From Bordetella genomosp. 9 (lineage in GTDB: Bacteria; Pseudomonadota; Gammaproteobacteria; Burkholderiales; Burkholderiaceae_B): a DNA stretch of 64,000 nt. The position numbers and the translations under genes are program-made. Each line of letters opens with the position of its first letter. Position 1 is the first letter of the stretch. This document shows positions 1 to 64,000 of this stretch, one piece after another. The notes beneath the pieces were generated by a model. The model was not told the DNA's origin, searched no databases, and saw nothing but the letters and a program-made list of their open reading frames with translations. The DNA is taken from contig NZ_NEVJ01000003.1 in the NCBI RefSeq assembly GCF_002261425.1, positions 3,642,772-3,706,771 on the forward strand, in the 5' to 3' direction.

Positions 1-667
1 CCAGGCCGATCTTGGAGACCGTGCGCAGGACCACCGCGTTGGCCAGCGTGGCGGCGCGCGGCATCCAGGTGCCGTCGGCATAGGGCTGGTAGGCCTCGTC
101 GATGACCACCAGCCCGGGCGCGGCGGCCAGGATCGCCTCGACGGCGGCGTCGGACCAGCGGCCGCCGGTGGGGTTGTTCGGGACCGCCAGGAAGACGACC
201 TTCGGCTGCCGGGCCTGGATGGCGGCCAGCATGGCCGGCAGGTCCAGCTGGAAATCGGGCGTGAGCGGGACGCCGGCGAAGCGGGCGTGGTGAAAGCGCG
301 CCGACAATTCGAACATCACGAAGGACGGCACCGGCGACAGCACCACGTCGCCCGGCTCGCAGCAGGCCTGCACGATCAGGCTGATCAGCTCGTCGGACCC
401 GTTGCCGAACAGCAGCGCGGCGTCGTCCGGCACGCCGAAGGCCGCGCGCACCGCGGCGTCCAGCGCGTCATGGCCCGCGGCCGGATAGCGGTTCAGCGGC
501 GTGGCGCGGGCGGCGGCGGCGACCGCGTCGCGCACCTGGTCGGGCAGGCCGTACGGGTTTTCCATCGCGTCCAGCTTGATGGCGTCTTCCGCGTGGCCCA
601 CGGCATAGGCGGACAGCGCCTGGATATCGGGCCGGATGGTGGTGGCGGCCCGCCCGGCGGCATTCAT
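1..667 (-). CDS. hisC: Histidinol-phosphate aminotransferase, partial (3' end outside window)
   Basis: PLP-dependent transaminase of histidine synthesis that converts imidazole-acetol phosphate to histidinol phosphate. The visible N-terminal part reads [20 protein letters not shown], then [11 protein letters not shown], the FGNGSDELI cofactor loop, AVPNNPTGG and VIDEAYQPY, all typical of the family. The SK of RTVSKIGL, whose lysine should form the Schiff base, sits at the window edge near base 12. The ATG at 667 overlaps the hisD stop in an ATGA arrangement, so the two genes are translationally coupled. The C-terminal third is cut off by the window. Confidence 0.93.
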
Positions 668-1968
668 GCCTTGTCGAGCCGGTATTCGGCGCTGGCGGCG
701 TGCGCCTGCAGGCCTTCGCCATAGGCCAGGTCGGCCGCGATCCGGCCCAGCGTCTGCGCGCCCTGGCGCGATACCTGGATCAGGCTGGAGCGCTTCTGGA
801 AATCGTAGACGCCCAGCGGGGACGAAAAACGCGCCGTGCGCGAGGTCGGCAGCACGTGATTGGGGCCGGCGCAGTAATCGCCCAGCGATTCCGAGGCGTA
901 GCGGCCCATGAAGATGGCGCCCGCGTGGCGGATCCGCTCCACCCACTTTTCCGGATCGTCGGTGGAGATTTCCAGGTGCTCGGGGGCGATGTCGTTGGCG
1001 ATGTCGCAGGCTTCTTCCAGGTTGCGCACGTGGATCAGCGCGCCGCGCTTGCCCAGGCTTTCGCGCAGGATGGCCGCGCGCGGCATGGCGGGCAGCTGGC
1101 GGTCGATGGAGGCGGCGACTTCGTCCAGGTAGGCGGCGTCCGGGCACAGCAGGATGGCCTGGGCCAGCTCATCGTGCTCGGCCTGGGAAAACAGGTCCAT
1201 GGCGATCCAGTCGGCGGGCGTCTTGCCGTCGCAGATGACCAGGATTTCGCTGGGGCCGGCGATCATGTCGATGCCGACCGTACCGAATACGCGGCGCTTG
1301 GCGGCGGCGACGTAGGCATTGCCCGGCCCGACGATCTTGTCCACGGCGGGGATGGTGGCGGTGCCGTAGGCCAGCGCGCCCACGGCCTGCGCGCCGCCGA
1401 TGGCGAAGGCGCGATCGACGCCGGCGATGGCGGCGGCCGCCAGCACCATGGGATTGCGCAGGCCGTCGGGCGTGGGCGTGACCATGATCAGCTCAGGGAC
1501 GCCGGCCACCTTGGCCGGGATGGCGTTCATCAGCACTGACGACGGGTAGGCGGCCTTGCCGCCGGGGACGTAAAGGCCGACGCGGTCCAGCGGCGTGATC
1601 TTCTGGCCCAGCATCGTGCCGTCGGCTTCGGTGTAGGTCCAGGTCTCGCCGCGCTGTTTCTCATGATAGGCGCGCACCCGCCGCGCGGCGGCTTCAAGCC
1701 CTTGGCGCTGGGCGGCCGGCAGCGACTGCAGCGCGGCCTGCCAGCTGTCGCGGGGAATTTCCAGCGCGGCCACGCCGTCGGCCTGCACGCGGTCGAAACG
1801 GCGCGTGTATTCCAGCAGCGCCGCATCGCCGCGATGCCGGACGTCCGCCAGGATGTCGGCCGCGGCGCGGTCGATGGATTCGTCCTGCGAGGCTTCGAAG
1901 GCCAGCAGCGCGGATAGGGCGGCTGCGAAACCGGAATCGCGGGAATCGAGGCGGTTGATGGTGCTCAT
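664..1968 (-). CDS. hisD: Histidinol dehydrogenase
   Basis: Catalyses the last two oxidations of histidine synthesis, from histidinol to histidine, with NAD and zinc. The 434-residue product shows the zinc-site region [13 protein letters not shown], the [12 protein letters not shown] and [11 protein letters not shown] motifs and the conserved [20 protein letters not shown] block. I chose the start at 1968 (MSTINRLDS): the frame is open further upstream, but that extension lies inside hisG and reads as shadow sequence. The gene overlaps hisG by 4 nt at its start and hisC by 4 nt at its end, so it is the middle gene of a tightly coupled hisG-hisD-hisC operon. Confidence 0.96.
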
Positions 1969-2678
1969 GGCGTACCCCCTTCGAGGCGTATGGGTGCGGT
2001 GCTGGCGCGTTCGAAGGCGTCCAGCAGCGGCTGCAGGCGCGCGCCGCGCGTTTTCAGGGCCGCCTGGTTGACGACCAGCCGCGAGGAAATCGGCATGATG
2101 TCCTCCACGGCGACCAGGTTGTTGGCGCGCAGCGTGCCGCCGGAGGAGACCAGGTCGACGATGGCGTCGGCCAGGCCGACCAGGGGCGCCAGTTCCATCG
2201 AGCCGTACAGCTTGATCAGGTCCACGTAGACGCCCTTGGCGGCGAAGTGTTCGCGCGCCGCCTGGACATATTTTGTCGCCACGCGCAGGCGGCCGCCCTG
2301 CCGTACCGCGCTCTGGTAGTCGAAGCCGGCGCGCACCGCCACGCACAGGCGGCATTTGGCGATGTTCAGGTCGATCGGCTGGTAGATGCCGCCGGGGTGG
2401 GCCGCGGCGTGCTCGATCAGCACGTCCTTGCCGGCGATGCCGAAGTCCGCCGCGCCGTACTGCACATAGGTCGGCACGTCGGAGGCGCGCACGATGATCA
2501 GGCGCAGCCCGGGATCGCTGGTGGGGATGATCAGCTTGCGGGAATGCTCGGGGTTTTCCGCGACCTCGATGCCGGCTTCCGCCAGCAGGGGCAGGGTTTC
2601 CTCGAAAATGCGGCCCTTGGACAGCGCCAGCGTGAGCGGCGCGGAATCGGCGGACGGGCGGATGTCTGGCTGGTTCAT
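1965..2678 (-). CDS. hisG: ATP phosphoribosyltransferase, short form catalytic subunit
   Basis: First enzyme of histidine synthesis, joining ATP and PRPP. The 237-residue product has the N-terminal [18 protein letters not shown], the [21 protein letters not shown] segment and the PRPP-loop region [18 protein letters not shown]. It lacks the C-terminal regulatory domain of the long form. Short-form HisG normally needs the HisRS-like partner HisZ, which is not in this window. It follows murA with a 10-nt gap and overlaps hisD by 4 nt. Confidence 0.95.
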
Positions 2679-2688
2679 TCGGAGGTCC

Positions 2689-3956
<1,268 letters not shown>

Positions 3957-3957
<1 letters not shown>

Positions 3958-4199
3958 TACTGCGCCGCCTTGTATTCGGTGGGCGTGAGGGTGCGCATGG
4001 ACAGCGCATGGATTTCGGCTTTCATGCGGTCGCCCAGCGCGGCGTAGACCAGCTGATGCCGGGCGATCGGCCGCTTGCCTTCGAAGGCCGCGCTGACGAT
4101 GACCGCGTCGAAATGCGAACCGTCGCCCTGCACTTCGATGTGTTCACAGGGCAGTCCGTCGACGATGTATTGGCGAACCTGCTCGGGTGTGGGCAACAT
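3957..4199 (-). CDS. ibaG: BolA/IbaG family protein
   Basis: Small (80-residue) BolA-type protein; members bind [2Fe-2S] glutaredoxins and take part in iron-sulfur trafficking and acid or envelope stress. The core reads [20 protein letters not shown] followed by [27 protein letters not shown], with the usual helix-turn-helix-like class II KH fold pattern and the conserved histidines. Position directly upstream of murA matches ibaG (yrbA) in other proteobacteria. The assignment to IbaG rather than BolA proper rests on this neighbourhood and the small size. Confidence 0.88.
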
Positions 4200-4203
4200 G
4201 GGC

Positions 4204-5022
4204 TCAGTTCCTTAGTTTGTAGCCGCTGGCGAGCAGTCGGATTGCGTAGGTCGCCAGGGCCAGGAAGACGCAGCTGACCACCGCCAGGCTGCGCCAGGGC
4301 GACACGTCGGACACCGAGAAGAAGCCGTAGCGGAAGCCATCGATGGTATAGAAGATGGGATTCCAATGCGATACGCCCTGCCAGAACGGCGGCAGCGTAT
4401 GGATCGAATAGAAAACGCCGGACAGGAAGGTCGCCGGCATGATCAGGAAGTTCTGAAAGGCCGCGAGCTGGTCGAATTTTTCCGAGAACAGGCCGGCGAT
4501 CACGCCCAGGCTGCCCATGATGCCGCAGGCCAGCACCGCGAACACCAGCACCCACAGCGGATGGACCGGGGTCAAGGGGATGAAGCACAGCGCCACCAGC
4601 CATACGCACAGCCCGACGGCGATGCCGCGCGTGATGGCCGCGATCACGTAGGCGAAATAGATGTCCCGGTGCGATAGCGGCGGCAGCAGGATGAACACCA
4701 GGTTGCCGGTGATGCGGCTCTGGATCAGCGAGGACGACGGGTTGGCGAAGCCGTTCTGCAGCATGCTCATCATCATCAATCCCGGGATCAGGAAGGATGT
4801 GTAGGGCACGGTGCCGTAGACGTGCACGCGGTCCTGCAGCACCTGGGCGAATACCAGCAGATACAGCAGCGCCGTGATGACGGGCGCGGCGATGGTCTGG
4901 AAGCTGACCTTCCAGAAGCGCATGAGCTCCTTGCGCAGTAGCGTGGGGAAGCCCGAACCGGCCGGCGCGCCGGCGTCCAGCATGGGCGTACCCATGGAAC
5001 CCAGGGGAGCGGGCGCGTTCAC
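4204..5022 (-). CDS. ABC-2 type transporter permease (YadH-like)
   Basis: Membrane subunit of an ABC exporter. About 272 residues with six hydrophobic segments; characteristic pieces are LRKELMRFWKVSFQTIAAPVITALLYLLVFA near the N-terminus and the family signature region FLSGVFYSIHTLPPFWQGVSHWNPIFYTIDGFRYGFF near the C-terminus. The GTG start at 5022 was chosen because it overlaps the stop of the upstream ATPase as GTGA; the frame is open further upstream but only over the ATPase gene. The substrate is unknown. The pair lies between the mla genes and ibaG-murA, which suggests an envelope role. Confidence 0.9.
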   Translation of the reverse strand: MNAPAPLGSMGTPMLDAGAPAGSGFPTLLRKELMRFWKVSFQTIAAPVITALLYLLVFAQVLQDRVHVYGTVPYTSFLIPGLMMMSMLQNGFANPSSSLIQSRITGNLVFILLPPLSHRDIYFAYVIAAITRGIAVGLCVWLVALCFIPLTPVHPLWVLVFAVLACGIMGSLGVIAGLFSEKFDQLAAFQNFLIMPATFLSGVFYSIHTLPPFWQGVSHWNPIFYTIDGFRYGFFSVSDVSPWRSLAVVSCVFLALATYAIRLLASGYKLRN

Positions 5023-5816
5023 GATACGACCTCCGTCAGCTGGGCGTCGTCTTCGCTGTGCATGATGCGCACGAAGGCGTCTTCCAGGTCCACGCCGCCC
5101 ACGCGGGCCAGCAGCGCCGGCGTGGTGTCCAGCGCGACGATGCGGCCCGCCTTCAGCATGGCGATGCGGCCGCACAGGGCTTCGGCTTCTTCCAGGTAAT
5201 GGGTGGTCAGCATGATGGTGTGGCCGGCCTTGTTCAGGCGCGAGATGAATTCCCACAGCGTGCGGCGCAGGTCGACGTCGACCCCGGCGGTCGGCTCGTC
5301 CAGGACGATGACCGGCGGCCGGTGCACCAGCGCCTGCGCGACCAGCACGCGGCGCTTCATTCCGCCGGACAGGGCGCGCATGTTCGCTTCCGCCTTGTCC
5401 GACAGGCCCAGGTTGAAGAGGATTTCGTCTATCCAGTCGTCGTTGTTGCGCAGGCCGAAATAGCCCGACTGGATGCGCAAGGTTTCGCGGACGGTGAAGA
5501 AAGGGTCGTAGACCAGTTCCTGCGGGACCACGCCCAGGGCGCGCCGCGCCTGCCGGTAGTCGGCCTGCACGTCATGGCCGCACACGCTGGCGCTGCCTTC
5601 GTTGGGACGGGCGAGTCCGGCCAGGACGGAAATCAGCGTGGTCTTGCCCGCGCCGTTGGGGCCCAGCAGGCCGAAGAATTCGCCAGGCTGGATGTCGAGG
5701 CTGACGTTCTTCAGCGCCTGGAAGCCCGGGGCCGCGGGGCGGCCCAGCCATTTCTTCCAAGCCGGGTGGCGGGGGGCGTAGGTTTTGGAGACGTTCTGGA
5801 GGCGGACGGCGGACAT
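5019..5816 (-). CDS. ABC transporter ATP-binding protein (YadG-like)
   Basis: Cytoplasmic ATPase partner of the ABC-2 permease at 4204-5022. The 265-residue protein shows Walker A GPNGAGKTT, signature LSGGMKRRVLVAQAL, Walker B VIVLDEPTAGVD and the H-loop LTTHYLEEAE. The start at 5816 (MSAVRLQNVSKTY) puts the beta-strand of the nucleotide-binding fold at the N-terminus as usual. A TATAAT hexamer about 37 nt upstream could drive this pair plus ibaG-murA-hisGDC. Substrate unknown. Confidence 0.92.
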   Translation of the reverse strand: MSAVRLQNVSKTYAPRHPAWKKWLGRPAAPGFQALKNVSLDIQPGEFFGLLGPNGAGKTTLISVLAGLARPNEGSASVCGHDVQADYRQARRALGVVPQELVYDPFFTVRETLRIQSGYFGLRNNDDWIDEILFNLGLSDKAEANMRALSGGMKRRVLVAQALVHRPPVIVLDEPTAGVDVDLRRTLWEFISRLNKAGHTIMLTTHYLEEAEALCGRIAMLKAGRIVALDTTPALLARVGGVDLEDAFVRIMHSEDDAQLTEVVS

Positions 5817-5852
5817 GATGCGGGGAACACCCCGGAAAAGAGCCAATCCGCC

Positions 5853-5858
5853 ATTATA
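5853..5858 (-). promoter_or_regulatory. Possible -10 element upstream of the ABC-ibaG-murA-his genes
   Basis: On the minus strand the hexamer reads TATAAT, an exact sigma-70 -10 match, about 37 nt before the ATPase start in the mlaC-ATPase gap. No convincing -35 sits 17 nt upstream (CCGGGA there). The gap also holds several GC-rich inverted repeats, for example CCCGGG-AAAA-CCCGGG, which could end or attenuate mla transcription. Confidence 0.35.
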
Positions 5859-5949
5859 AGACCGCGCCCGGGTTTTCCCGGGGCATGGCCCCGGCCCGCG
5901 CAGGGTCGTCCCGAGCGGCCGGCCGGCGCGGCCGGCCACCCCGGCGTCC

Positions 5950-6585
5950 TTACTGCGCGTTGCGCTGGTTCAGCGCCTTGATCAGCCCGTCGATGCCGTT
6001 CTGGTTGATTTCCTGCGCGAACTGGTTGCGATAGTTCTGGATCAGCCAGATGCCTTCGACGTTCAGGTCGTAGATCTTCCAGCCGTTGGCCGTCTGCTCG
6101 AGCCGGTAGTCCACGCCCACCGACTGGCCGTTCGACTGGTTGATCGTGCTGCGCACGACCGCGTCCGTGCCGTCGATGTTCGAACCGGTCACCTTGATGT
6201 TGGTGCCGTTGTCCACGCGAGACAGCGCGCCGCTGTAGGTGCGCACCAGCGTGCCCTTGAAGGCCTCGGCCAGCGCGGTACGCTGCTGCGGCGTCGCCTG
6301 GCGCCAGTAGCGGCCGGCCGCCAGGCGGGTGGTCTTTTCGAAGTCCACGTAGGGCAGGATGTACTGGTTCACGACCTCGTTGACCCGGCCCAGGTTGCCA
6401 TTCCTGACGCCGCCGTCGGTCTTCAGCACCTGCAGGGTCTGGTTGGCGGTTTCCTGCACCAGCTTTTCGGGCGGGTCCTTCGGATTCGGCGCGGACTGCG
6501 CCTGGCCGGCCAGGGCCAGGCCCAGCAGGCCGAACAAGCCGGTCACGCAAAGGCGTTGCAACAGGGAAAGGGGGTAAAACCGCAT
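5950..6585 (-). CDS. mlaC: Periplasmic phospholipid-binding protein MlaC
   Basis: Periplasmic carrier that shuttles phospholipid between the outer-membrane MlaA complex and the inner-membrane MlaFED complex. The 211-residue product has an N-terminal signal peptide (hydrophobic VTGLFGLLGLALAG, cleavage near AQA-QSA). It carries the family regions VNQYILPYVDFEKTTRLAAGRYWRQATPQQR and DGWKIYD-like NGWKIYDLNVEGIWLIQNYR. It is the last gene of the mla run; a MlaB (STAS) gene, which often follows, is not seen. Confidence 0.94.
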   Translation of the reverse strand: MRFYPLSLLQRLCVTGLFGLLGLALAGQAQSAPNPKDPPEKLVQETANQTLQVLKTDGGVRNGNLGRVNEVVNQYILPYVDFEKTTRLAAGRYWRQATPQQRTALAEAFKGTLVRTYSGALSRVDNGTNIKVTGSNIDGTDAVVRSTINQSNGQSVGVDYRLEQTANGWKIYDLNVEGIWLIQNYRNQFAQEINQNGIDGLIKALNQRNAQ

Positions 6586-6681
6586 GCTTGCTCCTTCAGA
6601 GTTCGGGAAAGGAAGGCCGGGAAAGCGCCGGGGGCGCGGGCCTGCCGGCCCTGCCCGTCCGTCGCAAGATCCGCGCCCTTC

Positions 6682-7530
6682 TTACTGGCGCTTGGGCGCC
6701 GGGGCCGGCGTGGTGCTGCCCGCACCCGCACCGCCTATGCCCGGGGCGGCGGGCGCCGGCGTGGCGCCTGCCCCGGCGGGAGCGGCGCCGTCGTCTTCGT
6801 CATCGTAATTGGGCAGGTTGCTGTCGCTGTTCGCCTTGCGCCCGAGCACCATCGCGGCGCGCCGTTGCAGATAGGCATCGCGGACGAAGCTGTAGGGATC
6901 CAGGGCGACGCGGTCCACCGTGTCGGTTGCGTCCAGCAGGCTGGCGCGGCGGTCGACCACCCACAGGCCGTACAGCGAGTTGCGCACGGGGACGTTGTCG
7001 ATGGCGCCGACGCTGGTCCATTGGTTGCCGACGAAGTCGCCCGCCAGGCCGGCGGTGTCGCGGATGGTGCTGGAGCCCCAGAACGGCAGCACCATGTAGG
7101 GTCCCTGGCCGATGCCCCAGACGCCCAGCGTGGTGCCGAAGTCGTTGGGAATGCGCTTGGCGCCGTTGGCCGTGGCGACGTCGAAGCAGCCGCCCACGCC
7201 CATGGTGGTGTTGAACAGGAAGCGGCCGAAGGTATTGATGGCATCGGTGCCGCGGCCCTGCAGCATGCTGTTGGCCGCCGCCCAGATATCGGCGACGTTA
7301 TTGAAGATGTTGTGGATGCAGCTCTGCACCGGCTGCGGCGTGACCGTCGTATAGCCCACGGCGATGGGGCGCAGTACGGCACGGTCGACCTTGTCGTTGA
7401 AGGTATAGACGCCCCGGTTGAAGCCTTCCCACGGATCCCGCGGATCCGGGTTCTGCACGGTGGCGCAGCCTGCCAGGCCCGCGCCTGCGGCGGCCATGGC
7501 GAAAATGCGGGTCAGGGTGTTCTTTTTCAT
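6682..7530 (-). CDS. mlaA: Outer-membrane lipoprotein MlaA (VacJ)
   Basis: Removes mislocalised phospholipid from the outer leaflet of the outer membrane. The 282-residue product has a lipoprotein signal with lipobox LAGC near residue 22, then DPWEGFNRGVYTFNDKVDRAVLRPIA, the hallmark MlaA region. It also has RFLFNTTMGVGGCFDVAT and FGTTLGVWGIGQGPYMVLPFWGSSTIRD. The C-terminal 45 residues are low-complexity, rich in Ala, Pro and Gly with an acidic DDEDD stretch, a non-conserved extension common in this order. Confidence 0.95.
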   Translation of the reverse strand: MKKNTLTRIFAMAAAGAGLAGCATVQNPDPRDPWEGFNRGVYTFNDKVDRAVLRPIAVGYTTVTPQPVQSCIHNIFNNVADIWAAANSMLQGRGTDAINTFGRFLFNTTMGVGGCFDVATANGAKRIPNDFGTTLGVWGIGQGPYMVLPFWGSSTIRDTAGLAGDFVGNQWTSVGAIDNVPVRNSLYGLWVVDRRASLLDATDTVDRVALDPYSFVRDAYLQRRAAMVLGRKANSDSNLPNYDDEDDGAAPAGAGATPAPAAPGIGGAGAGSTTPAPAPKRQ

Positions 7531-7646
7531 TTGATCGTCTTTTTGCTGGGACAGCCTGTCGGCCGATCGCGTCCGTTCGTGCAGCGCCTCCCCTCTTCCC
7601 CTGGGCGCAGGCCTTTACGGTCGCATCGGTGCAAGAAAAATTCGCG

Positions 7647-8171
7647 TCAATGGGATTGCGGTTGAGCCTGCGGTTGCGCCGGCGGCGCGGATCCCCCTCC
7701 AGCGGGCGCGGATCCCTGCTTTTCCGCCGTTCCGTAAAGGAACTGGCTGATCAGGTTTTCCAGAACGACCGCGCTCTGGGTATAACGGATTTTGTCGCCG
7801 TTCGCAAAGTCCGCGTCGTCGCCGCCCGCGGTCAGCCCGATGTATTGCTCGCCCAGGAGGCCCGCCGTCAGGATGGCCGCCGATGAATCCTTGGGGAATT
7901 TGAAATCCGAATCCAGGCTCAGGGTGACTACCGCCTGGAAGTTCTTGTCGTCGAAACGGATGTGGCTGACGCGGCCGACCACGACGCCGGCGCTCTTGAC
8001 CGCCGCGCGTTCCTTCAGGCCGCCGATATTGTCGAACTGCGCCGTCACATCGTAGGTGGGCGCGAAGGAAAAAGCGCTGAGGTTGCCGGCGCGCAACGCC
8101 AGGAAGACCAGGGCCGCGGCGCCGAGCAGCACGAACAGGCCTACCCAGAAATCGGTTTTTTGACGTGACAT
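7647..8171 (-). CDS. mlaD: MlaD, MCE-domain lipid-transfer subunit
   Basis: Inner-membrane anchored MCE protein that forms the hexameric lipid channel of MlaFEDB. The 174-residue product has one N-terminal transmembrane segment (WVGLFVLLGAAALVFLAL) and one MCE domain (YDVTAQFDNIGGLKERAAVKSAGVVVGRVSHIRF...LLGEQYIGL). A Gln/Pro/Gly-rich tail of about 25 residues follows. It lies 12 nt after mlaE; mlaA follows after a 116-nt gap. Confidence 0.95.
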   Translation of the reverse strand: MSRQKTDFWVGLFVLLGAAALVFLALRAGNLSAFSFAPTYDVTAQFDNIGGLKERAAVKSAGVVVGRVSHIRFDDKNFQAVVTLSLDSDFKFPKDSSAAILTAGLLGEQYIGLTAGGDDADFANGDKIRYTQSAVVLENLISQFLYGTAEKQGSAPAGGGSAPPAQPQAQPQSH

Positions 8172-8183
8172 GAGAAATCCGTA

Positions 8184-8984
8184 TCAGTTGCCGAACATCA
8201 AGGCGGTGAGGAGGAAGTCCAGCGCCAGCACCGCCAGCGAACCTACCACCACGGTGCGGGTGGTGGCGCGTGCCACGCCTTCCGGCGTCGGCCTTGCCTG
8301 CCACCCTTCGTAGAGCGCCACCAGCGTCACCGCCACGCCGAAGACGATGCTTTTCAGCACGCCGTTGGCGACATCGTTCCATACGTCGACGCCGCCCTGC
8401 ATCTGCGACCAGAACGCGCCGGCATCGACCCCTATCATGACCACGCCGACCAGCCAGCCGCCCATGATGCCCACCATCGAGAATACGGCGGCCAGGATGG
8501 GCATGGCGATGATGCCGCCCCACAGGCGCGGCACCAGCACGCGGCGCATGGGGTCGACGGCCATGACTTCCATCGCGGCCAGCTGTTCGCCGGCCTTCAT
8601 CAGGCCGATTTCCGCCGTCAGCGAGGTCCCGGCGCGGCCGGCGAACAGCAGCGCCGTCACCACCGGACCCAGTTCGCGGACCAGCGACAGGGCCACCAGC
8701 AGGCCGAGCGATTCTTCCGAGCCATAGCGCCGCAGGGTGTAGTAGCCCTGCAGGCCCAGCACGAAGCCGACGAACATGCCGGAGACGGCGATGATGACCA
8801 GCGAATAATTGCCGATGAAGTGCACCTGCTGCGACACCAGCCGCGGGCGGCGCAGCGCGATGCCGCTCTTGGCCAGCAGCGCGCCGAAAAACCGGGTGAA
8901 GTAGCCGATGCCGCCGATCAGGTCGATGACCCAGCCGCCCAGGCGGCTGACCGGATTGGCGGAGCCGGCGCTGGAATCGCTCAT
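8184..8984 (-). CDS. mlaE: MlaE, lipid asymmetry ABC transporter permease
   Basis: Permease of the phospholipid ABC transporter. The 266-residue product shows the MlaE/permease signature SLVRELGPVVTALLFAGRAGTSLTAEIGLMKAGEQLAAMEVMAVDP and PRLWGGIIAMPILA. It has about five or six hydrophobic segments. The start overlaps the mlaF stop by 4 nt (ATGA), indicating translational coupling. Confidence 0.96.
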   Translation of the reverse strand: MSDSSAGSANPVSRLGGWVIDLIGGIGYFTRFFGALLAKSGIALRRPRLVSQQVHFIGNYSLVIIAVSGMFVGFVLGLQGYYTLRRYGSEESLGLLVALSLVRELGPVVTALLFAGRAGTSLTAEIGLMKAGEQLAAMEVMAVDPMRRVLVPRLWGGIIAMPILAAVFSMVGIMGGWLVGVVMIGVDAGAFWSQMQGGVDVWNDVANGVLKSIVFGVAVTLVALYEGWQARPTPEGVARATTRTVVVGSLAVLALDFLLTALMFGN

Positions 8985-9817
8985 GGCTTGCGTCCTTCTT
9001 GTCGGGCGAGCCAGCGGTCGAAGGCCGGCGTGTCCGGATAGTGGAAAGCCACCGGGCCGTCAGGCTCGCCGCCCAGGAACTGCCGGACGTAGGGATCGGT
9101 GGATGCCGACAAGGCGTCGGGCGTGCCGGAGGCCACCAGGCGGCCCTGTCCGACCAGGTACACCTGGTCGGCGATGCTGAAGGATTCCTGCACGTCGTGC
9201 GTGATCAGCACGGACGCGCATTTCAGGCGATCGGACAGGTCGCGGATCAGCCGCGCCGTGATGCCCATGGAAATGGGGTCGAGTCCGGCAAAGGGCTCGT
9301 CATACAGGATCAGCTCGGGTTCCAGCACGATGGCGCGCGCCAGGGCGACGCGCCGGGCCATGCCGCCCGAGATTTCCGATACCTTCAGGTGCGCGGCGGC
9401 GCGCAGGCCGACGGCATGCAGTTTGTCCAGGACGCGTTCGAGGATTTCCGCTTCGCCGTAGCGGGTGTGCTCGCGCAGCGGGAAGGCGACGTTTTCGAAG
9501 ACGTCCAGGTCGGTGAACAGCGCGCCCTGCTGGAACAGCACGCCCATGCGCTTGCGCAGGCCTTCCAGTTCCGCCGGCGAGACCTGGCTCATGTCCTGCC
9601 CGAACACGCGAACGGTGCCCGCGCGCGCCAGCAATTGGCCGGTGGCGGCCCGCAGCATGGTGGTCTTGCCCGAGCCGGAACCGCCCATGACCGCGACCAC
9701 CTGCCCGGCGGTGACGCTCATGGAGATGCCCTGCAGTACCGTGAAGTCCCCATATCCCAGGGAAACGTCGGTGAACTGCAAGGCGGAGCCGCGGCGGGTA
9801 TCTGAGTCGGTCGGCAT
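8981..9817 (-). CDS. mlaF: MlaF, lipid asymmetry ABC transporter ATPase
   Basis: ATPase of the Mla phospholipid transporter. Walker A GGSGSGKTT, signature EISGGMARRVALARAI, Walker B LILYDEPFAGLDP and H-loop LITHDVQESF are all present in a 278-residue product. I used the ATG at 9817 (MPTDSDTRRGS); an in-frame ATG 48 nt upstream would add 16 residues and cannot be excluded. It is the first gene of the mla run. Confidence 0.94.
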   Translation of the reverse strand: MPTDSDTRRGSALQFTDVSLGYGDFTVLQGISMSVTAGQVVAVMGGSGSGKTTMLRAATGQLLARAGTVRVFGQDMSQVSPAELEGLRKRMGVLFQQGALFTDLDVFENVAFPLREHTRYGEAEILERVLDKLHAVGLRAAAHLKVSEISGGMARRVALARAIVLEPELILYDEPFAGLDPISMGITARLIRDLSDRLKCASVLITHDVQESFSIADQVYLVGQGRLVASGTPDALSASTDPYVRQFLGGEPDGPVAFHYPDTPAFDRWLARQEGRKP

Positions 9818-9921
9818 ACGGTGGCAGGCTGGGAGAGGGACGGTCCGTCCCCGCGAGCCGTGCATTGTAGCCTGCCGCTACTGGTGCTTTCCCTGGTAAC
9901 GGTGTGGTCTTTCGCCGCCGG

Positions 9922-10452
9922 TCAACGCAGCGCCACCAGAAAGACCAGCGCGCCGCCGCCCAGCAGCACGAACGGGCTGACCCGGGTGCGCAGCAGCAGC
10001 AGGGTCGACGCGATGGCGACGGCCCAGGCCCAGGCGCCCCCTTCCGCCGCCCGCAGGATGGTGCAGGAGGCGGCCAGGATCATGCCGGCGGCGACCGGGG
10101 CCAGGCCGGTCTCGATGGCGCGGATCCAGACGCGGCCCTTGTAGCGCTGCCACACGTGGGCCAGGGCATAGATGAGCAGGGTGCTGGGCACGAAGATGGC
10201 GAACGACGCCACCAGCGCGCCCAGGAGGCCTTGGACCTGCCACCCGACCAGGGTGACCAGGAGCGAGCCGGGGCCAGGCGTGATGCGCGACAGCGCGAAC
10301 AGGTCCAGGAACTGGGCGTCGTTCATCCAGGCATAGGCCTGCACCGCCTGGCGATGGATGTCGGCCACCACGCTCTGCCCGCCCCCCACGGTCAGGAAGG
10401 ACAGGGGCGCGAACACGGTGAACAGGTCCCAGAGCGCGGCGCCGCCGGTCAT
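9922..10452 (-). CDS. Chromate transporter family protein, second half-size subunit
   Basis: A short-chain member of the CHR family: 176 residues with one chromate-transporter domain. Its motif reads FAPLSFLTVGGGQSVVADIHRQAV, followed by FLDLFALSRITPGPGSLLVTLVGWQVQGLLGAL, the duplicated-family signature. It overlaps the first half-size gene by 4 nt (ATGA). Short CHR proteins function as heterodimers equivalent to one full-length ChrA. Chromate efflux is known for some family members; the actual anion here is not shown. Confidence 0.85.
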   Translation of the reverse strand: MTGGAALWDLFTVFAPLSFLTVGGGQSVVADIHRQAVQAYAWMNDAQFLDLFALSRITPGPGSLLVTLVGWQVQGLLGALVASFAIFVPSTLLIYALAHVWQRYKGRVWIRAIETGLAPVAAGMILAASCTILRAAEGGAWAWAVAIASTLLLLRTRVSPFVLLGGGALVFLVALR

Positions 10453-11042
10453 GATTCCGCCCCGGCGCGGCGCAGCCTGAGATACGCGAGCAGGATGGAC
10501 AGGGGCGCGGCCGCGCCCACCACCCACAGGAGCGGCAGGCCGGCCAGGAAGATCGCGCCGAACACGCCGGCCATGATCAGGATGGGCACGGCGCCGGTGG
10601 CGGCCCGGTAGGCCGCGCGCAGGCCCATCTGCAGGGACAGGCCGACCGCGGCGGCGGCGATGCCGGCCAGCACCACGTGCACGGTGGAGGAACGGGAAAG
10701 CTCGGCGAACAGCGCGGCCAGGATGATGGCCACGGCCATGGGCGGGACGATCATGCCCAGCGCCGCCAGGAAGGCGCCGCGGCCGCCCCGCAGGCGAAAG
10801 CCTATCCATATGGAGAGGTTCACCACGTTGACCCCGGGGAAGGCCTGGGCCAGCGCCAGGCCGCTCAGGAATTCCGTCTCCGACAGCCAGCGGCGCGCCT
10901 GCACGAATTCCCGCAGCATCCAGCCGCTCAGCCCGCCGCCGAAGCTGGTCAGGCCGATCTTGGCGAAAGCTGTGAAAATCTGGGCCAGGGTCGGCGCCTG
11001 GGCCGGCGCGGCGATGTCGGGGGGAGCGGCGGGCGGGCGCAC
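10449..11042 (-). CDS. Chromate transporter family protein, first half-size subunit
   Basis: The 197-residue partner of the gene at 9922-10452. It carries FAKIGLTSFGGGLSGWMLREFVQARRWLSETEFLSGLALAQAFPGVNVVNLSIWIG, the N-terminal CHR domain signature, then hydrophobic segments. The two genes together equal one full-length ChrA split into two reading frames. The N-terminal 15 residues are Pro/Ala-rich and probably not conserved. Confidence 0.85.
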   Translation of the reverse strand: MRPPAAPPDIAAPAQAPTLAQIFTAFAKIGLTSFGGGLSGWMLREFVQARRWLSETEFLSGLALAQAFPGVNVVNLSIWIGFRLRGGRGAFLAALGMIVPPMAVAIILAALFAELSRSSTVHVVLAGIAAAAVGLSLQMGLRAAYRAATGAVPILIMAGVFGAIFLAGLPLLWVVGAAAPLSILLAYLRLRRAGAES

Positions 11043-11171
11043 GATGCGGAGGTCGGAGAAGATTGAGCCGCAATCTTACCCGCGGCCAGTTGTCTTCCTA
11101 CTTAACGGCAGGCGAGCGCCCGAATAAATCCCGACCCGAATCCCTACCCGCCGCGTCCGGTCCCGTCCAGG

Positions 11172-11810
11172 CTAGAACCGATAACCGACGCCGACCGTGG
11201 CGACCCAGGGATTGATGCGCGCGGTGCCGATGCGCTCGCCGTCCAGCTTTACCTTGGACGAGATGTCGATATAGCGGACGTCGGCGGTCATGAACCAGCG
11301 TTCGCTGAACTTCACGTCCACGCCCAGTTGCGCGGCGACGCCCCAGGAATCCTGCAGCTTCAGGTCGGAGCCGCTGATGGCGCCTTCGCTCTTGGTGTCG
11401 AAGAAGTGGGTGTAATTCACCCCGATGCCGACATAGGGCTGAATGGTGCTGTCCGGCAGGAAGTGCCATTGCAGGCTCAGCGTGGGCGGCAGCTGCTTGG
11501 TGGAGCCGATCTTGCCCAGTCCGCCGCTGCCGCGGATGTCGTGCTCGAAGGGCCAGGCGCCCAGCAGCTCGACGCCGATGTTGCGCGTGGCCATATAGGT
11601 CAGCGTGAAGCTGGGACGCACGCTGTTGTTGACGTCCAGGTCGACACTGTCGTTCAGGACGCTGCCGTTGTCGGACTTGGGGCGTACCTGCGTCACGCCG
11701 ACCTTGAACAGCACGTCGCCGGCTTCGTGCGCGTACGTGGGCAGGGCGCAGGCGGCGGCAAGCAGGGCGGCAAGGGCGGCGGCGCGCGGGTGCGCGATCA
11801 GGCGGGACAT
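11172..11810 (-). CDS. ompW: OmpW family outer-membrane protein
   Basis: Eight-stranded beta-barrel for small hydrophobic molecules. The product of 212 residues has a signal peptide (RAAALAALLAAACALPTYAHEAGD) and the OmpW regions VRPSFTLTYMATRNIGVELLGAWPFEHDI, LPPTLSLQWHFLPDSTIQPYVGIGVNYTHFF and DVRYIDISSKVKLDG. It ends with the aromatic C-terminal GVGYRF needed for BAM assembly. I placed the start at 11810 because it begins the signal peptide and follows a GGAG; the frame is open 26 codons further upstream. Two FNR-like boxes lie upstream. Confidence 0.93.
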   Translation of the reverse strand: MSRLIAHPRAAALAALLAAACALPTYAHEAGDVLFKVGVTQVRPKSDNGSVLNDSVDLDVNNSVRPSFTLTYMATRNIGVELLGAWPFEHDIRGSGGLGKIGSTKQLPPTLSLQWHFLPDSTIQPYVGIGVNYTHFFDTKSEGAISGSDLKLQDSWGVAAQLGVDVKFSERWFMTADVRYIDISSKVKLDGERIGTARINPWVATVGVGYRF

Positions 11811-11874
11811 GACGATTCTCCATAATGTGTCATTTGGTGAATCGTCAGGTTCGCCGAGGGCCCATCGCGCCCGC

Positions 11875-11925
11875 TTGATCTGGGTCAACCAGCGGATGAG
11901 CAGCCCTACCGTTGACCCAGGTCAA
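11875..11925. promoter_or_regulatory. Two FNR/ANR-like boxes between ompW and the MFS gene
   Basis: Box 1 at 11875-11888 reads TTGATCTGGGTCAA, one mismatch from TTGAT-N4-ATCAA. Box 2 at 11912-11925 reads TTGACCCAGGTCAA and is the core of a 16-bp perfect inverted repeat (GTTGACC-CA-GGTCAAC). Their centres are 37 bp apart. ompW is an FNR target in enteric bacteria, which makes oxygen control plausible, but the transcription start is not determined. Confidence 0.5.
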
Positions 11926-12075
11926 CACGTGGCGCCGGAAACCCGCCTGCGGTCCCAGTGGCCCCGGCGGGACTGCGATAGTCCACGACCTCCGGGTATG
12001 GTTTCTTGCCACCTCGCGGCCAAGATGCGTCACCATAACGGTCCTCCATATCCTTGGATCGTCCCGAGCCTGGCC

Positions 12076-13311
12076 ATGTCACAGAAATCGGCGGATAGCG
12101 AAGCCCAGCGTCAGTCCGCTCCCCTGGTAAATCCCGCGTCGGCGCAACTCGATACCCCGCTCCTGATGGCGATGGCGGTCGCCTGCGGCGTCTTCGTCGC
12201 GAACGTGTACTTCAACCAGCCGATACTCGAGCTGCTGCAGCGAGCCTTCCCGCGCTCCGTCGCCCTGGTGAATCTGGTCCCGACCGCGACCCAGCTGGGT
12301 TTCGCGTGCGGCCTGTTCTTCCTGGTCCCCTTGGGAGACCGGGTCGATCGGCGCAAATTGATCCTCGGTCAGGCCGCCTTGCTGATCGTGGCCCTGGTCT
12401 GTGTGGCGACGGCGCCGAATGTCTGGGCGCTGGTCGCCGCGTCGGCGGTGGTGGGCCTTTCGGCATCGGTCGCCCAGCAGATCGTCCCGTTCGCGGCCGA
12501 ACTGGCGACCCCCGGGCGCCGTGGCCAGGTCGTCGGGACGGTGATGAGCGGCGTGCTTTGCGGGATGCTCCTGGGCCGGGCCTTCGGCGGCTTTGCCGGC
12601 GACCATTGGGGCTGGCGCGCGACCTTCTGGCTGGGCGCGATCACCACCGCCCTGGCCTGGCTGATGCTGCTGGCCAGGCTCCCCCACAGCGCGCCGAAGA
12701 CGGACCACGGCTACATTCGGCTGATGAAGTCGCTGATCGTGCTGTGGCGCGAAGAGCCCCTGTTGCGCCGGGCGACGTGCATCCAGGCCGCGTTGTTTGG
12801 CTCCTTCATCGGGCTATGGACCATCCTGGCCTTGCGGCTGCACCAGGCCTTCGGCCTGGGCGCCGATGTGGCGGGCCTCATGGGCGTGGTGGGCGCGGCG
12901 GGCATCCTGATCGCCCCGCTGGCCGGCCGCGTCGCCGACCGCCGCGGACCGCACGCGGTGATCGGGCTCGGCTGCCTGATCATGCTGGTGTCGTACGCCG
13001 TGCTCGGCTTCTGGGGCAGCCTCGTCGGCCTGGTCGTCGGCATCGTCCTGCTGGATTTCGGCGAGCAGGCGGCGCTCATCTCCAACCAGCACGTGATCTA
13101 CGCCCTGCGTCCCGAAGCCAGGAGCCGGCTCAACACCCTGTTCATGAGCGGCATGTTCGTCGGCGGTGCCGCCGGCTCTTGGGGAGCGGGCCTCAGCTGG
13201 CGGCTGGGCGGCTGGCCCGCCGCCAGCCTGTTCGGCGGCGCCCTGGTCCTGCTGGCCTTCGTTCTCCACTTTTCCGGCCGGCTGGCCGCCAGGGGAAAGG
13301 CCGGGGCCTGA
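12076..13311 (+). CDS. MFS transporter
   Basis: Twelve-helix major facilitator of about 411 residues. It resembles the YgaY/AraJ-like group of drug or sugar efflux proteins: VACGVFVANVYFNQPILELLQRAF, then VNLVPTATQLGFACGLFFLVPLGDRVDRRKLIL with the RxGDRxGRR-type loop between helices 2 and 3. The start at 12076 (MSQKSADSEAQ) leaves a short hydrophilic N-terminus before helix 1. It is divergent from ompW and convergent with the CoxG-like gene. Substrate unknown. Confidence 0.85.
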   Translation: MSQKSADSEAQRQSAPLVNPASAQLDTPLLMAMAVACGVFVANVYFNQPILELLQRAFPRSVALVNLVPTATQLGFACGLFFLVPLGDRVDRRKLILGQAALLIVALVCVATAPNVWALVAASAVVGLSASVAQQIVPFAAELATPGRRGQVVGTVMSGVLCGMLLGRAFGGFAGDHWGWRATFWLGAITTALAWLMLLARLPHSAPKTDHGYIRLMKSLIVLWREEPLLRRATCIQAALFGSFIGLWTILALRLHQAFGLGADVAGLMGVVGAAGILIAPLAGRVADRRGPHAVIGLGCLIMLVSYAVLGFWGSLVGLVVGIVLLDFGEQAALISNQHVIYALRPEARSRLNTLFMSGMFVGGAAGSWGAGLSWRLGGWPAASLFGGALVLLAFVLHFSGRLAARGKAGA

Positions 13312-13339
13312 CGCGCCCGGCCGAATTATCTTCGCGGCG

Positions 13340-14173
13340 CTATGGCCGTCGGCCGAACAGGCCTGCCAGGCCGTAGCGCAGCCGCGCCCACATCGCCTTC
13401 GCGCCGATACTCAGCATGTTGAGTTCCGCGGCCGGCGCGGCCCCGCCCGCCGCGCGCTGGCGCCCTTGCACCATCAGCGACTGCGCGAGCGCCAGCACGG
13501 CCTGCGCCTGACTGAGTACGGCCTGCGCCTGCAGCAGGACCGCCTGGGCATCGACGCCCTGGGCGGGAACAGAACCGGTATGGGGATTCGGCGTCACGGC
13601 GGGGCCGCCGGCGCTTGCGGTTGCGTTGGCGCGCGGGGCCGTGGCAGCCGGCGCGGAAGCACCGCCCTCGCCCGTCATTGCCGTCATCGCCGGCGCGGCG
13701 GCATCCGCCATGACGCCATCGTCCAGCGCCAGGGACTGCGCCAGATTTCGTTCGAACTGGCCCAGTATCTGCGCCGCGACCTCGGCGATCATGCCGCTTC
13801 CGCGCCCATACTGCGCCACCGACCCCGACAAGGCCAGCTGCGTCGTCACCGTCACCTGCGTGCCGTCCGCCGCCGGCGTCAGCGCGAAACTGAACTCGGA
13901 ACGCGCCGAGCCGCGCCCCTTGGCATCGGTGCCCGATCCCTCCAGCCACGCGATATGGCGGGCCTCGTCCCGGCGCACCAGCGCCGCCTCTCCATCGAAC
14001 GACAGCCTGATGGGACCCAGCCGCACCGATACCGAGCCCTTGTACCGGTCGTCGCCCAGGACTTCCGTCAGGCGGGCGCCGGGCAGGCAGGGCAGGATGC
14101 GCGGCACGTCCAGCATCAGCTGCCAGGCTTCTTCCAGCGGCAATGGCACGTGGAAGGTGTTGGTGAACTCCAT
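13340..14173 (-). CDS. CoxG-like SRPBCC protein with repeated C-terminal tail
   Basis: Carbon monoxide dehydrogenase subunit G family. Residues 1-145 form the SRPBCC domain (MEFTNTFHVPLPLEEAWQLMLDVPRILPCLPGARLTEV...YKGSVSVRLGPI). In CO oxidisers CoxG anchors the molybdenum enzyme to the membrane. The tail is unusually long (277 residues in all): a Pro/Ala-rich linker, then about residues 205-230 with three tandem QAVLxxA heptads, and a basic amphipathic end (MWARLRYGLAGLFGRRP) that could bind membrane. It is the last gene of the molybdenum hydroxylase run. Confidence 0.82.
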   Translation of the reverse strand: MEFTNTFHVPLPLEEAWQLMLDVPRILPCLPGARLTEVLGDDRYKGSVSVRLGPIRLSFDGEAALVRRDEARHIAWLEGSGTDAKGRGSARSEFSFALTPAADGTQVTVTTQLALSGSVAQYGRGSGMIAEVAAQILGQFERNLAQSLALDDGVMADAAAPAMTAMTGEGGASAPAATAPRANATASAGGPAVTPNPHTGSVPAQGVDAQAVLLQAQAVLSQAQAVLALAQSLMVQGRQRAAGGAAPAAELNMLSIGAKAMWARLRYGLAGLFGRRP

Positions 14174-14197
14174 GGCGGTTCCTGAAAGGTTGAAAGA

Positions 14198-16672
14198 CTA
14201 CGGGCCTTCGATCGCGGAAGAAGCCTCGCGAGGTCCCGCGCCGGACCCGTCGGCGCCGGCGCCCTGTCCGGCGCCCTGTCCGGCGGCCATGTCCAGGCAT
14301 TCGAGCAGGCGCACGGGCGTCAACGGAAACTCGAACAGGCGCACGCCCTGGTCCGCCAGCGCATGTTCGACCGCGCCGATGACCGCGGCGGCGACCGGGA
14401 TGGTCGCGCATTCTCCGACGCCCTTGACGCCCAGCGGATTCAGCGGCGTGAGCGAAGGCTGGAATATCACTTCCACGTCCGGCACCTCCGGCGCGGTCGG
14501 CAGCAGGTATTCCGCGAAGGTCGTCGTCAGCGGCTGCCCGCTGTCGTCGTATCCCATCCATTCGAACAGGGCATTGCCGATGCCGTGCACGACGCCGCCA
14601 TGGACCTGGCCTTCGGCCAGCATGGGGTTGATGATGCGTCCGCTGTCCTGTACGGCCACATAGCGGACGATGGCGACCGCGCCGGTCAGGGCGTCCACTT
14701 CGACTTCACAGGCATGCGATGCGCCCGCGTATGCCTGCGCGTCGCAATGGAAATGTTCGACTTCGTCCAGGCCGGGGTCGCCGGGTACCGGCAGCGCATA
14801 GCCGGGAACGCCTTTGAGCAGCATGGCCAGCCGCGCCAGCGCGACGGAGTCGCCTGTACCCGTTCGCGGCACGACTTCGCCGTCACGCAGGGTCAAGTCA
14901 TCCGGCAAGGTGTTCAGCACCACCGCGGCCGCGTCGAGGATCCTGCGCCGCAGGCGCGCCGAGGCCTGGTCTACCGCGGACCCCGCCATGATCGCCTGGC
15001 GGCTGGCGAATCCGCCCATGCCATAGCTGACGAATGCGGTGTCACCGGCGATCACGTGCACGGCTTCGGGGGCGACCCCCAGATGGCCTGCGCAGATCTG
15101 CGCCAGCGTGGTCTTGATTCCCTGCCCCATGGCCAGCGCGCCGGTATATACCGTGATCTGGCCGGAAGGCTGCACCCTGACGCGCGCCGATTCGAAGGGC
15201 CCGCGGCCCGTGGGCTTGACGCTGTTGGCCAGGCCGATTCCGCGGTGCAGCCCTTTGTCGAGCGACGCCAGCCTGCGCGCTTCGAAACCGTCGTAGTCGA
15301 TGGCCTCCAGCGCGCGCGCCTGCAAGGCCGGGAAGTCGCCGCTGTCTATGGTCAAGGGCACGCCGGCGCGCGACTTCAGCGGCTTGGTGTAGGGAATCTT
15401 TTCCGCCGGGATCAGGTTGCGCCGGCGGCACTCGGCGCGATCGATGCCCAGTTCGGCGCTGATGCGGTCGAGCAGGCGCTCCATCACGAACGCCGCCTGC
15501 GGGTAGCCGGCCCCGCGCACCGTGGCGACGGGAACCTTGTTGGTATAGGCCACCGAGACGTCCAGGTGATAGGCCGGGACGATATACGGACCCGTCATGG
15601 ATGACGCGGCGTTGTACGGGACATTGGTGCCCTGCGGCGTGTAAGCGCCATGATCGTGCACCATGCGTCCTCGCAGGCCGAGCAGGCGCCCGCGTTCGTC
15701 GACCGCGACCGCCATCGACCAATACTGGTCGCGTTCCTGGATCGCGCTGACGAAATTCTCGCGGCGATCCTCCACCCACTTGACCGGCCGGCCGAGCTTG
15801 CGGGCCGCCGCCGGCACGGCGATTTCTTCCGGATAGATCATGAACTTGGCGCCGAAGCCGCCGCCGACGTCCGGCGTCACCACGCGCAGCAGGTCCTCCG
15901 GGTGACCCAGCATCAGCGCGATCGTGTAGTGCAGTTCATGCGCCATCTGCGTGGAGGACCAGACGGTCAGCTCGCCAGACGACGGGTCCGGCCGTGCCAG
16001 CACGCCGCGGCCCTCCATCGGATGGGCGCAGCCGCGATGCACATGGAATTCTTCTTCCAGCACCCGGTGCGCGGCGGCGAAGGCCGCATCGCAATCACCG
16101 TATGACAAGACGTACTGCTGCAGGACGTTGGAGGCGACTTCGGTACGCACGCGCGGGGCCGACGGCGCGAGCGCATCGCGGCAATCCGACACCGCCGGCA
16201 GGACCTCGTAGTCGACGGCGACCGCCGCGGCGGCGTCCTCGGCCACATGGCGCGACGACGCGACGACGATCGCCACCGCTTCGCCCACGAAGGCCGTCTC
16301 GCGCGGCGCCAGCACGAACGGCGTCGTATCGGCGGGCAGGTTGGCCAGCGGGAATCCCAGCGGCATACGCCACTCGGTCAGCTCGCCGAACAGGTCTTGC
16401 GCCGCGTACACCGCCGCCACGCCCGGCATGGCGCGGGCCGCGGTGGCGTCGATGGAAAGTATGCGCGCATGCGCGTGCGGACTGCGCACGAAGCAGGCAT
16501 GCAGCGTCCCATCGACGGCGATGTCGTCCAGGAAGCGGGCGGTACCCGTCAACAGCGATTCGTCCTCGATGCGCAGCGCGGACTGGCCGATACCTGGATT
16601 GGCGTGACTCGCGACGCGCGCTTCGGCGTTCGCGGTATCCGCGCGTGGTTCGCGTTCAAACGATACGTCCAT
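14198..16672 (-). CDS. Xanthine dehydrogenase family molybdopterin-binding subunit (large)
   Basis: Large catalytic subunit (824 residues) of a molybdenum hydroxylase. It has the N-terminal ALRIEDESLLTGTARFLDDI, DVGGGFGAKFMIYPEE, TVRGAGYPQAAFVMERLLDRIS and the C-terminal catalytic-glutamate motif GVKGVGECATIPVAAAV. It lacks the AYRCSFR loop of true aerobic CO dehydrogenase, so I do not call it coxL. The start at 16672 overlaps the small subunit gene by 17 nt. The substrate is unknown; an aromatic or N-heterocyclic compound or an aldehyde is likely from family knowledge. Confidence 0.88.
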   Translation of the reverse strand: MDVSFEREPRADTANAEARVASHANPGIGQSALRIEDESLLTGTARFLDDIAVDGTLHACFVRSPHAHARILSIDATAARAMPGVAAVYAAQDLFGELTEWRMPLGFPLANLPADTTPFVLAPRETAFVGEAVAIVVASSRHVAEDAAAAVAVDYEVLPAVSDCRDALAPSAPRVRTEVASNVLQQYVLSYGDCDAAFAAAHRVLEEEFHVHRGCAHPMEGRGVLARPDPSSGELTVWSSTQMAHELHYTIALMLGHPEDLLRVVTPDVGGGFGAKFMIYPEEIAVPAAARKLGRPVKWVEDRRENFVSAIQERDQYWSMAVAVDERGRLLGLRGRMVHDHGAYTPQGTNVPYNAASSMTGPYIVPAYHLDVSVAYTNKVPVATVRGAGYPQAAFVMERLLDRISAELGIDRAECRRRNLIPAEKIPYTKPLKSRAGVPLTIDSGDFPALQARALEAIDYDGFEARRLASLDKGLHRGIGLANSVKPTGRGPFESARVRVQPSGQITVYTGALAMGQGIKTTLAQICAGHLGVAPEAVHVIAGDTAFVSYGMGGFASRQAIMAGSAVDQASARLRRRILDAAAVVLNTLPDDLTLRDGEVVPRTGTGDSVALARLAMLLKGVPGYALPVPGDPGLDEVEHFHCDAQAYAGASHACEVEVDALTGAVAIVRYVAVQDSGRIINPMLAEGQVHGGVVHGIGNALFEWMGYDDSGQPLTTTFAEYLLPTAPEVPDVEVIFQPSLTPLNPLGVKGVGECATIPVAAAVIGAVEHALADQGVRLFEFPLTPVRLLECLDMAAGQGAGQGAGADGSGAGPREASSAIEGP

Positions 16673-17177
16673 CGCCCTGTCCTTCGCGCAGTCTCCGGGC
16701 CGCGCGCAGGGCGGCGGCCACGATGTTCTGGTAGCCCGTGCAACGGCACAGATGCCCGGACAGCACGTCCCGCACGGCGTCCTCGTCGGGATCCGGCTGG
16801 TCCCGCAGCAGTTCCACCAGGGACATGAGGATGCCCGGCGTGCAGTAGCCGCATTGCAGCGCGTGCAGTTCATGAAAAGCCGCCTGCAAGGCATGCGGCG
16901 TCCCGTCGCTGGCCGCCAGGCCTTCGATGGTCTCCACCTGGCAGTCCTCGGCCTGCACCGCCAGCATCAGGCAGGCGCGGGCGGAATGGCCATCGACGAG
17001 CACGGTGCAGGCGCCGCATACGCCATGCTCGCAGCCCACGTGCGTGCCGGTGAGTTTCAATTCCCCGCGCAGGAAGTCCGCGAGGTGCACGCGCGGCTCG
17101 GCCGTGCCCTGACGGGTTTCTCCGTTGACGACCAGCCGTATCGGCTTGGGCGCGGCGTCCATGGCATCCTCGTTCAT
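16656..17177 (-). CDS. Molybdenum hydroxylase (2Fe-2S) small subunit
   Basis: Electron-transfer subunit of 173 residues with two [2Fe-2S] clusters. The plant-ferredoxin-type site is CEHGVCGACTVLVDGHSARAC, given here in part: CEHGVCGAC then a downstream Cys. The second site uses CGYC near the middle and CRC in LSGHLCRCTGYQNI. The start at 17177 overlaps the FAD subunit gene by 4 nt (ATGA). Together with its neighbours it forms an L-S-M heterotrimer. Confidence 0.92.
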   Translation of the reverse strand: MNEDAMDAAPKPIRLVVNGETRQGTAEPRVHLADFLRGELKLTGTHVGCEHGVCGACTVLVDGHSARACLMLAVQAEDCQVETIEGLAASDGTPHALQAAFHELHALQCGYCTPGILMSLVELLRDQPDPDEDAVRDVLSGHLCRCTGYQNIVAAALRAARRLREGQGDGRIV

Positions 17178-18064
17178 GGCGATGCGGTCTCCTCGCTGGC
17201 GATGGCCCGCCGGACGGCCTGATCCAGGGCCCGGCGCGCCAGCACCGCGGCCAGCCTGCGGCGATACCATGCGGGCACGTAGCTGTCCCCGCTGGCATCG
17301 ACCTGCCCGCACAAGGCGGCGGCGTCCGCCAGCGTATCCGCGTCCGGTGCGCGGCCCAACAGCGCCTGTTCGGCTTCACGCATGCGCAACGGCGCGATCG
17401 CCACGCCCCCCAGCGTCAGCGAAGCCCGCGCGATGCGGCGCCGGTCGTCCAGCGCGACCATTGCCGCACAGGAGACGATGGCGAAATCGCCGTGGCGACG
17501 CGCGAACTCGACGAAGGCATGGCCATGGCGGCGCGGCCAGGCCGGCACCCGCACCGCGGTCACCATCTCGTCGGGCTCCATCGCGGGGGTCATGTAGGCG
17601 GCCGGGAAGTCCGCGATGGCGATCTGACGCGTGCCGCGCCGGCTGCGCACCACGACGGCCGCGTCCATCGCCATGGCCACGGTGGGAATCTCCGCGGACG
17701 GGTCCAGTTGGCAGAGGCTGCCGCCTACGGTGCCGCGGTTGCGCGTCTGCCGGTGGCCGACGTGCAGTACGGCCTCGCGCCACAACGGCAGGCGCTCGGC
17801 CACCAGCGGCGAGAACTCGACGTCGCGCTGCCGCGTCATCGCACCGATCTCTATCCAGTCGCCCGTATCGTCTGCGCGGATATAGGCCAGCTCGGGGATG
17901 CGGTTGATGTCCACCAGGCAATCCGGAAACGCGAAGCGCATGTTCAGCATGGCGACCAGCGACTGGCCGCCTGCCAGGATGCGCGCGTTCTCCGTATCGC
18001 CCAGCATGCGCAAGGCTTCGTCCACCGTGCGCGGCGCCAGATAGCGCAGGACCGGGGCTTTCAT
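17174..18064 (-). CDS. Molybdenum hydroxylase FAD-binding medium subunit
   Basis: FAD subunit of the CoxM family, 296 residues. FAD-binding motifs are ILAGGQSLVAMLNMR near the N-terminus and RNRGTVGGSLCQLDPSAEIP at mid-protein, followed by the CO_deh_flav_C region (RRHGDFAIVSCAAMVAL). It is 9 nt downstream of the dihydroxyphthalate-decarboxylase-like gene and overlaps the small subunit gene, so all read as one transcript. Confidence 0.92.
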   Translation of the reverse strand: MKAPVLRYLAPRTVDEALRMLGDTENARILAGGQSLVAMLNMRFAFPDCLVDINRIPELAYIRADDTGDWIEIGAMTRQRDVEFSPLVAERLPLWREAVLHVGHRQTRNRGTVGGSLCQLDPSAEIPTVAMAMDAAVVVRSRRGTRQIAIADFPAAYMTPAMEPDEMVTAVRVPAWPRRHGHAFVEFARRHGDFAIVSCAAMVALDDRRRIARASLTLGGVAIAPLRMREAEQALLGRAPDADTLADAAALCGQVDASGDSYVPAWYRRRLAAVLARRALDQAVRRAIASEETASP

Positions 18065-18073
18065 CGGCGTCCG

Positions 18074-19069
18074 TCAGATCTTGGAAAGGTCCAGCGCCGC
18101 TTTGGCGAACAGCTCCTCGGGCGCGACCTTCCGCTTCGACAACCCCTGTTCGAAGTGGTAGCGGGCGAAGGTTTCGATGTTGTGGCGGTTCGCTTCCAGC
18201 CCGTAGGGCCAGTAGTCGTCGCCCATGATCGAGCGCGCCTCGTTGTAGTGATGCACCATCCACGGCAGCGTGACCGCCAGGTGGCAGATTTCGTTCAGCT
18301 CCTTGACCGCCAGCGCCTTCGCCTTCAGGAAGGCCTTGTAGACGCTGACCGGCAGCCACGGGTTCTCTTCCACCAGGGACTTGCGGATGCCCACCATGTG
18401 CATGATGGGGAAGATCTTCGTGCGACGGTAATAGTCCTTCTCGGCCTCGATGTAATCGCCGAACAGGCGGCCGACGTTGGGCGCGCCACGCAGGAAGCAG
18501 GACGGCGCGCGCGCGCCGATATAGCCGTCGATTTCGCCGGCCTCCAGCATGCCGGACAGGGTCTTGTCGTCCGGGATCTGCTGAAGATCGATATCCTTGC
18601 CCAGGTCGATGGGCGCCCGCTCGCCGCGGCCCGCTTCCTCGATGCCGCCGCGGCGCCATTTGATGTCGCTGGGCTTGACGCCGTATTCGTCTTCCAGGAT
18701 GCCGCGTATCCACACGTTGGCGGTGATCTGGTATTCCGGCACGCCGATGACCTTGCCGCGCAGGTCCTGCGGCGTGTTGATGCCGCGGTCGGTGCGGACG
18801 TAGATGCCCGACTGGCGGAACACGCGGGAGATGAAGGCCGGCACCGCGACGTATTCATTGTCGCCACGGGCGGTGGTCATCATGTGGCTGCTCATGGAGA
18901 TCTCGGTGACGTCGAACTCCTGATAGCGGAACGCCCGGTGGAACGCTTCCTCCGGCTCGATCGGTACGGCGGCGACCTCGCACCCCTCGATCGGCGCGCG
19001 GCCGTCGAACAATGCCTGGGTCCGGTCGTACGACCCGCAAGCCAGGCTGATTCTCAACTTGTTGCTCAT
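18074..19069 (-). CDS. 4,5-dihydroxyphthalate decarboxylase-like protein (SBP fold)
   Basis: Resembles the Pht5/4,5-dihydroxyphthalate decarboxylase group, which has a type 2 periplasmic-binding fold but acts in the cytoplasm. Supporting segments are LRISLACGSYDRTQALFDGR, FDVTEISMSSHMMTTARGD, GIYVRTDRGINTPQDLRGKVIGVPEYQITANVWIRG and IFPIMHMVGIRKSLVEENPWL. No signal peptide is seen. The start at 19069 has a GGAG six nt or so upstream; an in-frame ATG 24 nt earlier is less likely. Placed first in front of the FAD, Fe-S and Mo subunits, it may act on the same substrate. The exact reaction is not established. Confidence 0.72.
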   Translation of the reverse strand: MSNKLRISLACGSYDRTQALFDGRAPIEGCEVAAVPIEPEEAFHRAFRYQEFDVTEISMSSHMMTTARGDNEYVAVPAFISRVFRQSGIYVRTDRGINTPQDLRGKVIGVPEYQITANVWIRGILEDEYGVKPSDIKWRRGGIEEAGRGERAPIDLGKDIDLQQIPDDKTLSGMLEAGEIDGYIGARAPSCFLRGAPNVGRLFGDYIEAEKDYYRRTKIFPIMHMVGIRKSLVEENPWLPVSVYKAFLKAKALAVKELNEICHLAVTLPWMVHHYNEARSIMGDDYWPYGLEANRHNIETFARYHFEQGLSKRKVAPEELFAKAALDLSKI

Positions 19070-19120
19070 TGCATGCTCCTTGTATCGTGCCATGTAGTGC
19101 GTGGGGGAGCCGTCCGGCGG

Positions 19121-20101
19121 TCAGTCCGCGGACAAGCCTATCTTCTGCGCCAGCGCGGTGAATTTATCGATATCGCTGGCCACCATCTTCTGGAATACCG
19201 CCGGCCCGTCTGATGCGGTGTCGTATCCCAGGTCCGCGAGTCTCTGCTGCACTTCGGGGCGCCGCATGATCCTGGCGACACCGTCATAGAGCTTCTGCTT
19301 GATATCGTCGGGCGTGCCGGCGGGCACGAGCAGGCCATGCCACTGCGTCAGTTCGTAACCCGGATAGCCCTGTTCCGCCACCGTGGGCACGTCGGGCATC
19401 AGCTTGGAGCGTTCCTTGGACGTCACCGCCAATGCCCGCAGCTTGCCCGCCTTGATGAACGGCAGCGCGCTGGACGCGGTGATCACCGCCAGGCCGATCT
19501 GCCCGCCCACCACGTCGTTCAGCGCCGGCCCGCAACCCTTGTAGGGCACGTGCACCATGTTGACCTTGGCCTGCAGCTTGAACAGCTCGCCGGCCAGGTG
19601 CTGCGGCGTGCCGTTGCCGCAGGAGCCGAACGACACGTCATTGCTCTTGGTCGCCGCGGCCGTCACGTCGGCCAGCTTCTGGTAGGCCGAGTTGGCCGGC
19701 ACCACGAGCACCGACGGCACATACGCGATGTTGATGATCGCGTCGAAATCCTTCTTGGGATCGAAGGGCAGCGTCTTGAATACGCCCGGGTTCACGGCAA
19801 AGGAACTGTTGACCATCAACAGGGAATAGCCGTCCGGCGCGCGCTCCTTGACCACGCGCGCGCCGACGTTGCCGCTCGCGCCCGGGCGGTTTTCGACGAT
19901 CGCGCTTTTCCCAAGCGTTTCGGGAATGTAGTTGGCGATGAGCCGCGCCAGCATGTCCGTGCCGCCCCCTGGGGGGAACGTCACGATGATGTCCAGGTTC
20001 TTGTCAGGAAAGGAGGCGGCGCCTTGCGCGACGGCGGCGCTCGCGCCCGCCTGCAATACGGCCGCCATCGCGGCCCCCAGAAATAACTTCCGTAGCTTCA
20101 T
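19121..20101 (-). CDS. Bug-family tripartite tricarboxylate transporter receptor (TctC-like)
   Basis: Periplasmic solute receptor of 326 residues with a signal peptide (LFLGAAMAAVLQAGASAAVAQG). The Bug signatures are clear: IDIIVTFPPGGGTDMLARL-like DIIVTFPPGGGTDMLAR, VENRPGASGNVGARVVKERAPDGYSLL and HVPYKGCGPALNDVVGGQI. No TctA/TctB membrane genes are nearby, which is usual for the expanded Bug family of Alcaligenaceae. Being 52 nt upstream of the hydroxylase run, it probably captures the substrate of that pathway. Confidence 0.88.
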   Translation of the reverse strand: MKLRKLFLGAAMAAVLQAGASAAVAQGAASFPDKNLDIIVTFPPGGGTDMLARLIANYIPETLGKSAIVENRPGASGNVGARVVKERAPDGYSLLMVNSSFAVNPGVFKTLPFDPKKDFDAIINIAYVPSVLVVPANSAYQKLADVTAAATKSNDVSFGSCGNGTPQHLAGELFKLQAKVNMVHVPYKGCGPALNDVVGGQIGLAVITASSALPFIKAGKLRALAVTSKERSKLMPDVPTVAEQGYPGYELTQWHGLLVPAGTPDDIKQKLYDGVARIMRRPEVQQRLADLGYDTASDGPAVFQKMVASDIDKFTALAQKIGLSAD

Positions 20102-20498
20102 GGCTTGTTTACCCCTTGTGTATAGGCGCTCATTGGCGGCGCCGGTGTCGTGGCTAATTTAATCAGCCTACTGAGCTTTTACTCATAATACTGAATATTT
20201 TTTGGATGGCATCTAGGGGAAGTACTTAGCCGCCGGCGCCGCGCTTTGGGGGCCGGATGTCCATGAGGGGGAAGGGCTTAAGCCGCGCGGGCGGCAGGCA
20301 GGAGGGCCCGGCCCAGTTCGCGGTGGGCGGCCAGCAGAAACGGTTTGATGAACCGGCCGCGTCGGGGGTGACGCGGATATCCCGGGTGTCCGGGCTTCAT
20401 CGCGGGCGGGGCCGCGGTATTGCCGGAATGCACGGACATGCCGTGCGCCGCGCCGCGCGGCACCCCAGTGGAGGCGTGCCGCGCGGCGGGCAGGAGGG
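20102..20498. other. Intergenic region between the Bug receptor and gltD
   Basis: About 400 nt with no convincing gene. The part next to the Bug receptor is AT-rich for this genome (around 20150-20205) and probably holds its promoter. The part next to gltD is very GC-rich with a strong inverted repeat (20451-20488). A minus-strand open frame here continues in a wrong frame through gltD and is a shadow. Confidence 0.5.
20451..20488 (-). terminator. Hairpin after gltD
   Basis: A 13-bp perfect inverted repeat, CGCCGCGCGGCAC and its complement, separated by 12 nt, beginning about 10 nt after the gltD stop. There is no T tract on the minus strand, so it is a hairpin that may stabilise or end the transcript rather than a classical intrinsic terminator. 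Confidence 0.4.
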
Positions 20499-21965
20499 TC
20501 AACGCGGCAGGTCGCTGTCGCCCATCAGGAAGGCATCGACCGCGCGCGCGCATTGGCGGCCTTCGCGGATCGCCCAGACGACCAGCGACTGGCCGCGCCG
20601 CATATCGCCGGCGGCGAAGACTTTCTCCACGCTGGTGCGGTAGTCGTCCGTGTTGGCGCGCACGTTGCCGCGCGCGTCGCGATCGACGCCGAAGGATTCC
20701 AGCACCTGCTGGCGCGGCGCGACGAAGCCCATGGCCAGCAGCACCAGGTCGGCCTTGACCTCGAACTCCGAGCCTTCGACTTCGCGCATCTTCATCTGGC
20801 CGGTGGCTTCGTCCTTCACCCATTCCACCCGGGCCGCGATCAGCTTGCGCACCACGCCTTTTTCGCCCACCAGCGACTTGGTCGTCACGGCCCAGTCGCG
20901 GTCGCAGCCTTCTTCATGCGACGAGGACGTGCGCAGCTTGGCGGGCCAGTACGGCCAGGTCATCGGCTTGTTTTCCGATTCCGGGGGCTGCGGCATCAGT
21001 TCGAACTGGGTGACCGACACGGCGCCATGCCGGTTGCTGGTGCCCACGCAATCGGAGCCCGTATCGCCGCCGCCGATCACCACCACGTGCTTGCCCTTGG
21101 CCAGCGTCTGGTCGGTCAGGCGATCGCCCGCCACGGCCTTGTTCTGCTGGCGCAGGAAATCCATGGCGTAGTACACGCCCTGCAGTTCGCGGCCGGGCAC
21201 CGGCAGGTCGCGCGGGGTTTCCGAACCGCCGGCCATCACGACCGCGTCGAATTCCTCGCGCAGCGATTCGGGCGTGCGCGCCGTCAGGCCGTCGGCCGCC
21301 GGATCGGCGGGGTTGCCGATGTAGGTCGACGGGCTGAATTCCACGCCTTCCGCTTCCATCTGCGAGATGCGGCGGTCGATCTGCGATTTTTCCAGCTTGA
21401 AATCCGGGATGCCGTAGCGCAGCAGGCCGCCGATGCGGTCGCTCTTCTCGAACACCGTCACGGCATGGCCGGCGCGGGCCAGCTGCTGCGCGCAGGCCAG
21501 GCCGGCGGGGCCGGAGCCAACCACCGCGACCTTCTTGCCCGTCTTGCGCGACGGCGGCTGCGGTACGACCCAGCCTTCTTCCCAGCCCTTGTCGATGATG
21601 GCGTGCTCGATCGACTTGATGCCCACCGCATCGTTGTTGATGTTGAGGGTACAGGCGGCCTCGCAGGGCGCCGGGCAGATGCGGCCGGTGAACTCCGGGA
21701 AGTTGTTGGTGGAGTGCAGCACGTCCAGCGCCTTGCGCCATTCCTGCCGGTACACCAGGTCGTTCCAGTCCGGGATGATGTTGTTGACCGGGCAGCCGTT
21801 GTTGCAGAACGGGATGCCGCAATCCATGCAGCGCGCCGCCTGCACCTTGGACGCTTCGTCGTCCAGGCGCACGACGAATTCGCGCCAGGTCTTCAGGCGC
21901 GCGGACGGGGCCTCATGCGCCTCGTGCAGGCGCTGGTATTCGAGAAATCCGGTGATTTTTCCCAT
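20499..21965 (-). CDS. gltD: Glutamate synthase (NADPH) small subunit
   Basis: Transfers electrons from NADPH to the large subunit of GOGAT. The 488-residue protein has the N-terminal cysteine clusters [17 protein letters not shown] and [12 protein letters not shown]. The FAD site is [26 protein letters not shown] and the NADPH site is [18 protein letters not shown], and it ends with the FAD-binding [18 protein letters not shown]. It lies 9 nt after gltB, as expected for a gltBD operon. Confidence 0.97.
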
Positions 21966-21974
21966 GGTCTATCC

Positions 21975-26714
<4,740 letters not shown>

Positions 26715-26784
26715 GATGCGCTCCAGGACGGGGGCGGCTGCAGGAAAGGGACGGCCGCAATTTGTTGCGGCGCAAACCGCGACG

Positions 26785-26811
26785 ATACTAGGGAAGCGCT
26801 TTGCACAGCAA
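26785..26811 (-). promoter_or_regulatory. Possible gltB promoter
   Basis: On the minus strand TTGCTG (26806-26811) and TAGTAT (26785-26790) are separated by 15 nt, about 70 nt before the gltB start. Both hexamers match sigma-70 consensus at four positions or more, but the spacing is short, so this is tentative. Confidence 0.25.
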
Positions 26812-26929
26812 GAAAAACAAAAGGGGTTTGTCCCTAATTTATCCCCGACTTTCCGCAGTCGGAATTAAATTGGTGACGCATTGAAGCGGAACGCAGCTGG
26901 CCCGTCGGCGGGCGATAGGCGCCCAGATA

Positions 26930-27655
26930 TCAGGACTCGGACGATCCGGCTTCGGCTGCCGGGGTCACCGGCTTCTTGCGCGGCCGCCCCCGCTGGCCCG
27001 GGGTGACCCGGCGGCTGGCGGTGTGGGCCAGCATGGCGATGAACTCGCTGCCGCCCAGCGCCCATTGCCCCTGCACGGCCTGGTCGATGCGCTGGATCTG
27101 GTCGCGCGTCAGCCCTTCCTGCAGGCGCTTGCGGTAATTGGCCTGGCGGTCGAAGGGGGTATTGCCGCAGGACCAGTAATCGGCGTGATCGGACATCCAG
27201 GCCGCCTGGGGCTGGCCGGAGCCGGTGTGCCCCGCCGCCGACGACCATGGCCACAGTTCGGGATCATGGGTGGCGCCGCTGCGCACGGGGTAGGTTTCCA
27301 GCCACACCAGGGCGGGCAGGACCCAGGCCCCAGGCTCCACCAGCGCGGAACGGTAGCGGCCCGCGAAGACGCGGCCGCCGCGCAACCGGGCCGCCAGGTT
27401 GCGTCCCAGCGTCTGCATCAGCCGAGGCAGGCCCTCCCCATCCACGGGGGTCGCCAGCAACAGGATGCGGTCCGTCGCCAGCACCCATCCGTGCAGCGCC
27501 ACGCGGTTGCGCGTCGCGGTTTCCCCCAGCCAGGCCGCCACCTGGTTCAGCGTGTCGGCCGGCGCGGGTTGCGAGGGCGCCGCCAGGGGATTGATGAAGT
27601 TGGCCTGCACGAGTTGCGGCAGTCCGGGAGCGTACAGTCGGGGCAGGCGAGCCAT
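26930..27655 (-). CDS. REP-associated tyrosine transposase-like protein without catalytic residues
   Basis: A 241-residue relative of the Y1 (TnpA_REP/RayT) transposase family. The order of family blocks is recognisable: LPQLVQANFINP, LHGWVLATDRILLLATPVDGEGLPRLMQTLGRNLAARL, GGRVFAGRYRSALVE, LVWLETYPVRSGATHDPELWPWSSAAGH and the basic end GQRGRPRKKP. The HUH motif, normally MPNHVHLL, reads LATDRILLL, and the YxxY region near the nucleophile reads RNLAARL, so both metal-ligand histidines and the tyrosine are absent. The frame is intact, so it may be a domesticated DNA- or RNA-binding protein. I see no flanking REP sequences. Confidence 0.7.
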   Translation of the reverse strand: MARLPRLYAPGLPQLVQANFINPLAAPSQPAPADTLNQVAAWLGETATRNRVALHGWVLATDRILLLATPVDGEGLPRLMQTLGRNLAARLRGGRVFAGRYRSALVEPGAWVLPALVWLETYPVRSGATHDPELWPWSSAAGHTGSGQPQAAWMSDHADYWSCGNTPFDRQANYRKRLQEGLTRDQIQRIDQAVQGQWALGGSEFIAMLAHTASRRVTPGQRGRPRKKPVTPAAEAGSSES

Positions 27656-27753
27656 AGGGATGTCAGGACCGAGACATGCAAGGGACGGGGCGTCCGCGCA
27701 GGAAAATAAATGGTACCGCGTAAACGCCCCCACGCAACAGTAAGGTTACCCCG

Positions 27754-27772
27754 GTAAACGCGCCGCGTTAAC
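27754..27772. promoter_or_regulatory. Palindromic operator candidate upstream of adhC
   Basis: GTAAACGCG-C-CGCGTTAAC, a 19-bp inverted repeat with one mismatched pair, lies 33 nt before adhC. The half-site GTAAACGC also occurs at 27720-27727, 34 nt away. The arrangement suggests a dimeric repressor or activator site controlling the formaldehyde detoxification genes. The regulator is not in this window. Confidence 0.45.
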
Positions 27773-27804
27773 ATTCCGCATCCCCGTTCAGCCTGGAGCC
27801 ACCC

Positions 27805-28911
27805 ATGAAGACCAAAGCCGCCATTGCCTGGAAAGCCGGCGCCCCCCTGACCATCGAGGACGTCGACCTGGAAGGCCCCAAGGCGGGCGAGGTCCTGGTC
27901 GAGATCAAGGCCACGGGCATCTGCCATACCGACTACTACACCCTGTCCGGCGCCGACCCGGAAGGCCTGTTCCCCGCCATCCTCGGCCACGAGGGCGCGG
28001 GCGTGGTGCTGGAAACCGGCCCCGGCGTGACCAGCCTGAGGGCCGGCGACCACGTGATTCCCCTGTACACGCCGGAATGCCGGCAGTGCAAGTTCTGCCT
28101 GTCCCGCAAGACCAACCTGTGCCAGGCCATCCGGTCGACCCAGGGCAAGGGCCTGATGCCGGACGGCACGTCGCGCTTTTCGCTGGGCGGCAAGCCCATC
28201 CATCACTATATGGGCACGTCGACCTTCGCCAACCACATCGTGGTGCCGGAGATCGCGCTCGCCAAAATCCGCGACGACGCACCCTTCGACAAGGTCTGCT
28301 ATATCGGCTGCGGCGTCACCACCGGCGTGGGCGCCGTGGTCTACACCGCGAAGGTGGAAGCCGGCGCGAACGTCGTGGTCTTCGGCCTGGGCGGGATCGG
28401 CCTGAACGTCATCCAGGGCGCAAAGATGGTGGGTGCGGACAAGATCATCGGCGTCGACCTCAACCCCCGCCGCGAAGCGCTGGCGCGCAAGTTCGGCATG
28501 ACGCACTTCGTCAACCCGTCCGAAGTCGAAAACGTCGTCGATCACCTGATCCAGCTGACCGATGGCGGCGCCGACTATTCCTTCGAGTGCGTGGGCAACA
28601 CCAAGCTGATGCGCCAGGCGCTGGAGTGCTGCCACAAGGGCTGGGGCAAATCCATCATCATCGGCGTCGCGGCGGCCGGCGAGGAAATCGCCACCCGGCC
28701 GTTCCAACTGGTCACGGGCCGCGAATGGAAGGGCTCCGCCTTCGGCGGTGCCCGCGGCCGCACCGACGTGCCCAAGATCGTCGACTGGTACATGGAAGGC
28801 AAGCTCAATATCGACGACCTGATCACCCACACCCTGCCGCTGGACAAGATCAACGACGGCTTCGACCTGATGAAGCGCGGCGAATCCATCCGCTCCGTGG
28901 TGCTCTACTGA
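27805..28911 (+). CDS. adhC: S-(hydroxymethyl)glutathione dehydrogenase (class III alcohol dehydrogenase)
   Basis: Oxidises S-hydroxymethylglutathione to S-formylglutathione with NAD, the first step of glutathione-dependent formaldehyde detoxification; members also reduce S-nitrosoglutathione. The 368-residue product has catalytic zinc ligands in [14 protein letters not shown] and LGHEGAG. The structural zinc cysteines lie in [18 protein letters not shown], and the NAD fold is [14 protein letters not shown]. The stop overlaps the fghA start (TGATG), so the pair is coupled. Confidence 0.97.
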
Positions 28912-29768
28912 TGGCCGACCTCGAACTCCTGTCGCAGCAGCGCTGCTTCGACGGCTGGCAGCGCGTCTACCAGCACGCATCCGCCGTAATCGGCCTGCCG
29001 ATGCGCTTTTCCGTCTACGCGCCGCCGCAGGCGGAACGCGGCCCGGTGCCCGCCCTGTTCTTCCTGGCCGGGCTGGAGTGCAACGAAGAGACCTTCATGA
29101 TCAAGGCGGGCGCCCAGCGCTGGGCGGCGCGCCATGGCGTCATGCTGATCGCGCCGGACACCAGCCCGCGCGGCGCCGGCGTGCCCGGCGAAGACCAGGA
29201 TTGGGACCTGGGCACCGGCGCGGGCTTCTACCTGGACGCGACCCAGGCGCCCTGGCGCGAACGCTATCGGATGGAAAGCTACGTCACCCAGGAGCTGTAT
29301 GGCCTGGCGACCGGCCAACTCGGCGCGGCGCCGGGGCGGATCGGCATCTTTGGCCACTCCATGGGCGGCCACGGGGCCCTGGTGCTGGCCTTGCGCCATC
29401 CCGGCCTGTTCCGCTCGGTGTCGGCCTTTGCGCCCATCGCCGCGCCCAGCCGCTGTCCGTGGGGCGAGAAGGCGTTCTCCAATTATTTGGGGGCGGATAA
29501 AGCGGAGTGGGCGCGCCATGACGCGACGGCGCTCATGGCGACGCTGCGCACGCCCTATCCCGATGGCATCCTGGTCGACCAGGGCCTGGCCGACCGCTTC
29601 CTGGCGCAGCAGCTGTATCCGGAGGCTTTCGAAGCGGCGTGCGCCCAGGCCGCCCAGCCCTTGCGCCTGCGCCGGCACGAGCATTACGACCACGGCTACT
29701 GGTTCATCCAGAGCTTCATGGAAGACCATGTCCGCTTCCATGCCGAGCAGTTGGCCGTCGGGGCCTGA
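28911..29768 (+). CDS. fghA: S-formylglutathione hydrolase
   Basis: Alpha/beta hydrolase (esterase D family) that splits S-formylglutathione into formate and glutathione. The 285-residue product carries PALFFLAGLECNEETFMIKAGAQRWAA near the N-terminus, the nucleophile elbow GHSMGGHGALVLAL and the catalytic-histidine region HYDHGYWFIQSFMEDH. The ATG overlaps the adhC stop by 1 nt. Confidence 0.97.
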   Translation: MADLELLSQQRCFDGWQRVYQHASAVIGLPMRFSVYAPPQAERGPVPALFFLAGLECNEETFMIKAGAQRWAARHGVMLIAPDTSPRGAGVPGEDQDWDLGTGAGFYLDATQAPWRERYRMESYVTQELYGLATGQLGAAPGRIGIFGHSMGGHGALVLALRHPGLFRSVSAFAPIAAPSRCPWGEKAFSNYLGADKAEWARHDATALMATLRTPYPDGILVDQGLADRFLAQQLYPEAFEAACAQAAQPLRLRRHEHYDHGYWFIQSFMEDHVRFHAEQLAVGA

Positions 29769-29837
29769 CGTCTTCCAAGTTGGGACTTGACGCCTTCTAT
29801 ATACTGGAACTGTGTCCGAGTTTCCCCGAGGATCGTT

Positions 29838-30527
29838 TTGATCGAAGGCGTCGCCCCATCCGTCTGGATCGCCGTGGTCACCATCGCCGCGTTGCTGCTC
29901 GGCTTTGGCTTGTTCCTGGGCAAGGGCGGCCCGCGCGATGCGCGGGGCAGACGCCAGTTTCGGCTGAGGCCGGTACGGCGGGTGTTCGGCCTGCTGCTGT
30001 TGGCCCTGGCCTGCGTGTCGGGGATATTGGCGGCCACGCTCTACCAGTTCCTGCGCCTGACGTCCGACGAACCGGTGGCGGTGTTGACGTTGCGTGAGCA
30101 GGCGCCCCGCCAGTTCGTGGCGACCGCGGAACTGCAGGGCAGGCCCGCCGAGGACTTCGTCCTGCGTGGCGACGAGTGGCAGATCGACGCCCGCATGGTG
30201 CGCTGGCGCCTGCCGGCCTTGCTGGCGGGCGTCCCGCCGCTGTACCGGCTGGAGCGCCTGTCGGGCCGCTACACCGATCCGGCGGCGGAGCAGTCCGAGC
30301 CGCGCACGGTTTATGCGCTCGGTCCCGCGGGCACGCCGGATCTGGGCAAGCTGAAGCAGCGGTTTCCGGACTGGCTGCCCTTCGTGGACGTGCAGTACGG
30401 CAGCGCCGCCTATATGCCCATGTTCGATGGCGCCCGTTTCCGGGTTTTCGTCGACCCCAGGGGCGCGCTGTTCATCCGTCCCGACAATCCCGCCACCGCG
30501 GACGCGCTGAAGCAGCGCGGGTGGTAG
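29838..30527 (+). CDS. Conserved membrane protein of unknown function
   Basis: About 229 residues with two N-terminal hydrophobic segments (VWIAVVTIAALLLGFGLFLG and FGLLLLALACVSGILAATLYQFL), then a soluble domain with DEWQIDARMVRWRLPALLAGVPPLYRLERLSGRY. I favour the TTG at 29838 because GAGG lies six nt upstream. Another TTG in frame at 29787 would add 17 residues, and a TATACT hexamer near 29800 would fall inside that extension. It lies between fghA and rpoH on the same strand. I do not recognise a function; annotation as an efflux-pump-like protein is common for such products but unsupported here. Confidence 0.7.
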   Translation: MIEGVAPSVWIAVVTIAALLLGFGLFLGKGGPRDARGRRQFRLRPVRRVFGLLLLALACVSGILAATLYQFLRLTSDEPVAVLTLREQAPRQFVATAELQGRPAEDFVLRGDEWQIDARMVRWRLPALLAGVPPLYRLERLSGRYTDPAAEQSEPRTVYALGPAGTPDLGKLKQRFPDWLPFVDVQYGSAAYMPMFDGARFRVFVDPRGALFIRPDNPATADALKQRGW

Positions 30528-30622
30528 CCGGAAAGCCCGTGAAGGAAGGGCCGTGACGGAAGGCCCGTGACGGGCGTGGCGGGCAAGGAATGACTGAACT
30601 TCCCGGGCCATTGCAGGTCGAA

Positions 30623-30649
30623 TTAGCACTCTCCTTTTCAGAGTGCTAA
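30623..30649. promoter_or_regulatory. CIRCE element (HrcA operator) upstream of rpoH
   Basis: The sequence is TTAGCACTC-N9-GAGTGCTAA, an exact match to the CIRCE consensus with the canonical 9-nt spacer (TCCTTTTCA). It ends 48 nt before the rpoH start codon. HrcA binding here would repress rpoH until chaperonin titration releases it. hrcA itself is not in the window. Confidence 0.92.
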
Positions 30650-30697
30650 GATCACCCGATGCGTTCTACCCATAGCCGTTTCCTGGAGCACAACACC

Positions 30698-31585
30698 ATG
30701 AAACAACAGAATTCTTCGTTGGCCGTACCCGCCAACGCCCTTACGCTGGCCATCGCCAATCCGGGCGCGCTGGGGACGATCGACGCATATATCTCCGCCG
30801 TGAACCGCCTGCCGGTGCTGACGGCGGATCAGGAAGGTGCGCTCGGCCGCCGCCTGCGCGACGACGGCGATCTGGACGCCGCGCGCGAGCTGGTGCTGTC
30901 GCACCTGCGCCTGGTCGTGTCCATCGCGCGCCAGTACCTGGGATACGGTCTGCCGCATGCGGACCTGATCCAGGAAGGCAACGTCGGACTCATGAAGGCC
31001 GTCAAGCGCTTCGATCCCGAGCGCGGCGTCCGGCTGGTCTCGTTCGCCGTGCACTGGATCAAGGCGGAAATCCATGAGTACATCGTGCGCAACTGGCGCC
31101 TGGTGAAGGTCGCCACCACCAAGGCGCAACGCAAGCTGTTCTTCAATCTGCGCAGCATGCGTCCGGACGGCAAGACGCTGGATACCGAGCAGGTGGACGA
31201 GATCGCCCGTCAGCTCAACGTCCGGCCGGAAGACGTCAGCGAGATGGAAGTCCGCCTGTCGGGTCGCGATATGGCCCTGGAAGCCCAGGACGACGACGAT
31301 GAAAGCTTCGCGCCGATCGCCTACCTGTCCGACGAAGGCCGCCAGGAACCGACGCGCGTGCTGGAGCGCAAGGCGCACGACGAGCTGCAGAGCACGGGCC
31401 TGAATGACGCGCTGGAAGCGCTGGACCCCCGCTCGCGCCACATCGTGCAGGCGCGCTGGCTGCAGGACGACGGCGGCGCCACGCTGCACGAGCTGGCGCA
31501 GGAATACGGCATTTCCGCCGAGCGCGTCCGCCAGATCGAGGCCGCCGCCCTGAAGAAGATGCGCGGCAGCCTGCAAGCTGCCTGA
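30698..31585 (+). CDS. rpoH: RNA polymerase heat-shock sigma factor (sigma-32)
   Basis: Group 3 sigma factor that directs polymerase to heat-shock promoters. The 295-residue product has region 2 (HLRLVVSIARQYLGYGLPHADLIQEGNVGLMKAVKRFDPERGVRLVSFAVHWIKAEI, shortened here to its key parts) and the RpoH box QRKLFFNLR near residue 144. Region 4 is TLHELAQEYGISAERVRQIEAAALKKMR. The ATG at 30698 follows a GGAG at suitable distance; an upstream in-frame start would overlap the leader. A perfect CIRCE site lies upstream and an intrinsic terminator downstream. Confidence 0.96.
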   Translation: MKQQNSSLAVPANALTLAIANPGALGTIDAYISAVNRLPVLTADQEGALGRRLRDDGDLDAARELVLSHLRLVVSIARQYLGYGLPHADLIQEGNVGLMKAVKRFDPERGVRLVSFAVHWIKAEIHEYIVRNWRLVKVATTKAQRKLFFNLRSMRPDGKTLDTEQVDEIARQLNVRPEDVSEMEVRLSGRDMALEAQDDDDESFAPIAYLSDEGRQEPTRVLERKAHDELQSTGLNDALEALDPRSRHIVQARWLQDDGGATLHELAQEYGISAERVRQIEAAALKKMRGSLQAA

Positions 31586-31601
31586 TGTAAGACGCTGGAT
31601 C

Positions 31602-31633
31602 ATGGCGCGCTGGTGACAGCGCGCCATTCTTTT
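31602..31633 (+). terminator. Intrinsic terminator after rpoH
   Basis: An 11-bp perfect stem (ATGGCGCGCTG and its complement) with a GTGA loop, followed by TCTTTT, starts 17 nt after the rpoH stop. Confidence 0.85.
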
Positions 31634-31717
31634 ACGGCTCAGAAGTTACATTTAGATTCATGTCGCCGCGGGAAATCCCGAATGCGGGCGAAACTTTCTC
31701 ATGTCGCCCCAGCCTAA

Positions 31718-31726
31718 CCCCATGTA
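31718..31726 (+). promoter_or_regulatory. Sigma-32-like -10 box for the candidate small RNA
   Basis: CCCCATGTA matches the sigma-32 -10 consensus CCCCATNTA at every defined position. The expected -35 (CTTGAA) is not well matched 13-17 nt upstream, where CTCATG is the closest, so the promoter assignment is tentative. Confidence 0.4.
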
Positions 31727-31730
31727 GACC

Positions 31731-31846
31731 ACGTGCCTGGAGCTTTCCAGGTTTGTAGTCTTCTCACCTGTCTCGGCTTCTCCTCTTTCCCCTCCCCTAT
31801 GAGACAGGTGTTTAGCGGGGCACCCCACGTGGTGCCCCGTTTTTTA
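31731..31846 (+). ncRNA. Candidate small regulatory RNA downstream of rpoH
   Basis: A non-coding stretch of about 116 nt with three stem-loops in order. The first is CCTGGA/TCCAGG with a 4-nt loop at 31736-31751. The second is a 10-bp perfect stem CACCTGTCTC/GAGACAGGTG (31765-31774 with 31801-31810) closing a 26-nt pyrimidine-rich loop. The third is a GC-rich terminator with a T run. The loop contains CTCCTCT and CCCCTCCCC, complementary to Shine-Dalgarno sequences, as in CcsR/cuckoo-type sRNAs of alphaproteobacteria. A CCCCATGTA box just upstream suggests heat-shock control. The 5' end is inferred, and no homologue is claimed. Confidence 0.5.
31816..31846 (+). terminator. Strong intrinsic terminator of the candidate small RNA
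   Basis: A 9-bp perfect stem CGGGGCACC/GGTGCCCCG with a 6-nt loop is followed by seven T residues. There is no plus-strand gene between it and rpoH, which already has its own terminator, so this one must serve another transcript. Confidence 0.85.
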
Positions 31847-31875
31847 TTGGCCCCGCGTCATTCGCCCCACTTGCG

Positions 31876-32847
31876 TCAGGCGCCGCCCACGATGTCGGCC
31901 GCCGTGGCCGCCGTGTCGGGGGCCGCCTCGCAGGGCACCGGCACAGACGCTTCCTCGGGCTCGTTCCATTCCTGCAGCAGCGCGCGCCAGAGCGCGGCGT
32001 CCAGCCGCCGCACGCCGGTGGCGATCGAGCCGTCGGGATATAGCTTCATCCAGCGGTAGCCGGGCGGCTGCGGATCCAGCCTGTGCCGGCCATCGCGGAT
32101 GGTGAACTGGAAGCAGGTGGACGGCGTGGCCAGCATCCGCACGTTGCCGCGCCGGCGATCGAAGTCCTGGTGGACGTGGCCCCACAGCAGGATGCGGGCA
32201 TTGCCCCAGCGCGTCAGGTGGCGGAACAGCTCGGCGGCGTTGTCCAGCATCATGGAATCGCGCCAATCGGCGCTGATCTGCACCGCGTTGTGATGCATGG
32301 CGACCAGCGCCGGGCGGCCCTGTGCCGTGCCCAGAGCATGGTCGAGCAGTTCGAACTGATCCCTTTCCAGATGGCCGGCGTTGGAACCGGCGACATGCGA
32401 GTCCAGCATGACGACGCGCCAGGGGCCGATGTCGCTGACCGGTTCGGTCCAGGCGCCCAAAGCGCGCTTGAGCGCGGCCGGCGTGTCATGGTTGCCGGCC
32501 AGGCAGCGCACCGGCATGCCCAGCGGGGCGACCGCTTCGGCGAAACGGTGATAGGACATCTCGCTGCCGTCCTGCGACAGGTCGCCGGTCGCCAGCAGCA
32601 GGTCGGCGTCGCCATGGTCGCGCCGGATGGCCGCGACCACCGCCCGCAGGCTGGCGTCGGTGTTGACGCCCAGCATGACCGCGGGCGCGGCATAGAGATG
32701 GGGATCGGTGAGCTGCACCACCAGGGTGGGCGCGCCATCGGCGCGTTCCGTGCCGGCGGCCTGGGCGGCCTTGGCGGCTGTGGGGGCCTTCGGGGCTCTG
32801 GCGGCGCGCGCCGGCGACGCGGCGGAAAGCTTGGGAATAGTGTGCAA
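31876..32847 (-). CDS. CpdA-like metallophosphoesterase
   Basis: Calcineurin-like phosphoesterase related to 3',5'-cyclic-AMP phosphodiesterase CpdA. The 323-residue product has the dimetal motifs QLTDPHLY, LLATGDLSQDGS, LAGNHDTP, MHHNAV and WGHVHQDF in the correct order. An Ala/Lys/Pro-rich segment of about 40 residues precedes the domain and the C-terminus is acidic; neither is conserved in the family. It is divergent from the antiporter gene, whose C-terminal domain is cNMP-like. The substrate could be cAMP or another phosphodiester. Confidence 0.85.
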   Translation of the reverse strand: MHTIPKLSAASPARAARAPKAPTAAKAAQAAGTERADGAPTLVVQLTDPHLYAAPAVMLGVNTDASLRAVVAAIRRDHGDADLLLATGDLSQDGSEMSYHRFAEAVAPLGMPVRCLAGNHDTPAALKRALGAWTEPVSDIGPWRVVMLDSHVAGSNAGHLERDQFELLDHALGTAQGRPALVAMHHNAVQISADWRDSMMLDNAAELFRHLTRWGNARILLWGHVHQDFDRRRGNVRMLATPSTCFQFTIRDGRHRLDPQPPGYRWMKLYPDGSIATGVRRLDAALWRALLQEWNEPEEASVPVPCEAAPDTAATAADIVGGA

Positions 32848-33065
32848 CGGCGGCTCCGAAGTATGCGCATCCCTCTCGTGCCGGGCGCGGCAAGCGGCGC
32901 ACGGACGGCGGATGCGCGCCGCGACGACGCGGACCTTGCCACGTTATCGAAAATACGCGGCGCCGGGCATCCACCAAATCGTGCGGGCCGTAACGAAACG
33001 TGCGCCCGGATAAAACCAGCTATCCTTTCCCGTTGAAGACATACTCGCCCGGGGAAAAAAATTAG

Positions 33066-35576
33066 ATGGATGTAGGTCTGCTGGTATTCGGCCTGGCCGC
33101 GCTGTTGACGCTGGTCTGTTTCATGCCACCGCTGGCGGGGCGGCTCAAGCTGCCGTACTCGGTGCTGCTGGCGATCGTCGGTTGCCTGCTCGGCATCGTG
33201 ATCCACATCCATGGCTGGGCGCCGCCGGTATTGGCCGGCATGCTCGACTCCCTGGAAAAGTTCGAGATTTCCTCGGAAACTTTCCTTACCGTTTTCCTTC
33301 CCGTGCTGCTGTTCGAAACGGCGCTGTCGATGAACGTCAGGCGCCTGATGGACGATATCGGGCCCATCCTGATGATGGCCATCGTCGCGGTCTTCCTGTC
33401 GACGATCGTGGTCGGCTTCACGCTGAACAGCCTGTCTTCCTATGGCCTGGTGGTGTGCCTGCTGCTGGGCGCCATCGTCGCGACCACGGATCCGGCCGCG
33501 GTCGTCGGCATCTTCCGCGAGGTGGGCGCGCCCAAGCGCCTGACCACCCTGGTGGAAGGCGAAAGCCTGTTCAACGACGCGGCGTCCATCGCCTTGTACG
33601 CCGTGCTGGTCGGCGTGCTGGCCGGCCATAGCGAGATGTCGGCGGGCCGGGTGCTGCTGGACTTCCTCGTCAGCTTCCTGGGCGGGGGCCTGGCCGGCTA
33701 TGCCATGGGACGGGTGGCCTGCATGTTGTTCGCCGCGCTGCGCGGTTTCCCCACGGCGGAAATCACCCTGACGCTGACGCTGGCCTACCTGACCTTTTTC
33801 GTCAGCGACCACTATCTGCACGTGTCGGGCGTGGTCGCCACCGTGATCGCCGGCCTGGTCGTCGGATCGACGGGCCGCACGCGCATGGCGCCGACCACCT
33901 TCGAACATTTGACCAGCGCCTGGGAACAGTTCGGCTTCTGGGCCAATTCGCTGATCTTCCTGTTCGCCGCCATGCTGATCCCCCGCCTGATGGCCGATGC
34001 CACCCTGGGGGATGTCGCCTTGATCCTGGTGCTGTTCGTGACGGCGCTGGGCGCCCGCGCGGTCGCCGTATTCGGCCTGCTGCCCTTGCTGCGCCTGACC
34101 CGCTTCGGCACGCGCGTGAACCGCGCCTACAAGACGGTGATGCTGTGGGGCGGCCTGCGCGGCGCGGTGTCGCTGGCGCTGGCCCTGGCGGTGACCGAAC
34201 GCAGCGATGTGCCTTACGATGCGCGGCAGTTCGTGGCGGTCGCCACGACGGGTTTCGTGCTGATGACCTTGTTCATCAACGGCATCAGCCTGCGGCCGCT
34301 GATACGCATGCTGCGCCTGAACGAGCTGTCGCGCCACGAGGCGACCCTGCGCGACCAGGCGCTGGCCGTGGCGCTGGGCGATCTGCAGGAGAAGACCGAC
34401 GAGGTCGCCACGACCGAGCACATCGGGCCGGAGGTGCGCGAGCGCATCCACGCGGTGTTCGACCGCACCTTGGAACAGCTGCGCGACGCCGAAGTGCGCC
34501 ACATGAGCGTGGCCGAGCGCGTGGATATCGGCCTGGCCACCATCGCCCGGCGCGAAGAGGAAATGTTCTTCGACATCCTGAAGGCGCAGATCGTCGACTG
34601 GCGCATGGCGGAGTCGCTGCTGGCGCGTGCCGAACGGCTGGAAGACGCCGTGCGCGCCGGCGGCGTCAGCGGTTTCGAGAACGCCATCGCCGCCGACGTC
34701 CGCTATTCCCGCTCGTTCCGCGCGGCGTTACGGCTGCATTATCTGTTCGGCTTCCAGCGCTGGCTGGCGAACGAGCTGGCGCAGCGGTTCGCGGCCCTGA
34801 TGTGCAAGCGTTCCGTGGCCCAGCGGGTGATCCTGTTCGCGGGACAGCAATTGAAAGTGATGCTGGGCGAGGAAGCGACCCAGCGCATCGTCGTCGCGCA
34901 CCAGCGGCGCCTGGACGCCATCGAAAACGCGCTGCAGGCGCTCAACCTGCAATATCCGTCCTATGCCTTGTGGCTGCAGGAAAGCTATCTGGGACGTGTG
35001 GCCCGCCAGCTCGAACGCATGCGCTATCGCGACATGCTGGACCAGTTCCTGATCAGCGGCGAAGTCTACGCCGACCTGACACACCAGCTGGAACGGCGCT
35101 GGGCGCACATCGACAAGCATCCGCCGCTGGATATCGAATTGAGCGCCGCGGAACTGATCAAGCGGGTGCCGCTGTTCGAGAACCTGAGCGCGGATTCGCT
35201 GCGGGCGATTTCGCGCCTGCTGCGGCCGCGCCTGGCGCTGCCCGACCAGCATGTGCTGAAGGACCGCGCCGGCGAGGAAATGTGTTTCGTCGCGTCGGGC
35301 GCGGTGGCGGTGCATCTGCCGGACAACACGACGATCGAGCTGGGCAGCGGCGAGTTCTTCGGCGAGCTGGCCTTGCTGGGCGAACAGGCGCTGGTGCCCG
35401 ACGTGACCTCGCTGGGCTACAGCAAGCTGCTGATGATGTCGGCGCGGGATTTCCGCGCCTTGCTCGCGCACGACGCGGATCTGCGCGAGCGTATCGAAAA
35501 AGTGGCCCGGCAGCGGCTGCGGGCGATCGAGGTGTGGAAGCAGTTTTCCGCCTCGCCGCCGCCGACCGCTACTTGA
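33066..35576 (+). CDS. CPA1 (NhaP-type) sodium/proton antiporter with C-terminal cNMP-like domain
   Basis: An 836-residue monovalent cation/proton antiporter. Residues 1-420 form the membrane domain with twelve or so helices, including ATTDPAAVVGIFREVGAPKRLTTLVEGESLFNDAASIAL, which holds the ion-binding ND motif. A long cytoplasmic region follows, and about residues 700-820 form a cyclic-nucleotide-binding fold (RVPLFENLSADSLRAISRLL, GEFFGELALLG), as in plant SOS1 and some bacterial homologues. In the phosphate cassette the usual Arg after GELALL is absent (QALVPDVTSLGY), so nucleotide binding is doubtful. The start at 33066 follows GGGGAAAAAAATTAG with an A-rich ribosome site. Confidence 0.9.
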   Translation: MDVGLLVFGLAALLTLVCFMPPLAGRLKLPYSVLLAIVGCLLGIVIHIHGWAPPVLAGMLDSLEKFEISSETFLTVFLPVLLFETALSMNVRRLMDDIGPILMMAIVAVFLSTIVVGFTLNSLSSYGLVVCLLLGAIVATTDPAAVVGIFREVGAPKRLTTLVEGESLFNDAASIALYAVLVGVLAGHSEMSAGRVLLDFLVSFLGGGLAGYAMGRVACMLFAALRGFPTAEITLTLTLAYLTFFVSDHYLHVSGVVATVIAGLVVGSTGRTRMAPTTFEHLTSAWEQFGFWANSLIFLFAAMLIPRLMADATLGDVALILVLFVTALGARAVAVFGLLPLLRLTRFGTRVNRAYKTVMLWGGLRGAVSLALALAVTERSDVPYDARQFVAVATTGFVLMTLFINGISLRPLIRMLRLNELSRHEATLRDQALAVALGDLQEKTDEVATTEHIGPEVRERIHAVFDRTLEQLRDAEVRHMSVAERVDIGLATIARREEEMFFDILKAQIVDWRMAESLLARAERLEDAVRAGGVSGFENAIAADVRYSRSFRAALRLHYLFGFQRWLANELAQRFAALMCKRSVAQRVILFAGQQLKVMLGEEATQRIVVAHQRRLDAIENALQALNLQYPSYALWLQESYLGRVARQLERMRYRDMLDQFLISGEVYADLTHQLERRWAHIDKHPPLDIELSAAELIKRVPLFENLSADSLRAISRLLRPRLALPDQHVLKDRAGEEMCFVASGAVAVHLPDNTTIELGSGEFFGELALLGEQALVPDVTSLGYSKLLMMSARDFRALLAHDADLRERIEKVARQRLRAIEVWKQFSASPPPTAT

Positions 35577-35648
35577 ATACCGAATCCGGGCCCGAACCGA
35601 ACCCTGGCCCTGGCCCGGGTCCAACCCGAGCCCTGGCCTGCGGGCCGC

Positions 35649-36674
35649 TCAGGTGGTTTCGCGGCGCACCAGGCGGAAACCCAGGTCCAAGTGCCGCTCC
35701 GGATTGGGCTTGCCTTCCAGTGCGTTCATCAGCAGCGTCGCCGCCGAGCGGCCGATCTCGTAGCGCGGCGTGGCGATCGTCGACAGCGGCGGCGTGGTCC
35801 AGGCGGTGCCGGTCAGGTCGTGGAAGCCGATCAGCCCCATCCGCCCCGGCACATCGACGCCCAGGCGGCCGCATTGGAACACCGCGCCCTGCGCCAGGTC
35901 GTCATTGCAGAAGAAGATCCCGTCGCATTCCGGGTGTTCGCGCAGCATGGTTTCGAGCAGCTCGGCGCCCAGCGCCAGTGAGGACTTGCTGGGCGTCATG
36001 ATTTCCAGCGCGGGATCGTAGCGGCCCGCATCGCGCAGCGCCTGCCGGCATCCTTCGCAGCGGCGCAGCGAGCGCGGATCGAGCTGCGCGCCGATGATCC
36101 CGATATGGCGGTAGCCGCGCTCCACCAGGTGCCGTCCCGCCGCATAGCCCGACTCGAACTGCGAAAACCCCACGCTGAGCCCGCGTTCGCCGTCCAGGGT
36201 CTCGATCGTATGGACGGTGGGGATCTTCAGCGACTCCAGCAATTTCCACACCCCGGGCCGATGGTCCACGCCCGTCAGGATCAGGCCGTCGGGCGAATGC
36301 TGCAGATAGGTACGCAGCAGGGCTTCTTCCGCCTCGGCCGAATAGCCGGTCAGGCCGATGTGCATATGGTGGGCATGCGCGTCCAGGACTTCCTTGATGC
36401 CCACCAGGATGTCGACGAACACCACATTGCTCAGGGAAGGAATCAGCACCACGACCGTGCGCGAACGCGCCGACGCCAGCGCGCTGGCGGCATGGTTCGG
36501 CACGTAGCCCAGCCGGTCGCAGGCTTCCTGGATCCTGGCCCGCAGCGCCGGCTGCACCTTGTCCGGCGTGCGCAGGGCGCGCGACACGGTGATCGCGCTG
36601 ACGCCCGCGGCGCGCGCGACGTCCGCCATGGTGACGCCGTGCTGGCGCGAGCTGCGGGACTTGCGGACCGTCAT
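35649..36674 (-). CDS. LacI family transcriptional regulator
   Basis: 341-residue repressor. The N-terminal helix-turn-helix and hinge read VTMADVARAAGVSAITVSRALRTPDKVQPALRARIQEACDRLGYVPNHAASALAS, quoted only as landmarks; the rest is a periplasmic-binding-like effector domain (SRTVVVLIPSLSNVVFVDIL, CDGIFFCNDDLAQGAVFQC). It is closest in style to GntR/gluconate-type regulators. It is divergent from the TRAP-dehydratase operon, with one clear LacI-type palindrome in between, and probably represses that operon until a sugar acid binds. Confidence 0.92.
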   Translation of the reverse strand: MTVRKSRSSRQHGVTMADVARAAGVSAITVSRALRTPDKVQPALRARIQEACDRLGYVPNHAASALASARSRTVVVLIPSLSNVVFVDILVGIKEVLDAHAHHMHIGLTGYSAEAEEALLRTYLQHSPDGLILTGVDHRPGVWKLLESLKIPTVHTIETLDGERGLSVGFSQFESGYAAGRHLVERGYRHIGIIGAQLDPRSLRRCEGCRQALRDAGRYDPALEIMTPSKSSLALGAELLETMLREHPECDGIFFCNDDLAQGAVFQCGRLGVDVPGRMGLIGFHDLTGTAWTTPPLSTIATPRYEIGRSAATLLMNALEGKPNPERHLDLGFRLVRRETT

Positions 36675-36766
36675 GGCTGGGGCTGTCGCAAAAAGTCCGT
36701 AGTCTGACCCAAAGGCTGGCTCGGTACAAACCCGGACAGGGGTGGCAAAGGGTTGGCAGGCTGGTC

Positions 36767-36782
36767 ATGATAGCGCTAACAT
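36767..36782. promoter_or_regulatory. LacI-type operator between the regulator and the TRAP genes
   Basis: ATGATAGC-GCTAACAT, a 16-bp palindrome with a central AGCGCT and one mismatched pair, has the form typical of LacI-family operators. It lies 47 nt before the first TRAP gene and 93 nt from the lacI-like start. Confidence 0.7.
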
Positions 36783-36828
36783 TCACGTCCGCATCGATAG
36801 CAACGCGAAAAAATTCCAGGAGACAACG

Positions 36829-37371
36829 ATGCAGACCGCCCCTCCGGCGGGGCGGGCGCGCAGCCCGCTCAACCGAGCCCTCGATCTCGTATTCCGCATC
36901 CAGCGCGCCATCATGGTGGCCTGCCTGGTGGTCATGGTGGTGCTGCTGTTCGGCAACGTCGCCCTGCGGTACCTGTTCAATTCCGGCATCAACGTTTCCG
37001 ACGAGCTGTCGCGCCTGGCCTTCGTCTGGCTGATCTTCATCGGCTCGGTGCTGGCGATGCGCGAACACACGCACATGGGCGTGACCATGCTGGTGGAACG
37101 CTTCGGCCGCGGCGCGCGTCGCGCCACCCACCTGTTCTGCCAGGTCCTGGTGCTGGCGGTGCTGTGCATGTTGATCAAGGGCAGCTGGGACCAGACCCTG
37201 ATCGGCATGGCGACGCGGCTGCCCGTGACCGGCCTGCCGGCCGGCATTTTCAATGTGGCCTGCCTGTATGCGGCGGTCGCCATGGCCTTGCTGACGCTGG
37301 CCGACGTCGTCCTGACGCTGGGCGGCGCCGAACCGGGGCTGGACGCCAGCGCCGTCGATCCGCTCAGTTGA
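36829..37371 (+). CDS. TRAP transporter small membrane subunit (DctQ family)
   Basis: Small four-helix subunit of a tripartite ATP-independent periplasmic transporter, 180 residues. Landmarks are RIQRAIMVACLVVMVVLLFGNVALRYLFNSGINVSDELSRLAFVWLIFIGSVLAMREHTHMGV. The start at 36829 has CCAGGAGA just upstream; earlier in-frame starts would cross the operator. The DctM gene follows after 22 nt. Confidence 0.92.
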   Translation: MQTAPPAGRARSPLNRALDLVFRIQRAIMVACLVVMVVLLFGNVALRYLFNSGINVSDELSRLAFVWLIFIGSVLAMREHTHMGVTMLVERFGRGARRATHLFCQVLVLAVLCMLIKGSWDQTLIGMATRLPVTGLPAGIFNVACLYAAVAMALLTLADVVLTLGGAEPGLDASAVDPLS

Positions 37372-37393
37372 TCCATTTCCTGCTTCCGATGCC

Positions 37394-38677
37394 ATGATTC
37401 TCACCGTATTCCTGATCGTGCTGCTGGGCCTGCTCGCGCTGGGCATGCCGATCGCGTTCGCGCTGTTGATCAGCGCCGTGCCGATGATGTTCCAGCTGGA
37501 TTTCGTCGATCCGCAGATCCTGGCGCAGAACATGCTCGGCGGCGCCAACAGTTTCACCCTGATGGCTGTGCCGCTGTTCATGCTGGCCGGCGAACTCATG
37601 AACGAAGGCGGCATATCGCGCCGCATCGTGAACCTGGCCACCATGTTCGTCGGGCATATCCGCGGCGGATTGGGCTACGTCGCCATCTTCGCCAGCGTGC
37701 TGCTGGCGGCCTTGTCCGGATCGGCGGTGGCGGACGCCGCCGCGCTGGGTTCGCTGCTGATCCCCATGCTGCGGGAAAAGGGCTACGAAGCCGGCGATGC
37801 CGCGGGCCTGATTTCGGCGGGCGGCATCATCGCCCCGATCATCCCGCCGTCGATCTCCTTCATCATCTATGGCGTGGCGACCAATGTGTCGATCACCAAG
37901 CTGTTCTTCGCCGGCATCGCACCTGGCCTGCTGATGGCGCTGACGCTGGTGGCGGTGTGGTCCTGGACGGCGCGCCGCAGCGGCGCCAGGGTGCAGCCGA
38001 CGCCGCGCCAGCCCTGGCGTGCACGCATGCGCGCGCTGCGCGAATCGATATGGGCGCTGTTCCTGCCCGTGATCATCATCGGCGGCCTGCGCGGCGGCAT
38101 CTTCACACCCACCGAGGCGGCGGTGGTGGCGGCCGTCTACGCGCTGCTGATCAGCCTGTTCGTGTATCGCGAAATCCGCTTCAAGGATCTGGGACCGCTG
38201 TTCGCACGCGCGGCCAGCACCACCGCCATCGTCATGTTCCTGGTGGCCGCGGCAATGGTGTCCTCCTACATGATCACCCTGGCCGACATGCCGCAGGACC
38301 TGGTCGCGCTGCTGGAACCCCTGCTCGAGCATCCCAAGTGGCTGATGTTCGCGATGCTCATCGTGCTGACGCTGGTCGGCACCGCGATGGACCTGACGCC
38401 CACCATCCTGATACTGGCGCCGGTGCTGATGCCGGTCGTCACCAAGGCCGGCATCGATCCTGTCTACTTCGGCGTGATGTTCGTCATGGTCGGCTGCGTC
38501 GGCCTGTTGACCCCGCCGGTCGGCACTGTCCTGAACGTCGTGGCCGGCGTCGCCCGCATCCGCATGGAAACGATCATCCGTGGCGCATGGCGCTACGTGG
38601 TCGCCTATACCTTGCTGCTTCTGTTGATGGTGATCTTTCCGGAACTGATCACCGTGCCGGCGAAGTGGATTCATTAG
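37394..38677 (+). CDS. TRAP transporter large permease (DctM family)
   Basis: Transport-channel subunit of 427 residues with about twelve helices. Family landmarks are MPIAFALLISAVPMMFQ, SGSAVADAAALGSLLIPMLREKGYEAGDAAGLISAGGIIAPIIPPSISFIIYG and GLLTPPVGTVLNVVAGVARI. It sits between the DctQ and DctP genes. Confidence 0.95.
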   Translation: MILTVFLIVLLGLLALGMPIAFALLISAVPMMFQLDFVDPQILAQNMLGGANSFTLMAVPLFMLAGELMNEGGISRRIVNLATMFVGHIRGGLGYVAIFASVLLAALSGSAVADAAALGSLLIPMLREKGYEAGDAAGLISAGGIIAPIIPPSISFIIYGVATNVSITKLFFAGIAPGLLMALTLVAVWSWTARRSGARVQPTPRQPWRARMRALRESIWALFLPVIIIGGLRGGIFTPTEAAVVAAVYALLISLFVYREIRFKDLGPLFARAASTTAIVMFLVAAAMVSSYMITLADMPQDLVALLEPLLEHPKWLMFAMLIVLTLVGTAMDLTPTILILAPVLMPVVTKAGIDPVYFGVMFVMVGCVGLLTPPVGTVLNVVAGVARIRMETIIRGAWRYVVAYTLLLLLMVIFPELITVPAKWIH

Positions 38678-38735
38678 AGGCCCGCCAATGCCGACGGGCC
38701 CGCAACCAGGAAGTGACAACCCTCGGGAGACAACC

Positions 38736-39755
38736 ATGTTCACCACCATGAAAAAACTGGCCGTCGCGCTGGCCGCCGTCTCGCTGTGCGGCGCCGCGGG
38801 CGTGGCCCAGGCGCAGGAAGTGAAGACGCGCATCATCCGCTTCGGCTACGGCCTGAACGAAGAGAGCGTGCAGGGACGCGCGGCGCGCTATCTGGCCGAG
38901 GAATTGGGCAAGATCAGCGGCGGCAAGCTGAAGATGCGCACCTACGGTTCGGCCAACCTGGGTTCGGACGAGCAGATGCAGGCCGCGCTGGTGGGCGGCG
39001 CGCAGGAAATGATGGTCGGGTCCACCGCGCCGCTGGCCACCATGGTCAAGGAGTTCGGCGTCTACGACCTGCCCTTCCTGTTCAATGATGAAAAGGAAGC
39101 GGACGCGGTCCTGGACGGTCCCTTCGGCGAGAAACTGCTGAAGATGCTGGACGCCAAGGGCCTGGTCGGCCTGGTGTACTGGGAAAACGGCTTCCGCAAC
39201 GTGACGAACTCCAAGCATCCCATCGCCAAGGCGGAGGATATGCAGGGGATCAAGCTGCGCGTGATGCAGAACCAGATTGCGCTGGGCGTGTTCGGCGCGC
39301 TGGGCGCCAATGCGGTGCCCATGCCGTTCTCCGAGTTGTTCACCGCGCTGGAAACGAAAACGGTGGACGGGCAGGAGAACCCCGTCACCACCATCCAGAG
39401 CAGCAAGTTCTACGAGGTGCAGCCCTACCTGAGCATGACGCGGCACGTCTATACGCCCTGGGTGCTGATGGCATCCAAGAAGTGGTGGGACACGCTGTCG
39501 CCGGACGAGCAGAAGCTGATCCGCCAGGCTGCCGCGTCGTCGCGCGACTTCGAACGCAAGGACAGCCGCGCCGATTCCAATAAGGCGATGACCGTGCTGA
39601 AGGACTCCGGCATGAAGATCAACACCGTTTCCCCGGAAGAACTGCAGCGGCTGCGTGAGAAAGCCCAGCCGGTGGTCGACAAGTACACGCAGGACCTGGG
39701 GCCCGATCTGGTCAAGCAGCTGCAGGACGAGATCAACAAGGTCCGCAAGGGCTGA
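38736..39755 (+). CDS. TRAP transporter solute-binding protein (DctP family)
   Basis: Periplasmic receptor, 339 residues with a signal peptide (MKKLAVALAAVSLCGAAGVAQAQ). DctP motifs include GDEQMQAAL-like GSDEQMQAALVGGAQEMMVGS, KGLVGLVYWENGFRNVTNSKHPI and ALGANAVPMPFSELFTALETKTVDGQENP. The arginine in KLRVMQ and the neighbouring residues fit binding of a carboxylate. The start at 38736 has CGGGAGA upstream. Confidence 0.94.
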   Translation: MFTTMKKLAVALAAVSLCGAAGVAQAQEVKTRIIRFGYGLNEESVQGRAARYLAEELGKISGGKLKMRTYGSANLGSDEQMQAALVGGAQEMMVGSTAPLATMVKEFGVYDLPFLFNDEKEADAVLDGPFGEKLLKMLDAKGLVGLVYWENGFRNVTNSKHPIAKAEDMQGIKLRVMQNQIALGVFGALGANAVPMPFSELFTALETKTVDGQENPVTTIQSSKFYEVQPYLSMTRHVYTPWVLMASKKWWDTLSPDEQKLIRQAAASSRDFERKDSRADSNKAMTVLKDSGMKINTVSPEELQRLREKAQPVVDKYTQDLGPDLVKQLQDEINKVRKG

Positions 39756-39821
39756 AGCCTGTAGACAGGCCGGGTTCCATCCCCGGACCCGGCCGCCAGC
39801 ATTACCGCCACGAGAAACATC

Positions 39822-41606
39822 ATGTCCGAAGCTCCCCGCCGCCTGCGCAGCCAGAAATGGTTCGACGATCCCACCCACGCCGACATGACGGCGATCTATG
39901 TGGAGCGTTACCTGAACTATGGGCTGACGCGCGCCGAACTGCAGTCCGGCCGTCCCATCATCGGCATCGCGCAGACCGGCAACGATCTGGCGCCCTGCAA
40001 CCGGCATCATCTGGAACTGTCACAGCGCACCAAGGCGGCGATCCGGGATGCCGGCGGCATTCCCATGGAGTTTCCCGTGCATCCGCTGGCCGAGCAGGGC
40101 CGACGTCCGACGGCCGCGCTGGACCGCAACCTGGCCTATCTGGGCCTGGTGGAAATCCTGCACGGATATCCGCTGGACGGCGTGGTGCTGACCACGGGTT
40201 GCGACAAGACCACGCCGGCCTGCCTGATGGCCGCGGCGACGGTGGATATCCCCGCCATCGTGCTGTCCGGCGGCCCCATGCTCGATGGCTGGCACGAAGG
40301 CAAGCGCGTGGGCTCTGGCACCGTGATCTGGCATGCCCGCAACCTGATGGCCGCCGGCAAGATCGACTACGAAGGCTTCATGGCGCTGGCGACGGCGTCG
40401 TCGCCGTCGGTGGGCCACTGCAACACCATGGGCACGGCCCTGTCCATGAATTCGCTGGCCGAAGCGCTGGGCATGTCGCTGCCGACCTGCGCCAGCATCC
40501 CGGCGCCGTACCGCGAGCGCGGCCAGATGGCCTATGCCACCGGCCTGCGCATCGTCGACATGGTGCGCGAAGACCTGCGGCCGTCGCGCATCCTGACGCG
40601 GCAGGCCTTCGAGAACGCCATCGTGGTGGCGTCGGCCCTGGGGGCGTCGAGCAACTGCCCGCCGCACCTGATCGCCATCGCGCGCCATATGGGCGTCGAG
40701 CTGTCGCTGGACGATTGGCAGCGGCTGGGCGAAGACGTGCCGCTGCTGGTCAATTGCGTGCCGGCCGGAGAATACCTGGGCGAGAACTTCCACCGTGCGG
40801 GCGGCGTGCCGGCCGTGCAGCATGAACTGCTGGCGGCGGGCCGGCTGCATGGCGATTGCCTGACCGTTTCCGGCAGGACGGTGGGCCAGATCGCCGGCGC
40901 GGCCGTCACCGGCGATCGCGACGTCATCCGCAGCTGCGACACGCCGCTCAAGCAGCGCGCGGGTTTCATCGTGCTGTCGGGCAACTTCTTCGACAGCGCC
41001 ATCATGAAAATGTCGGTGGTCGGCGAAGACTTCCGCAAGGCTTACCTGTCCAAGCCCGGCGACGAAAACGCCTTCGAAACGCGCGCCATCGTCTTCGACG
41101 GTCCCGAGGACTACCACGCGCGCATCGACGATCCGGACCTGAAGATCGACGAGCACTGCATGCTGGTCATACGCGGCGCCGGGCCGATCGGCTATCCCGG
41201 CGGCGCGGAGGTCGTGAACATGGCGCCGCCGGCAAGCCTGATCCAGCAAGGCATCGAGTCGCTGCCCTGCATGGGGGATGGCCGCCAGAGCGGTACGTCG
41301 GCCAGCCCGTCCATCCTGAACATGTCGCCCGAGGCGGCGGCCGGCGGCGGCCTGGCGTTGCTGCGCACCGGCGACCGCATCCGCGTCGACCTGAATGCCC
41401 GCACGGTCACGCTGCAGGTCGATGCCGCCGAACTGGAAGCGCGCCGCGCCGAAGAACCGGCCTTCCGGATCCCGCCGGCGCAGACGCCCTGGCAGGAGAT
41501 CTTCCGCGGCATGACCGGGCAGTTGTCCACCGGCATGTGCCTGGAACCGGCCACCCTGTACCTGAAGGTGGTGGAGCAGCGCGGCGATCCCCGCCATTCA
41601 CACTAG
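39822..41606 (+). CDS. IlvD/Edd family sugar-acid dehydratase (L-arabonate dehydratase-like)
   Basis: 594-residue Fe-S dehydratase. Landmarks are RSQKWFDDPTHADMTAIYVERYLNYGLTR, CNRHHLELSQRTK, TTGCDKTTPACLMAA near residue 127, HCNTMGTALSMNSLAEALGM near residue 200 and GDGRQSGTSASPSILNMSPEAA near the C-terminus, where the serine acts as base. The N-terminal block RSQxWFD and length fit the aldonate subgroup (L-arabonate, D-xylonate or D-fuconate) rather than branched-chain IlvD. With the TRAP transporter and LacI regulator it makes an import-and-dehydrate unit for a sugar acid; the exact sugar is unknown. Confidence 0.88.
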   Translation: MSEAPRRLRSQKWFDDPTHADMTAIYVERYLNYGLTRAELQSGRPIIGIAQTGNDLAPCNRHHLELSQRTKAAIRDAGGIPMEFPVHPLAEQGRRPTAALDRNLAYLGLVEILHGYPLDGVVLTTGCDKTTPACLMAAATVDIPAIVLSGGPMLDGWHEGKRVGSGTVIWHARNLMAAGKIDYEGFMALATASSPSVGHCNTMGTALSMNSLAEALGMSLPTCASIPAPYRERGQMAYATGLRIVDMVREDLRPSRILTRQAFENAIVVASALGASSNCPPHLIAIARHMGVELSLDDWQRLGEDVPLLVNCVPAGEYLGENFHRAGGVPAVQHELLAAGRLHGDCLTVSGRTVGQIAGAAVTGDRDVIRSCDTPLKQRAGFIVLSGNFFDSAIMKMSVVGEDFRKAYLSKPGDENAFETRAIVFDGPEDYHARIDDPDLKIDEHCMLVIRGAGPIGYPGGAEVVNMAPPASLIQQGIESLPCMGDGRQSGTSASPSILNMSPEAAAGGGLALLRTGDRIRVDLNARTVTLQVDAAELEARRAEEPAFRIPPAQTPWQEIFRGMTGQLSTGMCLEPATLYLKVVEQRGDPRHSH

Positions 41607-41682
41607 GCATGGCCAGCGGGCCGGCGGACGCCGTGGCCGCGGGCATGGCCGGCATCCCGCCGCCCGGGAGGCAATCCCGCGC

Positions 41683-42510
41683 CTACGCGGCGGCCTGCCG
41701 GGCGATGTCGTCCACCACCACCAGGGCCGCTTCCAGCGTGAATTCGCCGTGGGCGGCCATGTCGACCGCCTGCGCCGGCGTCACCGTGGCGAACTCCATG
41801 ACTTCGCCGTCGCGGTTGGCCGGCGTGACGCCCGCGTCCAGGACGCAGCGGCTGACCAGCAGTTCTTCCACTTGATAGCCTTCCGGCAGGCGCCGATGCA
41901 TGCGCAGGACGCTGCGCAGCGGCTCGCGGCCGCGCACCTCGTGCGGCGCCAGGCCGGCTTCTTCATGGCATTCGCGGATCAGCGCGACGTCGAGCGATTC
42001 GCCGCTGGCCACCAGGCCGCCGACCAGCGTGTCCCACATCCCGGGATCGGTGGCCTTGTTCAAGGCGCGCCGCGCCACCCAGAGCCGGCCGTCCGGCGTC
42101 CAGGCGTTCAGGTGCACGGCCTGCGTCAGTATGCCCAGGGGCCGTACCGCCGCGCGCTCGATGGCGCCCAGCCGCCGGCCTTCGACGTCGTGGACGTCCA
42201 GCAATTCGTCGCGCCAGCCCCGCAGGCAGTCGGCTTCGCGCAAGGTGCGTGCGACCGTGGCCAGCAGGGCGTCCAGCGCCGGGCCGCCCGCCAGGCCGTC
42301 GGCCAGCCGCAGGCTGTCGGCATCGGCGCTGACGCCCGCCAGGCCGCGCAAGGCGTCGCAGGCGGCCAGGGTGGCATGGCCGCAGCGGTGGCCGGCGATA
42401 TACAGGACGCGCGACGACGACGGCATGGGTTCCTGGGCGCGCGCGCGCAAGGCGGCGTACAGGTCGTCGGACGGCGATGGGCAAGGCGATGGCAGAGGGC
42501 TGTGCTGCAT
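41683..42510 (-). CDS. NUDIX hydrolase with N-terminal DUF4743 domain
   Basis: 275-residue nucleotide-diphosphate-linked hydrolase. Residues about 15-125 resemble the DUF4743 domain found in front of Nudix domains of thiamine-pyrophosphate-type hydrolases. Residues 165-187 form an exact Nudix box (GLVASGESLDVALIRECHEEAGL, G-x5-E-x7-RE-U-x-EE-x-G-U). Substrate not known. It is convergent with the dehydratase gene. Confidence 0.9.
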   Translation of the reverse strand: MQHSPLPSPCPSPSDDLYAALRARAQEPMPSSSRVLYIAGHRCGHATLAACDALRGLAGVSADADSLRLADGLAGGPALDALLATVARTLREADCLRGWRDELLDVHDVEGRRLGAIERAAVRPLGILTQAVHLNAWTPDGRLWVARRALNKATDPGMWDTLVGGLVASGESLDVALIRECHEEAGLAPHEVRGREPLRSVLRMHRRLPEGYQVEELLVSRCVLDAGVTPANRDGEVMEFATVTPAQAVDMAAHGEFTLEAALVVVDDIARQAAA

Positions 42511-42890
42511 GGCGGGATTTTAGGGGCTTATTGGATCGCCCGGGGAGTTGCGGCCGGGGGTGCGGCCGGGGTGCGTACGGGGCCTTGGCCGGGTCTCGGC
42601 CGGGGTCGCCGGGCGGGTCGCGGGGGCGTTGGGCAGGGCGCTTGCGCCAGCGCCGCGCGGCGCGCCGGCAAGCCGCTTCGGCATCTTCCGCCGGCCCGTC
42701 CATACCAGGGGAGGCGGCCTCCGCTATAATCCGGCGGTTTCTTTGTGATTCGAGCAGAACCGATGTGCGTAGGCAGTAGTGATATGCCCGTCTCGTAATC
42801 TGCCGTCCAACAATCGCGCGTTACCGTGTAGGTACCGGCAGCACCCTGCCACATCGGCACGGCCCTGACGCGTCATGATAGAGGGTCAGC
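42511..42890. other. Intergenic region upstream of the cytochrome oxidase operon
   Basis: 380 nt. The part at 42535-42620 is GC-rich with irregular GGCCGGGGT repeats and no coding sense. A TATAAT hexamer is at 42725-42730. The last 160 nt before coxB form a leader with short inverted repeats around TACCGTG/TAGGTACC (about 42822-42838). I see no gene. Confidence 0.5.
42725..42730 (+). promoter_or_regulatory. Probable -10 element of the cox operon
   Basis: TATAAT, exact -10 match, about 160 nt upstream of coxB in an otherwise GC-rich region. No good -35 lies 16-18 nt upstream, so an activator may be needed. Confidence 0.4.
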
Positions 42891-44051
42891 ATGAAGAAGT
42901 GGAGAGGGATACTGGGTGCGTGCGCAATGCTGGCAAGCGGCATTGCCTGTGCTCAGGTCAAGGACATGCCGGGCGGCCCCAGGGTCGACCAGTTGAACCT
43001 GCACGAAGGCGTTACGCAGATCGCCCATGACGTGATGTGGCTGCACTGGCTGATGCTCAGCATCTGTCTGGTCATCTTCCTCGGCGTCTTTGGCGTGATG
43101 TTCTATTCGATCTGGGCGCACCGCAAATCGCGCGGGCATCAGCCGGCCACTTTCCACGAGCACGTCGGCGTGGAAGTTGCCTGGACAGTCATCCCATTCT
43201 TCATCGTTATCGCCATGGCCCTGCCGGCCACCAAAGCGGTGGTCGCCATGAAGGACACTTCCAGCCCCGACCTGACCGTCAAGGTCACCGGGTACCAGTG
43301 GAAGTGGGGCTACGAATACATCGACGGCCCCGCCAGCGGCGTCAAGTTCCTGTCCACGCTCTCCACGCCGCGCGCGCAGATCGAAGGCAGGGAGCCGAAG
43401 GGCGAGTTCTACCTGATGGAAGTCGACAACCCGCTGGTCGTGCCCGTGGACCAGAAGGTGCGCATCGTGCTGACCGCCGGCGACGTCATCCATTCCTGGA
43501 TGGTGCCGGATTTCGGCATCAAGCAGGACGCCATTCCGGGCTTCCTGCGCGACACCTGGTTCCGCGCCGAAAAGGTCGGCACCTACCGCGGCCAATGCGC
43601 GGAACTGTGCGGCAAGGACCACGCTTTCATGCCCATCGTGGTGGAAGTGAAGTCCAAGGACGACTACGCCAAGTGGGCGGACGAGCAGAAAAAGAAGCTC
43701 GCCTCGGCCGCCGACGATCCCAACAAGCAATGGACCGAAGCCGAGCTGCTCGCACGCGGCGAAAAGGTCTACGGCGCCAACTGCGTGGTCTGCCACCAGG
43801 CCACCGGCAAGGGCGTACCGGGTTCCTTCCCGGCCCTGGACGGCGACAAGGTCGTGCTGGGTCCGCAGGCGGAACAGATCAAGACCGTGCTGCACGGCCG
43901 CCCCGGCACGCCCATGCCGGCCTTCATGAACCAGCTCAACGACGTGGAAGTCGCCGCGGTCATCACCTATACCCGCCATGCCTGGAGCAACGCGGGCAAG
44001 GGCCAGGATCCGACCGTCCAGCCATCCACCGTCAAGTCGTCGCCGCACTAA
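42891..44051 (+). CDS. coxB: Cytochrome c oxidase subunit II with fused cytochrome c domain (caa3-type)
   Basis: 386 residues: a signal peptide (GACAMLASGIACAQ), two transmembrane helices, then the CuA domain with ligands in CAELCGKDHAFMPIVVEV at about residues 237-248. A C-terminal cytochrome c domain follows, with heme motif CVVCH near residue 300 and an axial Met in PGTPMPAFMNQL. This is the electron entry subunit; the fused heme marks a caa3-type oxidase. A short hairpin-bearing gap of about 105 nt leads to coxA. Confidence 0.95.
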   Translation: MKKWRGILGACAMLASGIACAQVKDMPGGPRVDQLNLHEGVTQIAHDVMWLHWLMLSICLVIFLGVFGVMFYSIWAHRKSRGHQPATFHEHVGVEVAWTVIPFFIVIAMALPATKAVVAMKDTSSPDLTVKVTGYQWKWGYEYIDGPASGVKFLSTLSTPRAQIEGREPKGEFYLMEVDNPLVVPVDQKVRIVLTAGDVIHSWMVPDFGIKQDAIPGFLRDTWFRAEKVGTYRGQCAELCGKDHAFMPIVVEVKSKDDYAKWADEQKKKLASAADDPNKQWTEAELLARGEKVYGANCVVCHQATGKGVPGSFPALDGDKVVLGPQAEQIKTVLHGRPGTPMPAFMNQLNDVEVAAVITYTRHAWSNAGKGQDPTVQPSTVKSSPH

Positions 44052-44059
44052 CACGCCGC

Positions 44060-44131
44060 GTCCGGGCCCGGCCCGGACCGCTTGCGTTCGTCAGATACCG
44101 AATACCTCAGCCCGGCCTTGAAACGGCCGGG
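44060..44131 (+). other. Two tandem hairpins between coxB and coxA
   Basis: GTCCGGGC-CCG-GCCCGGAC at 44060-44078 and CCCGGCC-TTGAAAC-GGCCGGG at 44111-44131. Neither has a T run, so they may stabilise or process the mRNA and set subunit ratios rather than terminate. coxA begins 26 nt after the second hairpin with a strong GGAAGGAG ribosome site. Confidence 0.45.
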
Positions 44132-44156
44132 CAACATGCAGGAAGGAGTTGAGACT

Positions 44157-45770
44157 ATGAGCAGCGTCACTGTAGACCACGTCGAGCCGGGCCATGGGCA
44201 CGGACACGGTCACGATGACCACCATCACGCCATCCCCACGGGGTGGCGGCGCTGGCTGTTCGCCACCAACCACAAGGATATCGGGACGATGTATCTCATC
44301 TTCTCGTTCCTGATGTTGCTGGAAGGCGGCACGCTGGCCCTGCTGCTGCGCACGGAGCTGTTCGAGCCGGGCCTGCAGTTCTTCCGTCCCGAACTGTTCA
44401 ACCAGTTCACCACCATGCACGGCCTGGTCATGGTGTTCGGCGCGATCATGCCGGCCTTCGTGGGTTTCGCGAACTGGATGATCCCGATGCAGATCGGCGC
44501 GTCGGACATGGCGTTCGCGCGGATGAACAACTTCAGCTTCTGGATCCTGCCCATGGCGGCGATCCTGCTGACGGCGTCGTTCTTCGTGCCGGGCGGCGCC
44601 ACCGCGGCCGGCTGGACGCTGTATGCGCCGCTGTCGCTGCAGATGGGCCCGGGCATGGACCTGGCCATCTTCGCCATGCACATCATGGGTGCGTCGTCCA
44701 TCATGGGCGCGATCAACGTGATCGTGACCATCCTGAACATGCGCGCCCCCGGCATGACGCTGATGAAGATGCCGCTGTTCTGCTGGACCTGGCTGATCAC
44801 CGCCTTCCTGCTGATCGCCGTGATGCCGGTGCTGGCCGCCGCCATCACCATGGTGCTGACGGATCGCCATTTCGGCACGGACTTCTTCAACGCGGCCGCC
44901 GGCGGCGACCCGGTGCTGTACCAGCACGTGTTCTGGTTCTTCGGGCACCCCGAGGTCTACATCATGATCCTGCCCGCCTTCGGCATCGTGTCCGCCGTCG
45001 TGCCGGCCTTCGCCCGCAAGCCGCTGTTCGGCTATGCGTCCATGGTGTACGCCACGGCGGCCATCGCGGTGCTGTCCTTCATCGTGTGGGCGCACCACAT
45101 GTTCACCACCGGGATGCCGGTCACGGGGCAGCTGTACTTCATGTACGCGACCATGCTGATCTCCATTCCCACGGGGGTGAAGGTGTTCAACTGGGTGGCC
45201 ACGATGTGGCGCGGTTCGATGACCTTCGAAACGCCCATGCTGTTCGCCATCGGCTTCATCTTCGTGTTCACCATGGGCGGCTTCACCGGCCTGATCCTGT
45301 CGGTGGCGCCCATCGACATCCAGGTGCACGACACCTACTACGTGGTGGCGCACTTCCACTACGTGCTGGTCGCCGGTTCGCTGTTCGGGCTGTTCTCGGG
45401 CGCCTACTACTGGGTGCCGAAGTGGAGCGGCCGCATGTACAGCGAAAAGCTGGGCAAGCTGCACTTCTGGTCGTCGCTGATTTCCTTCAACGTGACCTTC
45501 TTCCCCATGCACTTCCTGGGGCTGGCCGGCATGCCGCGCCGCTATGCGGACTACGCGGCGCAGTTCACGACCTTCCACCAGATCGCCACCATCGGCGCGT
45601 TCTGGTTCGGCCTGTCGCAGCTGATCTTCCTGTACGCGATGATCCGCTGCTACATGGGCAAGGGCGAACCGGCGCCGGCCAAGCCGTGGGACGGCGCCGA
45701 AGGCCTGGAATGGACGGTGCCGTCGCCGGCGCCCTTCCATACCTTCGAAACGCCGCCCGAAGTGAAATAA
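44157..45770 (+). CDS. coxA: Cytochrome c oxidase subunit I
   Basis: Heme-copper oxidase catalytic subunit, 537 residues with twelve helices. Histidine ligands are visible in [12 protein letters not shown] (heme a), [15 protein letters not shown] (CuB and cross-linked Tyr), WAHHMFTTG (CuB) and [15 protein letters not shown] (both hemes). The cytoplasmic N-terminus is rich in His, Gly and Asp ([13 protein letters not shown]), a potential metal-binding tract. I chose the ATG at 44157 behind GGAAGGAG. Confidence 0.97.
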
Positions 45771-45800
45771 ACGCAGCCCGCCACGCCGACAGGACCCGCC

Positions 45801-45923
45801 ATGACGCCCGAACAACGCCGCCGCAACCGCATCGCCGGACTGGTGCTGCTGGTTTTCGTCGTGGCGATCTTCGCCTGGGCCATCTTCAAGGGCAGCCATC
45901 TGTTCCCCGGCGGCGTGGCATAA
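45801..45923 (+). CDS. Cytochrome oxidase small assembly protein
   Basis: A 40-residue product, MTPEQRRRNRIAGLVLLVFV then AIFAWAIFKGSHLFPGGVA, with one transmembrane helix after a basic N-terminus. It lies between coxA and the DUF2970 gene where many Burkholderiales have such a small protein. The role is inferred from position. Confidence 0.75.
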   Translation: MTPEQRRRNRIAGLVLLVFVVAIFAWAIFKGSHLFPGGVA

Positions 45924-45933
45924 GGACGCAACC

Positions 45934-46152
45934 ATGGCCGACACGCCGGATACCCCGCGACCCAGGTCCAGCTTTCTGCAGACGCTGAAAGCCGTGGCCT
46001 GGGGCATGCTGGGCATCCGCAAGGGCTCCGGCTACCAGGAAGACGCCCGGTTGAACCCGGTCCACCTGATCATCGCCGGCGTGCTGGCCGGCGTGATCTT
46101 CGTGGTCGTCCTGGTTTCCATCGTGCGCTGGGTCGTGGCCAGCCATGGCTGA
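45934..46152 (+). CDS. DUF2970 small membrane protein
   Basis: 72 residues with FLQTLKAVAWGMLGIRKGSGYQEDARLNPVHLIIAGV, the DUF2970 signature, and one C-terminal membrane helix. It belongs to cox operons of betaproteobacteria; function unknown, assembly role inferred from context. It lies 10 nt after the 40-residue gene. Confidence 0.85.
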   Translation: MADTPDTPRPRSSFLQTLKAVAWGMLGIRKGSGYQEDARLNPVHLIIAGVLAGVIFVVVLVSIVRWVVASHG

Positions 46153-46193
46153 CTAAACAAACTATTCGACGTATCAGTACCAGGGAGAAGACC

Positions 46194-47069
46194 ATGAGTG
46201 CAGGACACTCGGTTCAAGCGAAAGAGGCGCCCTACTACTATGTGCCCGCCGACTCCGGCCACCCGGTGCGCAGCGCGATTTCGCTGCTGATCATCGCGTC
46301 TGGCGCGGCGTGCTGGGTCAACGATGTCTGGGTGGGCAAGTGGCTGGTGCTGCTGGGCCTGCTGTGCCTGATCGCCGTGCTGTTCCGCTGGTTCGCCGAC
46401 GCGATCGGCGAATCCGAACGCGGCATGAACAGCAAGCGGGTGGACGTGTCCTACCGCTGGGGCATGAGCTGGTTCATCTTTTCCGAAGTCATGTTCTTCG
46501 GCGGCTTCTTCGGCGCGCTGTGGTACGTGCGCACCATCACCACGCCGTGGCTGGGCGACCTGGACCACAAGCTGCTGCTGTGGCCGGACTTCTCCGCCGT
46601 GTGGCCCAACTTCGGTCCGGCCGGTGTGGTGGAGCATTTCGCCACCGTCGGCCCGTTCTGGCTGCCCACGATCAACACCGCGCTGTTGCTGAGCTCCGGC
46701 GTCACGCTGACCATCTCGCACCACGCGCTGCGGGCCGATCATCGCGGCAAGGCCATCTTCTGGCTGGCGGCGACGGTGATACTGGGCGCCATCTTCGTGG
46801 CCTGCCAGGCCGCCGAATACCACCATGCGTATACCGAACTGAACCTGAAGTTCAGCTCCGGCGCCTATGGGTCGCTGTTCTTCATGCTGACGGGCTTCCA
46901 CGGATTCCACGTCATCATGGGCGCGACCATGCTGACCGTCATCCTGATCCGCCTGATGCGCGGCCATTTCACGCCCAGCCATCATTTCGGCTTCGAAGGC
47001 GCGGCGTGGTACTGGCACTTCGTGGACGTGGTCTGGCTGGGCCTGTACCTGTTCGTCTACTGGTTCTGA
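46194..47069 (+). CDS. coxC: Cytochrome c oxidase subunit III
   Basis: 291 residues with seven helices. Landmarks are YRWGMSWFIFSEVMFFGGFFGALWYVR, FWLPTINTALLLSSGVTLTISHHAL and GFHGFHVIMGATMLTVILIRLMRGHFTPSHHFGFEGAAWYWHFVDVVWLGLY. The start at 46194 has CAGGGAGAAG upstream. In the close relatives I know, a cox11/ctaG gene often precedes coxC; none is here. Confidence 0.96.
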   Translation: MSAGHSVQAKEAPYYYVPADSGHPVRSAISLLIIASGAACWVNDVWVGKWLVLLGLLCLIAVLFRWFADAIGESERGMNSKRVDVSYRWGMSWFIFSEVMFFGGFFGALWYVRTITTPWLGDLDHKLLLWPDFSAVWPNFGPAGVVEHFATVGPFWLPTINTALLLSSGVTLTISHHALRADHRGKAIFWLAATVILGAIFVACQAAEYHHAYTELNLKFSSGAYGSLFFMLTGFHGFHVIMGATMLTVILIRLMRGHFTPSHHFGFEGAAWYWHFVDVVWLGLYLFVYWF

Positions 47070-47078
47070 AGCCCTGGG

Positions 47079-47126
47079 CCGGCGGCGCTCGAGGCCGCCG
47101 GTCGTCCAACCGCGGGGAACCCGCGG
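47079..47126. terminator. Hairpins between coxC and the convergent DUF2909 gene
   Basis: CCGGCGGC-N7-GCCGCCGG (47079-47101) and CCGCGGG-GAA-CCCGCGG (47110-47126) lie in the 66-nt gap between converging genes. No T runs follow, so termination is only suggested by position. Confidence 0.4.
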
Positions 47127-47135
47127 CTTGCGCCC

Positions 47136-47336
47136 TTATCTAATCCCGGTGCTTTCGATCCAGCCGAAGTAATGGGCGACGAGCACGAACAGGAACAGGG
47201 CGACCGACAACCCGATGCGCACCGTCAGGGCGTTGACCGTCCTGTTGGTGGTTCCTTTATCCCTCATCAGGTAAACCAGGGCCGAGCCCAGGCTGGCCAG
47301 AATGCCGACGAAGGCCAGGACAACTAGGACGCGCAT
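47136..47336 (-). CDS. DUF2909 twin transmembrane protein
   Basis: 66 residues with two membrane helices (VLVVLAFVGILASLGSALVYLM and IGLSVALFLFVLVAHYFGW) joined by a basic loop RDKGTTNRTVNALTVR. It belongs to cox loci of betaproteobacteria but is on the opposite strand here. It is divergent from surf1, 36 nt away. Confidence 0.85.
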   Translation of the reverse strand: MRVLVVLAFVGILASLGSALVYLMRDKGTTNRTVNALTVRIGLSVALFLFVLVAHYFGWIESTGIR

Positions 47337-47372
47337 GGCGGTCTCCGGGTGTAAACCAGAATTATTGCAGAC

Positions 47373-48149
47373 ATGGCACGCGCGCATCGAACTTTGATCG
47401 CCCTGGTGCTGCTGGCCGTCATGGCGGTGCTGCTGGCGTCGCTGGGCCGCTGGCAGCTGCGCCGCGCCGACGAACGGCGCGCCATTCTCGCCGCCATCGA
47501 GAACGGCCGGCGCCAACCGCCGCTGCTCCTGACGCCGGCGACCCCCACCGACGACCTGCGGCCCTGGCGGCCGGTATCGGCGCAGGGGCGCTGGCGAGGC
47601 GCCATGACGGTGCTGCTGGACAATCGCAACCAGGACGGCCGGCCCGGCTATTGGGTCGCCACGCCCCTGATGCTGGAAGAAGGCTCGAACACCGCGGTGC
47701 TGGTGCTGCGCGGATGGCTGCCGCGCGCGCTGCCGGGCCAGCCGGCGGCGGTTCCGCCGTCCCTGCCGGATGGCACGCGCACGATCAGCGGAGAACTCGT
47801 GCAGCGGGTGCCGCGCCTGTTCGAGCTGTGGAACCCGGGCGGCGCGCCCAGCGATGCCTTGCCGGCCACCTGGCCCGCCGCCGCGATGCCCACGGTGCAG
47901 AACCTGGACCTGGACACCTATGCCAAGGCCACCGGCCTGAGCCTGCTGCCCACGGTGGTCGAGCAGCTCGCGCCCTCCGGCGATGGCCTGGTGCGCGTAT
48001 GGCCGCAGCCGTCGGTGGATTTCAACCAGAACATCGGCTATGCCATGCAGTGGTTCGGTTTCGCGAGTATCGCCGGCATCGCCTTCTTGGTGGTGGCGGT
48101 CCGCGCCGCGCGATCGGCGCGCGCCATGCGCCGCGGCCGCGGCCCCTGA
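47373..48149 (+). CDS. SURF1 family cytochrome oxidase biogenesis protein
   Basis: 258 residues, with a membrane helix at each end (LIALVLLAVMAVLLASLGRWQLRRADER and IGYAMQWFGFASIAGIAFLVVAVR). Between them are the SURF1 motifs GRWRGAMTVLLDNRNQDGRPGYWVATPL and VLVLRGWLPR. SURF1 helps insert heme a into subunit I. Confidence 0.92.
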   Translation: MARAHRTLIALVLLAVMAVLLASLGRWQLRRADERRAILAAIENGRRQPPLLLTPATPTDDLRPWRPVSAQGRWRGAMTVLLDNRNQDGRPGYWVATPLMLEEGSNTAVLVLRGWLPRALPGQPAAVPPSLPDGTRTISGELVQRVPRLFELWNPGGAPSDALPATWPAAAMPTVQNLDLDTYAKATGLSLLPTVVEQLAPSGDGLVRVWPQPSVDFNQNIGYAMQWFGFASIAGIAFLVVAVRAARSARAMRRGRGP

Positions 48150-48251
48150 AAGCCGGGGCGCGCGGCGCCCGCCGCCTGTCGGGCATCGCCCGTCGCCCAC
48201 CGCCATCCCGAACTACTATCGCTGGAACGCCTGATTTTGCCTACGCCCGCC

Positions 48252-48875
48252 ATGACTTCCGCTCCCGAGCGACCGCGCGCCGCGCCGCGCCGCGGCCGGT
48301 CCGTCCTTATTACGATCTTCCTGATCACGCTCGCCCCCATCCTGGGCGCCGTGATCATGTACCTGAACCCGCAGTGGTGGCCCGAGGACAGCAGCAACTA
48401 CGGCACGCTGGTCCAGCCGCAGCGCGATCTGCCCAAGCCGGGCGACCTGCCGCTGGCGACGCTGGACGGGCAGGCGTTCGACCTGACCAGCCTGAAAGGC
48501 AAGTGGCTGCTGATGGCCGCCGACGGCGGCGCATGCCCCGAATCCTGCGCGCGCAAGCTGTTCATCATCCGCAATACCCACGCCAGCCAGGGCAAGAATG
48601 TCGACCGCGTCACGCGCGTGTGGTTCATCACGGACGACGCGCCCGTGCCGGACAAGGTGCTGGAGGCCTACCGCGGAACCGTGATGGTGCGCGGGCGGCT
48701 CGAGCAGCTGGCGCCCTTCCTCTTGGGCGGGGCGGCCGGCGCCGCCGCGCTGGCGGGGCCGATCTGGATGGTCGATCCGCTGGGCCACCTGATGCTGCAG
48801 TTTCCCGCCGACGCCGATCCGGTGAAGGTGCGCAAGGACGTCAGCAAGCTGATCTACAACTCGCGCATTGGCTGA
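48252..48875 (+). CDS. SCO-like thioredoxin-fold membrane protein of cox clusters
   Basis: 207 residues with one N-terminal helix (SVLITIFLITLAPILGAVIMY) and a soluble thioredoxin-like domain that contains LKGKWLLMAADGGACPESCARKLFIIRNTHASQGKNVDRVTRVWFITDD. The CPESC pair aligns with the CxxxC copper/redox site of Sco proteins, but the third ligand, a late histidine, is not obvious. Between surf1 and ctaA a role in copper delivery or cysteine reduction is likely. The ATG at 48252 is preferred over a TTG five codons upstream. Confidence 0.78.
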   Translation: MTSAPERPRAAPRRGRSVLITIFLITLAPILGAVIMYLNPQWWPEDSSNYGTLVQPQRDLPKPGDLPLATLDGQAFDLTSLKGKWLLMAADGGACPESCARKLFIIRNTHASQGKNVDRVTRVWFITDDAPVPDKVLEAYRGTVMVRGRLEQLAPFLLGGAAGAAALAGPIWMVDPLGHLMLQFPADADPVKVRKDVSKLIYNSRIG

Positions 48876-48878
48876 CTC

Positions 48879-49922
48879 ATGGACACCGTCATCCTCCGCT
48901 ACCGCAAACTGGTTTTCTTCACCTGGTTTCTGACGCTGGACCTGATCATGTTCGGCGCCTTCGTGCGGCTGACCGATTCGGGCCTGGGCTGCCCCGATTG
49001 GCCGGGCTGCTATGGCAGCGTCACACCGCTGGGTTCGCTGCAGGACATCCATGCCGCCAACAGCGCCATGCCGTTCGGCGCGGTGTCGCTGTCCAAGGCC
49101 TGGATCGAGATGGTGCACCGCTATGCCGGCTCCATCCTGGGCATGTTGATCATCGCCATCGTGTACATGGCCTGGCGTTATCGCAGCCGGCTGGGGCACA
49201 CGCCGTGCCTGGCGACGGCGACGCTGGTCATCGTGTGCGTACAGGGCGCGTTCGGGGCGTGGACGGTCACCCATCAGCTGATGCCCGTGGTGGTGACGGC
49301 CCATCTGCTGTTCGGCATGCTGACGCTCGCCGTCATGACCTGGCTGGCCGCGCGCGAGCGGCCCTATCCGCCCTTGAGCGCCGGCGCGGCGCGCTGGCGC
49401 CCCTGGATGGCGGGCGGTATCGCGCTGCTGGTGGTGCAGATCGCCCTGGGCGGCTGGGTCAGTACCAATTACGCGGCGCTGGCCTGCATGGATTTCCCCA
49501 TGTGCCAGGGGCAGTGGCTGCCCCCGATGGACTTCGCGGGCGGCTATTCCATCATCCGCGCGCTGGGCGAACTGCCTTCCGGCGAAATGATCTCGCAGTA
49601 CGCGTTGACCGCCATCCACTGGGTGCACCGCAATTTCGCCTTCGTGGTGTTCATCTACCTGGGCACCCTGGCGTTCCGGATGCGGGCTGAGCCCGGGCTG
49701 CGGGGGCCCGCCAGGCTGATGCTGGCCCTGCTGCTGGCGCAGCTGCTGACGGGCCTGACCACCATCTTTTTCGAATGGCCGCTGCTGATCGCCGTCCTGC
49801 ACAACGGGGGCGCGGCGGGGCTGGTGCTGGCGGCGGTCACGCTGCAGGTGCGGCTGTCCACCGCCGGACGCCGTGCGTTTCGGCCGTTGAACGGCGCCGC
49901 GCTCGCTGCTGACAGTCCCTGA
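48879..49922 (+). CDS. ctaA: Heme A synthase
   Basis: Converts heme O to heme A in the membrane. 347 residues with eight helices, conserved heme histidines (KAWIEMVHRYAGSILG, VTHQLMPVVVTAHLLFG, AIHWVHRNFAFVV) and two cysteine pairs GLGCPDWPGCYG and CMDFPMCQGQW. It lies 3 nt after the SCO-like gene. Confidence 0.95.
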   Translation: MDTVILRYRKLVFFTWFLTLDLIMFGAFVRLTDSGLGCPDWPGCYGSVTPLGSLQDIHAANSAMPFGAVSLSKAWIEMVHRYAGSILGMLIIAIVYMAWRYRSRLGHTPCLATATLVIVCVQGAFGAWTVTHQLMPVVVTAHLLFGMLTLAVMTWLAARERPYPPLSAGAARWRPWMAGGIALLVVQIALGGWVSTNYAALACMDFPMCQGQWLPPMDFAGGYSIIRALGELPSGEMISQYALTAIHWVHRNFAFVVFIYLGTLAFRMRAEPGLRGPARLMLALLLAQLLTGLTTIFFEWPLLIAVLHNGGAAGLVLAAVTLQVRLSTAGRRAFRPLNGAALAADSP

Positions 49923-49952
49923 CGCCACGGCGGGTTTAAAATACCGTCCATC

Positions 49953-50846
49953 ATGACCAGTTTCGTCGCTTCTGATTCCGGATTGCTCCGCCAGTACCTG
50001 GTGCTCACCAAGCCCCGCGTGACACAGCTCGCGGTGTTTTGCGCCGTCATCGGCATGTTCCTGGCGGCGCCCGGCATGCCGGATCTGAAGCGCGTGGCGT
50101 ACGCCACGCTGGGCATCTGGCTGCTGGCGGCGGCCGCTTTCGCGATCAACTGCCTGATCGAACAGGAAGTGGACGCCCGCATGCTGCGCACGGCGCGGCG
50201 GCCGACGGCGCGCGGCAGCATCCTGCCGCAACAGGTCATCGCGCTGTCCGGCCTGCTGGGCGGCGCTGGCATGCTGGTGCTCTACAACCTGGTGAACCCG
50301 CTGACCATGTGGCTGACCTTCGCCACCTTCGTCGGCTACGCGGTCATCTATACCGTCATACTCAAGCCCCGCACGCCGCAGAACATCGTCATCGGCGGGC
50401 TGTCCGGGGCCATGCCGCCGGCGCTGGGCTGGGCCGCCATCGCCAACGGCACGCCGGCGCAGGCCTGGGTGCTGGTGCTGATCATCTTCATCTGGACACC
50501 GCCGCATTTCTGGGCGCTGGCGCTGTACCGCATGAACGATTACGCCAAGTCCGGGCTGCCCATGCTGCCCGTGACGCACGGGCAGAAGTTCACCCGACTG
50601 CATATCCTGCTTTACAGCATCGCGCTGTTCGCCACGACCCTGCTGCCCTACGCGATCCGCATGAGCGGCATGGTCTACCTGGCCAGCGCGGTGGTGCTGG
50701 GGGGCATCTTCGTGGCCTATGCCTGGCGCCTGTTCCGCAGCTATTCGGATGCCCTGGCCCGCAAGCTGTTCCGTTATTCCATCGTGTACCTGTCGCTGCT
50801 GTTCGGCGCCCTGCTGATCGATCACTGGGTCCAACTGCTCGCCTGA
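49953..50846 (+). CDS. ctaB: Protoheme IX farnesyltransferase (heme O synthase)
   Basis: UbiA-type prenyltransferase that adds farnesyl to heme b. 297 residues with about eight helices; prenyl diphosphate site [26 protein letters not shown] and second site [26 protein letters not shown]. Sits between ctaA and sco. The first Asp of the classic NDxxD is replaced by Cys-Leu in NCLIEQEVD, as in many CtaB proteins. Confidence 0.95.
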
Positions 50847-50865
50847 TTCGCCGCGAGACTTCTCC

Positions 50866-51471
50866 ATGCCCGATATCGCCGTTCCGCGCCGCGCCCTGCT
50901 GCGGGTCTTCGCCGCCGCGCCCATCGCCAGCCTGCTGGCGGCCTGCGGCCAGGATGCGCCTTCCTTCAAGGGCAGCGACATCACCGGCACCCATCTGGGC
51001 AAGAACCTGTCCATGGTCGACCAGGACGGCCGCCCGCGCACGCTGGCGGACTATGCGGGCAAGGTGATGGTGGTTTTCTTCGGCTATACCCAGTGCCCGG
51101 ACGTCTGCCCGACGGCGCTGGCCGAGCTGTCCCAGGTGATGCAGGCCCTGGGCGATTCGGCGTCGCGCGTCCAGGTCATCATGGTCACGGTCGACCCGGA
51201 GCGCGATACGCCCGAGGTGCTGAAACAGTACGTGCAGACCTTCAATCCGTCTTTCGTCGGCCTGACGGGCACGCCGGAACAGGTCAAGCAGGCCGCCTCG
51301 TCATTCAAGGTCTATTACGCCAAGGTGCCGGCCAAGAACGGCAAGGACTACAGCATGGACCACAGCGCGGCGTTCTATCTGCTGGATACCAAGGGCGAAG
51401 CGCGCGTGCTGGCGGGGAACGGGTCGGACGTCGATTCCCTGGCCCACGACATCAAGGCGCTGTTGGCCTGA
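50866..51471 (+). CDS. SCO1/SenC copper chaperone lipoprotein
   Basis: 201 residues. Lipoprotein-type signal (LLRVFAAAPIASLLAACGQDAP), CuA-site copper ligands in YTQCPDVCPTALAELS near residue 75 and the later histidine in SMDHSAAFYLLD near residue 164. It delivers copper to, or reduces, the CuA site of CoxB. Last gene of the cox run. Confidence 0.94.
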   Translation: MPDIAVPRRALLRVFAAAPIASLLAACGQDAPSFKGSDITGTHLGKNLSMVDQDGRPRTLADYAGKVMVVFFGYTQCPDVCPTALAELSQVMQALGDSASRVQVIMVTVDPERDTPEVLKQYVQTFNPSFVGLTGTPEQVKQAASSFKVYYAKVPAKNGKDYSMDHSAAFYLLDTKGEARVLAGNGSDVDSLAHDIKALLA

Positions 51472-51482
51472 TCCAGGGCGAT

Positions 51483-51716
51483 CTAGGGCGTGGCCTTGCC
51501 GGCCGCCGTCAGCCAGGCGGCGAAGGCGTCCCGGGCGCGCTCGTCGAGTTCCGCCAGGGGGATATCCCGGCGTCCCTCCAGAATCATCAAAGCATAGGGC
51601 GTGGCCAGCGCGGAGGCTTCGGCGCACAGGCGCGATTCCTCGCCGGTGGCGGGCACGCGGTTGCGCCAGTAGTTGATCGCATCTTCGAGCCGTGTGATCG
51701 GAATGACGGTGTCCAT
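51483..51716 (-). CDS. DUF3717 domain protein
   Basis: 77-residue soluble protein, MDTVIPITRLEDAINYWRNR then PATGEESRLCAEASALATPYALMI, the DUF3717 pattern. Function unknown. It is convergent with sco, 11 nt apart. Confidence 0.8.
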   Translation of the reverse strand: MDTVIPITRLEDAINYWRNRVPATGEESRLCAEASALATPYALMILEGRRDIPLAELDERARDAFAAWLTAAGKATP

Positions 51717-51914
51717 CGGCCCATTGTCCCAGAACGCGGCGTGATGTCACGCCGCAACGCGGGCGGAAACCACGTTCCGACCGGCACGGTTTCAACGTTA
51801 CGGGCGCAAACCCGTTCCGGCCTTGCAAAACTTTCAAACGGTCACTTTGGCAATACGCTGAAAATAGGACCGGGTGCTATACATCGGGCCGTGTTTTCCC
51901 GAAGGAGACCCGTT

Positions 51915-52622
51915 ATGAATGCTCCAGCACCTTTACATGGCATGGCCGCGCGTCGCGGCCTGCATCCCCTGGTCGCCATCGCGTCCGTTTGCGTGATCGC
52001 GCTTTGCGCGGTGGCCACCGCCGCCATCATGGGCTGGCTGCCCACGCCCAAGGCCCAGCAGGACGGCCGGGAGCCGACCGCCAGCGTCGCGCAGGGCCCG
52101 GAAGATGCCAACCTGGCGCCGTTGCCGCCCGGGCAGGGCCAGCCGGCCGCCCAAGCCGCGCCCGCCGCGCCCACGGCGCCTGCGCGTGCCGCGGCCACTA
52201 CGACGCCGCAGCGCGTGGCCCAGGCGCCCGCCACGCAGCCGCCGTCGTCGCAGCAGCAGGCGGCCGCCGCGTGCCCGCAATGCGGGGTGGTGGTGTCGAT
52301 CAATACGGTCCAGGTGCCGGCCCAGAACAATGGCGAACCCATCGTCGGCACGGTGGCCGGGGGTGTGGTCGGTGGCGTGGTCGGCAACCAGTTCGGCGGC
52401 GGCCACGGCAGGACGGCGCTGACCGTGCTGGGCGCCGTGGGCGGCGCTTTGGCAGGCCGTGAAATCGAGCGTAATATCAAGCAGCAACAGACCGTGACAC
52501 GATATCAGCTGGTGGCGCGCACCAACGACGGCCGCACCCACACTTTCCATAGCGCGACGCCTTTCCAGTATTCGCCCGGGCAAGCGATCCGCGTGGAAAA
52601 CAATCAGCTGCTGCCGGGTTGA
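51915..52622 (+). CDS. Glycine-zipper 2TM domain protein
   Basis: 235 residues: a membrane helix (LVAIASVCVIALCAVATAAIMG), a long Ala/Pro/Gln linker, then CPQCGVVVSINTVQVPAQNNGEP and the glycine zipper GTVAGGVVGGVVGNQFGGGHGRTALTVLGAVGGALAGREIE. The C-terminal YQLVARTNDGRTHTFHSATPFQYSPGQAIRVE is also typical. The family includes SlyB/Rick_17kDa-like envelope proteins. The start at 51915 follows GAAGGAG. Located between cox and PHA-related genes; role in envelope stability is only inferred. Confidence 0.85.
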   Translation: MNAPAPLHGMAARRGLHPLVAIASVCVIALCAVATAAIMGWLPTPKAQQDGREPTASVAQGPEDANLAPLPPGQGQPAAQAAPAAPTAPARAAATTTPQRVAQAPATQPPSSQQQAAAACPQCGVVVSINTVQVPAQNNGEPIVGTVAGGVVGGVVGNQFGGGHGRTALTVLGAVGGALAGREIERNIKQQQTVTRYQLVARTNDGRTHTFHSATPFQYSPGQAIRVENNQLLPG

Positions 52623-52647
52623 ATCCCTGGGCGGGCGCGAGGACGAA

Positions 52648-53628
52648 ATGACAGATCACAGCGGCAATCCCTTCGTTCTGCCCGGCATGGGCCAAGGCGC
52701 GGGCGACGCGTCCAGCAACCCCTTGCTCGCCAGCATGGAGATGATGCGGCAGGCCTGGGCCGGCTTGACCGGCCCGGGCGGCCTGGCCCAGGTCATGCCC
52801 ATGACCCCGCCCATGAATCTGCAGGACCTGGAACGGCGCATCGCCGAACTGCGCACGGTCGAAAGCTGGCTGCGCATGAATCTTTCGATGTTGAGCAGCA
52901 CCATCCAGGGCCTGGAAGTGCAGCGGTCCACGATCGCCACCTTGCGTTCCTTCGTCGACAACCTGGGCGCGTACGGCCAGGAAGCAGGCGGGGGCGATGG
53001 CCCTTCGCCGCTGGAAATCGTCCTGGGGCTGAAGCCGGCGCCCGCGTCCGCGGGCGGCACCGGTCCGCAGGCCTGGTCCGGTGACGCCGTGGGAAAGAAG
53101 GCCGCCCGTGCGGCGGCCGATGCCCCAGCGCCTGAGCGCGCCGGGCAGGCGTCCGCGAGCCCGGACGCAAGCCGGACCGAAGCGCCGCGGGACGACGCGG
53201 GCGATGCGCGCGATGGGGACGATGGAGGCGCGACGGCGGCCGGACCAGGAACGGGTTCATCGGCCGGCTCGGCCCAGTCGATCAACCAGGCGGCGCAATC
53301 GGCGTCGGAAGCCTGGTGGGGCATGCTGCAGCAGCAGTTCAACCAACTGGCCGCCGCGACCGCCGCAAGCATGCCCGGCATGCCCACGCCGGGCGCCGGG
53401 CCATCCGGCAATGCCACGCCCGGCGCGATGCCGGGGAGCGCCGCGCCAGGTGCCGCCAAAGGCACGCCAAGTGGCAAAACCGCTTCCGCCGGCGCGAAAC
53501 CGCGAGCGGGCGGCGCCCCGGCCGCGGCTCGCCGCGCCGCCGGCAAGACCGCGCAGCCCGGCCGTGCCGCGCCCCGTAAAACGGCGGCCAAAAAAAACAA
53601 AATACAATCGGACCCAGACCAGTCATAG
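52648..53628 (+). CDS. phaM: PhaM-like polyhydroxyalkanoate granule protein
   Basis: 326 residues. The N-terminus matches PhaM: MNLQDLERRIAELRTVESWLRMNLSMLSSTIQGLEVQRSTIATLRSFVDN, a coiled coil. The rest is Ala/Gly/Pro-rich and disordered, ending in an SPKAA-like basic tail (GKTAQPGRAAPRKTAAKKNK) resembling histone H1. In Ralstonia PhaM activates PHB synthase and tethers granules to the nucleoid. Presence suggests PHA storage; no synthase is in the window. The gene symbol is inferred from the N-terminal pattern. Confidence 0.72.
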   Translation: MTDHSGNPFVLPGMGQGAGDASSNPLLASMEMMRQAWAGLTGPGGLAQVMPMTPPMNLQDLERRIAELRTVESWLRMNLSMLSSTIQGLEVQRSTIATLRSFVDNLGAYGQEAGGGDGPSPLEIVLGLKPAPASAGGTGPQAWSGDAVGKKAARAAADAPAPERAGQASASPDASRTEAPRDDAGDARDGDDGGATAAGPGTGSSAGSAQSINQAAQSASEAWWGMLQQQFNQLAAATAASMPGMPTPGAGPSGNATPGAMPGSAAPGAAKGTPSGKTASAGAKPRAGGAPAAARRAAGKTAQPGRAAPRKTAAKKNKIQSDPDQS

Positions 53629-53642
53629 TCTTCCTTCCAGCC

Positions 53643-53670
53643 ATGCGCCGCCCAAGAGGCGGCGCATTCT
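53643..53670 (+). terminator. Hairpin after the phaM-like gene
   Basis: A 10-bp perfect stem ATGCGCCGCC/GGCGGCGCAT with a 5-nt loop, then TTCTCAT, 15 nt after the stop and just before glmU. The T tract is weak. Confidence 0.6.
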
Positions 53671-53682
53671 CATCGAAACTCC

Positions 53683-55053
53683 ATGCTTAACGTCGTCATC
53701 CTCGCTGCCGGATTGGGCAAGCGCATGCAATCCGATCTGCCCAAGGTGCTGCACACGCTGGCCGGGCGGCCCATGCTGCGGCACGTCGTGGACAGCGCCC
53801 GCGCGCTGAACCCGGCGCGCATCGTGGTCGTGGTCGGACATGGCGCGGACCGCGTCCAGGCCGCGTTCAAGGATCAGCCGGATCTTTCCTTCGCGCTGCA
53901 GCAGCCGCAGCACGGCACCGGCCATGCGGTGGCGCAGGCCGTCCCGCAATTGGGCGAAGGCGACGCCGACGACGCCACGCTGGTGCTGTATGGCGACGTG
54001 CCGCTGGTGCAGCCCGATACGCTGCGCCGCCTGCTGGCGGCGCGCGGCGACGGTATGGCGGTGCTGACGGAAACCCTGCCCGATCCCACGGGTTACGGAC
54101 GCATCGTGCGCGACGAAAAGGGCGATATCCGTCGCATCGTCGAGCACAAGGACGCGTCGGAAGCCGAGCGCGCCATCACCGAGGTGAATACCGGCATCCT
54201 GGCCGCGCCGACCGCGCGCCTGAAAGACTGGCTGACGCGCATCGACAACCGCAATGCGCAGGGCGAGTATTACCTGACCGACGTCGTGGGCCTGGCGGTG
54301 CGGGACGGCGTCGCCGTCGGCAGCGCGCAGCCGGCTGCGCATTGGGAGACGCTGGGCGTCAACAGCCGCGTGCAGCAGGCGGAGCTGGAACGCACCTGGC
54401 AAGCCGAACAGGCGCGCCGCCTGCTCGAGGCCGGTGCATCCATCGCCGATCCCGCGCGCTTCGACCTGCGCGGCGCCATGCGGATCGGCCGCGACGTGTT
54501 CATCGACGTCGGCTGCGTCTTCGAAGGCGATATCGAGCTGGGCGACGGCGTGCGCGTCGGCCCGCACTGCGTGCTGCGCGACGTGAAAGTGGGCGCCGGC
54601 ACCTTCGTCGAAGCCTATAGCCATCTGCAGGACGCGACGATAGGCCAGGACGCCCGCATCGGACCCTATGCGCGCCTGCGGCCGGGGACGTCGCTGGCGG
54701 ACCGCGCGCACATCGGCAACTTCGTGGAAGTGAAGAACAGCAAGGTCGGCGAGGACAGCAAGGCGAACCATCTGGCGTATATCGGCGATGCCGACGTGGG
54801 CGCGCGGGTGAACGTCGGCGCCGGCGCCATCACCTGCAACTACGATGGCGCGAACAAGCACCGCACCGTCATCGAGGACGACGCCTTCATCGGCTCCGAT
54901 ACCCAGCTGGTCGCGCCGGTGCGCGTCGGGCAGGGCGCCACGCTGGGCGCCGGCACCACGCTGACGCGCGACGCGCCGGCCGGCAAGCTGACGGTCTCGC
55001 GCGCCCGGCAGGCCACCATCGAGGCCTGGCAACGACCGGTCAAGAAATCGTGA
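53683..55053 (+). CDS. glmU: Bifunctional UDP-GlcNAc pyrophosphorylase / glucosamine-1-P acetyltransferase
   Basis: Makes UDP-GlcNAc for cell wall and LPS. 456 residues: N-terminal uridyltransferase ([29 protein letters not shown]) and a left-handed beta-helix acetyltransferase ([43 protein letters not shown]). Complete and normal. Together with glmS 5 kb downstream it supplies the same pathway. Its stop overlaps the GTG start of the next gene. Confidence 0.98.
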
Positions 55054-56486
55054 AGGACCAGAGCAGCACCCCCGCCAACGAATCGTCCGGCGCTTCCCCG
55101 CAGGGACCGGACGCCGGCGGCGCCAAGCCCGTGTTCGAAGGCCTGCCCACGCCGCGCCGCTACTGGGCGGCCGGCGTCGTCATGCTGGGCATGACGCTGG
55201 CCGTGCTCGACGCCACCATCGCCAACGTCGCCTTGCCGACGATATCGGCGGACCTGAACATCGCTCCGGCAAGCGCCGTGTGGATCGTCAACGCCTACAG
55301 CGTGTCGGTGGTCATCATGCTGCTGCCCCTGTCGGCGCTGGCCGAACGGGTGGGGTTCCGGCGCATGTTCGGGCTGGGGCTGGCCCTGTTCACCCTGGCG
55401 TCGCTGGGGTGCGCGATGGCCAGTTCGCTGACGACGCTGATCATGGCGCGCATGTTCCAGGGCGTGGGCGCGGCATCGCTGATGTGCATGTTCGGCGGGC
55501 TGGTGCGCAATATCTATCCGCTGGCCAAGCTGGGCCGCGGCATCAGCCTGAACGCCACGCTGGTGGCGGTGATGTCGGTGCTGGGGCCGACGCTGGGGTC
55601 CCTCATCTTGTCCGTGGCCGACTGGCCGTGGATCTTCGCGGTCAACGTGCCCATCGGGATTTTCGGCCTGTTCCTGGTCCGCTTCCTGCCGGACCCGCCG
55701 CGCAACACGGCGCCCTTCGACGTGATCAGCGCCCTGCTTTGCATGGTGGTGCTGGGCGTGTTCATCACCGGGGTCGACAACCTGCATGAGGATCTGGTCC
55801 GCGGGCTGGGCATGGTGGCGATTTCGGTGCTGGCCGGCATCCTGCTGGTCCGGCGGGCCAGCCGCCAGACGGCGCCGCTGGTGCCGGTGGACCTGCTGCG
55901 CATCCAGCCGGTCGCCTATGCGGTGGCCGCGTCGGGCTGCACCTTCGCCGCGCAGATGAGCGCCTATGTGTCGCTGCCCTTCTATTTCCAATCGGTGCTG
56001 GGACGGCCGCACCTGGAAGTCGGCATGCTGCTGGCCGCCTGGCCGGTGGGTACCGCGGTGGTCGCGCCGCTGGCGGGACGCCTGTCCGATCGCTATTCGG
56101 TGGCCATGCTGAGCGGCGCCGGCGCCGGATGCATGATGCTGGGCCTGATCTGGCTGGCGGTGCTGCCGCACAGCGCGTCCAATCCCTGGATCATTGCCGG
56201 CATGTTCATGTGCGGCCTGGGTTTCGGATTCTTCCAGACCCCCAACAACCGTTCGATGATTTCCTCGGCGCCCCGCACGCGCAGCGGCGCGATCGGCGGC
56301 GTGCAGGCGACCACGCGGGTGTTCGGGCAAAGCTTCGGTACGGCGCTCGTTGCGACCGCCTTCGGCCTATTCCCCAGCAAGGGGCCGCTGGTGGCCATCA
56401 GCCTGGGCGCGCTATGCGCCGGCATGGCGGTGCTGGTCAATACGGTGCGGTTCTCGCGCGTGCCGGCGCCGCAGCGTAAGGGCTAG
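55050..56486 (+). CDS. DHA2 family MFS multidrug efflux transporter
   Basis: 478 residues with about 14 helices. [34 protein letters not shown] is the DHA2 (EmrB/QacA) helix 1 signature, followed by [26 protein letters not shown] and motif C-like GPTLGSLI. Near the end [20 protein letters not shown] is typical. It starts with GTG at 55050, overlapping the glmU stop (GTGA), an unusual coupling of a drug efflux gene to glmU. Substrate unknown. Confidence 0.9.
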
Positions 56487-56567
56487 ATGACGCCGCGGTG
56501 ATCGGCGCCCCGCGATCGGTCCCCTCGGTTTCCCCGCATCTGGCCCCCTGGTTCGGCCCCCGCGCTT

Positions 56568-56596
56568 GGCCCCCTTTTCGGGGGCCGGTTTATTTT
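56568..56596 (+). terminator. Intrinsic terminator after the MFS gene
   Basis: GGCCCCC-TTTTC-GGGGGCC stem-loop followed by GGTTTATTTT, about 80 nt after the MFS stop. Confidence 0.8.
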
Positions 56597-56659
56597 CGGG
56601 GCCGGGCAGCCGTTAACCGGTTGCGGGCGGCGCTTCGCTGCCCCAGCATGGCCCGCTCC

Positions 56660-56665
56660 TATAAT
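56660..56665 (+). promoter_or_regulatory. Possible -10 element of ugd
   Basis: TATAAT, exact -10 match, 53 nt upstream of the ugd start. No -35 of good quality is at the right spacing. Confidence 0.4.
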
Positions 56666-56717
56666 GCGGCCATGGCCGCGCGTTGCGCGCGGATGAATCG
56701 ATGAAGGGCGTTTATCA

Positions 56718-58052
56718 ATGAAGATCACCGTGGTGGGTACGGGATATGTCGGCCTGGTTTCCGGGGCGTGCCTGGCGGAAATGGGTAACGACGTCATGTG
56801 CCTGGACGTCGACGCCACGAAGGTCGAGCGCCTGAAGCGGAACGACATACCGATCTACGAGCCGGGCCTGGAAGAGCTCGTCCGCCGCAATGCGGCGGGC
56901 GGCCGCCTGCATTTCACCACCGACGTCGCCGAAAGCGTGCGCCATGGCGACGTCCAGTTCATCGCCGTCGGGACGCCGCCGGGCGAAGACGGCTCGGCCG
57001 ACCTGCAATACGTGCTGGAAGCCGCGCGCAACATCGCCCGCCACATGAGCGGCCGCAAGATCATCGTCGACAAGTCCACCGTGCCGGTAGGCACCGCCGA
57101 CAAGGTGCGCGAGGCCGTGGCGCAGGTGCTGGCGGAGCGCGGGGTCGATTTTCCCTTCAGCGTGGCCTCGAATCCCGAGTTCCTGAAAGAAGGCGCGGCG
57201 ATCCAGGATTTCATGAGCCCGGACCGCGTGGTCGTGGGTGCCGACGACGAACACACCATCGGCGTGATGCGGCGTATCTACGAGCCGTTCCAGCGCACGC
57301 ACGACCGGCTCATGGTCATGGACGTGCGCTCGGCCGAGCTGGCCAAGTACGCCGCCAACGCCATGCTGGCCACCCGCATTTCATTCATGAACGAAATGGC
57401 CAACCTGGCGGAGATCCTGGGCGCCGACATCGAGCAGGTTCGCCGCGGTATCGGCGCTGATCCGCGCATCGGCTACCAGTTCCTGTATCCGGGCGCCGGC
57501 TATGGCGGTTCTTGTTTTCCGAAGGATGTGCAGGCATTGGAGCGCACGGCGAAGCAGCACGGACTGCAGATGCGCGTCATCCAGGCGGTGGAAGCCGCCA
57601 ATGACGCCCAGAAGTTCCGCCTGTCCGAGAAAGTGACGCGGCGCTATGGCGAGAACCTGGCTGGTCGCACCTTCGCCCTCTGGGGACTGGCCTTCAAGCC
57701 GAATACCGACGATATGCGCGAAGCGCCCAGCCTGACCGTCATCCAGGAGCTTGCGCAGCGCGGCGCGCGCATCCGCGCCTACGATCCGGTCGCCATGGAC
57801 GAGGCGCGCAAGGTCGTTTCGCGCATGCCCGGCGCGCAGGACAAGGTGGAATTCGTGGCCGACATGTACCAGGCGCTGGATGGCGCCGACGGGCTGCTGC
57901 TGGTCACCGAATGGAAGGCGTTCCGCGCGCCCGATTTCGAGCGCATCCTGGCGCTGCTGAAGTCGCCGCTGATCCTGGACGGCCGCAACCAGTACAACGC
58001 CGCCGAGCTCAAAGCCATGGGCTTCGACTACGAGGGCATCGGCCGCGCATGA
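56718..58052 (+). CDS. ugd: UDP-glucose/GDP-mannose dehydrogenase family protein (UDP-glucose 6-dehydrogenase)
   Basis: Oxidises UDP-glucose to UDP-glucuronate with two NAD. 444 residues; N-terminal Rossmann site [23 protein letters not shown], the lysine-containing [12 protein letters not shown], the catalytic cysteine in [14 protein letters not shown] near residue 265, and the C-terminal domain [21 protein letters not shown]. Coupled to the following glycosyltransferase by an ATGA overlap, so the sugar feeds an envelope polysaccharide or lipid A/LPS modification. Confidence 0.94.
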
Positions 58053-59137
58053 AGATCCTGCAGCTCAACTTCGAGAAAGGCTGGCGTGGCGGGGAAAGGC
58101 AAACCCTGTACTGCATGATGGCCTTTCGCGATGCGGGGCACGAGGTCGAGCTGATGGCGCGCGCCGGCGGTCCGCTGGCGCAGCGCGCCGCCGAGCAGGG
58201 CTTCAAGGTGCACGGCGTCAAGCACGTGCCCGGGCAGATTGCATTCCTGGCCACGCGCGGAAGGCGCTACGACATCATCCACGCCCAGACCGCCAACACG
58301 GTCACCTGGGCGGTGCTGACCAAGGCGCTGCATGGCCGGCCGGTGGTTTTCTCGCGGCGCACGTCCTTCGTGGTCGAACCCGGGCAGGAATGGAAGACCG
58401 GCGGCAAATGGCGCCGGGTAGACCTGCTGGTGGCCATCAGCGACATGGCGGCCGCCGAGCCGCGCCGCCTGGGCATCGAGCCCGTCATCATCCGCAGCGC
58501 GGTGTTGCCGGCACCCGTCGATACCGACAACCTGGCCAGGCTGTCTTCCGAATTCAAGCTGCCCGGCAAGAAGATCATCGCGACATCGGCCGCGCTGATC
58601 CACGACAAGGATCCGCTGACGATGATCCGCGCGGTCGGCGAACTGGCCGAGACCCGGCTGGATTTCATCTTCGTCCACTTCGGCGCCGGCGGGAACAACG
58701 AAGCGCAGGCGCGCGCGCTGGTGGACGAGCTCGGATTGCAGTCCGTCTACCTGTTCGCGGGGTTTCGCAAGGGTGTGGAGGACTTCTACGCCGCCATGGA
58801 CGTCTTCGCCATGAGTTCGCGCGAAGAGGCATTGGGCAGCAGCGTGTTCGATGCCTTCCTGCGCCGCGTGCCGGTGGTGTCGACCGATGCCGGCGGCTTG
58901 AAGGAAAGCCTGGCGGACGGGCGCGGCATCCTCTGCCCGGTGGAGGACCATCGCGCCCTGGCGGCGGGCATGGGGCGTCTGCTGGACGATGCGCAATTGC
59001 GCGAGCAGGTCGTGCAGCGGGCGTACGACTACGTGCGCGCGGAGCACGACGTGCGCGGCATGGGCGATCGTTACCTGGCCCAGTTCGAACGCCTGCTGCG
59101 CGAGCGCGGCGAGGCGCGGCGGATCGAGGCGTCCTGA
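58049..59137 (+). CDS. Glycosyltransferase family 4 protein
   Basis: 362 residues with a GT-B fold. N-terminal [43 protein letters not shown] shows the GG acceptor loop. The C-terminal donor site [33 protein letters not shown] is the GT4 EX7E-like motif, with Asp in the second Glu position. The ATG overlaps the ugd stop. Donor and acceptor unknown; UDP-glucuronate use is suggested by coupling to ugd. Confidence 0.88.
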
Positions 59138-59144
59138 GCGCGCG

Positions 59145-59624
59145 CTATACGACCAGGCGCGTGTCGAACTTGGCGCGATGCACCGAGAAGAACGTCCGCA
59201 CGTTGCGTACGTTCGCCTGCGCGGTGAATGCGCGGTGCGCCAGCGCGTGATACGCAGGCATGTCCCTGACTTGCGCGATCAACAGAAAATCCGGCCCGGG
59301 CGAGACGCGGTAGCACTGCAGCACCGCCGGTTCGTCGCGCATGCGGGCTTCGAATTCGTCCATCCGTTCGGCTGCCTGGACGTCCAGGGTGACCTCCACC
59401 AGCGCCGTCAGGCTGCTGCCCAGCCGGGCGGGATCCAGGATGACGACCTGCTTTTCGATGATGCCCAGCTCGCGCAGGCGGCGCACCCGCCGCAGGCAGG
59501 TGGGCGGCGACGCGTGGACTTTTTCGGCGAGCTCCTGGTTGGTCAGGGCGGCGTCGGCTTGCAACTGGTCCAGGATCCGGCGATCCAGGTCGTCCAGTTC
59601 GGGTAGTGCATCTGGCGTGTTCAT
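59145..59624 (-). CDS. Lrp/AsnC family transcriptional regulator
   Basis: 159 residues: N-terminal winged helix (LDDLDRRILDQLQADAALTNQELAEKVHASPPTCLRRVRRLRELGIIEKQVVILD) and a C-terminal RAM ligand domain (ALVEVTLDVQ, VLQCYRVSPGPDFLLIAQVRDMPAYHALA). Divergent from glmS; three phased palindromes lie in the shared promoter region and are probably its own operators. The controlled amino acid is unknown. Confidence 0.93.
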   Translation of the reverse strand: MNTPDALPELDDLDRRILDQLQADAALTNQELAEKVHASPPTCLRRVRRLRELGIIEKQVVILDPARLGSSLTALVEVTLDVQAAERMDEFEARMRDEPAVLQCYRVSPGPDFLLIAQVRDMPAYHALAHRAFTAQANVRNVRTFFSVHRAKFDTRLVV

Positions 59625-59693
59625 GGCTGATGTTCGCGGGTTCGGAGGAAGGTAAGGCTGGTCGTCTGGAATTTATGGATTGTATTTGCTGAC

Positions 59694-59770
59694 GAAATTT
59701 TCGTAAATTTCATGGCCAGTATGAGATTTCCGGAAATTTCATATTTCCCGGAATTGAGAAATCCGATTTC
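59694..59770. promoter_or_regulatory. Three phased palindromes in the lrp-glmS promoter region
   Basis: Site 1 at 59694-59711 is GAAATTT-TCGT-AAATTTC. Site 2 at 59723-59740 is GAGATTTCC-GGAAATTTC with one mismatch. Site 3 at 59758-59770 is GAAATC-C-GATTTC. Centres are 29 and 32.5 bp apart, near three helical turns, the pattern expected for cooperative binding of an octameric Lrp-type protein. The tract is AT-rich against a GC-rich background. Confidence 0.65.
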
Positions 59771-59823
59771 TTTGGTGTCGCCGCACAATCCTCGCATTGC
59801 ATCAATCACCCCTGGAGCTCTCC

Positions 59824-61656
59824 ATGTGCGGAATCGTCGGCGCGGTCGCCCAACGCGACATCACCCCCATCCTGGTCGAGGGCCTGCGGCGCCTGGAGTA
59901 CCGGGGGTATGACTCCTGCGGCGTGGCGGTCTACGCGGACGGCGAACTGCGCCGCACGCGCAGCACCGAGCGCGTTTCCGAACTCAGCGAGCAGATTGCC
60001 CGCGACCACCTGAGCGGCTACACGGGGATCTCCCACACCCGCTGGGCGACCCACGGCGCGCCGGCCACGCACAACGCCCACCCGCACTTTTCCAGCTTCG
60101 GCAAGGATGCGGCGCGCATCGCGCTGGTCCACAACGGCATCATCGAAAACCACGACGAACTGCGCGCCGAGCTGCAGGCCGCCGGCTATGTGTTCGAAAG
60201 CCAGACCGACACCGAAGTCATCGCCCACCTGGTCAACCACCTGTATGCGGGCGACCTGTTCGAAGCCGTGCAGCAGGCCGTGCGCCGCCTGCATGGCGCC
60301 TACGCCATCGCCGTGTTCTGCCGCGACGAACCGCACCGCGTGGTGGGCGCGCGCCAGGGCTCGCCGCTGGTGGTCGGCATCGGCGAAAACGAAAACTTCC
60401 TGGCCTCCGACGCGCTGGCGCTGGCCGGCACCACAGATCAGATCATCTACCTGGAAGACGGCGACGTGGTGGACCTGCAGCTGTCGCGCGTGTGGATCGT
60501 CGACGACCAGGGCCGGCCGGTCGAGCGCCAAGTGAATACCGTGCAGGTGCACACCGGCGCCGCGGAGCTGGGCCCCTACCGGCACTTCATGCAGAAGGAA
60601 ATCTTCGAGCAGCCGCGCGCGGTGGGCGACACCTTGCAGGACATCGAGACCATCACGCCGGAGCTGTTCGGTGACGGCGCCTATCGCGTATTCAAGGACA
60701 CGGATTCGGTATTGATCCTGGCGTGCGGCACGAGTTACTACGCGGGCTTGACCGCGAAGTACTGGATCGAATCGCTGGCCAAGCTGCCCGTGGCGGTGGA
60801 GATCGCCAGCGAATACCGCTATCGCGACAGCGTGCCGAATCCGCGCGCGCTGGTGGTCACCATTTCGCAGTCGGGCGAAACCGCCGACACCCTGGCGGCG
60901 TTGAAACACGCGCGCAGCCTGGGCATGGAAAACACGCTGACCATCTGCAACGTCGCCACCAGCGCGATGGTGCGCGAATGCAAACTGAACTTCATCACGC
61001 GCGCCGGCGTCGAGATCGGCGTGGCGTCCACCAAGGCCTTCACCACGCAGCTGACCGCCCTGTTCATGCTGACGCTGGCGCTGGCGCAGACGCACGGCCG
61101 GCTGACGGATGAAGAGGAGGCCGAGCATATCAAGGCGCTGCGCCATCTGCCGGTGGCGATTGGGTCGGTGCTGGCGCTGGAGCCGCAGATCATAGGTTGG
61201 GCGGCGCGCTTCGCCACCAAGGAAAACGCGCTATTCCTGGGGCGTGGGCTGCACTATCCCATCGCCCTGGAAGGCGCCTTGAAGCTGAAGGAAATCAGCT
61301 ACATCCATGCCGAGGCCTATCCCGCCGGCGAACTCAAGCACGGCCCGCTGGCGCTGGTGACCGAGCAGATGCCCGTCGTCACCATCGCGCCGAACGATGC
61401 GCTGCTGGAGAAGCTGAAGTCGAACATGCAGGAAGTGCGCGCGCGCGGCGGGGAGCTGTACGTGTTCGCGGATGCGGATAGTCGGATCACCAGCGGGAAT
61501 GGCACTCATGTGATTCGCATGCCGGAGCACTATGGCAAGTTGTCGCCTATCTTGCATACGATTCCGTTGCAGTTGTTGGCGTATCACACGGCTTGCGCGC
61601 GTGGGACGGATGTGGATAAGCCGAGGAATTTGGCTAAGAGTGTGACGGTGGAGTGA
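59824..61656 (+). CDS. glmS: Glutamine-fructose-6-phosphate aminotransferase (isomerizing)
   Basis: Makes glucosamine-6-phosphate from fructose-6-phosphate and glutamine. 610 residues, start [21 protein letters not shown] with the N-terminal nucleophile cysteine, two SIS domains ([57 protein letters not shown]), and C-terminal NLAKSVTVE. The last 60 or so codons, from about 61470, use more TTG, GAT, AGG and GCT than the rest of the gene, consistent with replacement of the 3' end during a past integration. Confidence 0.97.
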
Positions 61657-62032
61657 GGCGGAGCCGGCGCTGACAGTCGAATCTTCGATAGCGTGTTCGC
61701 ATTCGCAGGTAGTATTGCGCCGCCAAACCACCCCCACCGTGAGTGCTGTGCGCAATCTCGAAGGCCGCTTTTGCGGCCTTCTTCTAATAGTTGAGACCTC
61801 GGACCTGGCTTGCAGCACGTTGCGGCTCCAACTGCCGTTACGCTTCAAGCTTTTGATATTCAAATGTAGGCCCCATACTTGATGCCTGGTTAGAGGTCAA
61901 TGCCGCGTATGGGGTTGTCCCCTCTCGACCCATGGAAGTCGGACGCCCGATTCGATCGCTGCGACGGCCTTCAAGGTATAACCGGCCGTTCGCATAGCTG
62001 GCACGGTCAGGTGGTTACAGGCTTCGTAGTCC
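61657..62032. other. Region downstream of glmS, with a possible gene remnant
   Basis: 376 nt of lower GC than the rest of the window. It contains an intrinsic terminator (61760-61785). On the minus strand a frame ending at 61897 reads EACNHLTVPAMRTAGYTLKA then VAAIESGVRLPW, which looks like protein but has no good start outside the neighbouring gene; it could be a remnant or an overlapping small gene of the island (an ATG at 61995 would give 32 residues). No Tn7-type end sequence is seen. Confidence 0.35.
61760..61785 (+). terminator. Intrinsic terminator downstream of glmS
   Basis: GAAGGCCGC-TTTT-GCGGCCTTC, a 9-bp perfect stem, followed by TTCT, about 104 nt after the glmS stop. Confidence 0.7.
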
Positions 62033-62944
62033 TCAACGATGCACCGGTGGATGTGTGAGAACAGACGGATTCTCGAGTAGTGCCGTGACGACGCGTCGCG
62101 TGATTGGAATTAGCGTTCCCCAAAGCAGATTTTCGTCGATCGCATTTCCTTTATGAAACAATCTGTTCCGCACTTGTATTAGTTCTTTGATGGTGCTCGG
62201 TGTCACTGGAACGGCCGGTTGCCCCGCCAAACACTGGAATTGCGATATCCCAAGCTTGTGCAAAATGCCGCTAAGCTTTACGTGGCGAGGGTCGTCGGTT
62301 TGTGACAGTGCGCGGAGAATGACTGCGGTCTTCCTTTGATCGCCCAGCTTATAAGCTGCATCTCGAATCAGTAGCTTATCGTTCTCCGTAAAGAGTGTCC
62401 CATCCGCGTACATCGACCGTCCCAACGGAGAAGCTTCGAGCGCTTCCAGAATCAGGAAAAGATTGAAATATTTCGCTTTTACGTTGTTCGACTGCATGCC
62501 GAGGAAAAAAAAGTGAACTAGTTCGTGAAGTTCGGGGACGTTCAGGGGGAGCCGATCGATTTCGAATCTGCGTGTGACCCTCAGCTCGAGATGATCTCTA
62601 AGGCCGTCGCCGTTGTCGCGGTAGAACTCCCCGTAGGCAACGTCGATGAAGGGCGATCCGTATAAATGATTCTGATTAAAGGACAATAGATACGTTGTAA
62701 AGCTCGCAAAGCTTTCAACGAAAGACGCCGCATCGTGGATATCGATCTCTTCGCTCATCGCTACGCACACTTGGTAACGCCCATCGACGGTGTCGATCGA
62801 GGCCCTTGTGACGTTGTAGCCGAAGCATTGGGCGTGCTCGAAAAACTCGCCGCTGGGAATCTCCGTGATATCCGACCCTGAATAATCGGGCTCTACCGCG
62901 GAATGCGAGGAGGTAATTGAAAAATTGAATCGAAACTCTTTCAT
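62033..62944 (-). CDS. HEPN-motif protein of unknown function in the putative island
   Basis: About 303 residues if it starts at 62944 (MKEFRFNFSITSS); the frame stays open upstream to 63163 and no ribosome site is convincing, so the start is uncertain. The C-terminal part has VKAKYFNLFLILEALE, then about residues 257-262 RNRLFH, matching the Rx4H motif of HEPN ribonuclease domains, in IKELIQVRNRLFHKGNAIDENLLWG. N-terminal part is unrecognised, rich in aromatic residues. HEPN proteins of this layout, such as ApeA, act in phage defence by RNA cleavage; here that is inference only. Codon use is AT-richer than the core genes. Confidence 0.6.
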   Translation of the reverse strand: MKEFRFNFSITSSHSAVEPDYSGSDITEIPSGEFFEHAQCFGYNVTRASIDTVDGRYQVCVAMSEEIDIHDAASFVESFASFTTYLLSFNQNHLYGSPFIDVAYGEFYRDNGDGLRDHLELRVTRRFEIDRLPLNVPELHELVHFFFLGMQSNNVKAKYFNLFLILEALEASPLGRSMYADGTLFTENDKLLIRDAAYKLGDQRKTAVILRALSQTDDPRHVKLSGILHKLGISQFQCLAGQPAVPVTPSTIKELIQVRNRLFHKGNAIDENLLWGTLIPITRRVVTALLENPSVLTHPPVHR

Positions 62945-63159
62945 GTTTGGAGCACAGGTCATTATCGCCGTTGTGGGGAAGAGCGCATTGACCCAACATA
63001 TGCCCTTCGGCAGCCGAGCAACTGTATCTCGCTGGCAGCACCACCCAAGGCTGGTCCGGGCAGATTGCGAATTTATATCCGCCATCGGAGTCGCAAGTTT
63101 ACGTTCCGAAGAACCGAGAGCAGATAGCCGGCTAGCGACCGCTCGCCGGGCGGAATGCA

Positions 63160-63784
63160 TCAAAACTCTGTTTGTTCAGCCATCTCAAGAGCCTCGTCGA
63201 CCTCGATGCCAAGGTAGCGAACTGTGCCTATAGCTTCGTATACCCGAGCAGCAACTGTACAGCCCGAAGGTTCTTCGTCCGGCGGTAAATCAGCGAGGCT
63301 TTTGTACGGCCCATAGTGTGGGTTCCATATGCGGTATCGCGAGGCCAATCGATGCGCCCCAGCGATGCACAATCCGGGCGTATTGCCGCGCCGACAGATG
63401 CGGCGACGAATGCAAGCGGCTCGGAAACAGCAAATCCGCCGCCTTTAGTCCTTGCGCTTCGATCCATGCTTCAACGCTCTCACGGGTTTGCTCCGTTGTC
63501 TCAAATTGAACCGGACGCTGGGTCTTTTGTTGCATGACGGTGGCTCTCGCGGCCACATGGCTTCCGTGACGGATGTCCTGCACCTGCAATCGCGTGAGAT
63601 CGCACGCTCGAAGCTTGCTATCGATTGCGAGATTGAACATTGCGAGTTCCCGGACGTTCGACGCCATCTGCAGTCTCGTTCGGATTGCCCAAATTTCTCC
63701 TAGCTTTAGAGGTGGCTTCTGCCCGGTGAGTTTGCCCTTGTTCCATGGCACACGTCGGCCAGCGGTGACATTCTCGGATTCCAT
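63160..63784 (-). pseudogene. Tyrosine recombinase (phage-type integrase), frameshifted
   Basis: Three minus-strand frames together give one small integrase of about 208 residues. Frame A (63784 downward, start behind AAGGAGA) reads RRVPWNKGKLTGQKPPLKL and DSKLRACDLTRLQVQDI with the first catalytic Arg, to about 63385. Frame B reads TAYGTHTMGRTKASLIYRR then TKNLRAVQLLLGYTKL, where the usual LRRT after the histidine is MGRT, so the HxxR arginine is lost. Frame C reads GTVRYLGIEVDEALEMAEQTEF with the tyrosine nucleophile. Two frameshifts and a lost catalytic residue mark it as dead. Confidence 0.75.
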
Positions 63785-63906
63785 GACAATCTCCTTTCGC
63801 GTAAAGGGAGATTCCGTGTGCTCCTACGGGCGGTCGCTATCCGGCCCTGAGCCGACCTTTGCCTAGCCCGATAGCAGTCTTTCAAGACGCGTGCTGGCCG
63901 GCTTGC

Positions 63907-64000
63907 TCAGACGTCAAACGACGCGTTCGCCCCCTCCGTGTCGAAGCTAATCTCGAACTCTTCGCATTCGAGTTCGTCGGGCGACTCCCAAAGCTTGCTC
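63907..64000 (-). CDS. C-terminal end of a hypothetical protein (runs off the window)
   Basis: A minus-strand frame open from the window edge to a TGA at 63907 encodes SKLWESPDELECEEFEISFD then TEGANASFDV. The strongly acidic tail looks like real coding sequence rather than a shadow, and it would be the next island gene upstream of the recombinase. Function unknown. Confidence 0.35.
   Translation of the reverse strand, partial: SKLWESPDELECEEFEISFDTEGANASFDV

Follow-up and report, generated by a model that had tools for sequence, protein, structure and literature searches.

The gene rpoH, which encodes sigma-32, is followed in the window (the whole stretch of 64,000 nt that was analysed) by two terminator hairpins, at 31602-31627 and 31814-31841, so that both of the strong terminators claimed in an initial annotation were found. 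Between rpoH and the second hairpin lies the gene of a small RNA (sRNA) with a predicted promoter of its own, and the features of the locus are collected in Table 1. A metallophosphoesterase gene converges on it from the other side (31876-32847, minus strand), its end falling outside the sRNA element, and, as read from the window sequence, the stem of the sRNA terminator has no T run behind it in the minus-strand direction. The length of the RNA is estimated at 122 nt in the window, with a median of 120 nt and a range of 91-177 nt in 73 loci.

Table 1. Coordinates of the features in and around the sRNA gene (positions of the window)
Feature	Position	Strand	Basis or remark
Predicted sigma-E promoter of rpoH, GAACTT-N16-TCGAA	30596..30622	+	Same layout as the sRNA promoter
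CIRCE element (presumed), TTAGCACTC-N9-GAGTGCTAA, perfect	30623..30649	+	Directly 3' of the predicted sigma-E -10 of rpoH
rpoH (sigma-32)	30698..31585	+	Pfam Sigma70_r2 and Sigma70_r4; gene directly 5' of the sRNA
rpoH terminator hairpin	31602..31627	+	Between rpoH and the sRNA promoter
Predicted sigma-E (ECF02-type) promoter of the sRNA	31691..31717	+	AAC-N18-NCNAA conservation
sRNA, about 122 nt	31724..31845	+	Ends inferred from promoter and T run
sRNA 5' hairpin, sequence variable	31726..31761	+	Fold prediction; helix 1 of the 13-sequence alignment
Central hairpin, 10 Watson-Crick pairs and one G-U	31765..31810	+	Fold, covariation
C/U-rich seed loop GCUUCUCCUCUUUCCCCUCCCCUA, complementary to Shine-Dalgarno-type sequences	31776..31799	+	Motif conservation
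Rho-independent terminator of the sRNA, with U tail	31814..31845	+	Terminator prediction, helix conservation

The region 31718-31846 (129 nt) has a folding energy of -56.5 kcal/mol, compared with -32.25 +/- 3.38 kcal/mol for shuffled sequences (z = -7.17), and none of 200 shuffles was equally stable. Three hairpins are predicted in it, namely a 5' hairpin, a central one with a C/U loop and the terminator, in agreement with the three-hairpin fold described at first. The arms of the central stem (31765-31775 and 31800-31810) form ten Watson-Crick pairs and a closing G-U pair; the 10-bp stem of the first description is thus present, while the loop measures 24 nt in the predicted fold (31776-31799) and not 26. 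Both loop motifs pointed out earlier were located, CTCCTCT at 31780-31786 and CCCCTCCCC at 31789-31797. A scan of the window with Rfam 15 gave no match at gathering score, and a permissive scan of 31580-31900 gave eight weak matches at E <= 10, none of them to a family named after cuckoo or CcsR RNAs. The best of the eight, sau-6072, falls on the rpoH terminator hairpin (E 0.0034; 25.8 bits, cut-off 50) and is regarded as chance, and sX13 (E 2.0) lies far under its cut-off.

Conservation and covariation of the RNA

With the rpoH protein as query, 80 named loci were obtained, the best 80 among the matches listed, and the same element, recognised by its exact core motif, stands 3' of rpoH in 12 of them. 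By title these are Achromobacter, Bordetella, Parapusillimonas, Allopusillimonas, Yanghanlia, Advenella (three), Pusillimonas, Candidimonas and two entries called 'Alcaligenaceae bacterium', all of which we take to belong to the Alcaligenaceae. The core motif is absent from L007 and L064 (Taylorella), both Alcaligenaceae by title. The 12 loci and the window together form a set of 13 sequences, which were aligned with MAFFT. In this alignment each of the 10 central-stem pairs is retained in 13/13 sequences (100% of cells), six of the pairs with changes on both sides, whereas the 5' hairpin (helix 1) is paired in 81.1% of cells, with two-sided changes in 6/6 pairs, and the terminator (helix 3) in 96.1%. 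Over the three helices 94.3% of cells are paired, compared with 80.6% in shuffles and at most 46.1% in slid controls.

A covariance model, R1, was built from the 13 sequences, and its score of 93.1 bits for the window (31763-31847) is that of a member of its own training set. R1 matches 177 of the 268 genomes in the family of Bordetella genomosp. 4 (E <= 0.01), a named Bordetella that itself carries the element (L002). In an order-level sample of 399 genomes there are 11 matches at E <= 1e-4, all of them in family genomes, and among 15 genomes reached via the named loci five family genomes are matched at E <= 5e-14. Plasmids and phages gave no match at E <= 1e-5. Weak matches outside the family (E <= 1) are led by Aromatoleum (G008, L086; 4.5e-5), the others ranging from 0.004 to 0.7; L086 has the seed of another sRNA, S17, on the matched strand (letters compared by eye) and is therefore taken as an S17 homologue. 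Loosely matching motif rows (L013, and L125 on the minus strand) were taken as chance. R1 finds the RNA family-wide, which makes a new Rfam entry possible.

The loci examined from the family matches and the rpoH search amount to 84 instances, reduced to 76 distinct ones by removal of identical copies. In 73/76 the same-strand gene directly 5' of the sRNA is rpoH (the exceptions are L102, L143 and L145), and the loop is nearly invariant, CTTCTCCTC being present in 71/76 and CCCCTCCC in 73/76. Covariation was also followed in 70 distinct rows from 75 loci, in R1's own alignment, which leans to the model (the 13-sequence test being that of MAFFT): 96.6% of cells are paired compared with 86.1% in shuffles, with 99.6% for the central stem and 93.5% for the terminator helix, and two-sided changes occur in 9/10 pairs of either helix, or 18/20 in all. 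Among relatives, then, the stem is conserved with compensatory changes around a loop that hardly varies, and the sRNA gene that had been proposed directly 3' of rpoH, with an anti-Shine-Dalgarno-like C/U loop, is borne out by these changes and by its family-wide conservation. The element is more than chance, as its folding z-score, its compensatory changes and its conservation beside rpoH testify; the sRNA gene is real and conserved, and its loop is of the anti-Shine-Dalgarno kind.

The window holds one R1 match, and more than one is found in 6/177 genomes. At L145 two copies of the sRNA lie about 3.7 kb apart, and in front of each copy the apparent end of a transposase gene (judged by eye) replaces the -35 and the spacer, so that the promoter is cut away. 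A second match is also present within genomes G045, G047, G056, G176 and G187.

Promoters and sigma factors

Upstream of the sRNA the window contains a -35 AAACTT (31691-31696), a 16-nt spacer and a -10 CCTAA (31713-31717), with a predicted start near 31724, some 7 nt upstream of the start proposed earlier. The pattern AAC-N18-NCNAA, with a spacer of exactly 16 nt and at most 150 nt from the loop, is found in 74 of the 76 distinct loci; the two others are L174 and L145, the latter with an upstream region that looks like an inserted element. A spacer of 16 occurs 77 times, compared with 1 to 14 times for each other spacing from 10 to 22. AAC and C-N-AA being part of the search pattern itself, it is the remaining positions that are telling; their information content was computed on 54 sequences kept below 75% identity over 40 nt by the removal of relatives. 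Conserved beyond the pattern are the G before AAC (1.2 bits), the TT after it (1.5 and 1.0), the G before the -10 (1.1) and the T inside the -10 (1.4), while the first spacer base carries 0.7 bits and the 14 inner spacer positions 0.0-0.4 bits.

From work in E. coli, the sigma-E consensus consists of GAACTT, a 16-nt spacer and a TCNAA-like -10. The spacing, AACTT and G-N-C-N-A-A of the sRNA promoter fit sigma-E best by this consensus, the layout being that of sigma-E promoters, and the -10, mostly [AC]CTAA (69/74), deviates from the TCNAA-like form. The CCCCATGTA box, on which sigma-32 control had been proposed, is indeed present at 31718-31726, just 3' of this better-supported promoter. Across the family the proposal fails: CCCCATNT occurs at most 80 nt from the loop in one of the 76 distinct loci, the window, compared with 74/76 for the ECF/sigma-E type promoter, and a suitably spaced CTTG-type -35 in 0/76. 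Judged from these promoter sequences, control of the sRNA is most likely exerted by sigma-E and not by sigma-32.

A promoter of the same layout is predicted in front of rpoH, followed by an element (30623-30649) which we take, by its pattern, to be CIRCE. Among the 160-nt rpoH upstream regions (n = 73), AACT[TA]-N16-NCNAA is present in 29 and an exact CIRCE in 65, and the -10 of the fitting promoters is mostly TCGAA (20/29); with 29/73 regions fitting, conservation of the site is lower at rpoH than at the sRNA. For B. bronchiseptica, transcription from the rpoH (fam) promoter by SigE has been shown in vitro (PMC3490749), and sigma-E plausibly drives both rpoH and the sRNA via separate promoters. 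As a perfect CIRCE abuts the predicted -10, transcription of rpoH from its sigma-E promoter could be blocked by HrcA.

RpoE is found above the family cut-off, once per genome, in 23/24 genomes, the exception being Taylorella, and further, weaker ECF matches exist in 22 of these 23. In Taylorella G012 (L064) the RpoE match, this sRNA and the Rfam family RF02278 are all absent. At E <= 1e-60, RpoE is present in 242/268 family genomes, that is in 172/177 sRNA carriers (five being without a match) compared with 70/91 other genomes (Fisher p 3e-7), as obtained by comparing match lists, with six RpoE-less genomes inferred from numbering gaps. This association is confounded, many of the RpoE-less genomes being smaller than 1 Mb, and genome reduction may explain it. 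Within 250 nt 5' of rpoE no sigma-E site was found in the 20 analysable loci of 23, no start having been found for the other three.

A likely counterpart in Bordetella pertussis and the proposed role of the sRNA

In B. pertussis, an RNA of about 120 nt, CT_521, was published in 2025 from the interval between bp3747 and rpoH; it has a C/T-rich seed directly 5' of its terminator, and seed and terminator are conserved in bordetellae (PMC12235514). Its level drops in an hfq mutant and rises when RNase E or RNase III is mutated, and the evidence for it includes Northern blots and RIL-seq, in which it is a hub with 22 chimera partners whose targets have a Shine-Dalgarno-like motif; together with one other RNA it accounts for over 73% of all sRNA-mRNA chimeras in the Hfq interactome (PMC12235514). 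Deletion of the CT_521 promoter is followed by an increase of plrR and bp0913 mRNA, a decrease of tcfA and an apparent increase of ptxA and fhaB mRNA, with pertussis toxin and FHA protein unchanged (PMC12235514). Per figure legend, mapping of the RNA used a TEX-treated library, and the published 12-bp deletion of the -10 reaches from -13 to -2 relative to the mapped 5' end (PMC12235514); with a start at 31724, the same deletion would cover CCTAA in the window.

The features of CT_521 that were looked for in the window, namely adjacency to rpoH, a length of about 120 nt and a C/T-rich seed directly before the terminator, were all found there, whereas CT_521 differs in having, in the accessible part of its report, no published sigma-factor assignment or covariation. 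The window sRNA is likely the orthologue of CT_521, on the basis of position, size, features and the Bordetella locus L002. The initial annotation had considered the pair unreported, a claim that cannot stand beside the match in position, size and C/T seed (PMC12235514). As in B. pertussis, the window sRNA would depend on Hfq and pair with Shine-Dalgarno-like motifs. No report of sigma-E dependence of CT_521 was found in the accessible open-access literature; the rseA deletion described concerns CT_532, on which it had no effect, and the authors describe the stress control of both main hub RNAs as yet to be determined (PMC12235514). A conserved sigma-E promoter would answer how CT_521 is controlled under stress.

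As for targets, the median predicted pairing energy is -8.4 kcal/mol for porin starts, -7.5 for controls and -10.8 for OmpA-domain genes, and values of -14 kcal/mol or lower are reached by 5/30 porins, 2/30 OmpA-domain genes and 7/65 controls, several of the starts (for example L245, L282 and L283) looking wrong. Porin starts thus show no enrichment over control starts, in a test made weak by the automatic choice of starts. In 10/10 genomes a single ompA orthologue contains GAGGAGAA, the complement of the seed UUCUCCUC, in a conserved start region (-13.2 to -13.4 kcal/mol), and the same word is present in 4/350 crude start windows (first ATG, longest frame per strand and locus, ompA included). 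For the time being ompA may be considered a lead, since a single orthologous gene is involved and its ribosome-binding site is strong. The ompA leaders of the ten genomes (L255-L264) are very similar over some 30-40 nt, beyond the needs of a ribosome-binding site, and in B. pertussis the predicted binding site of CT_532 lies immediately 5' of the ompA leader region (PMC12235514).

Upon the structure, covariation, seed conservation, synteny and promoter layout observed in the present analysis a reading can be built to which we assign a probability of about 0.83, that of an autonomous sRNA gene, likely orthologous to CT_521, with its own sigma-E promoter behind rpoH and an Hfq-dependent anti-Shine-Dalgarno muting under envelope stress. 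Sigma-E would be the factor, envelope stress the main signal and repression of translation the main outcome. Envelope stress would free sigma-E, the polymerase of which would make rpoH, from its own sigma-E promoter under CIRCE, and, separately, the RNA of about 122 nt. Hfq would then bind this RNA, the central hairpin would offer its C/U loop, with the two seeds UUCUCCUC and CCCCUCCCC, to strong Shine-Dalgarno regions, and seed pairing would hinder ribosomes or destabilise the mRNA, with turnover involving both RNase E and RNase III. Against sigma-E count the [AC]CTAA of the sRNA as opposed to the TCGAA of rpoH, the 29/73 rpoH regions that fit, the absence of a site 5' of rpoE in the loci analysed and the five sRNA carriers without an RpoE match; against the reading also count the porin starts, no better as targets than controls, and, in the CT_521 promoter mutant, the fall, and not rise, of tcfA and the unchanged FHA and pertussis toxin protein (PMC12235514). 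We also lean, with less assurance, towards a family-wide module in which sigma-E turns on rpoH and a broad-acting anti-Shine-Dalgarno sRNA directly behind it. Such a module would be the repressing RNA arm of the Alcaligenaceae envelope stress response. The Alcaligenaceae would gain a sigma-E-driven repressing sRNA, and through the sigma-E promoter a single locus would tie envelope stress to heat shock and to translational repression.

The same sRNA could have its promoter read by another or by several ECF sigma factors, with a signal other than classical envelope stress, a scheme that overlaps with the sigma-E reading except for the sigma factor and that we judge unlikely. The difference between the sRNA -10 ([AC]CTAA) and that of rpoH (TCGAA), the extra ECF matches in 22/23 RpoE-bearing genomes and the 5/177 carriers without an RpoE match would agree with it, but spacing, AACTT and G-N-C-N-A-A suit sigma-E best (by the consensus from E. 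coli), and RpoE alone is above the family cut-off, once per genome, in 23/24 genomes. It is quite improbable that the RNA is mainly a processed rpoH 3' UTR, released by RNase E, with its own promoter playing a minor part. The distance from the rpoH stop to the -35 can be as short as 33 nt (median 104, n = 72). An intervening terminator was detected in 27/72 loci only, by a strict rule that misses some, so that in many relatives the sRNA could also be supplied by read-through. Nevertheless, a strong rpoH terminator intervenes in the window, the promoter is conserved in 74/76 loci, and CT_521 was mapped in the TEX-treated library and is up, not down, in the RNase E mutant (PMC12235514).

A heat-shock sRNA of cuckoo/CcsR type, started from CCCCATGTA by sigma-32 and paired with rpoH, would account for the box at 31718-31726, the C/U loop and the adjoining rpoH; it becomes very improbable in view of CCCCATNT in 1/76 loci and a CTTG-type -35 in 0/76, compared with an ECF-type site in 74/76, and of the Rfam results, with matches at gathering score absent and no cuckoo/CcsR family at E <= 10. 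Finally, the notion that there is no sRNA gene here, and that the C/U stretch stands by chance in a terminator region, is hardly credible given 18/20 pairs with two-sided changes, a nearly invariant loop, and Northern and RIL-seq data for the B. pertussis counterpart (PMC12235514).

Relation to other regulatory RNAs

The proposed kinship with the cuckoo/CcsR RNAs of alphaproteobacteria survives as a common mode of action and is lost in the neighbour (rpoH, not a DUF1127 gene), the promoter class, the single copy in place of several in a row and the absence of an Rfam match at gathering score. The likeness lies in a C/U-rich loop of anti-Shine-Dalgarno type and in the link to stress, whereas the sRNA described here differs in having rpoH as neighbour, a single copy in the window and a promoter of sigma-E type. 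CcsR1-4 share their transcript with a DUF1127 gene, under an RpoHI/RpoHII promoter (PMC10253847).

Within the bordetellae themselves the comparison is with S17/CT_433, which resembles bdhR1 of the Rfam family RF02278 (Betaproteobacteria_toxic_sRNA) (PMC11722255). S17/bdhR1 is alike in being Hfq-dependent and in having C/U-rich seeds against ribosome-binding sites with the terminator directly behind; it differs in being encoded separately, with a glycosyltransferase gene and coq7 on either side, and in its sigma-A promoter (in B. pertussis), its processing by RNase E to 67 nt and its distribution over several betaproteobacterial groups (PMC11722255). RF02278 is found at one locus per genome in 23/24 genomes, elsewhere than this sRNA, and is neither among the eight Rfam matches of 31580-31900 (E <= 10) nor matched in the window at gathering score; the longest word common to its RNA seed and the present loop is TCTCCTC (compared in L218). 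There are thus genomes with two separate RNAs of anti-Shine-Dalgarno type, one with a sigma-A promoter (in B. pertussis) and one with a promoter of sigma-E type.

In enterobacteria, MicA, RybB and MicL are sigma-E-dependent sRNAs. We know of no sequence relation between them and the sRNA of this locus, which differs from them in having its seed in an internal hairpin loop and in that porin targets are unsupported. The likeness consists in the putative sigma-E promoter, the Hfq partner and the probable repression of translation, and, if the family-wide module is true, this sRNA would be an independent counterpart of MicA, RybB and MicL, with ompA possibly a conserved target.
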